DNA of 64,000 nucleotides from Micromonospora sp. MW-13 (lineage in GTDB: Bacteria > Actinomycetota > Actinomycetes > Mycobacteriales > Micromonosporaceae): contig NZ_QKKX01000057.1 in assembly GCF_003434305.1 (NCBI RefSeq), positions 1-64,000 on the forward strand. Direction: 5' to 3'. A program made the translations under genes and the position numbers. The notes beneath the pieces were generated by a model. It was not told where the DNA came from. It did no database searches and was given only the letters and a program-made list of their open reading frames with translations. Within the stretch, counting starts at the first letter, position 1. Each line of letters opens with the position of its first letter. Of this stretch, positions 1 to 64,000 are shown piece after piece.

Positions 1-555
1 GGCCAGCAGCGGCAGCACGGCCAGGCCCAGCGTGCCGGGGTCACCCAGCCGGTGGCCGACCGCCAGCAGCACGGCCAGCACGGTCAGCACCGCGCCGACC
101 AGGCGGTTCGGGGTGACCGCCTGGCGGCCGGCCGGACCGATCCCGGCCCGGTCGACCAGCAGGCTGCTGCCGGACTGCCCGGCGACCACCGCCACGGTGA
201 ACACGGCCACGCCGAGCGTGCCGATGGTCAGCCCCTGGCTGGCTACCAGGAACGCGCCGCAGACGCCGCCGAGGCACTGCCACGGCCGCAGCGAGCCGTC
301 CGCCAGCGCCGCCCGCAGCGCGGACAGGCCCCGCCGCCCGGCCGGGGTGGCGGGGACCAGCACCAACAGCACCAGCAGGCCGAGGCCGAACGAGACCACC
401 GCCGCGGCGATCCCGTCGGCCAGGCGTACGCCCAGTTCGCCGTTGATCCGGGACTGCACGGCGACGGCGAACCCGGAGGCGACGGCCAGCCCGACGCCGG
501 CGATCCGGCGGGTGGCCGTCAAGGTCGGCGGCGCGGTCGTGGTGGTGCCCGTCAC
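1..555 (-). CDS. DMT-family (DUF606/YdcZ-like) membrane protein, C-terminus cut off
   Basis: The 185 visible residues start at a GTG that overlaps the glpX stop (GTGA), so the gene is translationally coupled to glpX. The reading frame stays open to the window edge. The sequence is hydrophobic with several predicted membrane helices, for example the stretches near residues 15-30, 44-60 and 90-115. The motif VQSRINGEL near residue 31 and the [19 protein letters not shown] pattern resemble the DUF606/YdcZ branch of drug/metabolite transporters, which are five-helix half-size transporters often working in pairs. The substrate is unknown. The family call is from pattern recognition only. Confidence 0.72.
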
Positions 556-1583
556 TCCTGCTCGGCCAGCGGACGACCGTCGAAGTCGACCGCCGAGTAC
601 AGCGCCAGCTTCTCCAACCGGTGGTACGAGTCGATCACCCGGATCGTGCCGCTCTTGGAGCGCATGACGATCGACTGCGTGTACGCCCCGCCGGCCCGGT
701 AGCGCACGCCGCGCAGCAGGTCGCCGGAGGTGACCCCGGTCGCGACGAAGAAGCAGTTGTCGCCGGTGACCAGGTCGTCGGTGGTGAGCACCCGGTCCAG
801 GTCGTGCCCGGCGGCGAGCGCCTTCTCCCGCTCCGCGGAGTCGCGCGGCCAGAGCTTGGCCTGCATCACCCCGCCCATGCACTTGAGGGCGCAGGCGGCG
901 GTGATCCCCTCCGGGGTGCCGCCGATGCCCATCAGCACGTCGACGTCCGACTCGCCGCGGGCGGCGGCGATGGCGCCGGCGATGTCGCCGTCGGAGATGA
1001 ACCGGATGCCGGCCCCGACGCGGCGGACCTGGGCGACCAGGTCGTCGTGGCGCGGGCGGTCCAGCACGCAGACGGTGACCTCGGAGACGTCGGTGCCCTT
1101 GACCTTGGCGATCCGGCGCAGGTTGTCGGCCACCCCGGCGTTGATGTCGACCACGTCGGCGTAGGCCGGGCCGACGGCCAGCTTCTCCATGTAGAAGACG
1201 GCGCTCGGGTCGAACATCGCCCCCCGCTCGGCCACCGCGAGCACGGCGAGCGCGTTCGGCATGCCCTTGCTCATCAGCGTGGTCCCGTCGATCGGGTCCA
1301 CCGCGACGTCCACCTCGGGGCCGGTGCCGTCGCCGACCTCCTCGCCGTTGAAGAGCATCGGGGCATTGTCCTTCTCGCCCTCGCCGATCACCACGACGCC
1401 CCGCATCGGGATCGAGTTGATCAGCTTGCGCATGGCGTCGACGGCTGCCCCGTCGCCGCCCTCCTTGTCGCCCCGGCCGACCCACCGGCCGGCGGCCATC
1501 GCCGCCGCCTCGGTGACCCGGACCAGGTCGAGGGCGAGGTTGCGGTCCAGATCCTGGGGGGTCCGCGTCCTGGTGCTCGTCAT
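552..1583 (-). CDS. glpX: class II fructose-1,6-bisphosphatase GlpX
   Basis: This 343-residue protein hydrolyses fructose-1,6-bisphosphate to fructose-6-phosphate in gluconeogenesis in the cytosol. It carries the class II signatures [11 protein letters not shown] near residue 68 and DPIDGTT near residue 97, which bind metal and substrate phosphate. It also has the conserved GIGGTPEG and LWPRD segments. Length matches the family. A strong Shine-Dalgarno sequence (GAGGAGG) precedes the ATG. In actinobacteria this is usually the only FBPase and is needed for growth on gluconeogenic carbon. The downstream DMT-type gene overlaps its stop by 4 nt. Confidence 0.97.
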
Positions 1584-1844
1584 GACGGCTTTCCTCCTCG
1601 CGACGTTGCGGGGTGGACCGGCGGCACACGGTCGTCACCGCCGCCGGCTTTGTCGCTGATCCTCACACGATCGTCAACCTATCGCCGGGTCGGGGCGCTG
1701 GTGGCCAGCTTCCCGCCAACCGGGTGGTGGGACGGATCACCCTTTCCCCCTGCCGCCCACCGCCGGCAGCCGGCCGGGGGGACGCGCCGGCTGCCGGCGG
1801 TGGTGGGCCGCTTCCCGGTCGCCGGGGGCTGGAAGAATGGGGAG

Positions 1845-2654
1845 GTGGATCCCGCCCAGCCCGCCGAGCACACCCCCGCCGAGCCGACCCCGCCGACGCC
1901 CGCTCCGTCGGACCCGGCTCCGCCCGCCGTAGCCGGGGACCCGGCTCCGCCCGCCGCCGCCGGGGACCCGGCCCCGCCCGCCGCCGCCGGGGACCCGGCT
2001 CCGCCCGCCGCCGTCGGGCAACCGGCCCTGGTCGAGTCGGCGTCCGCGAGCCAGGCCGGTCCGGACGAGCACCCCGTGCCGCCCCCGGGCCGGCCGGCGG
2101 TGTCCCCGGGCCGGCCCGGGGGCCGGCCGGCGGGCAAGGAGAAGGCCAGGTCCGAGCGGTCGCCGAAGGACATGGCGATCTCGCTGCTGGTGCTGCTGGT
2201 CCCCATCGCCCTGCTGCTCGCCTTCTACCGGGGCTTCCTCGGTGGCGACCAGCCGAGCACCGTCGACCCGGCCCCGGCCCTGGAGCAGGCCCGCGCGGCC
2301 AGCGCCTTCCCGGTGAGCCAGCCCACCGGGCTCGGCGACGACTGGAAGACGGTCAGCGCCAGCTACCGCAGCGTCGAGGGCGGCTCCAACCTGCGGATCG
2401 GCTACCTGACCCCGGAGGGGCGGGGTGCCCAGCTCGTGCAGAGCGACGTGCCGCCCGAGCGGCTGCTGCCCGCCGAGCTGACCGCCGAGGGACAGCCCCA
2501 GGGCCCCACCGAGCTGGGCGGACGTAGCTGGCAGCGGTACACCGCCCGGGGCAACGAGCAGGCCCTCGTGCTGCTCGAACCGGGCCGCACGGTGATCGTG
2601 GTCGGCGACGCCCGGGAGAACGAACTGCGCCGGCTCGCCGACGCCGTCCGCTAG
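1845..2654 (+). CDS. DUF4245 membrane-anchored protein
   Basis: The 269-residue protein has three parts: a Pro/Ala-rich N-terminus (residues 1-105) with a nine-residue unit DPAPPAAAG repeated four times, one membrane helix (about 111-129, ISLLVLLVPIALLLAFY), and an exported C-terminal domain (about 140-269) containing TGLGDDWKTVSASYR and a closing ENELRRLADAVR. The last domain matches the actinobacterial DUF4245 family, whose function is unknown. The GTG start was chosen because the frame upstream has no protein-like character and GGGGAG precedes it. Topology (N-in, C-out) is inferred. The gene is divergent from glpX. Confidence 0.82.
   Translation: MDPAQPAEHTPAEPTPPTPAPSDPAPPAVAGDPAPPAAAGDPAPPAAAGDPAPPAAVGQPALVESASASQAGPDEHPVPPPGRPAVSPGRPGGRPAGKEKARSERSPKDMAISLLVLLVPIALLLAFYRGFLGGDQPSTVDPAPALEQARAASAFPVSQPTGLGDDWKTVSASYRSVEGGSNLRIGYLTPEGRGAQLVQSDVPPERLLPAELTAEGQPQGPTELGGRSWQRYTARGNEQALVLLEPGRTVIVVGDARENELRRLADAVR
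1911..2018 (+). repeat. four 27-bp in-frame tandem repeats in the DUF4245 gene
   Basis: Four consecutive 27-bp units encode DPAPPAAAG or close variants (residues 23-58). Differences between units are single substitutions. The repeat lies in the predicted cytoplasmic Pro/Ala-rich tail. Confidence 0.9.
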
Positions 2655-2655
2655 G

Positions 2656-2683
2656 GCGGGCTGCCCCGGCACCGGGCCGCCCG
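2656..2683 (+). terminator. imperfect GC hairpin after the DUF4245 gene
   Basis: An imperfect stem (CGGGC-TGCCCCGG against CCGGGCCGCCCG) starts 2 nt after the stop codon. There is no T-run, as is usual for actinobacterial terminators. The pairing is moderate only. Confidence 0.4.
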
Positions 2684-2867
2684 GGTGGGCCGGCGGGGGC
2701 GACGGACCGGACATGGATTGCCGAAGACGGCGACCGGGAACAGAAGGGGTGCGACCCCGCAGGCGCAGCCAGCCGGGCGGGACTCGTGCGTCGGAGCCAG
2801 CGCTCGGGCTGCGGCGCGCCGCCTCCGGCGCCTGTGTGGGCCGGACGACCCACTTGGAGAGGTTCAC

Positions 2868-3725
2868 GTGACCATTCGTCGCTTCAGCGCGGCGGTCTTC
2901 GCCGCGACGCTGCTCACTCCTGCTCTGGCCGCCTGCAACAGCACCGGGACCGGCGAGGCGGGGGCCTCCGCGTCCCCGACGGTCTCCGGGAGCGCGGCTC
3001 CCGGCAGCGCCGCCCCGGGCAGCGCCTCGCCCGGTACGGGCGACGCCAAGCAGGCCCTGCTGAACTCGACCAACGAGATCCGCAACGGCAACTTCCGGTT
3101 CACCATGGCCGGCGTCGGCAGCACCGCCCAGGGGCAGGTGCACGAGCCGAGCCAGAGCGCCGAGATGAAGCTGACCATCGGCGACGCCTCCTCGGACGTG
3201 CAGATGAGGCTGGACCTGGTGCACCTCAAGCCGGACAGCTGGGTCAAGCTCGACCTCGGCGGCCAGGCGGCCAAGCTGCCCGGCGTGCAGAGCCTCAACC
3301 TCGGCAAGTACCAGCACCTCGACCAGTCCCGGATCAAGGGCAACCGCAACCTGGCCTTCGACTTCGACAAGGTCGACCCGGCCGGCAGCGAGGTGCTCAC
3401 CCAGGGGGTCACCGAGGTCCGGCAGACCGGCGAGGGTGCCTACGCGGGCACGATCGACGTGACGAAGGCCGCCGAGGCCGGCTCGCTGAACGCCGAGCTG
3501 ATCAAGGCGCTCGGCCAGCAGGCCCGGTCGCTGCCGTTCACGGCGAAGCTGGACCCGCAGGGCCGACTCAGCGAGCTGGTCATCCAGATCCCGGCGTCCG
3601 GCCAGAACAAGGCGCAGGACATCAAGATCACGTACGCCGACTACGGCGCGGCGAGCGCCGCCCAGCGCCCGCCGGCCGACCAGGTCGTCGAGGCCCCCAA
3701 CGAGCTGTACAACCTGTTCAACTGA
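2868..3725 (+). CDS. LppX/LprG-like lipoprotein
   Basis: The 285-residue product begins with a lipoprotein signal peptide (residues 1-22) ending in the lipobox LAAC, followed by a Ser/Ala/Gly/Pro linker to about residue 62. The mature domain contains LNSTNEIRNGNFRFTMAG, VHLKPDSWVKLDLG and a late LDPQGRLSELVIQIP. That alternating-strand pattern resembles the LppX/LprA/LprF/LprG fold, which binds acylated lipids and moves them across the actinobacterial envelope. The GTG start follows GGAGAGG at good spacing. The family placement is by resemblance and the ligand is unknown. Confidence 0.72.
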   Translation: MTIRRFSAAVFAATLLTPALAACNSTGTGEAGASASPTVSGSAAPGSAAPGSASPGTGDAKQALLNSTNEIRNGNFRFTMAGVGSTAQGQVHEPSQSAEMKLTIGDASSDVQMRLDLVHLKPDSWVKLDLGGQAAKLPGVQSLNLGKYQHLDQSRIKGNRNLAFDFDKVDPAGSEVLTQGVTEVRQTGEGAYAGTIDVTKAAEAGSLNAELIKALGQQARSLPFTAKLDPQGRLSELVIQIPASGQNKAQDIKITYADYGAASAAQRPPADQVVEAPNELYNLFN

Positions 3726-3733
3726 GACTCGGC

Positions 3734-3768
3734 CGGGTGCGGGGCCGGCCGCCGCCGCCCCGCACCCG
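3734..3768. terminator. bidirectional hairpin between the lipoprotein gene and xseB
   Basis: A perfect 11-bp stem (CGGGTGCGGGG at 3734-3744 against CCCCGCACCCG at 3758-3768) with a 13-nt loop sits exactly between two convergent genes. It would work for both. Confidence 0.72.
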
Positions 3769-3771
3769 CCG

Positions 3772-3996
3772 TCAGGCGTCCGGCGGCTGCTGACGGGCCG
3801 CGTCGATGCGGGCCCGCGCGCCGTCGAGCCAGCGCTGGCAGATCTCGGCCAGCCTCTCGCCGCGCTCCCAGAGTGCCAGCGACTCCTCCAGCGAGGTGCC
3901 GCCCTTCTCCAGCCGTTCCACCACCGAGGCCAGCTCGGCGCGGGCCTGCTCGTAGCTGAGCCGCTCGTCCGGCCCGGCGTTCTTCTCGTCAGTCAT
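3772..3996 (-). CDS. xseB: exodeoxyribonuclease VII small subunit
   Basis: This 74-residue protein is the small subunit of exonuclease VII, which degrades single-stranded DNA in both directions. Several small subunits bind one XseA. The family core LSYEQARAELASVVERLE, then SLEESLALWERGERLAEICQRWL, is complete. An ATG three codons upstream (4005) is also possible; the internal ATG giving MTDEKNAG is preferred because it fits the usual length. The gene lies 121 nt downstream of xseA on the same strand, the normal pairing. Confidence 0.92.
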   Translation of the reverse strand: MTDEKNAGPDERLSYEQARAELASVVERLEKGGTSLEESLALWERGERLAEICQRWLDGARARIDAARQQPPDA

Positions 3997-4117
3997 CGGT
4001 CCCATCCCAGCACATCCCCGCCCGTCCGCCGCGTCGGGCGCTCCGCCGTCGGGCGCCGGACGGCCTGTCGGCTGTCCCGTGCCACGCCGCCTGCGTCCTC
4101 GCGGCGCCCCGGGGCGC

Positions 4118-5338
4118 TCAGCCGTCGGCCGTCGCAGCCAGTTCGCCCTCGGCGAGGCGTACCCGCAGCGGGTCGCCCCCGCTCACCTCGCCCGCCGACC
4201 GGACCACGTGGCCGTCGGCCCGCTGGACGATCGCGTAGCCCCTGTCGAGGGTGGCGGCGGGGGAGAGGGCACGCAGCCGGGCCAGGGTGTGTCGCAGCTC
4301 CTCCCGGGCCGCGCCGAGGCGGTGGTCCAGGCACCGCCCGGCCCGTTGGCGCAGCGCGGCGACCTCGGTGGCCCGCTGCTCCACCATCACCTGTGGCCGG
4401 GCCAGCACCGGCCGGGACCGCAGCCCGTCGAGGCGGTGCGACTCCCGGTCGACCAGGTTGCGCACGGCCCGCTCCAGCCGGTGCCGGGCCTGTCCGATCA
4501 GGCGCAACTCCTCGCCCAGGTCGGGCACCACCCGCTTGGCCGCGTCCGTCGGCGTCGAGGCCCGCACGTCGGCGACGTAGTCGACCAGCGGCGCGTCCGT
4601 CTCGTGGCCGATCGCGCTGACCACCGGCGTACGGCAGGCGAACACCGCCCGGCACAGCGCCTCGTCGGAGAACGGGAGCAGGTCCTCGATGCCGCCGCCG
4701 CCCCGGGCGATGACGATCACGTCGATGGTCGGATCGGCGTCGAGGACCCGCAGCGCGTCGACGATCTGGGTGACGGCGCCCGCGCCCTGCACGGCCACGT
4801 TGACCGTGCGGAACTCCACGGCCGGCCAGCGCCGCCGGGCGTTGGTCAGCACGTCCCGCTCGGCGGCGGAGGCGCGGCCGGTGATCAACCCGACCCGCCC
4901 GGGCAGGAAGGGCAGCCGCCGCTTGCGGGCCCGGTCGAACAGCCCCTCGGCGGCCAGCAGCTTCTTCAGCTTCTCCAGCCGGGCCAGCAGCTCGCCGAGC
5001 CCCACCTGGCGGATCTCGTCGGCGCGCAGGCTCAGCGTGCCCCGGGCCGCGTAGAACTCGGGCTTGGCGTGCAGCACCACCCGGGCGCCCTCGCTCAGCT
5101 CGGGTGCGCCCGCGTCGAGCACGTCCCGGTTGGTGGTCACGGTCAGGCTCAGGTCGGCCGACGGGTCCCGCAGGGTGAGGAAGACGGTGCTGGCCCCGGG
5201 CCGCCGGCTGATCTGCGCCACCTGCCCGTCGACCCACACCCAGCCGAGCCGGGCGATCCACGCCCCCACCTTCTGGCTGACCACCCGCACCGGCCACGGC
5301 TCCTCGGAGCTGCTCCGCCCATTCTCACCCGTACTCAC
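4118..5338 (-). CDS. xseA: exodeoxyribonuclease VII large subunit
   Basis: The 406-residue catalytic subunit of exonuclease VII has an N-terminal OB-fold domain (about 18-110, with [21 protein letters not shown] and [16 protein letters not shown]). The nuclease domain follows, with the hallmark [21 protein letters not shown] near residues 190-210 and the RRPTPTDAA-like [12 protein letters not shown] stretch. The start is set at GTG 5338 because a TAGGGT -10 box lies 6 nt upstream, implying a leaderless transcript. GTG 5344 in the same frame directly abuts that box. The gene is divergent from ispH. Confidence 0.95.
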
Positions 5339-5344
5339 CCCCAC

Positions 5345-5350
5345 ACCCTA
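5345..5350 (-). promoter_or_regulatory. -10 box for leaderless xseA
   Basis: TAGGGT on the minus strand, then 6 nt, then the GTG at 5338. This spacing places transcription start on the start codon. No clear -35 is visible. Confidence 0.5.
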
Positions 5351-5502
5351 CGGACGCCCGCGCAGACCGGGCGGGACGCGTCGCCCGACGGGCGTTCCGC
5401 CGGCCGGACCGCCGGTACACCGGACCGGCGGCGACGCCCCGGGCGGCGGGTGGCGGGAGCTGTGGCGGCGGTCGCAGCCGATGTCGGGTTCGGGGGGACA
5501 CG

Positions 5503-5508
5503 TAGGAT
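5503..5508 (+). promoter_or_regulatory. -10 box for leaderless ispH
   Basis: TAGGAT lies 6 nt before the ispH GTG and no Shine-Dalgarno sequence is present, so a leaderless mRNA is expected. Confidence 0.5.
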
Positions 5509-5514
5509 GGGCGG

Positions 5515-6507
5515 GTGACCGAGGCTCAGGCGACCCCCCAGACCGGCAAGCGCGTGCTGCTGGCCAAGCCCCGCGGCTACTGCGCGGGCGTCGACCGGGC
5601 GGTGCAGACCGTCGAGGAGGCGCTCAAGCTCTACGGCGCGCCGATCTACGTGCGCAAGCAGATCGTGCACAACAAGCACGTGGTGCACACCCTGGAGGCC
5701 CAGGGCGCGATCTTCGTGGAGGAGAACGACGAGGTGCCGGAAGGCGCCACCGTGATCTTCTCCGCGCACGGCGTCGCCCCCGAGGTCTACGAGCAGGCGA
5801 AGGTCCGCTCGCTCAAGGCGATCGACGCGACCTGCCCGCTGGTGACCAAGGTCCACCAGGAGGCGAAGCGGTTCGCGGCCGAGGACTACGACATCCTGCT
5901 GATCGGCCACGAGGGGCACGAGGAGGTCGTCGGCACCGCCGGCGAGGCCCCCGCGCACATCCAGCTCGTCGACGGCCCCGACGACGCCGACAAGGTCACC
6001 GTCCGCGACCCGAGCAAGGTGGTGTGGCTCTCCCAGACCACGCTGTCGGTCGACGAGACGCTGGAGACCGTGGCCCGGCTCAAGGCCCGGCTGCCGCTGC
6101 TCCAGTCGCCGCCCAGCGACGACATCTGCTACGCCACCTCCAACCGGCAGCACGTGGTCAAGGAGATCGCCCCCGAGTGCGACGTGGTGCTCGTCGTCGG
6201 GTCGCGCAACTCCTCGAACTCGGTCCGGCTGGTCGAGGTCGCCCTGGACGCGGGTGCCCGCGCCGGCCACCTGGTCGACTTCGCCCACGAGATCGACGAC
6301 GCCTGGCTGGCCGGGGCCCGCACCGTGGGGCTGACCTCGGGCGCGAGCGTCCCCGACGAGCTGGTCCAGGAGGTGCTGGCGCACCTCGCCGAGCGGGGCT
6401 TCGCCGACGTGGACGAGGTGGTGACCGCCAACGAGCGGCTGACCTTCTCCCTGCCCCAGGAGCTCAAGCGGGACATGAAGGCCGCCGCCGCGGCCGTCCG
6501 CGCCTGA
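5515..6507 (+). CDS. ispH: 4-hydroxy-3-methylbut-2-enyl diphosphate reductase IspH
   Basis: IspH catalyses the last step of the MEP pathway, reducing HMBPP to isopentenyl and dimethylallyl diphosphate with a [4Fe-4S] cluster. The 330-residue protein has the three cluster cysteines at residues 23 ([11 protein letters not shown]), 107 ([11 protein letters not shown]) and 205 ([11 protein letters not shown]). It also has the catalytic-region motif TLSVDET and the SSNS-type [13 protein letters not shown] segment. The protein is complete and cytosolic. The start is supported by the -10 box six bases upstream. Confidence 0.97.
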
Positions 6508-6637
6508 CGGCCGTCCGGCGGTCGGTCGTGCCCGGTGGTCTCACCCGTCCGCTCCGGTGGGGGTTCGTCGCCCTCGGCGGCGAACCGTGGCTCTGACGCC
6601 TCGGAACGGATCGTCGTCCGGACGCGTCCCAACAGGT

Positions 6638-7075
6638 ATGAAGACTCCTCGGATGGCCCTCGCCGCCCTGGTCGTCTGCGCCGCGCTGAGCGCCTGCGGC
6701 GGGCAGGGGGCCGGTGACGGCACACCCGCCCCAAGTCCCTCGGGAGGATCGCCGGTGACCGACGCGACCAGCACCGGCCCGGCGGATCCGGCCGACCCGA
6801 CCGCCGCCGTGCCGTCCCCGCCGGTGCCCACCAAGACCCCGGGGCACGGCCCGAGCCTCCCGCCGGGCCCCGGCGCGGCCACGCTGACGGGCACCGTCGA
6901 GGCCGGGGTGGAGCCCGGCTGCCGGCTGCTCGACGGCCACCAACTCGTCGGCGGCCCCGCCGACGTGCTCACCCCCGGCACGAAGGTCACGGTCACCGGC
7001 CAGGCCAAACCGGACATGATCACCACCTGCCAGCAGGGCATCCCGTTCGTCGTCGAGTCCGCCCGCCGGGCCTGA
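6638..7075 (+). CDS. small lipoprotein with OB-like C-terminal domain
   Basis: The 145-residue protein has a signal peptide (1-18) with lipobox LSAC, a long Pro/Ser/Thr-rich linker (about 20-75), and a 65-residue domain containing ATLTGTVEAGVEPGCRLLDGHQLVGG and GTKVTVTGQAKPDMITTCQQGIPFVVESA. The pattern TGTVEAG...GTKVTVTG is typical of short actinobacterial envelope lipoproteins with an OB-like strand order. Two cysteines in the domain could form a disulfide. No specific function is recognised. It converges on rmuC. Confidence 0.72.
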   Translation: MKTPRMALAALVVCAALSACGGQGAGDGTPAPSPSGGSPVTDATSTGPADPADPTAAVPSPPVPTKTPGHGPSLPPGPGAATLTGTVEAGVEPGCRLLDGHQLVGGPADVLTPGTKVTVTGQAKPDMITTCQQGIPFVVESARRA

Positions 7076-7153
7076 CCCGTACCGGCCGACCCGGGACGAC
7101 CGGGGAAGCCCGTCCCCGCCCGACGGAGACGGTCCTCGGTGCCGCTGTGCGGG

Positions 7154-8332
7154 CTAACGCTCCGTCGACCCGGGCCGGTCGGCCAGAGCTGAGGTCGGCT
7201 CCGCCAGCTCCGGCGCCTGCGGCTGCCGGGGAGCCACCTCGATCTGCGCGGGGACGGCCAGCTCCTGGTCGGACACGCCCAGATCGGCGAGCTTGCGGGC
7301 GCTGACCAGCACCCGTGCCTCCAGCGAGCCGACCGCCCGGTTGTACGCCGTCACCGCCCCGCCGAGCGACGCGCCGAGCTTGCCGACGTGGTCGCCCAGC
7401 GTGGACAGCCGGCCGTACAGCTCGCGGGCCAGCGAGTGCACCGCGACCGCGTTGCGGGCCAGCGACTCCTGCCGCCACGAGTACGCCACCGTACGCAGCA
7501 GCGCCACCAGGGTGGCCGGCGTCGCCAGGACCACGTCGCGGGCGAACGCGTGCTCCAGCAGCGTGGGGTCGCGCTGCAACGCCACGTCCAGGAACGGGTC
7601 GGCCGGCACGAACAGCACCACGAACTCGGGGGTCGAGTCGAACGCCGCCCAGTAGGACTTGGCGGCCAGCGCGTCGACGTGCGCCCGCAGGTGCTTCGCG
7701 TGCGCGTCGAGCTGGGTGTCCCGGCCGCGCTCGTCGCGCGCCTCCATCGCGGTCAGGTACGCGTCGAAGGGCGCCTTCGCGTCCACCACCACGGTGCGCC
7801 CCCCGTGCAGCCGGACGACGAGGTCGGGGCGTACCCCCTGGTGGTCGGTCGCGGCGGTGACCTGCTCGTCGAAGTCGCAGTGCTCCAGCATGCCGGCGGC
7901 CTCGACGATCCGGCGGAGCTGGTGCTCGCCCCAGCGGCCCCGCACCTGCGGTGCGCGCAGCGCCGCCACGAGCTGCTTGGTCTCGGTGCGCAGCTCGCCC
8001 GAGACCGTGCTCATCGCGCGGACCTGCTCGCGCAGCTCGGCGTACGCGTCGACCCGGTCGTGTTCGAGCTGGGCCACCCGGGACTCGTATCGGCGCAGGG
8101 TGTCGTGCAGCGGCGCCACCGCCCGGGCGACCGCCTCCTGCGACTGCGCGGTCGCCTCGTAGCCGAGCGCCCGCATCGACTGCTCCAGCCGCCCCTCGCC
8201 CTCCCGGGCCGCGGCGAGGGTGGCCTCCAGCCGGGCGATGTCGGCCGCCGCCCGGGACCGGGCCGCGAACCAGCCCAGCGCGGCACCGGCGGTGAGGCAG
8301 AACACCACCACGGCCAGCGTCGAGAAGCTCAT
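7154..8332 (-). CDS. rmuC: DNA recombination protein RmuC
   Basis: The 392-residue protein starts with a membrane helix (2-24, STLAVVVFCLTAGAALGWFAA), then a coiled coil (about 25-120), then the RmuC nuclease-like domain. That domain has RGRWGEHQLRRIVEAAGML, GVRPDLVVRL, VVVDAKAPFDAYL and FVVLFVPADPFLDVAL. RmuC limits inversions at short inverted repeats and is distantly related to restriction-endonuclease folds; the PDLVV...VVDAK residues are the catalytic-like core. The ATG at 8332 gives the usual N-terminal anchor. Only 54 bp separate it from the divergent gene. Confidence 0.93.
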   Translation of the reverse strand: MSFSTLAVVVFCLTAGAALGWFAARSRAAADIARLEATLAAAREGEGRLEQSMRALGYEATAQSQEAVARAVAPLHDTLRRYESRVAQLEHDRVDAYAELREQVRAMSTVSGELRTETKQLVAALRAPQVRGRWGEHQLRRIVEAAGMLEHCDFDEQVTAATDHQGVRPDLVVRLHGGRTVVVDAKAPFDAYLTAMEARDERGRDTQLDAHAKHLRAHVDALAAKSYWAAFDSTPEFVVLFVPADPFLDVALQRDPTLLEHAFARDVVLATPATLVALLRTVAYSWRQESLARNAVAVHSLARELYGRLSTLGDHVGKLGASLGGAVTAYNRAVGSLEARVLVSARKLADLGVSDQELAVPAQIEVAPRQPQAPELAEPTSALADRPGSTER

Positions 8333-8373
8333 CACCAGAGCTTGCCAAACATGTACCACGTGACGGCGCCGGG

Positions 8374-8379
8374 TACGTT
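8374..8379 (+). promoter_or_regulatory. -10 box for the 8387 gene
   Basis: TACGTT lies 7 nt upstream of the ATG at 8387, with no Shine-Dalgarno sequence. A leaderless start is predicted. Confidence 0.45.
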
Positions 8380-8386
8380 CGAGAGC

Positions 8387-9163
8387 ATGGAATTTCTGCT
8401 CGTGGTCCTTCTCGCGGTGCTGCTCGTCGGCGGCCTCCTCTGGTGGCGCCGGGAGAGCGCGGCCCGGGAGGCCCGCAGCCTGGCCGACGTGCGCGCCGAC
8501 GCCCAGCGCTGGTACGAACGCCTCGGCGGCCAGGTGATGAACCTGCACGGCGACGACCCGGCGGTGCGGCAGGCCCTGGTCGACGCCGGCGAGCGGTACA
8601 ACGCGGCGGGCAGCCAGCTTGAGCAGGCCCGCACGGTCCACCAGTACCGGCTGGCCCGGGAGACGGCCCTGGAGGGGCTGGCGTACGCCCGGGCGGCCCG
8701 GATCGCGCTGGGCATCGACCCCGGTCCCGAACTGCCGCCGCTGGCCTCCGCGCAGGGCACCGGCCAGCTCACCCGGGAGCGCGAGGTCAACGTGCAGGGG
8801 CAGACCTTCCGGGCCGGCCCGCAGCCCGGCCGGGCCACGCCCTACTACTACCCGGGTGGCCGGATGCAGGGCCGGCCGGTGCCGGCCGGCTGGTACTCGA
8901 CGCCATGGTGGAAGACCGCGCTCGGCGCGGGCGCCGGGGTGCTCGGCGGGATGCTGATCGCGGACGCGCTCTTCTCCCCGGCGTTCGCCGACCCCGGCTA
9001 CGGCTACGAGGCCGGCTACCAGGAGGGATTCGGCGACGGCGCCGACTTCGGCGGTGACCAGGCCGGCGACTTCGGCGGCGGCGACTTCGGGGGCGGCGAT
9101 TTCGGCGGCGGGGACTTCGGCGGCGGGGATTTCGGGGGCGGGGACTTCGGCGGGGACTTCTGA
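8387..9163 (+). CDS. membrane protein with Gly-Asp-Phe repeat tail, function unknown
   Basis: The 258-residue product has an N-terminal membrane helix (2-20, EFLLVVLLAVLLVGGLLWW), a helical domain (about 25-120) containing DAQRWYERLGGQVMNLHGDD, a Pro/Tyr/Arg-rich linker, and a short hydrophobic segment (about 180-198) beginning WWKTALGAGAGVLGGMLIADAL. It ends in five DFGGG units plus DFGGDF. The GYGYEAGYQEGFGDG and DFGGG tail resembles the Gly-rich ends of other actinobacterial DUF1542-like or TPM-associated proteins, but I do not recognise a named family with certainty. Confidence 0.75.
   Translation: MEFLLVVLLAVLLVGGLLWWRRESAAREARSLADVRADAQRWYERLGGQVMNLHGDDPAVRQALVDAGERYNAAGSQLEQARTVHQYRLARETALEGLAYARAARIALGIDPGPELPPLASAQGTGQLTREREVNVQGQTFRAGPQPGRATPYYYPGGRMQGRPVPAGWYSTPWWKTALGAGAGVLGGMLIADALFSPAFADPGYGYEAGYQEGFGDGADFGGDQAGDFGGGDFGGGDFGGGDFGGGDFGGGDFGGDF
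9068..9160 (+). repeat. 15-bp in-frame repeats encoding DFGGG
   Basis: Five 15-bp units (GACTTCGGCGGCGGC and synonymous variants) plus a partial unit end the preceding gene. Variation is nearly all synonymous, so selection on the peptide rather than the DNA is likely. Confidence 0.88.
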
Positions 9164-9189
9164 CCCGGAGCGGATACTCGGCGGCCGAG

Positions 9190-9250
9190 CCTGGCCACCC
9201 GGCTGCGTCCGGCCGACGCCTGGCCACCCGGCCGACGCCCTGACCACCCG
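9190..9250. repeat. three degenerate copies of CCTGGCCACCCGGC
   Basis: Copies lie at 9190-9203 and 9219-9232, with a diverged one (CCTGACCACCCG) at 9239-9250, in the short space between the repeat-tail gene and the terminator. No function is evident. Confidence 0.5.
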
Positions 9251-9261
9251 TCCGGCGACGA

Positions 9262-9314
9262 GCAGAAAGGGCCCCTGGCCACGCGGTCCACGCGTGAACA
9301 GGGGCCCGTTCTGC
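9262..9314. terminator. strong bidirectional terminator between the 8387 gene and ppc
   Basis: A 16-bp stem with one mismatch (GCAGAAAGGGCCCCTG at 9262-9277 against CAGGGGCCCGTTCTGC at 9299-9314) is extended internally by a 6-bp stem (CACGCG/CGCGTG). It sits between convergent genes. Confidence 0.86.
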
Positions 9315-9327
9315 GTCTCGGCGGGCC

Positions 9328-12114
9328 TCAGCCGGTGTTGCGCATGCCGGCGGCGATGCCGTTGACCGTGGTCAGCAGGGCCCGCTCCAGGGCCGTCCCG
9401 TCGTTGGGGGCGCGCCGGCCGCCCGGGGCGGTGGCCACGGCCCGGCCGGCCGCGCCCGAGTCCCGGTACTGCCGCAGCAGCGCCACCTGGAGGTGGTGCA
9501 GCGGCTCCAGGTAGGTGTCCCGCACCGCGAGGGTGCGCTGGAGCACCGGCGAGTTCTCCAGCAGTGCCGGCGAGGAGGTGACCGCCAGCACCTCCTGCTT
9601 GGTCAGCTCGTACTCCTGCTCGATCTTGGTGAAGATCGGGTGCAGCTTCTTCGGCACCAGGGTCTCGACGTACCGGCGGGCGATGCTCAGGTCGGTCTTG
9701 GTCAGCATCATCTCGACGTTCGACAGGAACGTGCGGAAGAAGTGCCAGTTGCGGTGCATCTCGGCCAGCACGTCCTGGAGGCCGGCCTCGCGCGCCGCCG
9801 CCAGCCCGGAGCCCACCCCGAACCAGCCCGGCACGATCTGCCGGGTCTGGGTCCAGCCGAACACCCACGGGATGGCCCGCAGCCCGGACAGGCCGGCCCC
9901 GGTGTTCGGGCGCTTCGCCGGCCGCGAACCGATGTTCAGCGCGCCCAGCAGCTCGGTCGGGGTGGACGCCCAGAAGTACTCCGGCAGGTCCGGGTCCTCC
10001 ACCAGCGACCGGTACGACCGGAACGCCGCGTCGGAGACCACGTCCATCGACGCGTCCCAGCGCTCCAGCATCTCGGCGGGCTGCCGGGGCGCGGTGTGCA
10101 GCAGGGTGGCCTGGAGCACCGCCGCGACGGTCAGCTCCAGGTTCTCCCGGGCCAGCGCCGGCAGGGTGTACTTGTCGGAGATGACCTCACCCTGCTCGGT
10201 GACCTTGATCGCGCCGTCGAGGGTGCCGTACGGCTGGGCCAGCACCGCGTCGTGGGTGGGGCCGCCGCCGCGCCCGACGGTGCCGCCCCGGCCGTGGAAC
10301 AGCCGCAGGTGCACCCCGTGCCGGGCGGCCACGTCGCGCAGCGCCCGCTGGGCCCGGTGGATCGACCACTGGCTGGTGGTGATGCCGGCCTCCTTGTTCG
10401 AGTCGGAGTAGCCCAGCATCACCTCCTGCACGTCGCCCCGGGCCGCCACCAGGGACCGGTACGCGGGCAGCGACAGCAGCTCGTCCAGCAGCTCGCCACC
10501 GGAGTCCAGCTCGGCCGGGGTCTCCAGCAGCGGCACGAAGCCGATCCGGGACCGGCCGCTGTGCACGTCCACCAGCCCGGCCTCGCGGGCCAGCAGCACC
10601 GCCGCGAGGACGTCGTCCACGCCGAGGGTCATCGAGATGATGTACGACTCGATGACCTCGGAGCCGAACCGGTCCTGCGCCTCGCGGATCGTGCCGAACA
10701 CGTCGAACGTCTTGCGGGCGCTCTCGGTCAGCGGGGTGTCCAGCGTCGACAGCGGCCGGCGGCCGGTCAGCTCGTCGGCGAGGAGCTTGGTCCGCTCCAG
10801 GCGGGTCAGCGACGGGTAGTCGGACACCTCGCCGACGGCCGCGTAGAGCTGGGTGAGCACCTCGTGGTGCTTCTCGGCGTGCTCCCGTACGTCCATGGTC
10901 GCCAGGTGCATCCCGAACGCGGACACCGTGCGGATGGTGGAGGCGAGGTGGCCGACGGCGGTGAGCTGGCCGGAGTTGCGGGCCAGCGAGGCGCGCAGCA
11001 GCTCCAGGTCGGCGATCAGCTCGGCCGAGCCCCGGTAGTCCCGGCCGGCCACGTGCGGGGTGCCCCGGCGCAGCCGCTCCCGGGTGTTGGCCAGCTTCGC
11101 CTTCACGCACCGGGCCTTCAGCCGGTACGGCTCCTCGGCGTTGACCCGGCGGAACCGGGGCGCCACCTCGGGCAGCGCGTCCAGGTCGGCGGCGAGGCTG
11201 GCGGAGAGGTCCAGCGACACCCCACGCAGCCGGCGGGAGACGGACACCTCGTTGATCAGATGCTCCATCGCCGCCTCGGTGGCCGCGATGCCGTGCTCGT
11301 GCTGGATCCGCAGCACCTCCCGGGTGACCGCCGGGGTGACGAACGGGTTGCCGTCCCGGTCGCCGCCGATCCAGGTGCCGAAGGTCAGCGGCCGGGACGT
11401 CGGCGAGGTCTCCACCCCGAGGGTGCGCAGCGTGTCGGCGAGGTCGTCGAGCACCTGCGGGGCGGCCTCGGCGTACAGGTCGCGCAGGTAGTAGATGGCG
11501 TTGCGGGCCTCGTCGGTCGGGTCCGGCCGGTCCAGCCGCAGCTCGTCGGTCTGCCACATCAGGTCCAGCAGCTCGGCCAGCCGCCGGTTCGCCGGCCCCT
11601 CGTCGCTGGCCCCGTAGAGGATGGCGTTGGCGGTCTCCGCGTCCAGCTCGTCGGCGATCGCCCGCAGCTTCGACAGGATCGACCGGCGGGCCGCCTCGGT
11701 CGGGTGGGCGGTGAACACCGGGCGGACCGCGAGCCGGCGGGCCGCCGCCGCGATCTCCTCGGCCGGCACCCCGCGCTCGGCGATCATCTTGGCCGCCTGG
11801 TCGAGCCAGCCGCCCTGCACCGCCCGGCGGCGGCGCAGGTCCCGGGCCCGGTGCACCTGTTCGGTGATGTTGGCCAGGTGGAAGTAGGTGGAGAAGGCGC
11901 GGGCCAGCTTGGTGCCGGTGGTCACGTCCAGCCCGCCGAGGCGCTGTGCGGCGGTGGGGGCGTCGGAGCGGACCAGGGCGCGGATCTCCTCGACCAGGTC
12001 GAGCAGCGGGCGACCCTCCTGCCGGGCGAGAGTCTGCCCGAGCAGCGTGCCGAGGCGGCGGATGTCGGCCCGCAGTGCGGCGTCCGGGCCGTCGTGGTCG
12101 TGCTGGTCGGTCAC
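9328..12114 (-). CDS. ppc: phosphoenolpyruvate carboxylase
   Basis: This 928-residue enzyme fixes bicarbonate onto PEP to give oxaloacetate, replenishing the TCA cycle. It has the active-site His137 in [12 protein letters not shown], the [10 protein letters not shown] motif, the glycine-rich [17 protein letters not shown] loop, and a C-terminus ending in RNTG, close to the family's QNTG. Length is normal for actinobacterial PEPC. The GTG start is supported by AAGGAGC ten bases upstream; the frame upstream of it has no family character. The protein is complete. Confidence 0.97.
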
Positions 12115-12244
12115 GGTGCGCTCCTTACCCGAGTACGAAGGACAGCGCTGTCCGACTTCCTGGATGGTATCCGCGACGACCCGTCGGAAAGGAGGGGGTC
12201 CGGCGCGTCCCGTTTCCCGGACCGCCCGGCCGCCGTCGCTGCCC

Positions 12245-13297
12245 TCACTCGGCGGATCGGGCATCCGTGCTGGTGGGCGCGGTGCTGGCCGGCCGCCGGG
12301 CGGCGCTGCGCCGGCCGCGTACCAGCGTGGCCGTGAGCAATCCCACGACGCCGAGCGCCGCCCAGAGCACCAGCCCGCCCACCGGCCACCCCGTCGAGCG
12401 GCGGTCGAAGTACACCGCCGACTTGATCAGGTCGGTGGTCAGCCCGGGGACGTTCCACCGGTGCATCCCGCGCAGCCAGCCGGGCAGGAACTCCGGGGCG
12501 TAGACGCCGCCGGAGCCGGGGTTGCCGAGCACCACCAGCAGCAGGATGACGAGGCCGGTGCCGAGCAGGCCGAGCCAGCCCTGCACGGCGGCGGCGACCA
12601 TCGCGGCGGCGAACACCGCGAGGGCCCCGGCCGCGGCGAGCGCCGGCACGTCGTGGTCCCACACGTCCAGCACCGGTCCGACGATCGTCGCGCCCAGCAC
12701 GCCGAGCACCACCGCGTACGCGGCGAGGGCGGCGATCCGCAGCCCGGCGCGGCGCAGGCTGCGGGGCGTGGTGCCGGTCTTCAGGCCCAGCGCGGTGGAG
12801 GCGAGGTAGCCGCCGAGGACGTAGCCGACCGCCAGGTAGAACGGGACGAGGCCGCGCGGGTCGCTCCCCTCGACCGGCACCTCGTCGGTGACCTGGAGCG
12901 GCAGGTTCGCCTGCCGGGCGGCCTGGCCGAGCACCTGGTCGACCAGTTCGGTGGCGGCCGGCGCGGAGGCGCTGGCGGTGGTCAGGCGCAACCCGCCCCC
13001 AGGGGCGGAGGTGAGCACCGCGTACACCTCGCGGGCGGTCAGCCCGTCGTCGGCGGCCGCGGGGTCGTCGTACTCGACGGGCTTGATCGTGTCGGTCGCG
13101 CCGCGCACGGCGGCCAGCACCGCCCGGGCGCGCTGGTCGCCGAGGGCCACCCCGACCGGCACGTCGCGCGGGGTCGGCTGGTGCAGCGCCCCCACGTACG
13201 CGGCGATGAACGCGCTGGCCAGCGCCAGGGTGCCGACCAGCAGGGCGGCGGTGCGGGGCAGCCAGTCGCGCACCGGGATGTCCGGCTCCTCGTCCAC
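12245..13297 (-). CDS. YhgE/DUF3533-like integral membrane protein
   Basis: The 350-residue protein has one N-terminal helix (about 16-37), an extracytoplasmic domain (about 40-160, with [12 protein letters not shown]), and five C-terminal helices from residue 165 onward. It contains [14 protein letters not shown] and [36 protein letters not shown]-type sequence. This layout and the NPxSGG-like motif match the YhgE/Pip and DUF3533 group, related to ABC-2 permeases, with unknown substrate. No ATPase is adjacent. The GTG start is supported by a -10 box 6 nt upstream. Confidence 0.75.
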
Positions 13298-13303
13298 CAG
13301 GTC

Positions 13304-13309
13304 AGCCTA
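13304..13309 (-). promoter_or_regulatory. -10 box for the DUF3533-like gene
   Basis: TAGGCT on the minus strand, then 6 nt, then GTG at 13297. A leaderless transcript is predicted. Confidence 0.45.
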
Positions 13310-13331
13310 GGGGTGATCTAGCCGCCTTGCG

Positions 13332-13365
13332 GCTTTTCGCCCGGTGGTGGACGGCGGCGAAAAGC
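13332..13365. promoter_or_regulatory. 10-bp inverted repeat in a divergent intergenic region
   Basis: GCTTTTCGCC (13332-13341) is repeated inverted at 13356-13365 with a 14-nt spacer, between the two divergent -10 boxes at 13304 and 13381. It could be an operator or a hairpin. Confidence 0.4.
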
Positions 13366-13380
13366 GGTTGGGTTCGCCGG

Positions 13381-13386
13381 TAGCGT
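13381..13386 (+). promoter_or_regulatory. -10 box upstream of the LD-carboxypeptidase remnant
   Basis: TAGCGT lies 6 nt before the ATG at 13393. The promoter of the broken gene therefore still looks intact. Confidence 0.4.
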
Positions 13387-13392
13387 TCGATC

Positions 13393-13708
13393 ATGGAGTC
13401 GCCGCGCTATCCGCCGAAGCCCCGGCCCGGGGACCGGGTCGCGGTCGTGTCACCCTCCGCCGGTCTGCCGGCGATCTTCCCCCACGTGTACGAGCTGGGC
13501 CTGCGCCGGCTGCGCGAGGAGTTCGGCCTGGAGCCGGTCGAGTACCCGACCACCCGAGTCATGGGCGCGGACCCGCGCGACCGGGGCCCGCGACCTCACC
13601 GCCGCCTTCGCCGACCCGTCGGTCACCGCCGTGCTCGCCACGGTCGGCGGGGACGACCTGATCACCGTGTGGGAGCGGGGTGGGTGTCGGCGGGCAGGGA
13701 TAGGCTGA
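13393..13708 (+). pseudogene. LD-carboxypeptidase (S66) remnant, frameshifted and truncated
   Basis: The first frame encodes a typical S66 N-terminus (ESPRYPPKPRPGDRVAVVSPS, residues 2-22, then LRRLREEFGLEPVEYPTT). At the G-run 13583-13586 one extra base shifts the frame. Reading on in the next frame restores family sequence (ARDLTAAFADPSVTAVLATVGGDD). Homology then stops near 13672 and the frame ends at TGA 13706-13708. About two thirds of the protein is missing, including the region expected to hold the catalytic Ser, Glu and His. An intact enzyme would cleave tetrapeptides in cell-wall recycling or microcin self-immunity. Confidence 0.8.
13701..13706 (+). promoter_or_regulatory. candidate -10 box for mfd
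   Basis: TAGGCT lies 72 nt before the chosen mfd start, inside the last codons of the pseudogene. An in-frame GTG at 13710 is too close to it to be a usual leaderless start. Confidence 0.3.
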
Positions 13709-13778
13709 GGTGCTGTCAACCCCCCGTCCGGGTCGGACGCGGGGGAACTGTCGTGTGCCACGACCGCGTCACTGGGAA

Positions 13779-16700
13779 GTGATCGAATTGCTCACCGGAC
13801 TCTTCGCCGCCGCTCTGGCCAACCCCGGGCTGGTCCGGGCGCGTGACCTGGCGCGCTCCGGTGCCGCCCAGGTCGACGGGCTGGACCTGACCGCCCCGGC
13901 GGCGCTGCGCCCGTTCGCCGTCGCCGCCGTCGCCGCCGACCCGGTCACCCCCGGGCCCGACGGGAGCGCGGGCTCAGGTGGGGGCGCGGGGCGGCCGGTG
14001 CTGGCCGTGACCGCCACCAGCCGGGAGGCCGACGACCTGGCCTCGGCGCTGGGCAGCCTGCTCCCGGCCGAGCAGGTCGCCGTCTTCCCGTCCTGGGAGA
14101 CCCTGCCGCACGAGCGGCTCTCGCCCCGCTCCGACACCGTCGGCCGGCGGCTGGCGGTGCTGCGCCGGCTCGCCCACCCCGACGCCGTCGACGCGCACGG
14201 GCGCAGCGGGCCGCTGCGGGTGGTCGTCGCGCCGGTCCGCTCGCTGCTCCAGCCGCAGCTCAAGGGCCTCGGCGACCTGGAACCGGTGCAGCTCGCCGCC
14301 GGCGACGAGGCGGACCTGGAGCAGGTCGCCCGCCGGCTCACCGACATGGCGTACGCCCGGGTCGACCTGGTCACCAAGCGCGGCGAGTTCGCGGTGCGCG
14401 GCGGCATCCTCGACGTCTTCCCGCCCACCGACGAGCACCCGTCCCGCGTCGAGTTCTGGGGCGACGAGGTGGAGGAGATCCGCACCTTCGCCGTCGCCGA
14501 CCAGCGGACCATCGCGGCCGTACCGGCGCTGTGGGCGCCGCCGTGCCGGGAGCTGCTGCTCACCCCGGCCGTCCGGAAGCGGGCCGCCGCCCTGGCGCAG
14601 GAGCACCCCGAGCTGGCCGAGATCCTGGACAAGCTGACCGAGGGCATCCCGGTCGAGGGGATGGAGTCCCTGGCCCCGGCGCTGGTCGGCGCGGACTCGC
14701 TGGAGCTGCTGCTGGACTGCATGCCGGCCGGCACCCACGTGCTGCTCTGCGACCCCGAGCGGATCCGCACCCGGGCGCACGACCTGGTCCGTACCTCGGA
14801 GGAGTTCCTCCAGGCGAGCTGGGCCGCCGCCGCCGTCGGTGGCCAGGCCCCGGTCGACCTCGGCGCCGCCGCCTTCAGGACCCTGGCCGACGTACGCGCG
14901 GCAGCCCGCGCCCTGCGCCGCCCCTGGTGGACCCTCGCCCCGTTCGGCCTGGTCGAGGCGGACGCGCCGGCACCGGCCCGGCAGCCCTGGGAGGACGATC
15001 CGGTCGAGGTCGACGTCACCGGGGACGACGCGATCGCGGTGACCCTGGCCGCCCAGCCCGCCCCGCTCTACCACGGCGAGACCGCCCGGGTGGTCGAGGA
15101 CCTCAAGCGCTGGGCCGGCGAGGGCTGGGCGGCGGCGCTGGTCTTCGAGGGCCACGGCCCCGCCCAGCGGGCCGTCGAGGTGATCCGCGACGCCGGCCTC
15201 GGCGCCCGGTTCACCGACCAGGTGCCGGCCGCGCCCGCCCCCGGCGAGCTGCTGGTCACCTGCGGCAGCCTGACCAGCGGTTTCGTCGACGAGGCGGCCC
15301 GGTTCGTGCTGCTCACCGGCGACGACGTCACCGGCGGCCGGGGCACCTCGACCCGGGACATGCGCAGGATGCCGAGCCGGCGGCGCAACACCATCGACCC
15401 GCTGGAGCTGAAGGCCGGCGACCACGTGGTGCACGAGCAGCACGGCATCGGCCGGTACGTCGAGCTGGTGCAGCGCACCGTCAACGGCGCGTCCCGGGAG
15501 TACCTGGTCATCGAGTACGCCGCGAGCAAGCGCGGCCAGCCCGGCGACCGGTTGTTCGTCCCCACCGACCAGCTCGACCAGCTCTCCCGGTACGTCGGCG
15601 GCGAGCAGCCCACCCTGCACAAGATGGGCGGCGCGGACTGGCAGAAGTCCAAGGCCCGGGCCCGCAAGGCGGTCAGGGAGATCGCCGCCCAGCTCATCCA
15701 GCTCTACGCCGCCCGGAAGGCGTCCAAGGGGCACGCGTTCGCCCCGGACACCCCGTGGCAGCGCGAGCTGGAGGACGCCTTCCCCTGGCAGGAGACGCCC
15801 GACCAGCTCGCCGCCATCGACGAGGTCAAGCGGGACATGGAGCAGGTCGTCCCGATGGACCGGCTGATCTGCGGCGACGTCGGGTACGGCAAGACCGAGA
15901 TCGCGGTGCGGGCGGCGTTCAAGGCGGTGCAGGACGGCAAGCAGGTGGCCGTGCTGGTGCCCACCACGCTGCTGGTGCAGCAGCACTACAACACGTTCGC
16001 CGAGCGGATGAGTCAGTTCCCGATCCAGATCCGGCAACTGTCCCGCTTCCAGACCCCGAAGGAGTCCGAGCGGACCCTGGAGATGGTCGCCGACGGCACC
16101 GTCGACATCGTCATCGGCACCCACCGGCTGCTCCAGACCGCCACCCGGTTCAAGTCCCTCGGCCTGGTGGTCGTCGACGAGGAGCAGCGCTTCGGCGTCG
16201 AGCACAAGGAGCACCTGAAGACGCTGCGCGCCTCGGTCGACGTGCTGAGCATGTCGGCCACCCCGATCCCGCGGACGCTGGAGATGGCGATCACCGGCAT
16301 CCGGGAGATGTCGACCATCGCCACCCCGCCGGAGGAGCGGCACCCGGTGCTGACCTTCGTCGGGGCGTACGACGACCGGCAGGTGGCCGCGTCCATCCAC
16401 CGCGAGCTGCTCCGCGACGGCCAGGTGTTCTACCTGCACAACCGGGTCGAGTCGATCGAGAGGACGGCGCGGAGGCTCCGCGAGCTGGTGCCCGAGGCCC
16501 GGGTGGCGGTGGCGCACGGCCAGATGGGCGAGGAGGCGCTGGAGAAGGTCATGGTCGGCTTCTGGGAGAAGGAGTTCGACGTCCTGGTCTGCACCACGAT
16601 CGTGGAGTCGGGCATCGACATCCCGAACGCCAACACCCTGATCGTGGAGCGCGCCGACCTGCTCGGCCTGGCCCAGCTCCACCAGATCCGCGGCCGGGTC

Positions 16701-17468
16701 GGCCGGGGCCGGGAGCGGGCGTACGCGTACTTCCTCTACCCGCCGGAGAAGCCGCTCACCGAGCACGCCCACGAGCGGCTGGCCACCATCGCCCAGCACA
16801 CCGAGCTGGGCGCCGGCATGTACGTGGCGATGAAGGACCTGGAGATCCGGGGCGCGGGCAACCTGCTCGGCGGCGAGCAGTCCGGCCACATCGAGGGCGT
16901 CGGCTTCGACCTGTACGTCCGGATGGTCGGCGAGGCGGTGCAGGCGTTCAAGGGCGAGCGCCCCGAGGAGGAGACCGACGTCAAGATCGACCTGCCGGTC
17001 GACGCGCACCTGCCGCACGACTACGTCGGGGTGGAGCGGCTGCGCCTGGAGATGTACCGCAAGCTCGCCGAGGCCCGCGACGACGAGCGGCTGCGCGAGG
17101 TGGTCGCCGAGATGACCGACCGGTACGGCGAGCCGCCCGCCCCGGTGCAGAACCTGGTCGCGGTGGCCCGGTTCCGGCTGCTGGCCCGCCGGTACGGCCT
17201 CACCGACGTCTCGATGCAGGGCAAGCACCTGCGGTTCGGCCCGCTGCCGCTGCCCGACTCCAAGCAGCTCCGGCTCAAGCGGTACCACCCCGACTCGGTC
17301 TACAAGACCGCGCTCGACCAGGTCAGCGTGCCCCGGCCGAGCACCCGACGGGTGGGCGGCGAGCCGCTGCGCGACCAGGCGCTGCTGGAGTGGTGCGCGC
17401 AACTGCTTAAGGACGTGCTGGGCGATCCGGCCCCCGCGGCCCAGTCGGCCGGGGCGGGCGCCCGGTGA
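13779..17468 (+). CDS. mfd: transcription-repair coupling factor Mfd
   Basis: Mfd removes RNA polymerase stalled at DNA lesions and recruits UvrA. The 1229-residue protein has the UvrB-like N-terminal module, an RNA-polymerase-interaction domain (GDHVVHEQHGIGRYVELV), and a RecG-like SF2 translocase with Walker A GDVGYGKTE near residue 699 and the DEEQ box VVDEEQRFGVEHKE near 798. Motif VI QIRGRVGRGRERAYAY and the C-terminal TRCF domain complete it. The start is GTG 13779; TTG 13788 has better Shine-Dalgarno spacing (GGGAAG), and an in-frame GTG at 13710 would add 23 residues that do not look conserved. Confidence 0.96.
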   Translation: MIELLTGLFAAALANPGLVRARDLARSGAAQVDGLDLTAPAALRPFAVAAVAADPVTPGPDGSAGSGGGAGRPVLAVTATSREADDLASALGSLLPAEQVAVFPSWETLPHERLSPRSDTVGRRLAVLRRLAHPDAVDAHGRSGPLRVVVAPVRSLLQPQLKGLGDLEPVQLAAGDEADLEQVARRLTDMAYARVDLVTKRGEFAVRGGILDVFPPTDEHPSRVEFWGDEVEEIRTFAVADQRTIAAVPALWAPPCRELLLTPAVRKRAAALAQEHPELAEILDKLTEGIPVEGMESLAPALVGADSLELLLDCMPAGTHVLLCDPERIRTRAHDLVRTSEEFLQASWAAAAVGGQAPVDLGAAAFRTLADVRAAARALRRPWWTLAPFGLVEADAPAPARQPWEDDPVEVDVTGDDAIAVTLAAQPAPLYHGETARVVEDLKRWAGEGWAAALVFEGHGPAQRAVEVIRDAGLGARFTDQVPAAPAPGELLVTCGSLTSGFVDEAARFVLLTGDDVTGGRGTSTRDMRRMPSRRRNTIDPLELKAGDHVVHEQHGIGRYVELVQRTVNGASREYLVIEYAASKRGQPGDRLFVPTDQLDQLSRYVGGEQPTLHKMGGADWQKSKARARKAVREIAAQLIQLYAARKASKGHAFAPDTPWQRELEDAFPWQETPDQLAAIDEVKRDMEQVVPMDRLICGDVGYGKTEIAVRAAFKAVQDGKQVAVLVPTTLLVQQHYNTFAERMSQFPIQIRQLSRFQTPKESERTLEMVADGTVDIVIGTHRLLQTATRFKSLGLVVVDEEQRFGVEHKEHLKTLRASVDVLSMSATPIPRTLEMAITGIREMSTIATPPEERHPVLTFVGAYDDRQVAASIHRELLRDGQVFYLHNRVESIERTARRLRELVPEARVAVAHGQMGEEALEKVMVGFWEKEFDVLVCTTIVESGIDIPNANTLIVERADLLGLAQLHQIRGRVGRGRERAYAYFLYPPEKPLTEHAHERLATIAQHTELGAGMYVAMKDLEIRGAGNLLGGEQSGHIEGVGFDLYVRMVGEAVQAFKGERPEEETDVKIDLPVDAHLPHDYVGVERLRLEMYRKLAEARDDERLREVVAEMTDRYGEPPAPVQNLVAVARFRLLARRYGLTDVSMQGKHLRFGPLPLPDSKQLRLKRYHPDSVYKTALDQVSVPRPSTRRVGGEPLRDQALLEWCAQLLKDVLGDPAPAAQSAGAGAR

Positions 17469-17566
17469 GCCGGCGCGCGGGCGCGGCGGGTCGGCGCGTG
17501 CGGTGACCAGCCCCGGGGCGGTGGGCGGCGGCATCGCCGGTGGGCCCGCATGAGAGAGTGACGGTC

Positions 17567-18370
17567 ATGCGTGCTCGCCGTCTCATCGCCGCCGCCAGCG
17601 TCGCGGCCCTCGGTGTCCTCTCCCTCGGTGCGTGCGGGAAGTCCGCGCCGGACGTCGCCGCGTACGTCGGCGACACGCGGTACTCCGTCGACCGGGTGGA
17701 CGAGATCTACGACAACGCCCAGAGCCTGTATGCCGCCGCCGTGAGCGCCGAGGCCGGGCAGACCGGGGCCACCCCGTCGCCGGAGCAGCTACGCTCCTCG
17801 GTGACCCGGCAGGACGTGCTGAACCTGCTGGTCAGCATCGAGCTGGGCAAGCGGGTGGTGGCCGCGCAGGGCCTCCAGGTGCCCGACGAGGTCAAGCCGG
17901 AGCAGTTGGAGCAGCAGCTCCGGATCCCGGCCGCCGCCGAGTACGCGAAGCTGTGGGGCGAGTGGGTGGACATCTCCGCCGTGCTGGGCGCGAAGCTGCC
18001 CCCGGTCGAGGTGAGCGACAAGTCGATCATGGCCGTCTACCACGCCATCGAGCGGACCGGGGCGATCCAGTCCGGGCTGAGCGTCGCCGAGGTCCGGCAG
18101 GCGTTCGGCGAGACCGGCGAGGGCGGCGGGGGCAGCTTCGTGCGCGGCGCCACCGCGCTCAGCTCGGCCCTCCAGGAGGAGGCGGCGAAGGCCGGCGCCT
18201 CGATCAACCCCCGGTACCGGCCGATCGGCGTGCCGTCGGTGGTCAGCACCGGCCAGTCGCTGGTCTTCTACTCGCTGCCGTACATCGACGAGGACGGCCC
18301 GGTCACCGACATCTCCACCCCCGAGGCCCCGGCCGGGGAGTCGGCCGCCCCGGCCACCCCCGGGGTATGA
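17567..18370 (+). CDS. SurA-N-like lipoprotein
   Basis: The 267-residue product has a lipoprotein signal peptide (1-23, lipobox LGAC) followed by a helical domain with VAAYVGDTRYSVDRVDEIYDNAQ. That resembles the N-terminal chaperone part of SurA/PpiC-type foldases (AxVGdxxyt pattern). No peptidyl-prolyl isomerase domain is seen. The last 25 residues are Pro/Ala-rich. It is placed between mfd and mazG and its stop overlaps the mazG start (ATGA), a conserved order in related actinomycetes as far as I know. It probably assists folding of exported proteins; that is an inference. Confidence 0.75.
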   Translation: MRARRLIAAASVAALGVLSLGACGKSAPDVAAYVGDTRYSVDRVDEIYDNAQSLYAAAVSAEAGQTGATPSPEQLRSSVTRQDVLNLLVSIELGKRVVAAQGLQVPDEVKPEQLEQQLRIPAAAEYAKLWGEWVDISAVLGAKLPPVEVSDKSIMAVYHAIERTGAIQSGLSVAEVRQAFGETGEGGGGSFVRGATALSSALQEEAAKAGASINPRYRPIGVPSVVSTGQSLVFYSLPYIDEDGPVTDISTPEAPAGESAAPATPGV

Positions 18371-19353
18371 CGGCCCGGATCGTCCTGCTGGTCACCTCGC
18401 CCCGGCTTCCGGTCGGGCTGCTGACCGCCGCCGCCTGGGACGTCGTCCGCGGCAACCCGGTGCTGGCCGGCGCGGAGAGCGAGCTGACCGCCGCGGTGCG
18501 GGCGGCGGGCGGCGAGGTGACCGTGCCGGACGGCCCGGCGACGCCGGCGCTGTTGGCCGCGGCGGCGGCGCACGGCGCGGTGGTCTGGCTGGCCGGCCCG
18601 GCCGGCGACGAGGCACTGGCCCGGGAGCTGGGGCTGCGGCTGGCCCGCGAGCCGGGCCTGGCCGAGCTGGAGCTGATGTACGGCTCGTGGGACCCGCCCG
18701 GGGCCCGGCTGCTCGACGCGGTCGAGGTGATGGACCGGCTGGCCTCGCCCGGCGGCGACCCGTGGAAGCGGGCGCAGACCCACCACAGCCTCGCCGGCTT
18801 CCTGATCGAGGAGTGCTACGAGGCGTACGACGCCATCGGCGCCGACGACACCGACGCGCTCCGCGAGGAGCTGGGCGACGTGCTGCTCCAGGTGCTGCTG
18901 CACGCCCGGCTGGCCGAGGAACTGCCCGAGGGCGAGCGGTGGAACGTCGACGACGTGGCCGGCGGCCTGGTCGACAAGATGGTCCGGCGCAACCCGCACG
19001 TCTTCGCCGACGACCGGGCCACCACCCTGGACGAGATCACCGCCAACTGGGAACGGATCAAGCGGGAGGAGAAGGCCCGGGACTCGGTGCTGGACGGCAT
19101 CGCGCCGAGCCTGCCCGCGCTCGCCCTGGCCGGCAAGATCCTGGAGCGCGCCGCCCGCGCCGGCCTGGCCGTACCTCCGCCCCTGGCCGACTCCCAGGTC
19201 GACCCGGAGGCGCGACTCGGCGCGAGCCTGCTGGCCACGGTCGCGGCGGCCCGCGACGCGGGCCTGGACCCGGAGGCCGCCCTGCGCCGCGCCGCCCTGG
19301 CGTACGCGGACGCCGTCCGCAAGTCCGAGTCCCCACCTCCCCCGTCACCGTGA
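18367..19353 (+). CDS. mazG: nucleoside triphosphate pyrophosphohydrolase MazG
   Basis: MazG hydrolyses (d)NTPs, including oxidised or non-canonical ones, to monophosphates and pyrophosphate. The 328-residue protein has an actinobacterial N-terminal extension (residues 1-115) and a MazG domain with the metal-binding helices FLIEECYEAYDAI and LREELGDVLLQVLLHARLAEE. NPHVFADDRATTLDEI-type sequence and a C-terminal tail follow. It overlaps the upstream lipoprotein gene by 4 nt, so translation is coupled. The N-terminal part shows a tetrapyrrole-methylase-like pattern only weakly. Confidence 0.94.
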   Translation: MTARIVLLVTSPRLPVGLLTAAAWDVVRGNPVLAGAESELTAAVRAAGGEVTVPDGPATPALLAAAAAHGAVVWLAGPAGDEALARELGLRLAREPGLAELELMYGSWDPPGARLLDAVEVMDRLASPGGDPWKRAQTHHSLAGFLIEECYEAYDAIGADDTDALREELGDVLLQVLLHARLAEELPEGERWNVDDVAGGLVDKMVRRNPHVFADDRATTLDEITANWERIKREEKARDSVLDGIAPSLPALALAGKILERAARAGLAVPPPLADSQVDPEARLGASLLATVAAARDAGLDPEAALRRAALAYADAVRKSESPPPPSP

Positions 19354-19355
19354 GT

Positions 19356-19400
19356 TGATCAAGAGGTTCACGTCGCGATCCGGCCCGAACCTCTTGATCA
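19356..19400. repeat. AT-rich 14-bp perfect inverted repeat after mazG
   Basis: TGATCAAGAGGTTC (19356-19369) pairs perfectly with GAACCTCTTGATCA (19387-19400) around a 17-nt loop. The arms are about 43 % GC, far below the surrounding DNA. It may act as a terminator for mazG, but its composition suggests an interspersed repeat. Confidence 0.75.
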
Positions 19401-19448
19401 TCGAGCCGGGCCGGGCCGGGCCGGGCCGGTGGGGCAGGGCGCGGTCGG

Positions 19449-19454
19449 TAGGGT
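19449..19454 (+). promoter_or_regulatory. -10 box for the DUF885 gene
   Basis: TAGGGT lies 6 nt before the GTG at 19461. There is no Shine-Dalgarno sequence, so a leaderless start is predicted. Confidence 0.5.
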
Positions 19455-19460
19455 CGGGGG

Positions 19461-21080
19461 GTGGAAGAGTTCGTGCCGCTCGCGGAGCGGGTTGTCGATG
19501 CGGTGCTGGAGTCGCGGCCTGGCCTTGCCGCGTCCGCCGGCGACCATCGGTGCGACGGGCGGCTGCCGGACCTGTCCGCCGACGCCGTCGCCGCCGACCG
19601 GGGGATGCTCCGGGACGCGGCCGACGCGCTCGCCGAGCTGGACCCGGACTCCCTCGACGTCGACGAGCGGGTCGACCACGCCCTGCTCACCGCCCTGATC
19701 GACCGGGAGCTGTTCGAGGCCGACGAGATCCGGGCGCACGAGTGGGACCCGCTGCGGCACAACCCGGGCCCGCTGCTGCACGCCCTGCTCGCCCGCCCGT
19801 ACGCCCCGGCCGAGGTGCGGCTGACCAGCCTGGCGGGCCGGCTCGCGGCCGTACCGGACGCCCTGGCGACCGCGCGCGCGACGCTGCGCGACATGCCCCG
19901 GGTGCACGCCGAGACGGCGGTCGGGCAGTTCACCGGCACGGCGGCGCTGGTCCGCGACGAGGTGCCCCGGCTGCTGGCCGAGGCGCCCGCGCTGTACGAC
20001 CGGGTGGAACCGGCGGCGACCGCGGCGATCGCCGCGCTGGAGGAGTTCGTGGCCTGGCTGCGCATCGGCCTGGCGGCCGACGCCGGCCCGGGGCGCGACC
20101 CCCGGCTCGGCCGGCGGCGCTGGGAGGCCCGGCTCTGGCACACCCTCGACACCGAGCTGGGCGCCGCCGAGGTGCAGCGCCGCGCCTGGGCCAACCTGGA
20201 GCGGGTCACCGCCGAGATCCGCGAGGCGGCCGTCGAGCTGGTCGGCGGCCCGGCCGACGACGAGACGGTACGCCGGGCGCTGGACCTGCTGGCCGCCGAG
20301 CACCCCGACGACCACACCATCGTCGACCTGGCCTCGGGAACCCTCGACGAGGCGACCGACTTCGTCCGCGCGCACGACCTGGTAACCCTGGTCGACGACC
20401 CGTGCGTGATCCAGGAGATGCCCCAGTTCGCCCGGGGCGTGGCGGTGGCGTACTGCGACTCGCCCGGCCCGCTGGAGACGGCGGCCGTGCCCACGTTCTA
20501 CTGCATCGCGCCCACCCCGGCGGACTGGCCGGCGGCCCGGGTCGAGTCGTTCTACCGCGAGTACAACAACCACATGATCCGCAACCTGACCGTGCACGAG
20601 GCGATGCCGGGGCACTTCCTCCAGCTCGCCCACGCCCGCCGGTACGCCGGTTCCACCCGGGTCCGGGCGCTCGCCGAGTCCGGGCCGTTCATCGAGGGCT
20701 GGGCGGTGTACGCCGAGGAGCTGATGGCCGGCCTCGGCTTCGGCGGCCTGCCGGTGCGGTTGCAGCAGCTCAAGATGCAGCTCCGGATGACCATCAACGC
20801 GCTGCTCGACCAGCTCGTGCACTGCGACGACCTGCCCGAGTCGGAGGCGATGGCGCTGATGACGGGCCGGGGCTTCCAGGAGGAGGGCGAGGCGGCCGGC
20901 AAGTGGCGGCGGGCCCTGCTCACCTCCACCCAGCTCTCCACCTACTTCGTGGGCTACAGCGAGATCGCCGAGATCGCCGCGCTGCGCCCCGCCGGGGTGT
21001 CGGTGCGCGAGTGGCACGACGCGATGCTCGCCCACGACTGCCCGCCCCCGCGCCACCTGCGCACCCTGGTCGGCGGGTGA
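19461..21080 (+). CDS. DUF885 family protein (putative metallopeptidase)
   Basis: The 539-residue protein matches the DUF885 family, a group of putative zinc carboxypeptidase-like enzymes. The key motif HEAMPGH (H379, E380) in LTVHEAMPGHFLQLA supplies a thermolysin-like HExxxxH, and a downstream EGWAVYAEEL offers a glutamate ligand. No signal peptide is present, so it is cytosolic. Helix-rich sequence fills the N-terminal half. The family is annotated only by sequence and the substrate is unknown. The start is supported by the -10 box. Confidence 0.88.
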   Translation: MEEFVPLAERVVDAVLESRPGLAASAGDHRCDGRLPDLSADAVAADRGMLRDAADALAELDPDSLDVDERVDHALLTALIDRELFEADEIRAHEWDPLRHNPGPLLHALLARPYAPAEVRLTSLAGRLAAVPDALATARATLRDMPRVHAETAVGQFTGTAALVRDEVPRLLAEAPALYDRVEPAATAAIAALEEFVAWLRIGLAADAGPGRDPRLGRRRWEARLWHTLDTELGAAEVQRRAWANLERVTAEIREAAVELVGGPADDETVRRALDLLAAEHPDDHTIVDLASGTLDEATDFVRAHDLVTLVDDPCVIQEMPQFARGVAVAYCDSPGPLETAAVPTFYCIAPTPADWPAARVESFYREYNNHMIRNLTVHEAMPGHFLQLAHARRYAGSTRVRALAESGPFIEGWAVYAEELMAGLGFGGLPVRLQQLKMQLRMTINALLDQLVHCDDLPESEAMALMTGRGFQEEGEAAGKWRRALLTSTQLSTYFVGYSEIAEIAALRPAGVSVREWHDAMLAHDCPPPRHLRTLVGG

Positions 21081-21091
21081 GGAGGGGCGGG

Positions 21092-21936
21092 TCAGCCCGC
21101 CGGACGGGCGGCGACGTGGTCGACCAGCCACCGGGAGATCGAGTACGCCGAGGGCAGCTCCGCCGGCAGCGCGTCGAGCGGGAACCAGCGGGCCTGCACC
21201 AGCTCCCTCCCGTCGACGACCGGCTCGGCGGCCGGGTCGGCGGCGGTCGCGGTGAAGCCGGCCAGCAGCACCCCCGGCCCGGACACCGCCCAGGGCTGGC
21301 TGCCGAAGTAGGAGACCTGGTCGAGGGTCAGCCCCACCTCCTCGCCGACCTCCCGGCGGGCCGCCGCCTCCAGCGACTCGCCGGCCTCCACGTACCCGGC
21401 GACCAGCGCCCACAGCTCCGCCGGCCCGTCCGCGTGCCGCACCAGCAGCAGCTCGTCCGGGCTGCCGGCCGGGCCGGGCCGGGTGATCGCCACCAGCACG
21501 GCGGCGGAGAGCTGCATCGGCACGTACAGGCCGCAGTCGGGGCAGCGCCGGGACTGCTCGCCCGGCACGTCGGCCAGCTCGGCCCGGCACGCCCCGCACC
21601 ACCGGTGGGTACGCCGCCAGGTGAGCACGGCCAGCGCCCGGCCGGCCAGGTCGGCCAGCGGGGCGGGCAGCTCGGCGGCGAGCGCCCGCCAGCTCCGCCA
21701 GCGACCCGGGTGGGCCTCCTCGCCGGCCAGCTCGGCACCCCAGGCGGGCACCCCGTCGAGGGTGCCGAGCGGCACCCAGGCGGTGTCGGCGGGCAGCTCG
21801 GCCACCCGGGGAAAGCCCTCCGCGCCGGTCAGCAGCTTCCGCCCGGCCACCACCAGGGCGAGGTCCCCGGGCTGCGGCGTCCCGGCCCGGTCGGCCCCTG
21901 GCACGAACCCGCCCCGGAGGGGCGTCGGCCCGGCGG

Positions 21937-21940
<4 letters not shown>
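21092..21940 (-). CDS. nudC: NAD(+)/NADH diphosphatase NudC-like
   Basis: The 282-residue Nudix enzyme should cleave NADH and NAD-capped RNA ends. It has the four zinc-ribbon cysteines C115, C118, C133 and C136, the Nudix box GX5EX7REVGEEVG (residues 182-204), and the SQPW motif (214-217) diagnostic of NADH pyrophosphatases. The GTG start overlaps the upstream lipoprotein stop (GTGA), so translation is coupled. After SQPW the usual PFP is replaced by AVSGPG, a deviation worth noting. The N-terminal domain (1-105) is poorly conserved, as is normal. Confidence 0.92.
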
Positions 21941-24127
<2,187 letters not shown>

Positions 24128-24161
24128 GACGCCCACCGAGCCTCGGGGGAGGGGTGTGACG

Positions 24162-24794
24162 ATGCAGCAGCGCCGCACGCCGGGTGGTCAGCGTCCCGCC
24201 CGCCGGCCGGGTCACTCCGGCCGGCCGGGCGGGGCCCGTGCCCGGACGTCGACCCGCGACGGCGTCCGCGCGGAGGCGCGCGCCGCCGGCCGGTCGCCCG
24301 GCTCGGCCCGCGCCGCCGACCAGGTACGCTCCGCGAACCGCCCCGCCGCGGCCCGTCGCACGGCGGCCGGCGGCAGCGTCAAGCGGCTCTCCGCACCCCA
24401 CCCCCGGCGCTTCACCGGGCGGGCCACCGTGCTCTTCGCGGTGCTGATCGCCCTCGCCCTCGCCTACACCTACCCCGTCCGGGTCTACCTGGACCAGCAG
24501 GCGGACATCGAGCGGATGGAGGCGGCCCAGGCCGCCCAGCGGCAGCTCATCGCCGACCTGTCCGCCGAGGCGGACAAGTGGCAGGACGACGAGTACATCC
24601 GCATCCAGGCCCGGGAGCGGTTCTACATGGTCTACCCGGGCGAGGTCCCGGTGATCGTGCTCAACGACCCGGCCGGCGCGGCCCGGGACGCGGGCGGCGG
24701 GAAACCCCCCGCCCAGCCGCAGGCCCCCGACCCCTGGTACGACACCCTGTGGTCGAGCGTGCGGGCGGCGAACGCCGACCGCCCCGGCCAGTGA
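24162..24794 (+). CDS. FtsB/DivIC-family septum formation initiator
   Basis: The 210-residue protein has a basic, disordered cytoplasmic N-terminus (1-85, Arg/Ala/Gly-rich), one membrane helix (about 87-106, ATVLFAVLIALALAYTYPV) and an external coiled coil (QQADIERMEAAQAAQRQLIADLSAE). The conserved FtsB/DivIC ending DDEYIRIQARERFYMVYPGE follows. Such proteins join FtsL and FtsQ in the divisome. ATG 24162 is chosen for its spacing from GGGGGAGGGG; GTG 24156 in the same frame is closer to it. The position directly after eno is typical. Confidence 0.9.
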   Translation: MQQRRTPGGQRPARRPGHSGRPGGARARTSTRDGVRAEARAAGRSPGSARAADQVRSANRPAAARRTAAGGSVKRLSAPHPRRFTGRATVLFAVLIALALAYTYPVRVYLDQQADIERMEAAQAAQRQLIADLSAEADKWQDDEYIRIQARERFYMVYPGEVPVIVLNDPAGAARDAGGGKPPAQPQAPDPWYDTLWSSVRAANADRPGQ

Positions 24795-24823
24795 GCACAG
24801 CACCGACTGGGCACCGACGAAAG

Positions 24824-25390
24824 ATGGGCACCGTGACTGTCGTACCCCCGCAGCACCCGGCGGCGGACTCCGTACCCCCGCCGGACCGGAAACCGGCCAC
24901 CGAGCGCGACCTGGCCGCGGTGGCCGCCCAGCTCGGACGCACCCCGCGCGGCACCCGGGCGGTCGCCCACCGCTGCCCCTGCGGCCTGCCCGACGTGGTG
25001 GAGACGACCCCGCGCCTGGCCGACGGGACGCCCTTCCCGACGCTGTTCTACCTGACCTGTCCCCGGGCGACCGCCGCGTGCAGCCGGCTGGAGTCGGCCG
25101 GGCTGATGAAGGAGATGGCCGAGCGGCTGGCCGCCGACCCGGAGCTGGCCGCCCGGTATCGGGCGGCGCACGAGGACTACCTGGCCCGGCGGGACGCGAT
25201 CGGCGAGGTGCCGGAGATCGCCGGCATCTCGGCCGGCGGCATGCCCGGCCGGGTGAAGTGCCTGCACGTGCACCTCGGCCACGCCCTCGGCGCGGGCCCG
25301 GGGGTCAACCCGTTCGGCGACGAGACGCTGGCGCTGGTGGAGAAGTGGTGGGCCGTCGGTCCCTGCGTGGACGTGCCGGCGGGCGAGTGA
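24824..25390 (+). CDS. DUF501 domain protein
   Basis: The 188-residue protein has the DUF501 hallmark pattern: AAQLGRTPRGTRAVAHRCPCGLPDVVETTPRLADGTPFPTLFYLTCPRA-type sequence, cysteines in C-P-C-G and TCPR, and a late CLHVHLGHALGAG...NPFGDETL segment. DUF501 genes lie between ftsB and ppx in many actinobacteria; the biochemical role is unknown. Conserved Cys and His suggest metal binding (inference). The next gene starts at or next to the stop codon. Confidence 0.9.
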   Translation: MGTVTVVPPQHPAADSVPPPDRKPATERDLAAVAAQLGRTPRGTRAVAHRCPCGLPDVVETTPRLADGTPFPTLFYLTCPRATAACSRLESAGLMKEMAERLAADPELAARYRAAHEDYLARRDAIGEVPEIAGISAGGMPGRVKCLHVHLGHALGAGPGVNPFGDETLALVEKWWAVGPCVDVPAGE

Positions 25391-25392
25391 GC

Positions 25393-25902
25393 ATGCCGGC
25401 GCCCGACGAACTCGCGGTGCGCCGCGCCCGCACCTCGGATGTGCGCGGCATCCGGCGGCTGGTGGACACCTACACCGACGACCGGCGGCTGCTCAGCAAG
25501 GCCACCGTCACCCTGTACGAGGACGTGCAGGAGTTCCGGGTGGTCGACGACGGCGGCGCGGTGGTCGGCTGCGGGGCGCTGCACGTGATGTGGGAGGACC
25601 TGGCCGAGATCCGCACGGTCGCCGTCGACCCGGCGTACCGGGGCCGGCGGCTCGGGCACCGGATCGTCGGCGAGCTGATCGACGCGGCCCGGGAGATCGG
25701 GGTGGCCCGGATCTTCGTGCTCACCTTCGAGACCCGGTTCTTCGGCTCGTTCGGCTTCACCGAGATCGACGGCGCGCCGGTGCCGCAGCCGGTCTACGAG
25801 CAGCTCCTACGCTCGTACGACGAGGGTGTCGCGGAGTTCCTGGACCTGGAGCGGGTCAAGCCCAACACCCTCGGCAACACCCGGATGCTGCTGCGCCTGT
25901 AG
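25393..25902 (+). CDS. argA: amino-acid N-acetyltransferase (actinobacterial N-acetylglutamate synthase type)
   Basis: The 169-residue GNAT protein closely resembles the short N-acetylglutamate synthase of Mycobacterium (Rv2747 type), the first enzyme of arginine synthesis. Matching blocks are VRRARTSDVRGIRRLVDTY, VVGCGALHVMWEDLAEIRTVAVDP, the acetyl-CoA loop RGRRLGHRIV, FVLTFETRFFGSFGFTEIDG and FLDLERVKPNTLGNTRMLL. A GTG two codons upstream (25387) overlaps the DUF501 stop and could be the start instead. No other arginine gene is nearby. Confidence 0.82.
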   Translation: MPAPDELAVRRARTSDVRGIRRLVDTYTDDRRLLSKATVTLYEDVQEFRVVDDGGAVVGCGALHVMWEDLAEIRTVAVDPAYRGRRLGHRIVGELIDAAREIGVARIFVLTFETRFFGSFGFTEIDGAPVPQPVYEQLLRSYDEGVAEFLDLERVKPNTLGNTRMLLRL

Positions 25903-25933
25903 CGCCCTTGATCACCCCGGTCATGCTGTCCTG

Positions 25934-27211
25934 GTGAGCTTCGTTCGTCGGGTCTGCGCGGTGCTGCTGAGCGCCGTCGCCCTGCTCGGGGCGGTACGCC
26001 TCCTGGCGCCGGCCACCGCCGGCCCGGACGGCGAGCCGCCGGGGGTGGCCCGGCAACTCACCTTCCTGCGCGCCGCGCTCGACGACGGCGCGGGCTCCGA
26101 CGCCCAGGCGCTCTTTCCCGAGGGCTGGTTCTTCGCCCACGCCCTGTACGGGCTGGCCCGGGTCGAGCTGGGCCTGCGCGAGCCCGTCGGGGGGCGGGCC
26201 ACGGCGCTGCGCGAGGCCCGCTGGGCCCTGGCCCGGCTGGAGTCGCCGGCCGGCACCGCCCCGTTCGACCCCGGCCTGACCCCCGCGTACGGGATCTTCT
26301 GGCAGGGCTGGACGAACTGGCTGCGCGGGGGCGTGCTCGCCCTGCAACCGGCGGACCGGCGGGACCCGGCCGAGGCGGCCCGGTTCGCCGAGGCGTCGGC
26401 GGCCGTCGGGGCGGCGTTCGACGGGTCCGCCTCGCCGTACCTGGCCGCGTACCCGGGGCAGGCGTGGCCGGTGGACTCCACGGTGGCGGTCGCCTCGCTG
26501 CGGCTGCACGACGCGCTGCTGCCGCCCCGCTTCGCCGGCACCGTGACACGCTGGCTGGACGGCGTGCGGCAGCGCCTCGACCCGGGCACCGGGCTGCTGC
26601 CGCACCGGGTGGACCTGGCCACCGGCGCCCCGGCCGAGGTGGCCCGGGCGACGTCGCAGAGCGTCATCCAGCGCTTCCTGGTCGACGTCGACCCCGCCTT
26701 CGCCCGCGAGCAGTACCTGCGCTTCCGGGACCGGTTCGTGGCCACGCCGCTCGGGCTCGGCCCGGCGGTGCGCGAGTACCCGGACGGGACGGCCGGGCCG
26801 GCCGACGTGGACTCCGGGCCGCTGCTGCTCGGGGTGAGCCTGTCGGCCACCGTGGTCACCCTCGGCGCGGCCCAGTCCCAGGGCGACGCCGCGCTCGCCG
26901 GGGCGCTGGCCAACTACGGCGACCTCGTCGGCCTGCCCGTGGACACCCCGTCGACCCGCCGGTACGCCCTCGGCGTCCTCCCGGTCGGCGACGCGTTCCT
27001 GGCCTGGGCGAAGACCGCCCGCCCGTGGGTCGCCGACCAGCCGGACCCGCCCCCGGCCAGCGTGCGCTGGTGGTGGCGGCTGCCGCTGCTGTCGGCGCTG
27101 CTGCTCGCCGGCACGGCCCTGTGGCTGCCGGACCTGCCGCGCCGCCGTCGGGGGCGCGGCGGAACGCGTGACGTGGCGGGCGGGGCGGCTGTCGTAGGGT
27201 TGCTGCCGTGA
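25934..27211 (+). CDS. membrane-anchored protein of unknown function
   Basis: The 425-residue protein has an N-terminal signal or anchor (about 7-26), a helical exported domain with tandem helical pairs (for example PEGWFFAHALYGLARVELG, YGIFWQGWTNWLRGG, YLAAYPGQAWPVDSTVAVASLRLHDALLP), and one C-terminal helix (about 379-398). The WFFxHALYGLA and AWPVDSTVA motifs suggest an (alpha/alpha) barrel such as a glycosidase or terpene-cyclase-like fold, but I cannot name the family. Its stop overlaps the ppx start. The GTG start has a weak CATGCT box 6 nt upstream. Confidence 0.72.
   Translation: MSFVRRVCAVLLSAVALLGAVRLLAPATAGPDGEPPGVARQLTFLRAALDDGAGSDAQALFPEGWFFAHALYGLARVELGLREPVGGRATALREARWALARLESPAGTAPFDPGLTPAYGIFWQGWTNWLRGGVLALQPADRRDPAEAARFAEASAAVGAAFDGSASPYLAAYPGQAWPVDSTVAVASLRLHDALLPPRFAGTVTRWLDGVRQRLDPGTGLLPHRVDLATGAPAEVARATSQSVIQRFLVDVDPAFAREQYLRFRDRFVATPLGLGPAVREYPDGTAGPADVDSGPLLLGVSLSATVVTLGAAQSQGDAALAGALANYGDLVGLPVDTPSTRRYALGVLPVGDAFLAWAKTARPWVADQPDPPPASVRWWWRLPLLSALLLAGTALWLPDLPRRRRGRGGTRDVAGGAAVVGLLP
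27195..27200 (+). promoter_or_regulatory. -10 box for leaderless ppx
   Basis: TAGGGT lies 7 nt before the ppx GTG, inside the end of the upstream gene. ppx can therefore have its own leaderless transcript. Confidence 0.45.
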
Positions 27212-28161
27212 CGACGCGCGTGGCCTCCATCGACTGCGGGACCAACTCGATCCGACTGCTGATCGCCGACCTGCCCGACCCCTCCGCCGGGCCGGAGGCA
27301 CCGCTGGTCGAGCTGAGCCGCCGGATGGAGATCGTCCGGCTCGGCCAGGGCGTCGACCGGACCGGCCGGCTCGCGCCCGAGGCGATCGAGCGGACCCGGG
27401 TGGCCCTGGCCTCGTACGCCGCCGAGATCGGGAAGCTGGGCGCGGAGCGGGTGCGGATGTGCGCCACCTCGGCGTCCCGGGACGCCTCCAACGCCGGGGA
27501 CTTCCGGGCCATGGTCGAGCAGACCCTCGGCGTCACCCCGGAGGTGGTCACCGGCGACGAGGAGGCGCGGCTCTCCTTCACCGGCGCGGTGCGCGGTCTG
27601 CCCGCCGACGCGCAGGCGCCGTACCTGGTCGTCGACATCGGCGGCGGCTCCACCGAGTTCGTGGTCGGCACCCGTTCCGGCGGCGTCGAGGCGGCGATCT
27701 CGGTGGACATCGGCTGCGTCCGGATGACCGAGCGGCACCTGCACGGCGATCCGCCCGGCGCGGCCGAGGTCGCCGCCGCGCAGGCCGACATCACGGCCGC
27801 CGTGGATCGCGCGCTGGAGGCGGTGCCGGGGCGGCAGGCCGCCACCCTGGTCGGGCTCGCCGGCTCGGTCACCACCGTCGTGGCCCTCGCCGAGGGCCTG
27901 ACCGAGTACGACCCGGAGCGCATCCACCACGCCCGGGTGTCGTACGACGAGGTGGCCCGGGTGACCGTCGACCTGCTCGGCAAGACCCGCGAGCAGCGCC
28001 TCGCCACCCCGGTCATGCACCCGGGGCGGGCCGACGTGATCGGGGCGGGCGCCCTGGTGCTCCGGGTGATCATGGAGCGGGCGGGGATGTCCTCGGTGGT
28101 CGCCTCGGAGCACGACATCCTCGACGGCATCGCCTGGAGCCTGCTGCCCACCGCCGGCTGA
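27208..28161 (+). CDS. ppx: exopolyphosphatase / Ppx-GppA phosphatase
   Basis: The 317-residue protein releases phosphate from polyphosphate or hydrolyses pppGpp, in the ASKHA fold. It has the phosphate-binding loops IDCGTNSIRLL (near residue 8) and VVDIGGGSTEFVVG (near 144), plus the GLAGSVTTVVAL motif. It is the short two-domain actinobacterial form without the HD-like C-terminal domain of E. coli Ppx. The start GTG overlaps the upstream stop by 4 nt and also has its own -10 box. Confidence 0.93.
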   Translation: MTTRVASIDCGTNSIRLLIADLPDPSAGPEAPLVELSRRMEIVRLGQGVDRTGRLAPEAIERTRVALASYAAEIGKLGAERVRMCATSASRDASNAGDFRAMVEQTLGVTPEVVTGDEEARLSFTGAVRGLPADAQAPYLVVDIGGGSTEFVVGTRSGGVEAAISVDIGCVRMTERHLHGDPPGAAEVAAAQADITAAVDRALEAVPGRQAATLVGLAGSVTTVVALAEGLTEYDPERIHHARVSYDEVARVTVDLLGKTREQRLATPVMHPGRADVIGAGALVLRVIMERAGMSSVVASEHDILDGIAWSLLPTAG

Positions 28162-28243
28162 CCGACCCCCGGCATCGCCGCTTCTCCGGCCCGGCGTCCG
28201 GCGGCTGTCGCCGGCGCTCGACGGCTGACGACTTTAGAGCAAC

Positions 28244-28265
28244 AAGGGGCCCCGCCGGGGTCCTT
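28244..28265. terminator. hairpin between ppx and the HTH gene
   Basis: AAGGGGCCCC pairs imperfectly with GGGGTCCTT around a GCC loop, 2 bp short of the convergent HTH gene's stop. It could serve both genes. Confidence 0.5.
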
Positions 28266-28266
28266 A

Positions 28267-28458
28267 TCAGTCTGTCGCCAGGTCTGGCCGGTGCTCTTTG
28301 ATCCACTTCTCGACGTCGGTCTTCCGCCAAATCTGCCCCATCACCAGCACCTGGTAGGGGGCGGGGAAGTCGCGCCGGGAGGCAACCACGGACGCACGGG
28401 CACGCGACACACCGCCGAGCATGCCTCGTATCTCAGCGATCCCCACGAACTCACCCAT
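28267..28458 (-). CDS. small AlpA/excisionase-like helix-turn-helix protein
   Basis: The 63-residue protein has the HTH_17-like core VGIAEIRGMLGGVSRARASVV (residues 5-25, written here as its span), a wing-like PAPYQVLVMGQIWRKTDVEKWIKEHRP, and no other domain. This is the architecture of AlpA regulators and Xis-like factors common in actinomycete integrative elements. It could regulate the small genes transcribed away from it. The ATG lies just downstream of the AT-richer 28460-28560 stretch. No integrase gene is in the window. Confidence 0.8.
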   Translation of the reverse strand: MGEFVGIAEIRGMLGGVSRARASVVASRRDFPAPYQVLVMGQIWRKTDVEKWIKEHRPDLATD

Positions 28459-28502
28459 GGGTTGACGGTAGGTATCGGCGATTGTCGGACGATCGATAAC
28501 AG

Positions 28503-28553
28503 CGATCGGGGTTGACGACCGCCAACATTGGTATCACGATCGGGGGATGACTA
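28503..28553. promoter_or_regulatory. direct repeats in the divergent region of the HTH gene
   Basis: CGATCGGGG occurs at 28503-28511 and 28538-28546, 35 bp apart, each followed within 2-3 nt by TGAC. A TTGACG hexamer lies at 28512-28517. They are candidate binding sites for the adjacent HTH protein. No convincing -10 pairs with the TTGACG. Confidence 0.35.
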
Positions 28554-28660
28554 CGTCGAACGCGTCGAACGCTGCCGTCGGCCATGGCTGCCGGCCTCGG
28601 GTCGTCCGCCTGCCCGCCCCCAAGGTCGGCAGCAGGAGCGCCGGTGGGGACCGGTGGTGA
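28547..28660 (+). CDS. very small ORF, 37 residues
   Basis: The ORF starts at ATG 28547 and ends at TGA 28658-28660, which overlaps the next ATG (TGATG). The peptide is basic and contains RPRVVRLPAPKVG followed by SAGGDRW at its C-terminus. The tight coupling to the next gene and its position right after the regulatory stretch support a real gene. No Shine-Dalgarno spacing is seen (the G-run abuts the ATG), so translation could be leaderless. No known domain. Confidence 0.42.
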   Translation: MTTSNASNAAVGHGCRPRVVRLPAPKVGSRSAGGDRW

Positions 28661-28947
28661 TGGAGGAGCACCCTCCGGAGTACCCGGGTGGGCCCTGTCT
28701 CGGGTGCGGGGAGCCGTGGCCCTGCATTCCGCGGCGAGCGGCCATGCTGAAGGAATTCGCCAAAGCTCCCAATGAGGCCATCACGTACATGGGTGCGTGG
28801 GTTCAGGCGGGCGTTCTGGAGCTGAACAGCCGCAACCGCCCTGTCGACCCAGGCATGTCGGAACGGCATCTGGCGTGGGTTGGTCTCCTGCTGGAGGCTC
28901 AAAAAATCGTGGCGGACACGCGTGACCCGGACAAGTCCGATGACTGA
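28660..28947 (+). CDS. small protein with CxxCGxPWPC motif
   Basis: The 95-residue protein has GPCLGCGEPWPCIPRR (residues 11-26), with three cysteines in a compact metal-binding-like knuckle, and then a helical part with AMLKEFAKAPNEAITYMGAWVQAG. Small actinomycete proteins with a C..CG.PWPC knuckle are frequent beside HTH regulators; I know of no proven function. GTG codons at 28654 and 28657 are alternative starts. The base composition is lower in GC than in flanking genes. Confidence 0.62.
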   Translation: MEEHPPEYPGGPCLGCGEPWPCIPRRAAMLKEFAKAPNEAITYMGAWVQAGVLELNSRNRPVDPGMSERHLAWVGLLLEAQKIVADTRDPDKSDD

Positions 28948-29007
28948 GCCTCGGGTGCCGAAGTCGGGAGACTCCTCCACCTCACCCGGGCAGCCAGTGT
29001 TCAGTTC

Positions 29008-29232
29008 GTGAAGCCGATCGTGTTCCGCGTGATTCGGGTTCATGACTGGCCTACGTACGACGGGTGGCTTTGGGCGGACGGCTACCAGCTCGACAGGCGT
29101 GGGGACGCGGTTGCCCGGCGGTCCCTGTTCGTCATGGCTGCCGGGTTGCAGTGGCTGAACAATCCGGCCAGTGAGCGGCCGGCCCACCGTCAACCCGTAC
29201 CCCGGTCTCGTGCACGGGCGCGTGCGGGGTGA
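29008..29232 (+). CDS. small hypothetical protein (WLWxDGYQLDRRGDAVARR type)
   Basis: The 74-residue product contains FRVIRVHDWPTYDGWLWADG and GYQLDRRGDAVARRSLFVMAAGLQWL. Similar short proteins with a W.W.DGYQL....G.AV.RR.LFV core occur in actinomycete genomes, commonly in small accessory regions, without an assigned function. The C-terminal 15 residues are Arg/Ala-rich and may be read-through of non-coding sequence. It uses a GTG start with no obvious Shine-Dalgarno. It lies 60 nt after the CxxCGxPWPC gene. Confidence 0.55.
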   Translation: MKPIVFRVIRVHDWPTYDGWLWADGYQLDRRGDAVARRSLFVMAAGLQWLNNPASERPAHRQPVPRSRARARAG

Positions 29233-29336
29233 AGCCCCAGGATCATTGCGTTGTCGTGGGCGCGGTCCCTGGTTGGCCCGGGGGTCGTGGCCCGGGGTGG
29301 AGCTGTGGGTGGGGCGGTCGATGCCGTTGGGGCGGC

Positions 29337-29478
29337 GCCTATGGAGCTGAGTCGTTTACGTCATCACCGCCGGTCGGGCCACCGCCGTCGCGTTACCCAC
29401 CGCCCCGTCGGGTCGTCGCTTGCGGTCGCCGATCGCGGCGGGCGTGGGTGATGTCGTATCCGACTCAGCTCCATAGGC
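29337..29478. repeat. 142-bp inverted-repeat element (copy 1 of the TGGAGCTGA family)
   Basis: The left arm 29337-29368 and right arm 29447-29478 are inverted copies matching at 28 of 32 positions, with the outer 18 bp perfect (GCCTATGGAGCTGAGTCG). The spacer is 78 bp. The left arm positions 29342-29367 match the left end of the element at 50035-50197 in 24 of 26 bases. No transposase is encoded. Confidence 0.85.
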
Positions 29479-29714
29479 ACCGGAAGGCATACCAGCCGTT
29501 GAGCGGCACCCACGCCAGGGCCCTAGACCTCCTGATCGAAGCGCTCCCGCCCGACTTCGCGATCGCCCTGGGTGAAGCCCGCCGCCCGCTCCACTCGGGC
29601 CGCCCCTTGATCGTCTGCTGGTCACCGGCGCGACACGCCGGGCGGGACGCCGGTACGCGACAGGTGCTCTCCGTGGTCGCCGAGATCGTTGCGGTATTTC
29701 GCACTGCACAGTAG
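29451..29714 (+). CDS. short hypothetical ORF starting inside a repeat arm
   Basis: The 87-residue ORF has strongly GC-biased third positions over most of its length (THARALDLLIEALPPDFAIAL, residues 20-40), which supports coding. However, its first nine codons lie in the right arm of the inverted-repeat element. Either the element inserted at or created the start, or the true start is further in (for example near residue 20). No domain is recognised. It ends 10 nt before padR. Confidence 0.4.
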   Translation: MSYPTQLHRHRKAYQPLSGTHARALDLLIEALPPDFAIALGEARRPLHSGRPLIVCWSPARHAGRDAGTRQVLSVVAEIVAVFRTAQ

Positions 29715-29725
29715 TGTGCAGTGCG
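29700..29725. promoter_or_regulatory. PadR-type operator overlapping the padR -10 box
   Basis: A perfect 11-bp inverted repeat (CGCACTGCACA / TGTGCAGTGCG) with a 4-nt spacer covers the TAGTGT -10 box (29712-29717) and reaches the first base of the GTG at 29725, 7 nt after the box. Binding here would block transcription, as expected for autorepression. Confidence 0.75.
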
Positions 29726-30057
29726 TGGATACCACGCAGCTGTTGAAGGGCGTGCTGGATCTCGCGGTCCTGGCCGTGCTCCGGGAGGAGGACGGTTACG
29801 GTTACGACATCCTGCGCCGCCTGCGGGAGGCCGGCCTGGGCGAGGTCGGCGACGCCTCGGTCTACGGCACGCTGCGGCGGCTCTTCGCCGCCGGCCTGCT
29901 GACCACCTACGTCGTGCCGAGCGAGTCCGGCCCGCACCGCAAGTACTACTCGCTGAACGCGGCCGGCCGGGACCAGTTGACCCGCTCCGGCAAACTCTGG
30001 CGCTCGTTCGCCACCACCATGGACACACTGCTCGACGATCGGGGGGTGACGGCATGA
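29725..30057 (+). CDS. PadR-family transcriptional regulator
   Basis: The 110-residue protein is a short PadR (subfamily 2) repressor with the winged-helix core LLKGVLDLAVLAVLREEDGYGYD (residues 6-28 as a span). The ASVYGTLRRLFAAGLL recognition region, the wing PSESGPHRKYYSLNAAG and a C-terminal dimerisation helix follow. It overlaps the HAAS membrane gene downstream (ATGA). PadR/HAAS pairs typically respond to envelope stress or antibiotics; the ligand is unknown. The operator covers its own promoter. Confidence 0.93.
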   Translation: MDTTQLLKGVLDLAVLAVLREEDGYGYDILRRLREAGLGEVGDASVYGTLRRLFAAGLLTTYVVPSESGPHRKYYSLNAAGRDQLTRSGKLWRSFATTMDTLLDDRGVTA

Positions 30058-31094
30058 CCGTCATGGAGCAGGAGATCGTGGACTACGTGACGCGGGTCCG
30101 GGCGGCGCTGGCCGACCTGCCGCCGACGGTCCGGGACGAGCTGACCGAGGACCTGGCCGAGCACCTGGCCGAGGTGGCCGCCGAGGGCGACGGCCCACTG
30201 GCCGACCGGCTGGGCACGCCCGAGGCGTACGCGGCGGAGCTGCGGGCGGCGGCCGGCGCGGGGGGCCCGGCCGCCGCCCGCAACCTGGACCAGCGGGCCG
30301 CCGCCGTCGCTTCCTGGCTCCGCGCCCGGCTGCGCGCGACCGACCTGCGGATCGGCCCGATCCTCGGGTACGCCGCGGCGAGCGAGTACCTGCGGCTGCT
30401 CCGCCCCGCCTGGTGGATCCTGCGCGGGTACCTGGCCGCCATGCTGATCACGGTGATCACCACGGGCGCGCCGTTCGGGCTGCTGCCCCGGCTGGGCGGC
30501 AGCTCGCTCGCCGCGCTGCTGCTGCTCGCCGTCTGCGTGGTGGCCTCGGTGTGGCTGGGCAGGCGCACCCCCACGCTGGGGCGCTGGCCCCGGATCGCGG
30601 TGGGCGCCGGCACCGCGGTCCTCGCCGTCTTCGCGTTCGCCGGCTTCGTCGACGCGGACGACCGGCTCGGCTGGAACGAGTCCGGCTACGAGCCCACCTC
30701 GGTGCAGGTGCCGTACGTGCGCGACGTCTTCGTCTACGACAGCGAGGGACGGCTGGTGGAGAACGCCCGCCTGTTCGACCAGGACGGCAACCCGATCCGG
30801 CTCGGGTACCGGGAGTGCGTGCGCGAGAGGCTGCCCGAGGGGACGAAGACGTTGGTGCCCGCGTACCCGTACTGCCCGGAGCACGCGCCGTTCCGGACCG
30901 GGCCGGTCGGGCCGGTCCCGTCGTCCGGCCCGCCGACCGTGGGGCCGGTCCCGTCGTCCGCCGTGCCGACCGAGGGCCCGACCCCGCCCGGTACGCCGAC
31001 GGTCGGGCCGACTCCATCGCCGGCGGCGACCATCGACCCGCTGCCCGCCCCCGGCGGGCCGGTTCCGACCGCGTCGCCCACGACCACCTCCTGA
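30054..31094 (+). CDS. HAAS-domain membrane protein with Pro/Thr-rich tail
   Basis: The 346-residue protein has an N-terminal HAAS signalling domain (MEQEIVDYVTRVRAALADLPP, then VRDELTEDLAEHLAEV, LGTPEAYAAELRAAA) and a linker. Four hydrophobic segments lie near residues 125-143, 150-165, 168-182 and 190-208. An external domain (YEPTSVQVPYVRDVFVYDSEG...LFDQDGNPIRLGYRECV) follows, then a tail of GPVP/PTVGP repeats. It forms a pair with PadR. HAAS domains are known partners of PadR-type regulation. The role of the external domain is unknown. Confidence 0.82.
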   Translation: MTVMEQEIVDYVTRVRAALADLPPTVRDELTEDLAEHLAEVAAEGDGPLADRLGTPEAYAAELRAAAGAGGPAAARNLDQRAAAVASWLRARLRATDLRIGPILGYAAASEYLRLLRPAWWILRGYLAAMLITVITTGAPFGLLPRLGGSSLAALLLLAVCVVASVWLGRRTPTLGRWPRIAVGAGTAVLAVFAFAGFVDADDRLGWNESGYEPTSVQVPYVRDVFVYDSEGRLVENARLFDQDGNPIRLGYRECVRERLPEGTKTLVPAYPYCPEHAPFRTGPVGPVPSSGPPTVGPVPSSAVPTEGPTPPGTPTVGPTPSPAATIDPLPAPGGPVPTASPTTTS

Positions 31095-31110
31095 TCCGCC
31101 TTTACCCGCC

Positions 31111-31150
31111 ACGCGTCGGGGTGTCCGGGCCGCCGGACGCCCCGACGCGT
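31111..31150 (+). terminator. strong hairpin after the HAAS gene
   Basis: An 18-bp stem (31111-31128 with 31133-31150) has one G-T wobble and a GCCG loop, 16 nt after the stop codon. Confidence 0.75.
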
Positions 31151-31274
31151 TCGTCCGTGACCGAGGTGAACCGGGGGTGGAAATTGACTGAACGGACGAG
31201 CCGAACGGGACAGCGTCTCTCGATGTTGATCGCTACGGTGTCGTCTGCTCATCCACCCCTCGGAAGGAACCTCA

Positions 31275-31979
31275 GTGCCAGAGCAGGTCGCACCGCCCGC
31301 CAACCCGCCGTCCGAGGACGCGCCGCGACCCGCCGACCCGCCGGCCGACCGCACGGCGGAGCCGCCGGCCGTCGCCGGTGAGCCGTCCGCGGGGGAACCG
31401 GCCGGGAAGCCTGCCGCGCCGCCGGCCGCCGCCGCCGAGCCCGCCGCCGACGAGCCCGCCGCCGCCGAGCCCGCTGCCGCCGCGCAGCCGGAAGCCGCCG
31501 CGTCGGCCCCGGCCGGGCTGCCGGGCGACGCCGCACCGGCCGCCGCCGGGCTGCCGGAACAGCGGGCGGAGGAGCCGGAGGCGAAGCGGTCCGCCGGCCG
31601 CAAGGTGCTCGGTGTGGTCGGCGCGCTGCTCGCCATCGGGGTGGTCGCGGCGCTCAAGTTCGGCCTCGGCACCGCCGTGGCCGCCGCGTTCGACAAGGAC
31701 GGCACCGCCGACGCGAAGGCGGGCGACTGCCTCGCCGAGCTGCCCGACGTGGCCGAGGGCGAGCGCAAGGACGCCAGCGGCGCCGAGGTGGTCGCGTGCA
31801 CGTCGACCGAGGCCGTGTACACCGTGGTGGGTCGGGTGGACGGCCAGACCGAGGCCCAGGCGCGGACGGGGAAGGCCTGTGAGCCGTTCCTCCAGCCGGG
31901 CCAGGAGGGCTACTTCTTCTACAACATCAAGCCGGGCAGCACCGGCTACCTGCTCTGCCTGACCAGGAAGGCGGCCTGA
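31275..31979 (+). CDS. LppU/SCO3897-family membrane-anchored protein
   Basis: The 234-residue protein has a disordered Pro/Ala/Glu-rich N-terminus (1-108), one membrane helix (about 111-133, RKVLGVVGALLAIGVVAAL) and an external domain. That domain contains KAGDCLAELP, VVACTSTEAVYTVVGRVDGQTEAQA, CEPFLQPGQEGYFFYNIKPGSTGYLLCLTRK. The four cysteines and the YFFYN..GS.GYLLCL ending match the LppU/SCO3897 family of actinobacterial envelope proteins of unknown function. The GTG start follows GGAAGGA. It stands alone between two hairpins. Confidence 0.82.
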   Translation: MPEQVAPPANPPSEDAPRPADPPADRTAEPPAVAGEPSAGEPAGKPAAPPAAAAEPAADEPAAAEPAAAAQPEAAASAPAGLPGDAAPAAAGLPEQRAEEPEAKRSAGRKVLGVVGALLAIGVVAALKFGLGTAVAAAFDKDGTADAKAGDCLAELPDVAEGERKDASGAEVVACTSTEAVYTVVGRVDGQTEAQARTGKACEPFLQPGQEGYFFYNIKPGSTGYLLCLTRKAA

Positions 31980-31997
31980 CCGGGCCGGTACGACGTG

Positions 31998-32024
31998 CCG
32001 GGCCCGGACCCGAAACGGGCCCGG
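31998..32024 (+). terminator. hairpin after the LppU-like gene
   Basis: CCGGGCCCG (31998-32006) pairs perfectly with CGGGCCCGG (32016-32024) around a 9-nt loop, 19 nt past the stop. Confidence 0.6.
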
Positions 32025-32257
32025 TGCCGGCGGCGACGGCGGCGCGCGGAACCGCGCCGCCGTCGGCGTACCGGAGACAGCGGGCGGGGCTGCCGGGGAG
32101 ACAGCCTTCGGCATACCAGCTGTCACCGGTGGGGGAACAGGAGGTGAATGCCACTGTTCCGGCGTCTTCCCGGCGGCGGTCGCGGCGTGGCAGGCTACCG
32201 GCACGTAGGAACACCCTGCGACCAGCCAACGTTGACTGACCGCTAGGAGGACGGCCG

Positions 32258-32944
32258 ATGGGCGAGATGGTGAGCTTCGCCAGCGACGGGGGGACGAGCG
32301 AGGGGTATCTCGCGATACCCTCCACCGGTGCGGCCAGCCCGTCGGTCATCGTCATCCAGGACTGGTGGGGCCTCGTGCCCCACATCCGGTCGGTCGTGGA
32401 CCGGTTCGCCGAGGCGGGCTTCGTCGCCCTCGCCCCGGACTTCCGGCACGGCCTGCCGGCCAGCCGGCCCAGTGAGCCTCGGCACATGTTGAACAGCGCG
32501 CAGCTGGACGAGGCGTCGGCGGAGATCGCCGTGGCGGCGGAGTACCTGGCCGGGCGGCCCGAGGTCGCCGGCAAGTCCGGCTGCGCCGGGTTCTGCGCCG
32601 GTGCCAGCCTGGCCCTCTGGGCGGCCACCCGGTCCGAGCGGATCGTGGCCACCGCCGCCTTCTACCCCCGGCTGCCCTGGGACGGGATGAGCCCGCAGTG
32701 GAACGGGTACGCGGGCAAGGCCGCCGTCATCCACTGCTCGGAGGCCGACGGCACCTCCACCGCGGACGGTGTGCAGACCGTCCGTCGGGCCGTCGAGACG
32801 GCCGGCGGTAGCTGCCAGACGTACGACTACCCGGGCACCGCGCACGCGTTCTTCAACGAGGACCGGCCGGAGAACTTCGACCAGCGGGCCGCCGCCACCG
32901 CCTGGGCCCGCACCCTCGAACTGTTCCGGGCGAAGCTTGGCTGA
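32258..32944 (+). CDS. dienelactone hydrolase family protein
   Basis: The 228-residue alpha/beta hydrolase has a DLH-type triad: C113 in GFCAGAS, D164 in SEADGTS and H196 in GTAHAFFN. The N-terminus shows the usual [10 protein letters not shown] and IVIQDWWGL segments. Classical DLH opens dienelactone rings in aromatic degradation, but no such pathway genes are nearby, so the substrate is unknown. A clear AGGAGG precedes the ATG. The following uracil-DNA glycosylase gene overlaps its stop. Confidence 0.9.
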
Positions 32945-33677
32945 GACCCGTACCCCGGACGAGGTGGTCGCGCGCGCCGCGCGGGCGACCGACCTCGCCG
33001 ACCTCGACGGCGCGGTCAGCGACTGCTTCGCCTGCCCGCGCCTGGTCGACTGGCGGGAGAAGGTCGCCCGGACGAGACGGGCGGCCTTCCGCGACCAGCG
33101 GTACTGGGGGCGGCCCGTGCCCGGCTTCGGCGCGGCCGACGCCCGGCTCGCGATCCTCGGCCTGGCCCCCGCCGCGCACGGCGGGAACCGCACCGGGCGG
33201 ATCTTCACCGGGGACCGTTCCGGCGACGTGCTCTTCGCCGCGCTGCACCGGGCGGGCCTGGCCAACCAGCCGACCAGCGTCGCCGCCGACGACGGGCTCG
33301 CCCTGCGCGACACCCGGATCTTCGCCGCCGTGCGCTGCGCGCCGCCGGACAACAAGCCCACCCCGGCCGAGCGGGACACCTGCGCGCCGTGGCTGCACCG
33401 CGAGGTCGCGCTGATCAGACCCACCCTGCGCGTCGTGGTCGCGCTGGGCGCGTTCGCCTGGGCCGCGTGGTGGCCGGCGTTGCGCGAGGTGTACGGGGTC
33501 CGCCCGCCCAGCCCGCGACCGGCGTTCGGCCATGGGGCACACTGGTCCGGCACGACCGCACCGGCGCTGCTCGGCTGTTACCACGTCAGCCAGCAGAACA
33601 CCTTCACCGGGCGGTTGACGCCGGGGATGCTGGACGACGTGTTCGCCCGGGCGAAGCAGTTGGCCGGAGTGGACTGA
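32937..33677 (+). CDS. udgB: family 5 uracil-DNA glycosylase (UdgB-type)
   Basis: The 246-residue base-excision-repair enzyme removes uracil and related bases from DNA. Iron-sulfur cysteines are seen at C30 and C33 ([11 protein letters not shown]), with more in [12 protein letters not shown] and ERDTCAPWL. The active-site loop is [14 protein letters not shown] and the DNA-binding motif [12 protein letters not shown]. Together with the [14 protein letters not shown] stretch these mark family 5. The start is ambiguous: TTG 32937 overlaps the upstream stop, while GTG 32964 would shorten it by nine residues. Confidence 0.92.
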
Positions 33678-33695
33678 CGGCGTGGGACGGTGGCG

Positions 33696-34445
33696 ATGGA
33701 CCTCAGCGTGCTGCGCAGGTGGTGGCCGGTCGGCGCGGTGACCGTCCTGCTCGCCGTCGCCGCGCTGGCCGCCGGCCACTCGTCGCTCGGCGCCAGCCGC
33801 ATCCCGCCCGCCGCCGACAACATCCCGTACGTGCCGGAGTACCCGTCGGTGGCCCCGCCGCCCTCGATCCCGGCCGAGCCGCGCGACGCCGGGGAGGCCA
33901 CCCGCGCGCACCTCCCCGAGTGGCTCGGCACCGTCGCCGTCGCGCTGCTCGGGCTGGCGATCGCCGTCGCCCTCGGCTACCTGGCCTGGACGCTGGCGCG
34001 CGGGGTGGCCCGGCGCACCACCCGGGCGCTGCCGTCCAGCCGGGCCCGGCGCACCGCCGAGGGCACCGCCCGCGAGGTGGTCGCCGCCCTCGACGCCGGC
34101 CTCGTCGAGCTGGACGACGCCGACGTCGATCCGCGTACCGCCGTGATCGCCTGCTGGGTCCGCCTGGAGGAGGCCGCCGCCGCGGCCGGGGTGGACCGGC
34201 GGACCGGCGACACCCCCACCGACCTGGTGACCCGGCTGCTGCGCGGCGACCCCGACGCCGGGGTGCCGGCGATCGTCAGCGCCGACGTGCTGGCCGAGTT
34301 CGCCCACGTCTACCGCGAGGCCCGGTACGCCACCCGCCCGGTCGACGAACGCACCCGCGACCAGGCCCGGGCGGCGCTGCGCCGGCTGCGCGGCGAGCTG
34401 ACGGCGGTGGCCGCCGGGGCGCCGGTCGAGGGGGCCCCGGCGTGA
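33696..34445 (+). CDS. DUF4129 domain membrane protein
   Basis: The 249-residue protein has two membrane helices (about 10-27 and 75-100) and a C-terminal cytoplasmic DUF4129 domain with IACWVRLEEAAAAAGV, TPTDLVTRLL and FAHVYREARYATRPVDERTRDQARAALRRL. DUF4129 proteins are usual members of MoxR/DUF58 operons. GTG 33690 is two codons upstream; ATG 33696 is better placed after GGGACGG. Its stop overlaps the next start (GTGA). Confidence 0.88.
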   Translation: MDLSVLRRWWPVGAVTVLLAVAALAAGHSSLGASRIPPAADNIPYVPEYPSVAPPPSIPAEPRDAGEATRAHLPEWLGTVAVALLGLAIAVALGYLAWTLARGVARRTTRALPSSRARRTAEGTAREVVAALDAGLVELDDADVDPRTAVIACWVRLEEAAAAAGVDRRTGDTPTDLVTRLLRGDPDAGVPAIVSADVLAEFAHVYREARYATRPVDERTRDQARAALRRLRGELTAVAAGAPVEGAPA

Positions 34446-35022
34446 GCACCAGCATCGACGACCTGCTCGCCTTCGAGGAGGAGCCGGCGCCGCAGGCCCA
34501 GGCCACCCGGGGCGGCCGGGTCAGGGGCGGGTTGAAGGCCGTCGCGGTGACCGGGGCGCTCACCGCGGTCGTGGTCGCCGGGCTGCGCACGGTCGGCCTC
34601 CAGGTCTCGCTGGCGGTCGTCGTCGCCGGGGTGGTCGCGCTGCTCGCCGTCCGCCGGGTCACCGCCGCGCTCGCCCCGCCGCCCCCGCCCCGGGGCGGGG
34701 CCCGCGCGCCCGCCGGCGAGGAGGACGGCCACTACCACTGGGCGGCCCGGGACGCGCTGCGCGCCGCGATCAACGGCTGGGAACGGCCGCTGGACTGGTC
34801 GTCGGGCCGGCCGGAGCGGTTCGCCGAACGGATCCTGCCCCGACTCGGCGAGCTGGCCGACGAGCGGCTGCGCCAGCGGCACGGCGTGACCCGCGAGTCC
34901 GACCCGGCCCGTGCCCGCGCCCTGCTCGGGGAGCGGCTCTCGACGTTCCTGGACACCCCACCCCGCCGCACCCCGTCGTCGCGCGACCTCGCGGCGATCG
35001 TCGCCGAACTGGAGAAGATCTG

Positions 35023-35023
<1 letters not shown>
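34442..35023 (+). CDS. membrane protein of the MoxR cluster
   Basis: The 193-residue protein has two adjacent helices (about 33-50 and 54-74), a Pro-rich link, and a helical C-terminus (HYHWAARDALRAAINGWERPLDW, span 97-119, then FAERILPRLGELADERLRQRHG and DPARARALLGERLSTFLD). No domain name is recognised, but proteins of this size and topology occupy this operon slot in related actinomycetes. It overlaps both neighbours, so it is co-translated with DUF4129 and MoxR. Confidence 0.8.
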
Positions 35024-36030
<1,007 letters not shown>

Positions 36031-36035
36031 CGGCC

Positions 36036-37403
36036 GTGCCCACCGACGAGGGCCAGCAACCGGCGGCGGGCTGGGCGCCCACCCGGGCGCTCGGCCGGGC
36101 GGTGCTGCTCACCGGCCTGCTGCTGATCGCCGGGGTGCTGCTGGGCCGGGTCGACCTGGTGGTGCTGGCCGCGCCGTTCGCGCTCGGCACCGCGTACGCG
36201 CTGCGCCGCCGGCCGACCGCCGGGCCGCAGGTGTGGGTCGCCGCCGACGAGGGTCACCTGGTCGAGGGCGGCGAGTTCACCGGCACGGTCACCGTCGGCA
36301 ACCCGGACACCGTCGGGTACGACGTGGCCGTGGTCCGTACCCGCGTCTCGCCCTGGCTGCCGGTGGATCGGGCCCGGGTCGGCGGGGCCCGGGTCGACCT
36401 GTCCCGCAGCGGCGTGGACCGGCCCTTCGTCACCGTTGTGGACACCGGCACGGCCGTCGACCTGGAGCTGACCGGGAAGGCGCGGCGCTGGGGCCGGCAC
36501 CCGGTCGGCCCGGCCGGGGCCCGGGTCGCCGCCGCCGGCGGGCTGCTGGTCTCCCGGGCGGCGGTCACCGAGCCGGCCCGGGTGCGGGTGTACCCGAGGA
36601 CGGAACCGTTCGAGGCGGTGGAGGCGATGCCCCGGGCCGCCGGACTGGTCGGCGCGCACCACTCCCGCCGCCCCGGCGAGGGCGGCGAGCTGGCCGGCGT
36701 GCGGGTCTTCGGCCCCGGCGACCGGCTGCGCCGCATCGACTGGCGGGTCTCGCTGCGGGCCCGGCAGCTGCACGTGGCGGCCACCCTGTCGGACCGGGAC
36801 GCCGAGGTGGTGGTCCTGCTCGACGTGCTCGCCGAGGCGGGCCGCTCCGGTGGCGTCGGCGGGACCGCCTCGGTACTCGACACCACGGTCCGGGCCGCCG
36901 CCGCGATCGGCGAGCACTACCTGCACCGCGGCGACCGGGTGGCGATGCTGGAGTACGGGCCGGCGGCCCGCCGGCTGCGCCCCGCCACCGGTCGCCGGCA
37001 GTACCTGACGGTGCTGGAGTGGCTGCTCGACGTGCGGGCCGAGTCGTCCCCGCACGAGCCGTACGACCAGGTCTTCGGCCCGCAACTGCTCTCCTCGGAC
37101 GCGCTGGTGGTGGTGCTCACCCCGCTGCTGGACGAGCGGTCCGCCCAGATGTTGGCCCGACTGGCCCGGTCCGGGCGGTTCGTGGTGGCCGTGGACACGC
37201 TGCCGGCCGACCTCGCGCCGCCCGGCCGGCAGGGCTGGGCCGAGGTGGCCTTCCGGCTGTGGCGGCTGGACCGGGACACCATGATCGGCCAGCTTCGCGA
37301 GCACGGCGTGCCGGTGGTCCGCTGGGCCGGCGCGGGCAGCCTGGACCAGGTGCTGCGGGACGTGGCCCGGCTGGCCACCGCTCCCCGGGTGGGTGCCCGG
37401 TGA
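36036..37403 (+). CDS. DUF58 domain protein
   Basis: The 455-residue protein has two N-terminal helices (about 24-41 and 43-58), a beta-rich domain, and a DUF58/vWA-like C-terminal half. The hallmark sequence is AGLVGAHHSRRPGEGGELAGVRVF and GDRLRRIDWRVSLRARQLHVA, followed by DAEVVVLLDVLAEAG, the MIDAS-like region. It is the natural partner of MoxR. GTG 36036 is chosen as the first standard start after the MoxR stop; a CTG at 36027 would overlap moxR. Confidence 0.9.
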   Translation: MPTDEGQQPAAGWAPTRALGRAVLLTGLLLIAGVLLGRVDLVVLAAPFALGTAYALRRRPTAGPQVWVAADEGHLVEGGEFTGTVTVGNPDTVGYDVAVVRTRVSPWLPVDRARVGGARVDLSRSGVDRPFVTVVDTGTAVDLELTGKARRWGRHPVGPAGARVAAAGGLLVSRAAVTEPARVRVYPRTEPFEAVEAMPRAAGLVGAHHSRRPGEGGELAGVRVFGPGDRLRRIDWRVSLRARQLHVAATLSDRDAEVVVLLDVLAEAGRSGGVGGTASVLDTTVRAAAAIGEHYLHRGDRVAMLEYGPAARRLRPATGRRQYLTVLEWLLDVRAESSPHEPYDQVFGPQLLSSDALVVVLTPLLDERSAQMLARLARSGRFVVAVDTLPADLAPPGRQGWAEVAFRLWRLDRDTMIGQLREHGVPVVRWAGAGSLDQVLRDVARLATAPRVGAR

Positions 37404-37431
37404 CGGCCACGGGGACGAAGGGGCGGAATCG

Positions 37432-38001
37432 GTGAACCCGGTCGAGGTGGTGACGGAACGCGTCCGGGCGGTGCGTTCGGCGGTGGTCCGGGTGAGCCCG
37501 GCGCCGCTGCTGGTCCGCGCCGGGATCTTCGGCACGGTGCTGGCCGGCCTGCTGCTGGCGTACCCGGTGCAGGTCCTCACCGGTCGGCCGCTGGCCGCCC
37601 TCGCGGTGGTGGCGCTGCTGCCGGCGATCGCGCCGCGCCGCCTCTGGCCGACCTTCGCCGCCCTGGTCACGGTGGGCGGGTGGCTGCTGGCCACCGAGGG
37701 GTACGACCGGCCGATCGCGCTGTGGCGGCTGCTGGCCGTGGCGGTGGCGCTCTACCTGGCCCACTCGCTGTGCGCGCTGGCCGCGCTGCTGCCGTACGAC
37801 GCGGTGGTGGACCCGGAGCTGGTCGTGCGCTGGCTCACCCGGGCCGGCGGAGTGCTGCTCGCCTCGGCGGCGCTCGGGGTGCTCCTCGTCGAGGTGTCCG
37901 GCCTCGGCGCGGACCGCGGCTTCCTCGCCGCGACGGTCGTGGGGCTGCTGGGCGCGGTGGCGCTCAGCGCGCTGCTGGGGTGGCTGTGGCGTCGCAGATA
38001 G
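37432..38001 (+). CDS. small integral membrane protein of the MoxR cluster
   Basis: The 189-residue protein has about five membrane segments: residues 25-44, 50-65, 69-85, 95-125 and 140-185 (the last possibly two). It contains DRPIALWRLLAVAVALYLAHS and the end LLGWLWRRR. No named domain is seen. It follows DUF58 by 28 nt and ends the cluster, and no terminator hairpin is obvious after it. Confidence 0.8.
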   Translation: MNPVEVVTERVRAVRSAVVRVSPAPLLVRAGIFGTVLAGLLLAYPVQVLTGRPLAALAVVALLPAIAPRRLWPTFAALVTVGGWLLATEGYDRPIALWRLLAVAVALYLAHSLCALAALLPYDAVVDPELVVRWLTRAGGVLLASAALGVLLVEVSGLGADRGFLAATVVGLLGAVALSALLGWLWRRR

Positions 38002-38104
38002 CGGGACGTTAGAGGTACGTCGCGCAGGTCACAGGTGTTGTGCTCGGTCACAGAAGGGGGTCTCGGACGGGATTAGCCGAGCCGCCCGGGGAAAGATAGA
38101 TGAC

Positions 38105-39433
38105 GTGAATCCGAAGCGGATCCTTGTCGTCGGTGCCGGGCATGTCGGTCTCTATGCCGCCCTGCGCCTGTCGAAGAAGCTCTCCTCGCGTGAGGCTGAG
38201 GTCATCGTCGTCGACCCGCAGCCCCACATGACGTACCAGCCGTTCCTCCCGGAGGCGGCGGCGGGCAACATCTCCCCCCGGCACTCCGTGGTGCCGCTGC
38301 GGCGGGAGTTGCGCCGGTGCAAGGTGGTGGCGGGTACGGTCACGCGGATCGAGCACGACCGCAAGGTGGCCACGGTGCAGCCGATCAGCGGCCCGACCAC
38401 CGAGATCGCCTACGACCACGTGGTCGTGGCCCCCGGCGCGGTCTCTCGGACGCTGCCGATCCCCGGCCTGCACGAGCACGGCATCGGCTTCAAGACCATC
38501 GGCGAGGCCATCTACCTGCGCAACCACGTGCTGGACCGGCTCGACGTGGCCGCCGCCACGCCGGATCCGGACGTCCGGCGCAGCGCGTTGACGTTCACCT
38601 TCGTCGGCGGCGGGTACGCGGGCATCGAGGCGCTGGCCGAGATGGAGGACATGGCCCGGGACGCCCTGCGCTACTACCCGGAGCTGAAGCCGGAGGACAT
38701 GCGCTGGGTGCTGGTCGAGGCGACCCAGCGGGTGCTGCCCGAGGTCGATCGGGACATGGGCGCCTACACGGTGCAGCAGCTGCTGAAGCGGAACATGGAC
38801 ATCCGGCTGGACACCCGCCTGGAGTCCTGCGTCGACGGGGTGGTGAAGCTCTCCGACGGCGACAGCTTCCGCTCCGACACGATCGTCTGGACGGCCGGCG
38901 TCAAGCCGTCGCCGATGCTCGACGCGACCGACTTCCCGCGCGACGAGCGCCGCCGGGTCACCTGCCTGCCGACGCTCCAGGTCGTCGACGGTGACCGGGT
39001 GGTCGAGGGCGCGTGGAGCGCCGGCGACTGCGCGGCGGTGCCGGACCTGACCAAGGAGCCGGGCAACTTCTGCTCGCCGAGCGCCCAGCACGCGGTGCGC
39101 CAGGCCGCCCGGATGGCCGACAACATCGCGAACGTGGTCCGCGGGCGCGAGCCGGTGGACTACAAGCACAAGCACGCGGGCAGCGTGGCGAGCCTCGGCC
39201 TGTACAAGGGCGTGGCCCAGGTGTACGGCATCAAGATGACCGGCTGGCCGGCGTGGTTCATGCACCGGACGTACCACATGAGCCGGATTCCCTCGTTCAA
39301 CCGCAAGGTCCGGGTCGTGGTCGACTGGTCGCTGGCGTTCTTCCTCAAGCGCGAGGTGGTCGCCCTGGGCCAGTTGCACGACCCGCGCGAGGAGTTCGTC
39401 GAGGCGTCCCAGCCGATCACCCCCCGCGTCTGA
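38105..39433 (+). CDS. ndh: type II NADH dehydrogenase (NAD(P)/FAD-dependent oxidoreductase)
   Basis: The 442-residue flavoprotein transfers electrons from NADH to menaquinone at the inner face of the membrane without pumping protons. It has the FAD dinucleotide fold ILVVGAGHVGLYAALRL, the NADH fold FTFVGGGYAGIEALAEMEDMA, and the WSAGDCAAVPDL motif with QHAVRQA (quinone region). A C-terminal amphipathic region follows. It ends with the usual RVVVDWSLAFFLKREVVALG membrane-associated helix. GTG start. Only 103 bp precede it, with two GGTCACA words at 38027 and 38046. Confidence 0.93.
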   Translation: MNPKRILVVGAGHVGLYAALRLSKKLSSREAEVIVVDPQPHMTYQPFLPEAAAGNISPRHSVVPLRRELRRCKVVAGTVTRIEHDRKVATVQPISGPTTEIAYDHVVVAPGAVSRTLPIPGLHEHGIGFKTIGEAIYLRNHVLDRLDVAAATPDPDVRRSALTFTFVGGGYAGIEALAEMEDMARDALRYYPELKPEDMRWVLVEATQRVLPEVDRDMGAYTVQQLLKRNMDIRLDTRLESCVDGVVKLSDGDSFRSDTIVWTAGVKPSPMLDATDFPRDERRRVTCLPTLQVVDGDRVVEGAWSAGDCAAVPDLTKEPGNFCSPSAQHAVRQAARMADNIANVVRGREPVDYKHKHAGSVASLGLYKGVAQVYGIKMTGWPAWFMHRTYHMSRIPSFNRKVRVVVDWSLAFFLKREVVALGQLHDPREEFVEASQPITPRV

Positions 39434-39440
39434 GCCGCAC

Positions 39441-39473
39441 GAAGAAGGCCCCCTCGCCGAGGGGGCCCTCTTC
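39441..39473. terminator. bidirectional terminator after ndh
   Basis: GAAGAAGGCCCCC (39441-39453) pairs with GGGGGCCCTCTTC (39461-39473) with one mismatch and a 7-nt loop, between convergent genes. Confidence 0.82.
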
Positions 39474-39483
39474 GTACGCAACC

Positions 39484-41364
39484 TCAGACCCGCCACACCC
39501 AGGCGTCGGCGATCCGGGTGGACGGGCCGTAGAGCTGGTCCAGGACGGCCCGCAGGTCGTCGGCGCGGGGCGTGCCCTCGGCCAGCGCGAAGCAGGACGC
39601 GCCCCAGCGGTCGGCGTCCCGGGCGGCCTGCTGGCGCTCCGCGTCGCCGACCACGGGCTGGCCGCCCCGCTGCGCCACGTCCGTGAGCAGGGCCGACGTG
39701 GGCCGCTTCCAGGTGCCCATGGCGGCCGTGTCGCCCCGGCCGTACGGGCCGATGAAGAAGCCCTCCGGCATGCCGAAGGCCGCGTCCGCCGCGGTCGCCC
39801 AGCGCATCGGCCACGGATCCTTCGGGGTGGGCAGCGGCACCGGCACCAGCACCCCGCCGGGGCGGACGCACTCCCGCCAGTGGCCGCCGGTGACGAACTC
39901 CGGCAGGGCCGGCCGCTCGGCGGTGGGCAGCGGTGCCGGCAGGACCGGCAGCAGCGCGACCCCGACCGCCGCCGGGACCAGCCGGCGGGCCGCCCCGGTG
40001 CCGCGCAGCGCCCGGTCCACGGCCAGCACCAGCAGCGTCGCGGTCACCGGGAGCACCGCCAGGGCGAACCGCATCGGCAGCGCCCCGTCGACCACCGGCA
40101 GGCCACCGAGCAGGGCGTACGGGCCGGGGACGGTGGTCCGGTCGCCGCCGAGGACCACGTCCGGGCCGAGCGAGAGCGCGCCCATCGCCAGCGCCCCCGC
40201 CGCGCAGGCGATCACCAGCGGGCGGCGGCCCAGCCAGACCGCGCAGCCGACGGTGACCACCAGCAGCGGCCAGCCGAGGAAGGTGTTGTATTCGGCCGGA
40301 CCGGTGGTGAGCCGGGCCGCCTCGTCACTGCCCACCACCGACAGCGGGGAGACGGTCCACCAACTGCTCAGGTCGGCCGAGAAGTAGTGCGGGCTGAACA
40401 TCCCGTCCGCGACGCCCAACGGGCCGGCGAACTGGAACCACAGCGGGTACCCCAGCACCAGCAGGGCCAGCCCGGCGGCGACCAGCATCCCGCCGGCGAA
40501 GCCGGGCAGCGCCCGGCGCAGCAGCGCCCGGTCGGCCAGGGCGTACGCGACCGCCATCACCAGCAGCGTCACCGCGCAGAGGAAGAGCACCTCCTCGCCG
40601 ACGAAGACCTGGACGCTGACCGCGGCGGCCAGGCCGACGGCGGAGGTGAGCATGCGGCGCCGGTCCGGACCCGTCCCGCCCGCGTCGCCCGCCCGGCCCG
40701 GGGGGCGGCCGACCCGGTGGCCCACCCGGCCCAGCGGGTCGGCGGCGCGCAGCAGCCGGACCACCAGCCAGATGATCACCGGGACCAGCCACTGCGCGGT
40801 CATGTGCAGGTGGCTGTTGGTCTGCGAGATCATTCCCGGGCCGAAGCCGCACAGCCCGGCGCCGAGCGCGGCGGCGGCCCGGCGGGCCCGGAGGACCCGG
40901 GTGAACAGCAGGTACCAGGCGAGCGCGGTGCCGGCCAGGTTGAGCGCCGCGAGCAGGGCGAAGGTGACCGGCGCGCCCAACAGCAGGGTCACCGGGGCGA
41001 AGAGCACGCCGAGGGCGATGACCGTGGTGTTGGCCATCAGGTTCACCCCGTCCGGGGCGTTCAGCCGGTCGGTGAGCAGACCGAAGTCGCCGAGCAGGGC
41101 GCGCGAGTCGACGGCCAGGAACCACTCGTACAGGGCCTGGTCCTCCGGGTTGAGCGCCAGCACCCGGCCGGCGGGGTCCGGCCACAGGCCGTGGGTGAGC
41201 CAGCCCGCGAGGGCCGCGAAGAGCAGCCCGACGAGCAGGTCGGCCCGGTGTCTGGCGGCGGCGTCCCCGAGCCTGGCCCACCGGGAACCGGCCGGAGCCG
41301 GGGCATCGGAACGGAGTGCCTGGTCGGGGGCGGCGTCGGGGGCCGTGGGGGCTGCGCTGCTCAC
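39484..41364 (-). CDS. large integral membrane protein (GT-C glycosyltransferase-like)
   Basis: The 626-residue protein has about eleven membrane helices and an external C-terminal domain of about 170 residues. Near the first loop it has LNPEDQALYEWFLAVD and DGVNLMANTT. The acidic first external loop followed by many helices resembles GT-C fold glycosyltransferases and related polymer-export proteins, which use polyprenyl-phosphate sugars. No catalytic residue can be assigned with confidence. The ATG is at 41364. Confidence 0.75.
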   Translation of the reverse strand: MSSAAPTAPDAAPDQALRSDAPAPAGSRWARLGDAAARHRADLLVGLLFAALAGWLTHGLWPDPAGRVLALNPEDQALYEWFLAVDSRALLGDFGLLTDRLNAPDGVNLMANTTVIALGVLFAPVTLLLGAPVTFALLAALNLAGTALAWYLLFTRVLRARRAAAALGAGLCGFGPGMISQTNSHLHMTAQWLVPVIIWLVVRLLRAADPLGRVGHRVGRPPGRAGDAGGTGPDRRRMLTSAVGLAAAVSVQVFVGEEVLFLCAVTLLVMAVAYALADRALLRRALPGFAGGMLVAAGLALLVLGYPLWFQFAGPLGVADGMFSPHYFSADLSSWWTVSPLSVVGSDEAARLTTGPAEYNTFLGWPLLVVTVGCAVWLGRRPLVIACAAGALAMGALSLGPDVVLGGDRTTVPGPYALLGGLPVVDGALPMRFALAVLPVTATLLVLAVDRALRGTGAARRLVPAAVGVALLPVLPAPLPTAERPALPEFVTGGHWRECVRPGGVLVPVPLPTPKDPWPMRWATAADAAFGMPEGFFIGPYGRGDTAAMGTWKRPTSALLTDVAQRGGQPVVGDAERQQAARDADRWGASCFALAEGTPRADDLRAVLDQLYGPSTRIADAWVWRV

Positions 41365-41465
41365 GCCTCGACCCTAGTGCGGCAGCGGAAACGGAGTACG
41401 CCGGGTCGTCGCGGACCCGCTACGGTGACACTGCACCGATGTGTGTCGACGCGTCGGCGTACCCC

Positions 41466-41546
41466 GCCCGGGTGGTGGAACGGCAGACACGGCCGCCTTA
41501 AAAGCGGCTGCCGCAAGGCGTGCGGGTTCGACCCCCGCCCCGGGCA
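41466..41546 (+). tRNA. tRNA-Leu (anticodon UAA), bldA-type
   Basis: The acceptor stem GCCCGGG (41466-41472) pairs with CCCGGGC (41539-41545), with discriminator A at 41546. The anticodon stem GCCGC/GCGGC encloses loop CTTAAAA with anticodon TAA (41499-41501). A long variable arm and a T-arm GCGGGTTCGACCCCCGC are present, so this is a class II tRNA. CCA is not encoded. It reads the rare UUA codon; in Streptomyces the equivalent gene is bldA, which limits expression of TTA-containing regulatory genes. Confidence 0.93.
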
Positions 41547-41666
41547 CCCCGCCTCTCAGCTTCTTCACAGCTCCTGCCTCGCTCGGTGATCTCCACGGCG
41601 TCGATCGTGGCGTTTACCCTTGAAGGGCACGTTCACGTGCGACGACCCCCTGAGGGAGGCCAGACA

Positions 41667-42482
41667 GTGAAGACTTCGAACCCGGTGCTCGCCCGACTCG
41701 GCCAGGCGGCCGAGCGGGAACGCGCCACCGGGTACGCCCCAACCGGGCCCTACGGGCAGCCCGGCTATCCCCAGCAGTACCCGGGCGCGACCGGATACCC
41801 GGCCGCGCCGCCCACCGTGACGCCGATGTCCATCGACGACGTGGTGGTCAAGACCGTCACGCTCCTCGGCATCCTCGGCGTGTCCGCCGCGGCGGCCTGG
41901 GTGCTCGTGCCGGACTCGCTGCTCGGCGTCGCCTGGATCGGCGCGGCAGTGGTCGGCCTGGTGCTCGGCCTGATCATCTCGTTCTCCCGGATGGCGAACC
42001 CGGCGCTGGTCGTCGCGTACTCCGTCGTCGAGGGCGTCTTCGTCGGCATGGTGAGCAAGGCCTTCAACTCGCTCTACGACGGCATCGTGCTCCAGGCCGT
42101 GGTGGCCAGCTTCGGCGTGTTCTTCCTGATGGCCATGCTGTACAAGGCACGGGTCATCCGGGCGACGCCGAAGTTCGTCCGCGGCATGGTCGCGGCGATG
42201 GTCGGTCTCTTCGCGGTGATGCTGATCAACCTGGTGCTGTCGCTGTTCGGCGTCAACACGGGCCTGCGTGACGGCAGCCCGCTGGCGATCGGCTTCAGCC
42301 TGGTCTGCATCGTGGTCGCGTCGCTGAGCTTCGTGCTCAGCTTCGCGGAGGTGGAGGAGGGCGTCCGGATGGGCCTGCCCCAGCGCTACTCCTGGACGGC
42401 CGCGTTCGGCATCCTGGTCAGCCTGGTCTGGCTCTACATCGAGATCCTGCGCCTGCTGAGCTACTTCCAGGGCGACGACTGA
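41667..42482 (+). CDS. Bax inhibitor-1/YccA family membrane protein
   Basis: The 271-residue protein has a Gly/Pro/Tyr-rich cytoplasmic N-terminus (about 18-55) and seven predicted membrane helices, with the family end RYSWTAAFGILVSLVWLYIEILRLLSYFQGDD (as spans). It also has NPALVVAYSVVEGVFVGMVSKAF. TMBIM/BI-1 proteins act as pH-sensitive calcium leak channels in characterised cases; the bacterial role is less clear. The GTG start follows GAGGGAGG with good spacing. Confidence 0.93.
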   Translation: MKTSNPVLARLGQAAERERATGYAPTGPYGQPGYPQQYPGATGYPAAPPTVTPMSIDDVVVKTVTLLGILGVSAAAAWVLVPDSLLGVAWIGAAVVGLVLGLIISFSRMANPALVVAYSVVEGVFVGMVSKAFNSLYDGIVLQAVVASFGVFFLMAMLYKARVIRATPKFVRGMVAAMVGLFAVMLINLVLSLFGVNTGLRDGSPLAIGFSLVCIVVASLSFVLSFAEVEEGVRMGLPQRYSWTAAFGILVSLVWLYIEILRLLSYFQGDD

Positions 42483-42492
42483 CCCGCGTCGC

Positions 42493-42535
42493 CGACGGCG
42501 CCCGCCCCCGCGACCCGCGGCGGCGGGCGCCGTCG
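42493..42535 (+). terminator. strong hairpin after the BI-1 gene
   Basis: CGACGGCGCCCGCC (42493-42506) pairs perfectly with GGCGGGCGCCGTCG (42522-42535), with a further CCGCG/CGCGG stem inside the loop. Confidence 0.75.
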
Positions 42536-42608
42536 TCTGCGGGCCGGCCGCCGCCCGTCGGGCCCGGGCCACGGCGCTTGCCCGTCGCCACCGACCCGGC
42601 GGCGGCCC

Positions 42609-42614
42609 TAGACT
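42609..42614 (+). promoter_or_regulatory. -10 box for the 42622 gene
   Basis: TAGACT lies 7 nt before GTG 42622, with no Shine-Dalgarno. Leaderless start predicted. Confidence 0.45.
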
Positions 42615-42621
42615 CGGCGCG

Positions 42622-42942
42622 GTGAGCGCAGCGGAACTGGACCGGGCGGTGGGACTGCTGGTCCGTCAGGTCGGGCACTGGCAGCAACCGCGCTGGGCAG
42701 CGGTCGCCGGGGGCGGCAACGTGTCCCGGGCCGACCTGGTGCACCGGCTGGTGCAGGAGCTCGCGAACCTCGCCGCCGACGCCGAGGGGCAGCCCCGCCG
42801 GGCGGTGCCCCGGCTCGGCAACGACCTCGCCCTGCCCGACCAGCTCCGGGTGGTCGCCGCCGATCTGCTGGCCGCAGCCCCGGCCGCCGATCTGCTGGCC
42901 CGGGCCGCCGCCGAGGTGACGGCGACCCGTACCGCGCTCTGA
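42622..42942 (+). CDS. conserved small protein, function unknown
   Basis: The 106-residue soluble protein is helical, with ELDRAVGLLVRQVGHWQQPRW near the N-terminus, NVSRADLVHRLVQELANLAADAE, and LALPDQLRVVAADLLAA. The strong codon bias and -10 box support it as real. I do not recognise the family. It is convergent with the thiolase gene. Confidence 0.72.
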   Translation: MSAAELDRAVGLLVRQVGHWQQPRWAAVAGGGNVSRADLVHRLVQELANLAADAEGQPRRAVPRLGNDLALPDQLRVVAADLLAAAPAADLLARAAAEVTATRTAL

Positions 42943-42987
42943 CCGCCGCCGGGTCCGGTACCCGCCCGGCCCGCCGGTGGACCGGGC

Positions 42988-44250
42988 TCAGCCGAGGCGT
43001 TCGAGGACCATGGCCATGCCCTGACCGCCGCCGACGCACATGGTCTCCAGGCCGACCGACCCGTCGTGCCAGTCCAGGGCGTTGAGCAGGGTGCCGGTGA
43101 TCCGGGCGCCGGTCATGCCGAACGGGTGGCCGACGGCGATCGCCCCGCCCATCACGTTCAGCTTCTCCTCGGGGATGCCGAGCTGCCGGTAGGAGGGGAT
43201 CACCTGGGCGGCGAACGCCTCGTTGATCTCGACCAGGTCGACGTCGTCGATGGTCATCCCGGCCCGCGCGAGCGCCTGCCGCGACGCCTCGACCGGGCCG
43301 AGGCCCATGATCTCGGGGGACAGGGCGGTGACCCCGGTGGAGACGATCCGGGCCAGTGGGGTGATGCCCAGGTCCCGGGCCCGCTGGGCGCTCATGATCA
43401 CCACGGCGGCGGCGCCGTCGTTGAGCGGGCAGCAGTTGCCGGCGGTGATCCGGCCGTCGGGGCGGAACACCGGCTTCAGCCCGGCGACCCCCTCCAGGGT
43501 GACTCCGGGCCGGGGCCCGTCGTCGGCGCCGACCACGGTGCCGTCGCCAGTGGTGACCGGGGTGATCTCGCGGGCCCAGAAGCCGTCGGCGATCGCCTTC
43601 TCGGCCAGGTTCTGGCTGCGCACGCCGAAGGCGTCCATGTCGGCGCGGGTCACGTCGTACACCTGGGCCAGGTTCTCGGCGGTCTGCCCCATGGCCAGGT
43701 AGACGTCGGGCAGCTCACCGGACCCGCGCGGGTCCGTCCAGACCTCCGCGCCGCCCTGTCCGCGCCGCGCCGACCGCTCCCGCGCCGCCCCGAAGCTCGG
43801 GTTCTCCCAGCCGCCGCCCACCAGCGCCTGCGCCTCGGGCGGCAGCCCGTCGGAGTTGCCCCGGGCGTACCGGGAGACCATCTCGACGCCGGCGGAGACG
43901 AACACGTCGCCCTCGCCGGCCCGGATCGCGTGCATCGCCATCCGGGTGGTCTGCAGCGAGGAGGCGCAGTACCGGGTCAGGGTGGCGCCCGGCAGGCCGT
44001 CCAGGCCCATCAGGGTGGCGACCACCCGGGCCATGTTGAAGCCCTGCTCGCCGCCGGGCAGGCCGCAGCCCAGGTAGAGGTCGTCGATCTCGGTGGGGTC
44101 GAGCTGGGGGACCTTGTCCAGGGCGGCCCGGACGATGGTGGCGGCGAGATCGTCGGGGCGGACGTCGCGCAGCGAACCCTTGTGCGCCCGGCCGATGGGG
44201 GACCGGGCGGTGGCGACGATGACGGCGTCGCGGGACGACTCAGTCGGCAT
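42988..44250 (-). CDS. acetyl-CoA C-acetyltransferase (thiolase)
   Basis: The 420-residue thiolase has the nucleophile C95 in [14 protein letters not shown], the NEAFAAQ and [16 protein letters not shown] motifs (catalytic His), and the second cysteine in [10 protein letters not shown]. It condenses or cleaves acyl-CoA esters in fatty acid or branched-chain degradation. No partner beta-oxidation gene is adjacent. The -10 box at 44257-44262 suggests a leaderless transcript. Confidence 0.95.
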
Positions 44251-44256
44251 GAACCA

Positions 44257-44262
44257 ACGTTA
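44257..44262 (-). promoter_or_regulatory. -10 box for the thiolase gene
   Basis: TAACGT on the minus strand, then 6 nt, then the ATG at 44250. Confidence 0.5.
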
Positions 44263-44357
44263 ACTTGCCAGTAACTTGGCGGGGAAGCGTCCCGCCCGGC
44301 GGGAAATGTCACCCCGGGCCGGCCGCGTCCGGGCCGCCGCGCACCCCGTAGCGCCGG

Positions 44358-45188
44358 TCAGTGGCGGGAGGCGACGTTCGCCGCGGCGGCGACCGCCGGG
44401 ATCAGCGCGTGCGCCCAGATCCGGTACCCGTCGGCGGAGGGGTGGAACCCGTCATGGCAGAAGGTGCCGGCGTCGGCCCGGAACACCGGGCCGGTCTCGG
44501 CACCCAGGTCGACCACCGTGCCACCGCCGTCGAGCACGGCGATGGTCTGGGCCCGGGCCACCCGCCGGCCGGACCAGCCGACCACCTGCCGCAGCGGCGG
44601 GGCGATCGCGCGGACGGCGCCGAGGTCGGGACAGGTCCCGACGACCACCTCCACCCGCGCCTCGCGCAGCCGCCGCACGGCCGCCCCCAGGTACGCCCCG
44701 GCCTCCGCCGGCCGGCGCAGTGCGGTGGCGTCGTTGGCGCCGATCAGGATCACCGCCACGTCGGGGCGCGGGCCGAGCAGCGCCCGGGCCACCTGGGTGG
44801 CCAGGTCGGTCGAGCGGGAGCCGGAGACCCCGACGCTGGACAGGTGCACCCGGCGGCCCGCCGGCCCCTCGGCGAGCAGGTTGGCGAGCTGCCCGCCGAC
44901 GGTGTCGCCCAACCGGCCCACGCCGACCCCGAGGGCGGACGAGTCGCCGAGCAGGACCAGCCGCAGCGGCGGGGCGCCGGCCCGCCCCACCGTGGCGCGC
45001 AGGGCCAGCCCCAGCTCCGGCTGGGCGTAGGGGCGGTTGCGGGCGACGAACGCCTCGCCGGCGAGGACGGCCGCGCCGCCGATCGTCCCGGCGATCAGGG
45101 ACAGGGCCGCGGCCCGGCCCAGCCGGAGCGCGAGTTCCGCGCCCAGGCCCCGGTCACCCGCGCCGTGGCTGCCGCTGTGCTCGGTCAT
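44358..45188 (-). CDS. SGNH/GDSL hydrolase, second of a tandem pair
   Basis: The 276-residue protein has an N-terminal membrane helix (about 27-47) and an SGNH esterase domain: block I LVLLGDSSALG (Ser), block II glycine in VSGSRS, block III GANDAT (Asn), block V HDGFHPSADGY (Asp/His). It should hydrolyse an ester or acyl group outside the membrane. The ATG overlaps the upstream paralogue's stop (ATGA), so the pair is co-translated. Confidence 0.88.
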   Translation of the reverse strand: MTEHSGSHGAGDRGLGAELALRLGRAAALSLIAGTIGGAAVLAGEAFVARNRPYAQPELGLALRATVGRAGAPPLRLVLLGDSSALGVGVGRLGDTVGGQLANLLAEGPAGRRVHLSSVGVSGSRSTDLATQVARALLGPRPDVAVILIGANDATALRRPAEAGAYLGAAVRRLREARVEVVVGTCPDLGAVRAIAPPLRQVVGWSGRRVARAQTIAVLDGGGTVVDLGAETGPVFRADAGTFCHDGFHPSADGYRIWAHALIPAVAAAANVASRH

Positions 45189-46237
45189 GGCCGTCCCTCC
45201 AGGGTGGGTGAGTCGGCGGCCGGGCCGGGGTGCGGCACCGCGCCGACGCCGAAGAAGGCCCGCCGACGCAGCTGCGCCCACCGCCCGGCCGGCCCGCGGT
45301 CGCGCCCGCGGACCTGGGTGGCGCTGACCTCCGTGCCCGCGTGCCGGGCCGCCTCCTGGGCGGCCTCCGGCAGCGACCGTACGCCCTCCCCGCGGGCGAG
45401 GCCAGGGCGACGGTCCTGCCCGGTACCGAGCGCCGAGAGCACGGTCGGCAGCAGCGCGGCGGCGGCCATCGCGTACCCCTCGGCGGAGGGATGGAACCGG
45501 TCCCAGGCGAACATCCTGGTCGGCTCGGCCGCGAACCGGGGACCGAGCAGGTCGCCGAGGGAGACCGCCCAGCCGCCCGCCTCCACCACCGCCATCGTCT
45601 GGGCGGCGGCGAGCTGCCGGCTCCACCGCCGGGCCAGCCAGCGCAGCGGCGGCCGGATCGGCTGGATCGCCCCGAGGTCGGGGCAGGTGCCGACCACCAC
45701 CTCGCAGCCGGCCCCGCGCAGCGCGTGGACCGCGTCGACCAGGTAGCGCACGGCCAGGCCCGCCGGGGTGCGGTTGGTGACGTCGTTGCCGCCGATCAGG
45801 ATCACCGCGACGTCGGGCAGGCACTCCAGCGCGGACTCCACCTGTGGCTTGAGCCCGGAGGAGATGGCGCCCACCACGGCGAACCGGTGCAGCCGCACCG
45901 GACGGTGCAGGCGGCGGGACAGCCCGGTGGCCAGCAGCGAGCCGGGGGTCTCCCGGCGGCGGTGCACCCCGTACCCGGCGGCGGAGGAGTCGCCGAGGAT
46001 CGCCACGGTCAGCGGCGGGCCGGGAAGCTTCGCGCCGTAGACGCCGTCGCAGCGGGGCGGGGGCGCCTCGGCCATCGGGATGGTCCGGCGGGCCTGCCGG
46101 GCCTGGCCGATCAGCACCCCGCCCGTGGCGACGGCGGCAGCGGCGGTGGCACCCGTGCCGAGCGCCGCCAGGCGGGCGACCCGCCGGGCGCGCCGCCAGC
46201 GCGGACCAACCGGTACGACGGAACCAGCGACCCCCAT
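45185..46237 (-). CDS. SGNH/GDSL hydrolase, first of a tandem pair
   Basis: The 350-residue protein has an N-terminal helix (about 22-44) and an SGNH domain with AILGDSSAAGYG (Ser), block III IGGNDVTNRT (Asn) and WDRFHPSAEGY (Asp/His). It is homologous to the next gene, sharing VVVGTCPDLGA, DVAVILIGxND and FHPSAxGY. It has an extra C-terminal tail of about 75 residues. Tandem duplication is the simplest explanation. The start is supported by a -10 box 6 nt upstream. Confidence 0.88.
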   Translation of the reverse strand: MGVAGSVVPVGPRWRRARRVARLAALGTGATAAAAVATGGVLIGQARQARRTIPMAEAPPPRCDGVYGAKLPGPPLTVAILGDSSAAGYGVHRRRETPGSLLATGLSRRLHRPVRLHRFAVVGAISSGLKPQVESALECLPDVAVILIGGNDVTNRTPAGLAVRYLVDAVHALRGAGCEVVVGTCPDLGAIQPIRPPLRWLARRWSRQLAAAQTMAVVEAGGWAVSLGDLLGPRFAAEPTRMFAWDRFHPSAEGYAMAAAALLPTVLSALGTGQDRRPGLARGEGVRSLPEAAQEAARHAGTEVSATQVRGRDRGPAGRWAQLRRRAFFGVGAVPHPGPAADSPTLEGRP

Positions 46238-46243
46238 ACCGCG

Positions 46244-46249
46244 ACATTA
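46244..46249 (-). promoter_or_regulatory. -10 box for the SGNH pair
   Basis: TAATGT on the minus strand, then 6 nt, then the ATG at 46237. Confidence 0.5.
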
Positions 46250-46367
46250 TCGCGCCGGCACGACATGCCGCTGTCGTCGTGCTGCCCTCTCCGATGGCTG
46301 GGATCCGACGGTTTCGGGTACCACTTGCACCGATACCGCACGCTGTCGGACGGAGAGGGGCGTGGAG

Positions 46368-46724
46368 ATGGGAAAGACACTGAAACGCGGCGCGGCGTTC
46401 ACGGCGCTGGCCAGGGCGCTGACCGCCGGGGCGCGGGGTGGCCCGTCGCTGGGCGCCCGGCTGAAGGCGCTGCCCCGGATGATCCGGGCCACCACCCGGG
46501 GCGAGTACGACGGCGGCCTCCGGCTGGCCCTGATGACCGCGGCGACGGCGTACATCGTCTCGCCGATCGACCTGCTCCCGGAGATCCCGCTGGCGATCTT
46601 CGGGCTGGCCGACGACGCGGTCATGGTGACCTGGCTGGCCGGCGCCGTGCTGGCGGAGACCGAACGGTTCCTGGAGTGGGAGACCCGCCGAAGCTCGGTC
46701 ATCCCGGGGCATGTGACGCCCTGA
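46368..46724 (+). CDS. YkvA-family (DUF1232) membrane protein
   Basis: The 118-residue protein carries the DUF1232 core YIVSPIDLLPEIPLAIFGLADDAVMVTWL, given here as residues 60-88, with the diagnostic SPIDLLPE...G..DD pattern. Such proteins are small membrane proteins of unknown function. The ATG follows GGAGAGGGG. It precedes cbs by 75 nt. Confidence 0.88.
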   Translation: MGKTLKRGAAFTALARALTAGARGGPSLGARLKALPRMIRATTRGEYDGGLRLALMTAATAYIVSPIDLLPEIPLAIFGLADDAVMVTWLAGAVLAETERFLEWETRRSSVIPGHVTP

Positions 46725-46799
46725 CGGCACGTACCCTGGGCGTCGAATCAACGTCTGCCCGGCCGCCGTCGCCGGAGCTGCAACGGAGGGCACAACGAG

Positions 46800-48170
<1,371 letters not shown>

Positions 48171-48187
48171 GCATCCAGCAGCGGCGG

Positions 48188-48718
48188 CTACCTCGGGGTG
48201 ACCACCTTTTCAATCTCGCGGGCGTAGCGGAGCTGGGGGGTGCGGGTGGTGCCGATGTGCTCGTCGCGGCACTCCCCGGTGGGGTGCCAGCCGCCGCGCT
48301 CGTAGAACCGGCGGGCCCGGGCGTTGCGCTCCAGCACCCACAGCACCGCCCGGCGCCAGCCCCGGCCGCGCATGGTGGCCAGCGCGTCCACCATCAGCGC
48401 CCGGCCGGTGCCCCGGCCCCGCTCGTCCGGGTCGAGGTGAATGGCGTTGAGCAGGCCGGTCGCCGGGTCGTCCTGGTCGTCCGGGCCGAGGTAGCTGAAC
48501 CCCACCAGCCGGCCGTCCCGCTCTGCCACGGTCATCAGGTTGGTGTCCCGCTCCCACGTCCAGCGCTCGGCCCAGTACGCCCCCATCGCCTCCGGTGTCG
48601 GGTCGGCCAGCGCCGCCGCCTGCAGGAACGACGAGTACGCCGCCACTCGGGACCGCTGGTGCAGCGCCCCCACCGGGCGCAGGTCGTCGACGGTCGCGTG
48701 GCGCAGGGTGATCGTCAC
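48188..48718 (-). CDS. GNAT-family N-acetyltransferase
   Basis: The 176-residue protein has the GNAT fold: [20 protein letters not shown], the acetyl-CoA-binding loop [16 protein letters not shown], and the end [26 protein letters not shown]. The acceptor is unknown. Its GTG overlaps the rnz stop (GTGA), so it is translated together with ribonuclease Z. Confidence 0.9.
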
Positions 48719-49638
48719 CCGCCCGAGGCTACCCGCCGGGGCGGCACTGGCACGGTGGTCAGGTCCTCGGCGACCACCAGCTCGCCGGCGAAGTGCTCCC
48801 GGGCCTCGTCGGCGAAGCGCCGGGCGTCGGCGTACCGCTGGGAGAAGTGGGTGAGCACCAGTGTGCGTACCCCCGACTCGGCCGCCACCCGGGCGGCCTG
48901 GCCGGCCGTGAGGTGCCCGACCTCGGCGGCGAGCGCGGCCTCCGACGCCAGGAACGTCGACTCGATGACCAGCAGGTCGGCGTGCTCGGCGAGGGCGTAC
49001 ACCCCGTCGCAGAGCCCGGTGTCCATGACGAAGGCGAACCGCTGCCCCGGCCGGGTCACGCTCACCTCGTCCCGGCTGACGCGGCGTCCGCCGACCTCCA
49101 GGTGGCCGGCGCGGAGCAACTCCCCGACGGCCGGTCCCGCGATGCCGTACGCGGCCAGCCGCTCCGGCAGCATCCGGCAGCCGTCCGGCTCGACCAGCCG
49201 GTAGCCGTACGTCTCGATCGGGTGCCGCAGCCGGCGGGCCTCCAGCGTGCCGGCGCGCAGGGCGATCCGCTGCCCGTCGGCGGTGATCGGCTCGACGGCC
49301 AGCTCGGCGGTCTCGTGGAAGCTCGACGCGTGCCGCAGCCGGGCGAAGTACTCGGCGCCGCCGGCCGGGAAGTGCACCGCCACCGGGCGCGGGACCCGGT
49401 CCAGGGAGAGCCGCTGGATGGTGCCGGGCAGGCCGAGGCAGTGGTCGCCGTGGAAGTGGGTGACGCAGATCCGGGTCAGGTCGGTGGCGGTGACGCCGGT
49501 GTGCAGGAGCTGCCGCTGGCTGCCCTCGCCCGGGTCGAACAGGATCACCTCGTCGTCCCAGCGCAGCACGTACCCGTTGTGGTTGCGCGCCCGGGTCGGC
49601 GCCTGGCTGGCCGTCCCGAGCACCACCAGCTCACGCAT
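48715..49638 (-). CDS. rnz: ribonuclease Z
   Basis: The 307-residue metallo-beta-lactamase enzyme trims 3' ends of tRNA precursors, which matters here because the encoded tRNA lacks CCA. It has the metal motif HFHGDH (residues 61-66), the early [29 protein letters not shown], and a final LTHFSQRY histidine. ATG 49638 is the chosen start because it gives the normal N-terminus (RELVVLGTA); upstream codons in frame are not family-like. No Shine-Dalgarno or -10 box is close. Confidence 0.92.
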
Positions 49639-49693
49639 GGACAAAGCGGCCTCCCCGGCTGAGCTGACCGGTCCGGCTCCGCCGGACATGAAG

Positions 49694-49757
49694 CGACCCC
49701 CGGGGCTTCCGTGCTCGCGCACGGGCCGGCTGGACTGGGCCGGCACCCCGGGGGTCG
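49694..49757 (-). other. 12-bp inverted repeat in the rnz upstream region
   Basis: CGACCCCCGGGG (49694-49705) is inverted at 49746-49757 around a 40-nt spacer. It lies 56 nt before the rnz ATG and could form a leader hairpin. Confidence 0.5.
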
Positions 49758-49814
49758 GGTGGCTGTCGTGGTTTCGCCGCACCGCTGCCACACGGTCTCG
49801 ACGATGGTGCATTT

Positions 49815-49832
49815 GCCCGCCTCACGGCGGGC
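49815..49832. terminator. tetraloop hairpin in the rnz upstream region
   Basis: GCCCGCC / GGCGGGC with loop TCAC on the plus strand, followed by GAG and TTTT there. On the minus strand, which would be the rnz leader, the same stem lies downstream of the small ORF at 49858. It may be an attenuator or a terminator. Confidence 0.5.
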
Positions 49833-49857
49833 GAGTTTTCACTGTCGAGGACAGCGG

Positions 49858-49929
49858 CTAGCGGACAGCCACCTCACGAGTCCGATTGCTATACAAGTCT
49901 GGACCACCTCCTTTCCCGTGTACGACCAC
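49858..49929 (-). CDS. candidate leader peptide upstream of rnz
   Basis: A 23-residue ORF (GTG start) ends PDLYSNRTREVAVR. Inside it is a near-perfect Shine-Dalgarno (AAAGGAGG, minus strand of 49907-49914) placed 10 nt before a TTG that would give MYSNRTREVAVR. Such a strong ribosome site in a gene-poor stretch is unusual. It could be a real short peptide or part of a regulatory RNA. The evidence is the SD strength and position only. Confidence 0.35.
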   Translation of the reverse strand: MVVHGKGGGPDLYSNRTREVAVR

Positions 49930-50034
49930 GCTATCCACTTCCCCGGGGTGGCGGCAACGGATTTCGATCACAGGGCCGGAAGGGCGGCGACCGTTCGTGC
50001 CGGCGTCCCTGGTCAGGAGGTAGTTGTGCGGACG

Positions 50035-50197
50035 CTTTGGAGCTGAGTCGTCTACGACATCACGCGCCCGGCGCCCGATCCGTCCACGGCATCACGCGCC
50101 CGGCGCCCCGATCCGTCCACGACACGCGCCCGGCGCCCGATCCGTCCACGACATCACGCGCCCGGCACCCGATCCGTCCACGACATCAGCTCCAAAG
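50035..50197. repeat. palindrome-ended element with 32-bp tandem units (copy 2 of the TGGAGCTGA family)
   Basis: The ends CTTTGGAGCTGA (50035-50046) and TCAGCTCCAAAG (50186-50197) are perfect 12-bp inverted repeats. Inside lie four imperfect tandem units: 50054-50085 (32 bp), 50086-50118 (33), 50119-50147 (29) and 50148-50179 (32), consensus core CACGCGCCCGGCGCCCGATC. There are no spacers, so it is not CRISPR. The left 26 bp (50038-50063) match copy 1 at 29342-29367 in 24 positions. Confidence 0.9.
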
Positions 50198-50287
50198 GGA
50201 GCCGACGAGGTCTCCGGCCGCCCTCGACCGTCGGCTCACCACTACCGAACCGCCCCCGCCATGCGCACAGTCAGCCGAGGGGGGCGT

Positions 50288-51475
50288 TCAGTCGGTGATC
50301 CCAATCGGGCCCTCGCGCGGGCCCTCCTCGCTGGCCGGCTGCACCGCCAGCGAGGGGAAGTCGGCCAGGTCGCCCTCCGGCTCGGCGTCCCACTCGGGGA
50401 AGACCAGGTCGCTCTGGAGGTAGAGGCAGAGGAGCTGGGTCAGGTGGGCCAGCCCGTCGAGGTGGGTGCGCTCGTGGCCGTGGGTCGCGTCCACCCCGAA
50501 GCCGAGCAGGGCCACCCGGGCGTGCGCGCCAGCCTCGACCGCCGCCGCCACGTCCGAGCGGTAGTAGTCGAAGACGTCCCGGACCAGGTTTACCCCGTGC
50601 TCCCGGGCGATCGCCGCGAGGTTGCGGGTGAGGTGGTAGTCGAACGGGCCGACGCCGTCGCCCATCGCCAGGGTGGCCGCGTTCTCCCGGGACTGCTGCC
50701 CGGGGGCGACCACCGCGGCGTCCACGGAGACGATCTCCGCGACGTCCGGGTCCAGGCCGTGGCTGGCGCCGTGCCCGATCTCCTCGGTGACCGTGACCAG
50801 CAGGTGCGCGGTCACCGCCGGGGTCACGCCCGCGTCGACCATCGCCTTGAACGCGGTCAGCACCGCCGCCACCCCGGCCTTGTCGTCCAGGTGCCGGGAC
50901 TTGACGTACCCGCTGGGGGTGACCGCCGGGTTGGGCAGGAACGCCACGAAGTCCCCGGCGTCGATGCCGAGGGCACGCAGCCCGGCCTCGTCGTCCACCG
51001 GCTCGTCGACCCGGACCTCGACCTGCTCCCAGCCGACCCCCTGGAGGTCGACGCCCTCGTTGTAGCGGTGCCCGCTGGCCTTGAGCGGCAGCACCTGGCC
51101 GGTGACCACCCGGTCCAGATCGTCGGTGAAGATCCGCACGTGTGCGCCCTCGGCGAACCGGGCGCTGTGCGTGCCGATCTGCTTCAGCTCCAGCCGGCCG
51201 TTCTCCTTGAGCCGCTTCACCATGCCGCCGATGGTGTCGGTGTGCACCACGATCGCCCGGTCCGCGCCGGTCTCCCTGGGGCCCGGCAGGCAGGCGCTGA
51301 GCGCGCCCCGCCGGGTCAGCGTGGAGGAGATCCCGAGCGCGGAGAGGCGCTCGCCGACGTACTGCTGCACGTGGTCGGTGCGCCCGGACGGGCTCGGGAT
51401 CTCCAGCAGCTCCACCAGCACCTGGCGGAGGTAGTCCAGGTCGATCTTCAGCGGGACGGGATTGCGTGCGGTCAT
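50288..51475 (-). CDS. NAGGN-system M42 family peptidase
   Basis: The 395-residue M42-type aminopeptidase belongs to the osmoprotectant NAGGN trio. Metal ligands are visible as H78/D80 (VVHTDTIGG), D197 or D198 (RHLDDKAGVAAVL), E231/E232 (VTEEIGHG), D252 (SVDAAV) and a late His in THGHERTH. It may process or degrade the dipeptide osmolyte; its exact role is not established. The ATG overlaps the ngg stop (ATGA). Confidence 0.92.
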   Translation of the reverse strand: MTARNPVPLKIDLDYLRQVLVELLEIPSPSGRTDHVQQYVGERLSALGISSTLTRRGALSACLPGPRETGADRAIVVHTDTIGGMVKRLKENGRLELKQIGTHSARFAEGAHVRIFTDDLDRVVTGQVLPLKASGHRYNEGVDLQGVGWEQVEVRVDEPVDDEAGLRALGIDAGDFVAFLPNPAVTPSGYVKSRHLDDKAGVAAVLTAFKAMVDAGVTPAVTAHLLVTVTEEIGHGASHGLDPDVAEIVSVDAAVVAPGQQSRENAATLAMGDGVGPFDYHLTRNLAAIAREHGVNLVRDVFDYYRSDVAAAVEAGAHARVALLGFGVDATHGHERTHLDGLAHLTQLLCLYLQSDLVFPEWDAEPEGDLADFPSLAVQPASEEGPREGPIGITD

Positions 51476-53310
51476 GCCGGAGAGCTTGCCGCACCCGCCG
51501 GTGACCAGAGTCGTCGCGGTGCCCGCGTGCCGGGGAAGAGCAGGTCGACGAAGCGCTCGGCGGTCGGTTGCGGCTCGTGGTTGGCCAGGCCGGGCCGCTC
51601 GTTCGCCTCGATGAACACGTGCTCCGGCCGGTCCGGGGCGCCGACCAGCAGGTCGAGCCCGGTGACCGGGATGTCCAGCGCCCGGCTGGCCGCCACGCAC
51701 GCCTCGGCGATCTCCGGGTGCAGCTCGCCGGTGACGTCGTGGATCGTGCCGCCGGTGTGCAGGTTCGCGGTCCGGCGGACGGCCAGCACCGTCCCCTCGG
51801 GCAGCACGTCGCCCAGCTCGTACCCGGCCTCGGCGAGCACGTCCCGGGTCATGTCGTCCACCGGGATGCGGGACTCGCCCCCGGTCGCGGCGGCCCGGCG
51901 GCGGCTCTGCCGCTCGATCAGCTCGGCGATGTCGTGCATCCCGTCGCCGGTCACCTGCGCGGGCCGGCGGACGGCCGCGGCGACCACTTCGTGGTCGATG
52001 ACGATCACCCGCAGGTCCTCGCCGTCGCGCAGCTCCTCGACGAGCACGTCCGGGCAGAAGCCCCGGGCCAGCGCGACGGCGGTGGCGAGCGCCTCCGGGG
52101 TGCGTACCCCGACGGTGATGCCGTTGCCCTGCTCGCCGCGCGCCGGCTTCACCACGGCCCGGCCGACCTCGGCCAGGAACGCGGCGTCCGCGGCGTCCCC
52201 GGTCGCGGTCCGGCCAACCGGCACCGACAGGCCCGCCTCGGCGAGGATCCGCCGGGTCACCCGCTTGTCGTCGCACCGGCTCATCGCCACGGCAGAGGTC
52301 AGCTCGGACAGCGACTCGCGGGTGACGATCGTCCGGCCGCCGTTGCTCAGCCGCAGCTCGCCCCACGCCGGGTCGGTGACCTCCACCCGGATGCCCCGGC
52401 GCATCGCCTCGTCCGCGACGATCCTCGCGTACGGGTTGAGCCGGTCGTACCCGGGCGGGGTGGCGGGCAGGAAGAGCCGCTCGTTGATCGGGTTCTTCCG
52501 CTTCACGCAGAGCGTGGCGGTGCGGTAGAAGCCGAGCCGCTCGTACAGCCGGATCGCCCCGGTGTTCTCGGCCAGCACCGACAGGTCGACGAACGCCCTG
52601 CCGCGCTCGGTGAGCCGGGCGGCCAGCTCGGTGAGCAGGGCCTGGCCGGTGCCGGGCGGCGCGGTGTTGAAGTCCACGGTGAGGCACCACAGGCTGGCGC
52701 CGTTGTCCGGGTCGGCGAAGACCGCGACGTGGTCCACGCCGGTGATCGTGCCGACCACGTCCCCGGTGGCGTCCTCGGCCACCAGGTGCAGGAACCGGTC
52801 GGTGCGGGCGTTGTCGACCAGTACGTCGACCGGGGCGGTGACCATGCCGTTGCGGGCGTAGATCCGGTTCACCGCGTCCGCGTCGTCGGCGTCGCGCAGC
52901 GTCCGGATCCGCAGCCCGGGCAGGTCGTCCTGCTCGTCGGGGTCCGGCCGGCCGACCGGGCCGGCGGGCAGCCGCAGCCGGTACGTCAGCGACGGGTCGA
53001 TGAACAGTTCGTCGGGCAGCCGGGACACCAGCACGTGCGGGTCACGCAGGTAGATGCAGATGTCCCGGGCGCCGGCGGCCTCCGAGCGCAGCACCGCGGC
53101 CACGGCGGCCTGGTCGGCGAAGGTCTGACCGAAGACCAGCCGGCCCCAGCCGCAGTCGAGCACCACGCCGGCGTTCCGCTCCGGCCGCTCCGGGTCCCCG
53201 CTGCCGCCCGGGGCGACCGGGTCCCCGCCCGGCCCGACGCGCTCGCGTCGCCGGCCGAGCACCCGCTCCCGGTCGGTGGGCGCCGTCCCGGTAGCCAGTG
53301 TGTCGGTCAC
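51472..53310 (-). CDS. ngg: N-acetylglutaminylglutamine synthetase
   Basis: The 612-residue enzyme joins an N-terminal GNAT domain (about 134-270: VNRIYARNGMV, LYERLGFYRTATLCVKRK) to a C-terminal ATP-grasp domain (about 320-600: VVKPARGEQGNGITVGV, VFIEANERPGLANHEP). By family knowledge it acetylates glutamine and links it to a second glutamine, forming N-acetylglutaminylglutamine. The first 45 residues are variable. It starts 2 nt after the asnO stop. Confidence 0.94.
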   Translation of the reverse strand: MTDTLATGTAPTDRERVLGRRRERVGPGGDPVAPGGSGDPERPERNAGVVLDCGWGRLVFGQTFADQAAVAAVLRSEAAGARDICIYLRDPHVLVSRLPDELFIDPSLTYRLRLPAGPVGRPDPDEQDDLPGLRIRTLRDADDADAVNRIYARNGMVTAPVDVLVDNARTDRFLHLVAEDATGDVVGTITGVDHVAVFADPDNGASLWCLTVDFNTAPPGTGQALLTELAARLTERGRAFVDLSVLAENTGAIRLYERLGFYRTATLCVKRKNPINERLFLPATPPGYDRLNPYARIVADEAMRRGIRVEVTDPAWGELRLSNGGRTIVTRESLSELTSAVAMSRCDDKRVTRRILAEAGLSVPVGRTATGDAADAAFLAEVGRAVVKPARGEQGNGITVGVRTPEALATAVALARGFCPDVLVEELRDGEDLRVIVIDHEVVAAAVRRPAQVTGDGMHDIAELIERQSRRRAAATGGESRIPVDDMTRDVLAEAGYELGDVLPEGTVLAVRRTANLHTGGTIHDVTGELHPEIAEACVAASRALDIPVTGLDLLVGAPDRPEHVFIEANERPGLANHEPQPTAERFVDLLFPGTRAPRRLWSPAGAASSPA

Positions 53311-53312
53311 CG

Positions 53313-55097
53313 TCAGTCGATTCCGTGGCTCTGGAGCCACATTTCCAGGAGTCCCAGCTGCCACAGCTTGTTTCCGTTCAACGGGGTCAGTTCGGCGTTC
53401 GGGTCGGACAACAGCGCGTCGACGTACTCGGTGCGGAACAGGTTGCGGCGGCGGGCCTGCGGCGCATGCAGCGCGTCGCGTACCCGGTCGAGGAGCTTGC
53501 CCTCCAGGTGGGTGAGGCCCGGCACGGGGAAGTAGCCCTTCGGTCGGTCGATGACCTCGTGCGGCAGGACCCGGCGGCCGATCTCCTTCAGCACGCCCTT
53601 GCCGTCCTGGGCCAGCTTCAGCTCCGGCGGGCAGGTCGCGGCCAGCTCCACGAACTCGTGGTCGAGGAACGGCACCCTGGCCTCCAGCCCGTGCGCCATG
53701 GTCATGTTGTCGACGCGCTTCACCGGGTCGTCGGTCAGCATGACCTGGGTGTCGATCCGCAGGCCGGCGTCGACCGCCGTCTGCGCGCCCGCCCGGGCCA
53801 GGTGGGCGGCCACGAACTCCCGCGCCGGGTCGCCGTCGGCCAGCCACGCCGGGTCGAGGACCCGGGCCAGCCCGGCCGCGTCCCGGTCGAAGAACGCCTT
53901 CGCGTACGTCTCGGCGGCCCGCTCCCGGTCGACCCCGGCCAGCGGCGGGTACCAGTGGTAGCCGCCGAGGATCTCGTCCGCGCCCTGGCCGGACTGGACC
54001 ACCTTGACGTGCTTCGACACCTCCTGGCTGAGCAGGTAGAACGCCACGCAGTCGTGGCTGACCATCGGCTCGCTCATGGCCGCCACGGCCGCCTCCAGGG
54101 GCGGCAGCAGGTCGCGGGCGGCCACCCGGATCTGGTGGTGGTCGGTGTCGAACGTCTTCGCCACCAGGTCGGAGTAGACGAACTCGTCGCCGGTCCGCCC
54201 GCCGACGGCGTCGAAGCCGATGGAGAACGTGGACAGACCGCGCTGGCCCTCGCCGGCCAGCAGGGCCACCACCAGGCTGGAGTCCAGCCCGCCGGAGAGC
54301 AGCACGCCGACCGGGACGTCGGCGACCATCCGGCGGCGCACCGCCGTGGTCAGCGACTCCAGCAGGGCGTCCTCCCAGTCGCGGGCGGACCAGCGGGCCC
54401 GCTCCTCGTGCCGGGTGAAGGACGGTTCCCAGTAGACCCGCTCGCGGGTGCTGCCGTCCGCCTCGTACACCCGGACGGTGGCCGGGGGCAGCTTGGCCAC
54501 CCCGCGCAGGATCGTGCGCGGCGGCGGCACGATGCTGTGGAAGCTCAGGTAGTGGGCGAGCGCCACCGGGTCGATGGTGGTGTCCACGCCGCCGCCGGCC
54601 AACAGGGCCGGCAGGGTGCTGGCGAAGCGCACCACGCCCGGGGCCTCGGCCACATAGAGCGGCTTGACGCCGAGCCGGTCCCGGGCCAGCACCAGCCGGC
54701 CGCTGTCCCGCTCGCTGATCGCCACGGCGAACATGCCGACCAGGTGGTCGACGAAGTCCAGCCCCCACTCGGCGTACGCCTTGACGACCACCTCGCTGTC
54801 GCCGGAGGAGAAGAACCGGTGCCCCTTGGCCTGGAGTTCCTCGCGCAGCTCGCGGTAGTTGTAGACGCAGCCGTTGAAGACCCCGGTCAGCCCGGACGCC
54901 GGGTCGACCAGCGGCTGCCCACTGGCGGACGACAGGTCGATGATCTTCAGGCGGCGGTGGCCGAGGGCGGTCGGCCCCTGGGACCACACCCCGCTGTCGT
55001 CGGGGCCCCGGTCGCCCATTGTGGCCGCCATGCGCTCCACCGCCGCGACATCGGCCCGCGAGCCGTCGCGGCGAAACTCCCCAGCCAGTCCGCACAT
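53313..55097 (-). CDS. asnO: N-acetylglutaminylglutamine amidotransferase
   Basis: The 594-residue class II glutamine amidotransferase is asparagine-synthetase-like. Its start is fixed by the catalytic Cys2 (MCGLAGEF), exposed after removal of Met1. The glutaminase domain runs to about residue 200, and the synthetase domain has the ATP loop LLSGGLDSS (266-274). It amidates the acetylated dipeptide to give NAGGN, a compatible solute. It is the first gene of the trio. Codons upstream of 55097 in frame would hide Cys2 and are rejected. Confidence 0.94.
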   Translation of the reverse strand: MCGLAGEFRRDGSRADVAAVERMAATMGDRGPDDSGVWSQGPTALGHRRLKIIDLSSASGQPLVDPASGLTGVFNGCVYNYRELREELQAKGHRFFSSGDSEVVVKAYAEWGLDFVDHLVGMFAVAISERDSGRLVLARDRLGVKPLYVAEAPGVVRFASTLPALLAGGGVDTTIDPVALAHYLSFHSIVPPPRTILRGVAKLPPATVRVYEADGSTRERVYWEPSFTRHEERARWSARDWEDALLESLTTAVRRRMVADVPVGVLLSGGLDSSLVVALLAGEGQRGLSTFSIGFDAVGGRTGDEFVYSDLVAKTFDTDHHQIRVAARDLLPPLEAAVAAMSEPMVSHDCVAFYLLSQEVSKHVKVVQSGQGADEILGGYHWYPPLAGVDRERAAETYAKAFFDRDAAGLARVLDPAWLADGDPAREFVAAHLARAGAQTAVDAGLRIDTQVMLTDDPVKRVDNMTMAHGLEARVPFLDHEFVELAATCPPELKLAQDGKGVLKEIGRRVLPHEVIDRPKGYFPVPGLTHLEGKLLDRVRDALHAPQARRRNLFRTEYVDALLSDPNAELTPLNGNKLWQLGLLEMWLQSHGID

Positions 55098-55300
55098 GCC
55101 AGGCAATGCTGCCAGAGGTGAGCGTGGTTCGCCTGTTGAGGTGATGTCACTGCCGTTACGGCTTGCTAAGATGCGCGCCACCGCGCACGCGAAAAGTCCG
55201 GCGGCCGGTCGTTTGCGCCCGCCCCCGGCCGCCTGCCCGGTTCGCCAGGCCGGACAGGTGTGACAAACGCCACTTTGGACCGTCGTCCTGTGGGCGGCCT

Positions 55301-55329
55301 GACGCCGGCCGGTCCCGCCGGCCGGCGTC
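55301..55329 (-). terminator. perfect 12-bp hairpin after msrA
   Basis: GACGCCGGCCGG / CCGGCCGGCGTC with a 5-nt loop, 10 nt past the msrA stop on the minus strand. Confidence 0.78.
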
Positions 55330-55338
55330 CGTCGCCGG

Positions 55339-55998
<660 letters not shown>

Positions 55999-56145
55999 GG
56001 TGGAACTCCTCTCGTACCTGTCCCCGCGTGCAACACCGCCGGGCCCCGGTTCCTTACCCGCCCAGCCCGCGATCAGGCCGCGCCGCCCCGCCGCGGTGGC
56101 GGACCCGGTCGGTGGCGGGTCCGCCCGACCGGCTCGCGCCCCGGT

Positions 56146-56565
56146 TCAGCCGCCGGCCAGGGCGGCGGCGACCCGTTCGGCGTACCCCCGCGCCTCGGCG
56201 TCGTCGGCGTAGCGGGTGCGGGGCCAGAAGAAGCCGCGCAGGCCGTCGCCCTTCGTCCTCGGCACGACGTGGGTGTGCAGGTGCGCCACGGACTGGGACA
56301 CCCGGTTGTTCATCGCCACGAACGTGCCGCCCGCCGCCAGACCGGACTCCACCGCCGCGGCGAGCCGCTGGACCAGCCCGAAGTAGCCGGCCAGCGCGTC
56401 CGCCGGCAGGTCGGCCAGGGTGACCAGGTGGCCGCGCGGCACCACCAGCAGATGCCCCCGGAACACCGGCCGGGTGTCGAGGAAGGCGACCCCGTCCGGG
56501 GTGTCGGCCACCCGGAACGCCGGCACGTCGCCCGCCACGATCCCGCAGAACACGCACCCGCCCAT
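56146..56565 (-). CDS. HIT-family hydrolase
   Basis: The 139-residue protein has an N-terminal CxxC (C4, C7) zinc site and the histidine triad VAHLHTHVV (H95, H97, H99). It probably hydrolyses nucleotide phosphoramidates or dinucleoside polyphosphates (HINT or Ap4A-like). A -10 box lies 6 nt upstream, and the promoter region is shared with divergent metB. Confidence 0.92.
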   Translation of the reverse strand: MGGCVFCGIVAGDVPAFRVADTPDGVAFLDTRPVFRGHLLVVPRGHLVTLADLPADALAGYFGLVQRLAAAVESGLAAGGTFVAMNNRVSQSVAHLHTHVVPRTKGDGLRGFFWPRTRYADDAEARGYAERVAAALAGG

Positions 56566-56571
56566 CCGGCC

Positions 56572-56577
56572 AGGCTA
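56572..56577 (-). promoter_or_regulatory. -10 box for the HIT gene
   Basis: TAGCCT on the minus strand, then 6 nt, then ATG 56565. It lies only 8 bp from the metB -10 box. Confidence 0.5.
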
Positions 56578-56585
56578 ACCCCGAC

Positions 56586-56591
56586 TAACGT
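56586..56591 (+). promoter_or_regulatory. -10 box for metB
   Basis: TAACGT, then 7 nt, then ATG 56599. Divergent from the HIT promoter, so the -35 regions must interleave. Confidence 0.5.
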
Positions 56592-56598
56592 CTCGGGC

Positions 56599-57741
56599 AT
56601 GAGTCACGGCTTCGAGACGCTCGCCATCCACGCCGGACAGGACCCCGAGGCCCGCACCGGCGCGGTGATCCCACCGATCTACCAGACCAGCACCTACGCC
56701 CAGGACGCCGTCGGCGCGCCCCGGCAGGGCTACGAGTACAGCCGCTCCGGCAACCCCACCCGGGACGCGCTCCAGGAGTGCCTCGCCGCGCTGGAGGGCG
56801 GCCCCGTCGGGCTCACCTTCGCCAGCGGCCTGGCGGCGGAGGACACCGTGCTGCGCGCCGTCTGCAAGCCGGGCGACCACGTGGTGATCCCGGACGACGC
56901 GTACGGCGGCACGTACCGGCTGTTCGCGAAGGTGGCCGAGCGGTGGGGGCTGGCGTACACCCCGGCGAAGGTCTCCGACGTCGACGCCGTGCGGGCCGCG
57001 ATCCGGCCCGGCGCGACGCGGATCGTCTGGGTGGAGACGCCGACCAACCCGCTGCTCGGCATCGCCGACATCGCCGCGCTGGCCGCCGTCGCCCACGACG
57101 CCGGGGCGCTGCTGGTGGTGGACAACACCTTCGCGTCGCCGTACCTGCAACAGCCGATCGCGCACGGCGCGGACGTGGTGGTGCACTCCACCACCAAGTA
57201 CGTGGGCGGGCACTCCGACGTCGTCGGCGGCGCGCTGGTGGTGGCCGACCGTGGCCTGGGCGACGAGCTGCGCTACCACCAGAACGCGATGGGCGCGGTC
57301 AACGGCCCGTTCGACGCCTGGCTGACCCTGCGCGGGATCAAGACGCTGGGCGTCCGGATGGACCGGCACTGCGACAACGCCGAGCGGATCGTCGCGTACC
57401 TGGACGGGCACGCCAAGGTCGGTCAGGTCAGCTACCCGGGCCTGCCGTCGCACCCGGGGCACGAGGTCGCCGCCAAGCAGATGCGCCGGTTCGGCGGCAT
57501 GATCTCCTTCCGGGCCGCCGGCGGCGAGCAGCACGCCGTGGAGATCTGCAACCGGGCGAAGCTCTTCGTGCTCGCCGAGTCCCTCGGCGGGGTGGAATCC
57601 CTGATCGAGCACCCGGGCCGGATGACACACGCAAGTGCTGCCGGCTCGCCGCTTGAAGTTCCCGGCGATCTCGTGCGACTGTCTGTCGGCATCGAGACGG
57701 TCGACGACCTGCTCGCCGACTTGGAGCAGGCGCTGGGCTGA
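56599..57741 (+). CDS. metB: cystathionine gamma-synthase (Cys/Met PLP enzyme)
   Basis: The 380-residue PLP enzyme has the lysine K200 in VVVHSTTKYVGGHSD, EYSRSGNPTRDALQECLAALEGG, WVETPTNPLL, and the end RLSVGIETVDDLLADLEQAL. MetB makes cystathionine from homoserine ester and cysteine; close paralogues act as cystathionine gamma-lyase, and the sequence alone does not decide between them. cbs at 46.8 kb favours a working transsulfuration route. The predicted leaderless start needs no ribosome site. Confidence 0.93.
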   Translation: MSHGFETLAIHAGQDPEARTGAVIPPIYQTSTYAQDAVGAPRQGYEYSRSGNPTRDALQECLAALEGGPVGLTFASGLAAEDTVLRAVCKPGDHVVIPDDAYGGTYRLFAKVAERWGLAYTPAKVSDVDAVRAAIRPGATRIVWVETPTNPLLGIADIAALAAVAHDAGALLVVDNTFASPYLQQPIAHGADVVVHSTTKYVGGHSDVVGGALVVADRGLGDELRYHQNAMGAVNGPFDAWLTLRGIKTLGVRMDRHCDNAERIVAYLDGHAKVGQVSYPGLPSHPGHEVAAKQMRRFGGMISFRAAGGEQHAVEICNRAKLFVLAESLGGVESLIEHPGRMTHASAAGSPLEVPGDLVRLSVGIETVDDLLADLEQALG

Positions 57742-57763
57742 CCGCTGGCTGGGGAGGGTGGCC

Positions 57764-59167
57764 GTGCAGGACATCATGCCGACCTGGGTGGGCGCGACCG
57801 CGAAGCAGATCGCCCGCGGCGTACGCCGGGGCGACGTCTCCGCCACCCAGGTCGTGGCCGACCACCTCGACCACATCGCCCGGGTCGACGCCGACCTCGC
57901 CGCGTTCCGCACGGTGCGCGGCGGGGAGGCGATCACCGAGGCGGAGAAGGTCGACGAGCAGGAGGAACTGGCGAACCTGCCGCTGGCCGGGGTGCCGGTC
58001 GCGGTCAAGGAGAACACCCCGGTCGCCGGCCTGCCCACCTGGAACGGCTCGGCCGCCGTGCGCAGCGCGGTGGCGGAGGCCGACCACGAGGTGGTCCGGC
58101 GGCTGCGCGGCGCGGGCGCGGTGATCCTCGGGGTGACCCGGATGCCGGAACTCGGACTCTGGGCGCTCACCGACGACAGCAGCGCGGTCACCCGCAACCC
58201 GTGGGACTCCCGGCGCACCCCGGGCGGCTCCTCCGGCGGGGCCGCCGCCGCGGTCGCCGCCGGGCTGGTGCCCATGGCGCACGGCAACGACGGCCTCGGC
58301 TCGATCCGCATCCCGGCGGCCTGCTGCGGCCTGGTCGGGCTGAAGCCCGGTCGGGGCGTGGTCCCCTGCCAGCTCGGCGCCGACGACTGGTTCGGCCTGA
58401 CCGAGCACGGCATGCTGGCCTCCACGGTCGCCGACGCGGCCGTCGGCTTCCAGGTGCTCGCCGGCCGGCCGCAGGAGAAGCTGGTCCCGCCGCATCGGCT
58501 GCGGGTCGGCGTCTCGCTGCGGTCCCCGGTGCGCGGCGTCTCGCCGGACGTGCCCAACCGGGACGCGGTCACCGCCGCCGGCCGGCTGCTCGCCGGCGCC
58601 GGCCACGACACCGTCCCCGCCGACCCGGTCTACCCGACCCGGCTGGGGCTACAGGGCATCGCCACCTGGTTCGCGGCGGCCGCCGCCGACGTGCGGGCCG
58701 CCGGCCTCGACCGGCGCGACCTCCAGCGGCGCAGCCGCCGGCACGTCGCGCTGGGGGAGTGGGCGCAGCGCCGGGGGTACGTCCGGGAGGCCGACCGGAT
58801 CGCCTGGCGCGAGCGCTCGATCGGTTTCTTCGCCGACCACTCGGTCGACCTGCTCCTCACCCCGGCGCTGGCCGGCCCGCCGCCGGAGGCCACCGGCTGG
58901 TCCGGCCGGTCCTGGAGCGCGAACATGAAGGCCAGCATCCGGTACGCCCCGTACGCCGCCCCGTGGAACATCGCCGGCCTGCCCGCGATCGTGGTGCCGG
59001 TGGGCCGCCGCCCCGACGGGCTGCCGGTGGCGGTGCAACTCGTCGGCCCGCCCGGCTCGGAGCTGCTGCTGCTCGGCGTCGCCGGCCAGTTCGAGCTCCA
59101 GGCGCCCTGGGCCCGGCACGCGCCCGGCTACCCCCGGGTCGGGACGGGGTCACCGGCCGCCGCTTGA
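57764..59167 (+). CDS. amidase
   Basis: The 467-residue amidase-signature enzyme has the catalytic lysine in VAVKENTPV, the GGSSGGAAAAVAAGLVPMA serine loop, and a second serine in GSIRIPA. The acyl pocket and substrate cannot be read from sequence. GTG 57764 is chosen because GGGAGG is 7 nt upstream; GTG 57758 in the same frame abuts it. It follows metB on the same strand by 22 nt. Confidence 0.9.
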   Translation: MQDIMPTWVGATAKQIARGVRRGDVSATQVVADHLDHIARVDADLAAFRTVRGGEAITEAEKVDEQEELANLPLAGVPVAVKENTPVAGLPTWNGSAAVRSAVAEADHEVVRRLRGAGAVILGVTRMPELGLWALTDDSSAVTRNPWDSRRTPGGSSGGAAAAVAAGLVPMAHGNDGLGSIRIPAACCGLVGLKPGRGVVPCQLGADDWFGLTEHGMLASTVADAAVGFQVLAGRPQEKLVPPHRLRVGVSLRSPVRGVSPDVPNRDAVTAAGRLLAGAGHDTVPADPVYPTRLGLQGIATWFAAAAADVRAAGLDRRDLQRRSRRHVALGEWAQRRGYVREADRIAWRERSIGFFADHSVDLLLTPALAGPPPEATGWSGRSWSANMKASIRYAPYAAPWNIAGLPAIVVPVGRRPDGLPVAVQLVGPPGSELLLLGVAGQFELQAPWARHAPGYPRVGTGSPAAA

Positions 59168-59216
59168 TCGTCTAGCGTGTGGCGCTCCTGACCGACGCAC
59201 ACCCCGGACGGACCAC

Positions 59217-60125
59217 ATGCGGTGCCAGACCTGTGGGGGCGAAACGTCCCCGACCCTCAACGAGTGTTCCACCTGCCGCACCCCGCTCGGGCAGCCGCCC
59301 GTGGCGCCCGGGGTGCCGACGTACCCGGTGGGCGGGCTCGGACGCGCGGTGGCGGCCGCCGTCGCCGCCACGGCGGTGCTCTACACCCTGGTGGCGTTCT
59401 ACCCGGCGGTCGGCGCGGTGCTGGCCCGCCGTGCCGCCGAGGCGCAGGACACCGACGTACTGCTCGGCGCAGTGCTCCTCGAGGTGCTGTTCATCCTGCC
59501 GTTCGGCGCGACCTACCTGACCGCCGCCGTGCTGATGATCATCTGGACCTGGCGGGCCCGCAAGAACCTGGACGCGTTCCCCGGCGCGCTGCCGCAGTTC
59601 AGCCCGGGCTGGGCGATCGCCGGGTGGCTGGTGCCGCTGGCGAACGTCGTGGTGCCGGTGCGGGTGGTGGCGGGCATCGCCCGGGACAGCCTGTGGCGGG
59701 CCCGCACCTCGGTCCTGGTGGGCGTGTGGTGGGCCGCCTGGCTGGTGTTCAGCCTCGGCGAGCGGTTTGCCAGCCGGACCGACAACCGGGCGTACGAGCG
59801 GCTGCCCGAGGACCCGTTCAACGACATCGGCTTCCAGGCGTACGTCGGCTACTACCAGGACGCACTGGTGCGCAACCTCGTCCCGCTGGCCGCCTGCCTG
59901 ACCGCCGCGGCGGCGCTGATCGTGCTGGTCCGCCGGATCACCGCAGCCCAGCAGGCCCGGATCGCGCTCGCCGTTCCCGCCGGGCCGGCCCCGTACGGCT
60001 GGCCGGGCGCCCCCGTGCCGTACGGCCGGCCGGCCGTCACGGACCCGTCGCCGCAGGTAGCGGGCGGGGCCGGCACGGTGTCGCCGCCGGACGCCGCGGC
60101 GGCGGGTGGCACGATCGGGGCATGA
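59217..60125 (+). CDS. DUF4328 membrane protein with N-terminal zinc ribbon
   Basis: The 302-residue protein has a zinc ribbon (CQTCGGETSPTLNECSTC, residues 3-20) and about five membrane helices, with the DUF4328 hallmark FSPGWAIAGWLVPLANVVVP. The C-terminus is Pro/Gly-rich. No function is known for the family. Its stop overlaps the ilvA start (ATGA). Confidence 0.88.
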   Translation: MRCQTCGGETSPTLNECSTCRTPLGQPPVAPGVPTYPVGGLGRAVAAAVAATAVLYTLVAFYPAVGAVLARRAAEAQDTDVLLGAVLLEVLFILPFGATYLTAAVLMIIWTWRARKNLDAFPGALPQFSPGWAIAGWLVPLANVVVPVRVVAGIARDSLWRARTSVLVGVWWAAWLVFSLGERFASRTDNRAYERLPEDPFNDIGFQAYVGYYQDALVRNLVPLAACLTAAAALIVLVRRITAAQQARIALAVPAGPAPYGWPGAPVPYGRPAVTDPSPQVAGGAGTVSPPDAAAAGGTIGA

Positions 60126-61342
60126 CGGAACTGGTCGGTATCGCCGACGTGCGGGCCGCGCGGGAACTGCTCGCCGGCGTCACCCGCACCACCCCGCTGG
60201 AGCCCTCTCGCCCGCTGAGCGCGGTGCTCGGCGGGCCGGTCTGGCTCAAGTGCGAGAACGTGCAGCGCGCCGGGTCGTACAAGGTGCGCGGGGCGTACGT
60301 GCGGATCTCCCGGCTGTCCGCGGCGGAGCGCGACCGGGGCGTGGTGGCCGCCAGCGCCGGCAACCACGCGCAGGGGGTGGCGCTCGCCGCCGGGCTGGTC
60401 GGCACGCACGCCACCGTGTTCATGCCGGTGAACGCGCCGCTGCCCAAGGTCGCCGCCACCAAGGGGTACGGCGCCCAGATCGAGCTGGTCGGCAACACGG
60501 TCGACGAGTCGCTGGTCGAGGCGCAGGCCTTCGCCGAGCGGACCGGGGCGATCCTCATCCACCCGTTCGACCATCGGGACGTGATCGCCGGGCAGGGCAC
60601 CGTGGCGCTGGAGATCCTCGAACAGTGCCCGGACGTGCGGACGATCATCGCCGGGGTCGGCGGGGGCGGCCTGATCTCCGGGATGGCGGTCGCGGCCAAG
60701 GCGCTGCGGCCGGACGTGCGGCTGATCGGCGTGCAGGCGGCCGGTGCGGCGGCGTACCCGCCCTCGCTGGTCGCCGGGGAGCCGGTCCGGCTGCCCGCGT
60801 TCAGCACGATCGCCGACGGCATCGCGGTGGGCCGCCCGGGCGAGATCACCTTCAACCACGTCCGCAAGCTCGTCGACGAGATGGTGACCGTCTCCGAGGA
60901 GGACATCTCCCGGGCGCTGCTGATGCTGCTGGAGCGGGGCAAGCAGGTGGTCGAACCGGCCGGCGCGGTGGGCGTGGCCGCCCTGCTGGCCGGCGTGGTG
61001 CAGGTCGAGACGCCAGCGGTGGCGGTGCTCTCCGGCGGCAACATCGACCCGCTGCTGATGCTGCGGGTCATCGAGCACGGCCTGGCGGCGGCCGGCCGGT
61101 ACCTGCGGTTCACCGTGCGCTGCTCGGACCGGCCGGGGCAGCTCGCCTCGCTGCTCAGCGAGATCGCCGAGCACCGGGCGAACGTCGTCGACGTGGAGCA
61201 CCAGCGGGCCAACCCGCACCTGGGGCTCGGCGAGGTGGAGGTGGCGCTGTCGGTGGAGACCCGGGGGGTCGAGCACTCCGACACGCTGATCAGCGCCCTG
61301 CGGGCCAGCGGCTACCAGGTGGTCTTCGCCGCCGAGTCCTGA
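60122..61342 (+). CDS. ilvA: threonine ammonia-lyase (threonine dehydratase)
   Basis: The 406-residue PLP enzyme deaminates threonine to 2-oxobutanoate. It has K54 in NVQRAGSYKVRGAY, SAGNHAQGVALAA, the GVGGGGLISG phosphate loop and a C-terminal ACT domain (about 330-406). The short ACT-bearing form may be catabolic or biosynthetic; the ACT domain suggests feedback control. Coupled to the DUF4328 gene. Confidence 0.94.
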   Translation: MTELVGIADVRAARELLAGVTRTTPLEPSRPLSAVLGGPVWLKCENVQRAGSYKVRGAYVRISRLSAAERDRGVVAASAGNHAQGVALAAGLVGTHATVFMPVNAPLPKVAATKGYGAQIELVGNTVDESLVEAQAFAERTGAILIHPFDHRDVIAGQGTVALEILEQCPDVRTIIAGVGGGGLISGMAVAAKALRPDVRLIGVQAAGAAAYPPSLVAGEPVRLPAFSTIADGIAVGRPGEITFNHVRKLVDEMVTVSEEDISRALLMLLERGKQVVEPAGAVGVAALLAGVVQVETPAVAVLSGGNIDPLLMLRVIEHGLAAAGRYLRFTVRCSDRPGQLASLLSEIAEHRANVVDVEHQRANPHLGLGEVEVALSVETRGVEHSDTLISALRASGYQVVFAAES

Positions 61343-61387
61343 CCCGTGGCCCCCCGGGGCCGGCCGCCGGCCCCGGGGACCACGGGT
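61342..61387. terminator. bidirectional hairpin between ilvA and greA
   Basis: ACCCGTGGCCCCCCGGGGCC at the ilvA end pairs with the inverted GGCCCCGGGGACCACGGGT, with one bulge and one mismatch. Convergent genes flank it. Confidence 0.78.
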
Positions 61388-61397
61388 CAGGGGTGAC

Positions 61398-61898
61398 TCA
61401 GCCCGCGAACGGCTCGAACCTCACGACGGTCACCTTGATGTCCGCGCCGCTGGGGGCGGTGTAGGTGACGGTCTGCCCGGGCCTCGTGCCGAGGATCGAC
61501 TTGCCCAGCGCCGACTCCGGGCTGTAGACGGTCAACTCGGTCGTCGACGAGATCTCCCGCGACCCGAGCAGGAACGTCTCGGTGTCGTCGGTGTCGTCGT
61601 CGAAGTAGATCGTGACGACCATGCCGGGGGACACCGTGTCGGCGCTTGGCGCCTCGCCGACCTGGGCGGTGCGCAGCAGCTCCTTCAGGTAGAGGATCCG
61701 CCCCTCCGCCTTCCCCTGCTCCTCGCGGGCGGCGTGGTATCCGCCGTTCTCCCGCAGGTCGCCCTCCTCGCGTCGGGCGTTGATCTCGGCGGCGATGACC
61801 GGTCGGTTGGCGATCAGCTCGTCGAGCTCGCCCTGGAGGCGGTCGTGCGCGTCCTGGGACAGCCAGGTGGCGGGCGCCTCGTTGCCAGTGTTGGACAC
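61398..61898 (-). CDS. greA: transcription elongation factor GreA
   Basis: The 166-residue factor enters the RNA polymerase secondary channel and rescues backtracked complexes. It has the coiled-coil N-terminus (about 15-80), with LREEGDLRENGGYHAAREEQG-like sequence carrying the tip acids D47/E50-type, and the C-terminal FKBP-like domain (TVSPGMVVTI, YSPESALGKSILG). Actinobacteria usually have only this Gre factor. The GTG start has GGAGAC upstream. Confidence 0.95.
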   Translation of the reverse strand: MSNTGNEAPATWLSQDAHDRLQGELDELIANRPVIAAEINARREEGDLRENGGYHAAREEQGKAEGRILYLKELLRTAQVGEAPSADTVSPGMVVTIYFDDDTDDTETFLLGSREISSTTELTVYSPESALGKSILGTRPGQTVTYTAPSGADIKVTVVRFEPFAG

Positions 61899-61980
61899 AG
61901 GCGGTCTCCTCGGTTGTGCGGACTGGCTGACGGGTGAACTACCAAGTTACCAGTGCCCCGCCCGCCGGGGTGCCGACGAT

Positions 61981-62012
61981 CACCGCGGGTGCCGGTGGGA
62001 CGACCCGCGGTG
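61981..62012 (-). terminator. hairpin after the DUF4307 gene
   Basis: CACCGCGGGT (61981-61990) pairs perfectly with ACCCGCGGTG (62003-62012), 27 nt past the stop at 62039 on the minus strand. Confidence 0.58.
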
Positions 62013-62038
62013 CGCGTGTGAGGGGGTGTTCCGGCAGC

Positions 62039-62473
62039 TCAGCCGGCTGGACGGCAGCGCACCACCTCACCGATGAAGGGCCGGGCGCTGGTGGCCAGCC
62101 GGTGCCGGGCGGTCACCTGCGACTCGCCCGGTCGGGCGGTCACCGTCACCTCCTCGCGGGCCACCTCGGCGCCGTCGTGCGAGCGGGCCCGCAGCGCGCA
62201 GGTCGCCGAGCCGCCCGCCGGGACGGCCACCCGGAAGTCGACCACCACCTGTGAGTCGGTGATGTCGGTGTAGGTGATCATCTGGGCGTCGTAGTCGGGG
62301 TCGCCGTACTTGCCGTACAGGCTGAACGCGGCCACGCCGAGCACCGCCACCAGGGCGACGGCGAGCAGGGCGACCAGCGCCGGGCGGCGGCGGGCGGGCT
62401 CGCGGCGGCGGCCGTAGCGGCCCGGCGGGAACACCGGCGCGCCGGAAGCGATTGTGGCGTGCGTCTCGGTCAC
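62039..62473 (-). CDS. DUF4307 membrane protein
   Basis: The 144-residue protein has a basic N-terminus, one helix (about 32-52, ALVALLAVALVAVLGVAAFSLYG) and an external beta domain with FRVAVPAGGSATCALRARSHDGAEVAREEVTV. This is the usual DUF4307 layout. The family is found beside mca in actinobacteria. GTG 62473 follows AGGAGAT and is preferred over an ATG 27 codons upstream. It is divergent from mca. Confidence 0.9.
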   Translation of the reverse strand: MTETHATIASGAPVFPPGRYGRRREPARRRPALVALLAVALVAVLGVAAFSLYGKYGDPDYDAQMITYTDITDSQVVVDFRVAVPAGGSATCALRARSHDGAEVAREEVTVTARPGESQVTARHRLATSARPFIGEVVRCRPAG

Positions 62474-62652
62474 CGGCGGGTATCTCCTGGCGTTGTTGTC
62501 GGCGGCATCGGCAAGAATGGCAGAGTCCATCTTCCCAGCCCGGCGCTGACTCACCGGACGACTGCTGAGTCACCGATGATGAGTCAAGGATGACAGGTCG
62601 GCCGCGTCGTCGACAGGTCAGCGCCGGTGGGCACGAACGAGGAGCGCCGCAA

Positions 62653-63534
62653 GTGGCAGAGCAGCTGCGTCTCATGGCCGTCCACGCGCACCCCGACGAC
62701 GAGTCGAGCAAGGGTGCCGCGACCATGGCGAGGTACGTGGCCGAGGGGGTCGACGTCCTGGTCGTGACGTGTACCGGCGGCGAGCGCGGCAGCGTGCTCA
62801 ACCCGAAGATGGACCGCCCGGACGTCTGGGCCAACATCGGCGACATCCGCCGCGCCGAGATGGACGCGGCCCGCGCGATCCTCGGCGTCGAGCAGGCGTG
62901 GCTCGGCTTCGTCGACTCGGGGCTGCCGGAGGGCGACCCGCTGCCGCCGCTGCCCGAGGGGTGCTTCGCCCTCCAGGACGTCGAGGTCGCCGCCGGCCCG
63001 CTGGTGCGCCTGATCCGCCAGTTCCGCCCGCACGTGATCACCACGTACGACGAGGAGGGCGGCTACCCGCACCCGGACCACATCATGACCCACCGGGTGA
63101 GCGTCGCCGCCTTCGACGCCGCGGGTGACCCGGCGCGTCACCCGGAGCTCGGCGAGCCCTGGCAGCCGCTCAAGCTCTACTACGACGTCGGGTTCTCCAG
63201 GGGCAAGATCCTGGCGTTGCACGAGGGCATGCTCGCCGCCGGCCTGGAGTCGCCGTACGAGGAGTGGCTCAAGCGGTGGGAGGACCGCCCCGACAAGGGC
63301 CCCCGGATCACCACCCGGGTCGAGTGCGCCGAGTACTTCCCGGTCCGCGACGACGCGCTGCGCGCCCACGCCACCCAGATCGACCCGGACGGCTTCTGGT
63401 TCCACGTGCCGATGGAGCTCCAGCAGCGCGCCTGGCCGACGGAGGACTTCCAGCTCGCCCGCTCGGTGGTCGACAGCCCGCTGCCCGAGTCCGACCTCTT
63501 CGCCGGGGTGCGCGAGACGGCCCATGCCCGCTGA
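62653..63534 (+). CDS. mca: mycothiol S-conjugate amidase Mca
   Basis: The 293-residue zinc enzyme cleaves mycothiol S-conjugates to detoxify electrophiles and drugs. The metal motif HAHPDDE (near residue 13) and PHPDH (near 142) mark the LmbE/PIG-L fold, and [20 protein letters not shown] is typical of Mca. Length is that of Mca rather than MshB. GTG 62653 follows GGAG. Presence of Mca places the organism among mycothiol producers. Confidence 0.95.
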
Positions 63535-63582
63535 TCCGGCGGGGGGCTACCCTGGTCACCAGCCGCACAACGGAGGAACGCC

Positions 63583-63864
63583 ATGCTGACCGCTGCCCAG
63601 GTCCTCGCGGAGAACAACTTCGGTGACACTCGCACCGGTGGCCTCGCCGGTCCGATGGGCCTCTTCCTCATCCTGGTGCTGGCGACCGCCACCGTGCTGC
63701 TGATCCGCAACATGAACGCCCGGCTGCGCCGGCTGCCCGACCGGTTCCCGGCGCCGGGTGGCGTCGATGCGGGCCGGGCCGACGCGGGAGTCGTCGATCC
63801 GACAGACGGGACTGCGAGGCAGGAGTCACGCCCGAACGCTGCCAAGCGGCCCCAGCAGGGCTGA
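63583..63864 (+). CDS. small membrane protein next to mca
   Basis: The 93-residue protein has one central helix (about 25-43, MGLFLILVLATATVLLIRNMN) followed by a polar, Asp/Ala-rich tail. An ATG with AACGGAGG upstream. Its order after mca is common in actinobacteria. No function is known. Confidence 0.82.
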   Translation: MLTAAQVLAENNFGDTRTGGLAGPMGLFLILVLATATVLLIRNMNARLRRLPDRFPAPGGVDAGRADAGVVDPTDGTARQESRPNAAKRPQQG

Positions 63865-63988
63865 AACGGATGATCCGCGCGTGATTCACGCCGAACCCGG
63901 TCGTCGCCCCCTGTTGCGGCCACCGGCTTTGGCTTAGCCTTCCGCCGGGGGCCAAAAGTCCCCGAGCCGCGCGCGGGAGGGGGCGTCG

Positions 63989-64000
63989 ATGACCGGGTCA
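63989..64000 (+). CDS. start of a further gene, cut by the window edge
   Basis: ATG at 63989 follows GGGAGGGGG at good spacing. Only four codons (MTGS) are present, so no function can be read. Confidence 0.5.

Follow-up and report, generated by a model that had tools for sequence, protein, structure and literature searches.

In the BOX elements of pneumococci, end modules flank a repeated middle module. REP sequences and their inverted pairs (BIMEs and REPINs) are described in part of one account (PMC3733652) as short, intergenic, imperfect palindromes with variable spacers, among which single ends are exceptional. The same part of that account gives known REPs a GTAG or a CGTC tag at one end, and indicates that CGTC REPs too apparently occur without a dedicated transposase (PMC3733652). 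BrickBuilt of Porphyromonas gingivalis is presented, in part of a further account (PMC4596501), as a spacer-free minisatellite enclosed in small inverted-repeat ends, multicopy and intergenic. REP-like repeats without a known transposase pose the question of how such repeats spread.

Here, we describe positions 50035-50197 of the window, which is the whole 64,000-nt stretch of DNA that was analysed and comes from contig 57 of the 7.09-Mb, 152-contig genome of Micromonospora sp. MW-13. These positions are one copy of a hairpin-forming repeat that is dispersed between genes in many Micromonospora species, and its inner part has been multiplied here. Compared with REPs and REPINs as that part of PMC3733652 presents them, the Micromonospora repeat is likewise imperfectly palindromic, intergenic, mostly located between co-directional or convergent genes and mostly paired, with one large hairpin possible. 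It differs from them in its consensus end, CTTTGGAGC-TGANTCGTNNACGACATCA, which by eye shows no GTAG or CGTC tag at its foot, and in its outer arms, which are complementary to each other and vary from species to species. The nearest layout that we met is that of BrickBuilt, since the window copy is also a minisatellite without spacers between inverted ends; however, in the part of PMC4596501 concerned, the 23-nt tandem part of BrickBuilt is the element itself, whereas the 32-bp array is found in one copy of a family that is defined by its ends. The likeness to BOX elements is in layout only, and the host is a different one.

Six actinobacterial names were looked for in the text of PMC3733652, and none appears. 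Searches of open papers in PubMed Central listed none whose title or abstract describes a Micromonospora repeat of this kind, and searches with the repeat's sequence strings gave no Micromonospora paper by title among the matches listed. Across about 100 sampled species, orthologous sites with and without an element of this family can be compared, the arms differ by species, and the window copy is a case of a minisatellite apparently grown from the palindrome itself. It thereby becomes possible to test by what means REP-like repeats lacking a RAYT are moved, and what maintains or rewrites the pairing between their arms. We consider it likely that these repeats are a Micromonospora family of REP-like, short, dispersed palindromic repeats, arranged mostly as inverted intergenic pairs and spread by a trans-acting enzyme, and that the array of the window copy arose by slippage.

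Structure of the window copy

An earlier note on this DNA had described perfect 12-bp inverted ends enclosing 32-bp tandem units without spacers, and both are borne out. The ends, CTTTGGAGCTGA at 50035-50046 and TCAGCTCCAAAG at 50186-50197, are fully complementary with 139 nt between them, and the units follow each other directly in steps of 33, 29 and 32 bp. TRF reports the array at 50049-50188 with a period of 32 bp, 4.4 copies, 90% matches and a score of 229, the top score among the 135 rows for the 64-kb window; the next scores are 227, given to this array under a different period, and 192.

The unit map accounts for all 163 bp (arm 9; core 19; spacer/core 18+14, 19+11, 18+14 and 18+14; arm 9). 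Read on the forward strand, the left outer arm CTTTGGAGC (50035-50043), whose perfect inverted partner lies at 50189-50197, is followed by the left core TGAGTCGTCTACGACATCA (50044-50062), a 19-bp imperfect palindrome like the cores at the ends of the listed elements. Array unit 1 (50063-50094, 32 bp) joins the spacer CGCGCCCGGCGCCCGATC to the partial core CGTCCACGGCATCA, with one A>G change, and unit 3 (50125-50156, 32 bp) again consists of spacer and partial core, both units being supported by the unit map and TRF. Between them, unit 2 (50095-50124) has a 19-bp spacer with one added C and a truncated core, CGTCCACGACA, that is missing TCA. Unit 4 (50157-50188) combines a spacer carrying one G>A change with the right core CGTCCACGACATCA, which runs in the same direction as the left core. 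The right outer arm (50189-50197, reverse strand) is the complement of 50035-50043. In whole or in part, the core is present five times. Ends and array had been taken as two features; both are present, but the repeated unit includes the inner core of the end, so they are one structure.

The view that the element resembles neither an insertion sequence nor a CRISPR agrees with this layout. A CRISPR is ruled out since the units abut without unique spacers, and an insertion sequence since the window copy, at 163 bp, has no transposase gene between its ends. A known RNA family is likewise ruled out: at gathering score, Rfam has no match at 50035-50197, and its only matches in the window are Ms_IGR-5 and one tRNA.

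A dispersed repeat family in Micromonospora

In the own genome (the genome carrying the window copy; below, G labels denote sampled genomes and L labels fetched loci), the 12-mer CTTTGGAGCTGA occurs at 32 places in 7.09 Mb, 17 forward and 15 reverse. The same pattern read backwards occurs at none, so the 12-bp ends are not due to chance. With up to one mismatch, CTWTGGAGCTGA was found at 87 places versus 18 for the reversed control, and 53 of the 62 exact CTWTGGAGCTGA arms in this genome have an inverted partner (≤1 mismatch) within 420 bp. Six of the nine unpaired exact arms lie within ~110 bases of a contig end (G000 contigs C27, C28, C29, C42, C57 and C97), which suggests that a longer repeat breaks the assembly there. 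The own genome yielded 30 two-armed elements of 72-379 bp, among them one whose left arm is repeated three times in tandem and which measures 143 bp by the extraction rule and 67 bp by the later element rule. The family end is made up of the outer arm CTTTGGAGC and the 19-bp imperfect palindrome TGANTCGTNNACGACATCA, the latter in either orientation, giving a core of 19 bp and an end of 28 bp.

Including fetched loci, 124 two-armed elements were listed, from which one chance pair (L049 at 515) was removed. The resulting 123 elements are neither random nor independent, as they combine own loci, fetched loci matched by arm or core, and orthologous copies. They measure 59-946 bp, with a median of 146 bp computed before the chance pair was dropped, and 0 of the 123 lie inside a called gene according to a rough codon-usage gene caller. 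The spacer between facing ends usually differs from copy to copy. When the 104 interiors of sufficient length were compared, they fell into 59 similarity groups, comprising 44 singletons and 15 groups with more members; the largest holds 18 related interiors, 14 of which are own copies nested in a larger element. For 16 own elements outside that larger nested repeat, shared sequence ends ≤5 bp from the arm in 63 of 100 alignments, 6-15 bp from it in 27 and further away in 10, up to 55 bp; L007 and L015 have 55 bp in common past the right arm.

The terminal arm was also sought in related genomes, and family ends were found across Micromonospora. Ends with a CTWTGG arm, mostly of one core orientation, are present in 35 of 101 genus genomes, and ends of the other core orientation, with other arms allowed, in 40 of 101; the reversed control gave 0 in each case. 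Among sampled Micromonosporaceae, 31 of 300 genomes match, all of them in one genus among 44, and no related ends were found in the 43 other sampled genera of the family. In a scan of named genomes, 78 of the 80 matches listed (80 of 116) are in Micromonospora; the remaining two, single matches in Vogesella and in a Pseudomonadales MAG, may be chance.

Origin of the tandem array

The array appears to derive from the core, and its growth was probably by copying slippage. The left and right cores of the window copy are in direct orientation, which the near-palindromic core permits; by core type, direct-orientation cores are seen in 75 of the 123 elements, a sample biased by how the loci were found. 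Judging from the unit map, the window copy would have begun as a minimal pair of 9+19+18+14+9 = 69 bp, to which slippage or unequal crossing-over between direct cores 32 bp apart would have added units of 33, 29 and 32 bp. Such growth is favored because 69 + 33 + 29 + 32 comes to exactly 163 bp, an argument from arithmetic and layout.

Core-like repeats are also found inside L183 and L176. Tandem arrays occur in 52 of the 123 elements versus 64 of 240 length-matched flanks (Fisher p 0.003), and are thus only moderately enriched. The tandem array is a true trait of the window copy, but a 32-bp array is not a trait of the family.

Occupied and unoccupied sites

The element lies where the earlier note had placed it, 3' of the gene for an M42 peptidase of the osmoprotectant NAGGN system (50288-51475, reverse strand; TIGR03106, 481 bits versus a cut-off of 398; PF05343) and 5' of the rnz leader. 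The peptidase stop codon ends 90 bp from the element. On the other side, the ribonuclease Z gene (48715-49638, reverse strand; NF000805, 536 bits versus a cut-off of 416) has upstream of it a match to the Rfam family Ms_IGR-5 (RF02471; 49688-49921, reverse strand; 95.4 bits, gathering 45), which is outside the element. In most of the relatives shown for the peptidase locus, conservation of the Ms_IGR-5 sequence is apparent by eye. Visual inspection also shows an 8-bp stem, GAGCCGAC...GTCGGCTC, next to the element at 50199-50237; it lies 3' of the peptidase gene and is possibly the terminator of that gene.

The M42 peptidase gene is present in 73 of 101 genus genomes, and 30 loci, the own one included, were compared, with arm types beyond CTATGG, CTTTGG and CTGTGG allowed in calling elements. 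In 25 of the 30, including the closest relatives G011 (96% protein identity) and G006 (95%), the 600 bp that follow the 3' end of the gene contain no element, so that relatives do lack it at the same locus. Elements are present at the own locus (CTTTGGAG), at L061 and L078 (CTTTCGAG) and at L060 and L068, where a CTACGAAG-type hairpin lies 12 bp from the peptidase stop; L070, with one isolated match, was classed among the loci without an element. Since four of the 29 relatives carry another arm type, the peptidase locus is not simply empty. No clean base-exact empty site for the window copy was seen by eye, the intergenic flanks being too diverged to align base by base. A longer conserved gene at the window locus was rejected on comparison of these loci, and what the earlier note had set against a mobile or variable element, namely the same unit number at one locus only and within such a gene, did not occur.

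A second site is that of the own element L012, which follows an allantoate amidohydrolase gene (NF006770) and immediately precedes hutF (formimidoylglutamate deiminase, NF006681). All 101 genus genomes contain the hutF flank, and 100 were analysed, G030 being left out. The site is occupied in 26 of 100 species, a count that leaves out G070 (CCCCGT core, damaged arm) and the possible remnants G061 and G077. Of these elements, 25 start exactly 12 nt from the start codon, and in G002 the arm is 21 nt from it, after a 9-nt duplication. At many unoccupied sites the two genes nearly abut. On a FastTree tree built from the hutF flank, the occupied species are scattered.

The arms at the hutF site, and in some species the cores too, differ (CTTTGGAG, CTGTCGAG, CTTTCGAG, CTTCGGAG, ATGTGGAG and others), and the sister genomes G000 and G011 have a different arm and a different core at the same base. 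The right arm is within one mismatch of the left in 14 of the 26 elements versus a shuffled mean of 9.3 and maximum of 15 (200 shuffles). Seven of the 26 have no right arm within two mismatches and may be one-armed remnants. Arms of different copies agree more often within a genome than across genomes: they do so in 336 of 538 within-genome pairs, whereas shuffling gave 34% on average and at most 45% (2000 shuffles; 150 ends among the matches listed). It is conceivable, if rather doubtful, that arms are rewritten in concert within a genome, with both ends of standing elements replaced; this would come about through conversion between copies, or through an enzyme that coevolves with the arm and re-inserts elements at exactly the same base. 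The hutF pattern itself may stem from conversion in place, from loss followed by regain, or from insertions that hit one base.

At a third site, a doxX gene with orthologous surroundings, L223 and L226 have both ends, L224 has the left end only, L225 and L227 have the right end only, and L228, L231 and L240 have none. Whole genes can be found inside facing ends, namely those of the DoxX family PF07681 (L082, L200, L207 and L223) and of an MBL-fold hydrolase, PF13483 (L083 and L196). In other species there is also a closed form with one core, which extends for 31 bp from TGGAGCTG to CAGCTCCA, plus arm tips. It is known from particular matches: in the search for this short form the reversed control exceeded the pattern in nearly every genome, which makes the counts meaningless, and only particular sequences were used. 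Several other closed-form matches are one conserved coding-like sequence outside the repeat family. The single ends and the closed form indicate that no unit smaller than the end recurs and that ends are most commonly arranged as inverted pairs, as with REP pairs, and given the single ends at doxX, the moving unit could be one end. Some element sites are common to several species, which implies that many copies are old.

Mobility of the repeat

At some sites the element is present and at the same sites in relatives it is absent, as seen for peptidase (25 of 30 loci without it), hutF (26 of 100 species occupied) and doxX (mixed). Of the three guesses made in the earlier note (a mobile repeat, a structured RNA or a protein-binding array), a non-autonomous mobile repeat is the best supported, with its ends dispersed and most peptidase loci free of it; present mobility is putative. 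The pair, or a hairpin made from it, would have been spread, probably in the form of a folded single strand, by a putative enzyme that works on the ends in trans. In a BLAST comparison with 8 genomes, the joined flanks of 12 among the 30 own elements matched mostly on one side (alignments at 4 of these sites read by eye).

RAYT transposases, which belong to PF01797, were considered as the mobilizer. No PF01797 (Y1, RAYT-family) transposase was found in the own genome. Across the genus sample, PF01797 is present in 28 of 101 genomes, that is, in 12 of 35 element-positive versus 16 of 66 element-negative genomes, and hence the repeat is not associated with RAYT-family transposases. On both points the Micromonospora repeat departs from RAYT-linked REPINs, and mobilization as such a REPIN was rejected. 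The element works like a pair of REP sequences, but it is not classed as a RAYT-dependent REPIN, as the transposase test failed and the known tags were not recognised.

An alternative that we regard as improbable, though not negligible, is a classical MITE, in which an internally deleted insertion sequence would retain 28-bp terminal inverted repeats that a DDE transposase recognises, and the spacer would be the remnant of its parent. Like MITEs, the repeats have terminal inverted repeats (30 own elements have both arms), are intergenic and dispersed, and leave some sites with and others without an element; moreover, copies of the repeat are carried by a distinct 337-bp element, which has ends of its own and whose interior is indeed shared. 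However, most interiors are unrelated apart from nested and orthologous copies (44 of 104 are singletons). Facing ends 1-6 kb apart were found in L230 only (1060 bp; among fetched loci, many of which are only ~3 kb), where they surround a doxX gene rather than a transposase gene, and no transposase gene lies between the ends among the long interiors listed. In addition, no target-site duplication was seen by eye in the listed flanks, and both the closed 31-bp form with a single core and the single ends exist. Because most interiors are unrelated and no parent element was found, the family is not classed as a MITE, and REP-like pairs spread by an enzyme in trans are the reading that we prefer.

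Folding, arm pairing and gene context

The whole window element is predicted to fold as one long hairpin. For 50031-50201, the predicted folding energy is -81.6 kcal/mol on the forward strand (z -6.39) and -109.4 kcal/mol on the reverse strand (z -6.31); on neither strand did any of 200 shuffles fold as well. Full elements of ≤260 bp have a mean z of -5.6 (n=91), and interiors fold like flanks (mean z -0.39, n=70, versus -0.52, n=69; Mann-Whitney p 0.68), so that the folding potential resides in the ends rather than in the spacers. Arms match each other in 76 of the 123 elements versus a shuffled mean of 50 and maximum of 63 (2000 shuffles); in the own genome alone the excess is modest, with 17 of 30 versus 11.9, and 62 of 2000 shuffles reach 17. 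Thus, of the guess that the element is a structured RNA, the folding potential stands, and a role in a transcript is putative. For the host, the consequences are probably slight or neutral, those of a strong predicted hairpin between the 3' end of the peptidase gene and the rnz leader.

If the element were a functional RNA hairpin, selection would keep its arms paired, and the hairpin would stabilise the 3' end of the transcript, mark a site for processing or act as a module for ribosome binding. The strong predicted folding on both strands and the arm matching above shuffles would fit such a role, as would the gene context: 33 of the 123 elements lie between convergent, 14 between divergent and 59 between co-directional genes, with 17 undetermined (copies not independent). 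At the hutF site of several species, moreover, the arm end and flank read by eye as AAAGGAGG before the start codon. Nevertheless, 74 of 100 hutF sites were not classed as occupied and 25 of 30 peptidase loci do without the element, the arm matching at hutF is weak, and no sigma-70 promoter or terminator match was found in 49900-50350. In palindromes, template switching can keep arms matched without selection, and this other cause of matched arms also counts against a functional RNA hairpin, which we consider unlikely. Finally, a protein-binding array, in which the core GTCGTNNACGAC would be an operator-like dyad with several sites in a row in the window copy, seems very unlikely: the core is indeed a dyad that recurs there, but units 1 and 2 contain mutated or truncated versions of it, the count used gave just one or two core half-sites for 111 of the 123 elements and three or more for 8, and copies are fewer between divergent genes.

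Associated repeats

The window contains a second family member (29339-29476, forward strand; arms CTATGGAG), nested in a larger dispersed element of 337 bp (29235-29571) with imperfect inverted ends of its own (CCAGGGTNATTGCGNNGTCG-like). Fourteen own-genome copies of the 337-bp element align, each with a CTATGG- or CTTTGG-armed palindromic repeat in the middle. A sister repeat has similar outer arms and another core (TGGAGCTGCCCCGTCTGTGCGGGCAGCTCCA in G011, L284), and is also present in G010, G025, G076, G086 and G099; in G010, G011, G025, G076 and G086 it occupies the hutF-site position of the main family. In L091, repeat ends (at 2163, 7524, 12968 and 18308) recur every ~5.4 kb within a large repetitive PKS-like frame, and were apparently duplicated along with PKS modules (PKS identity by eye).
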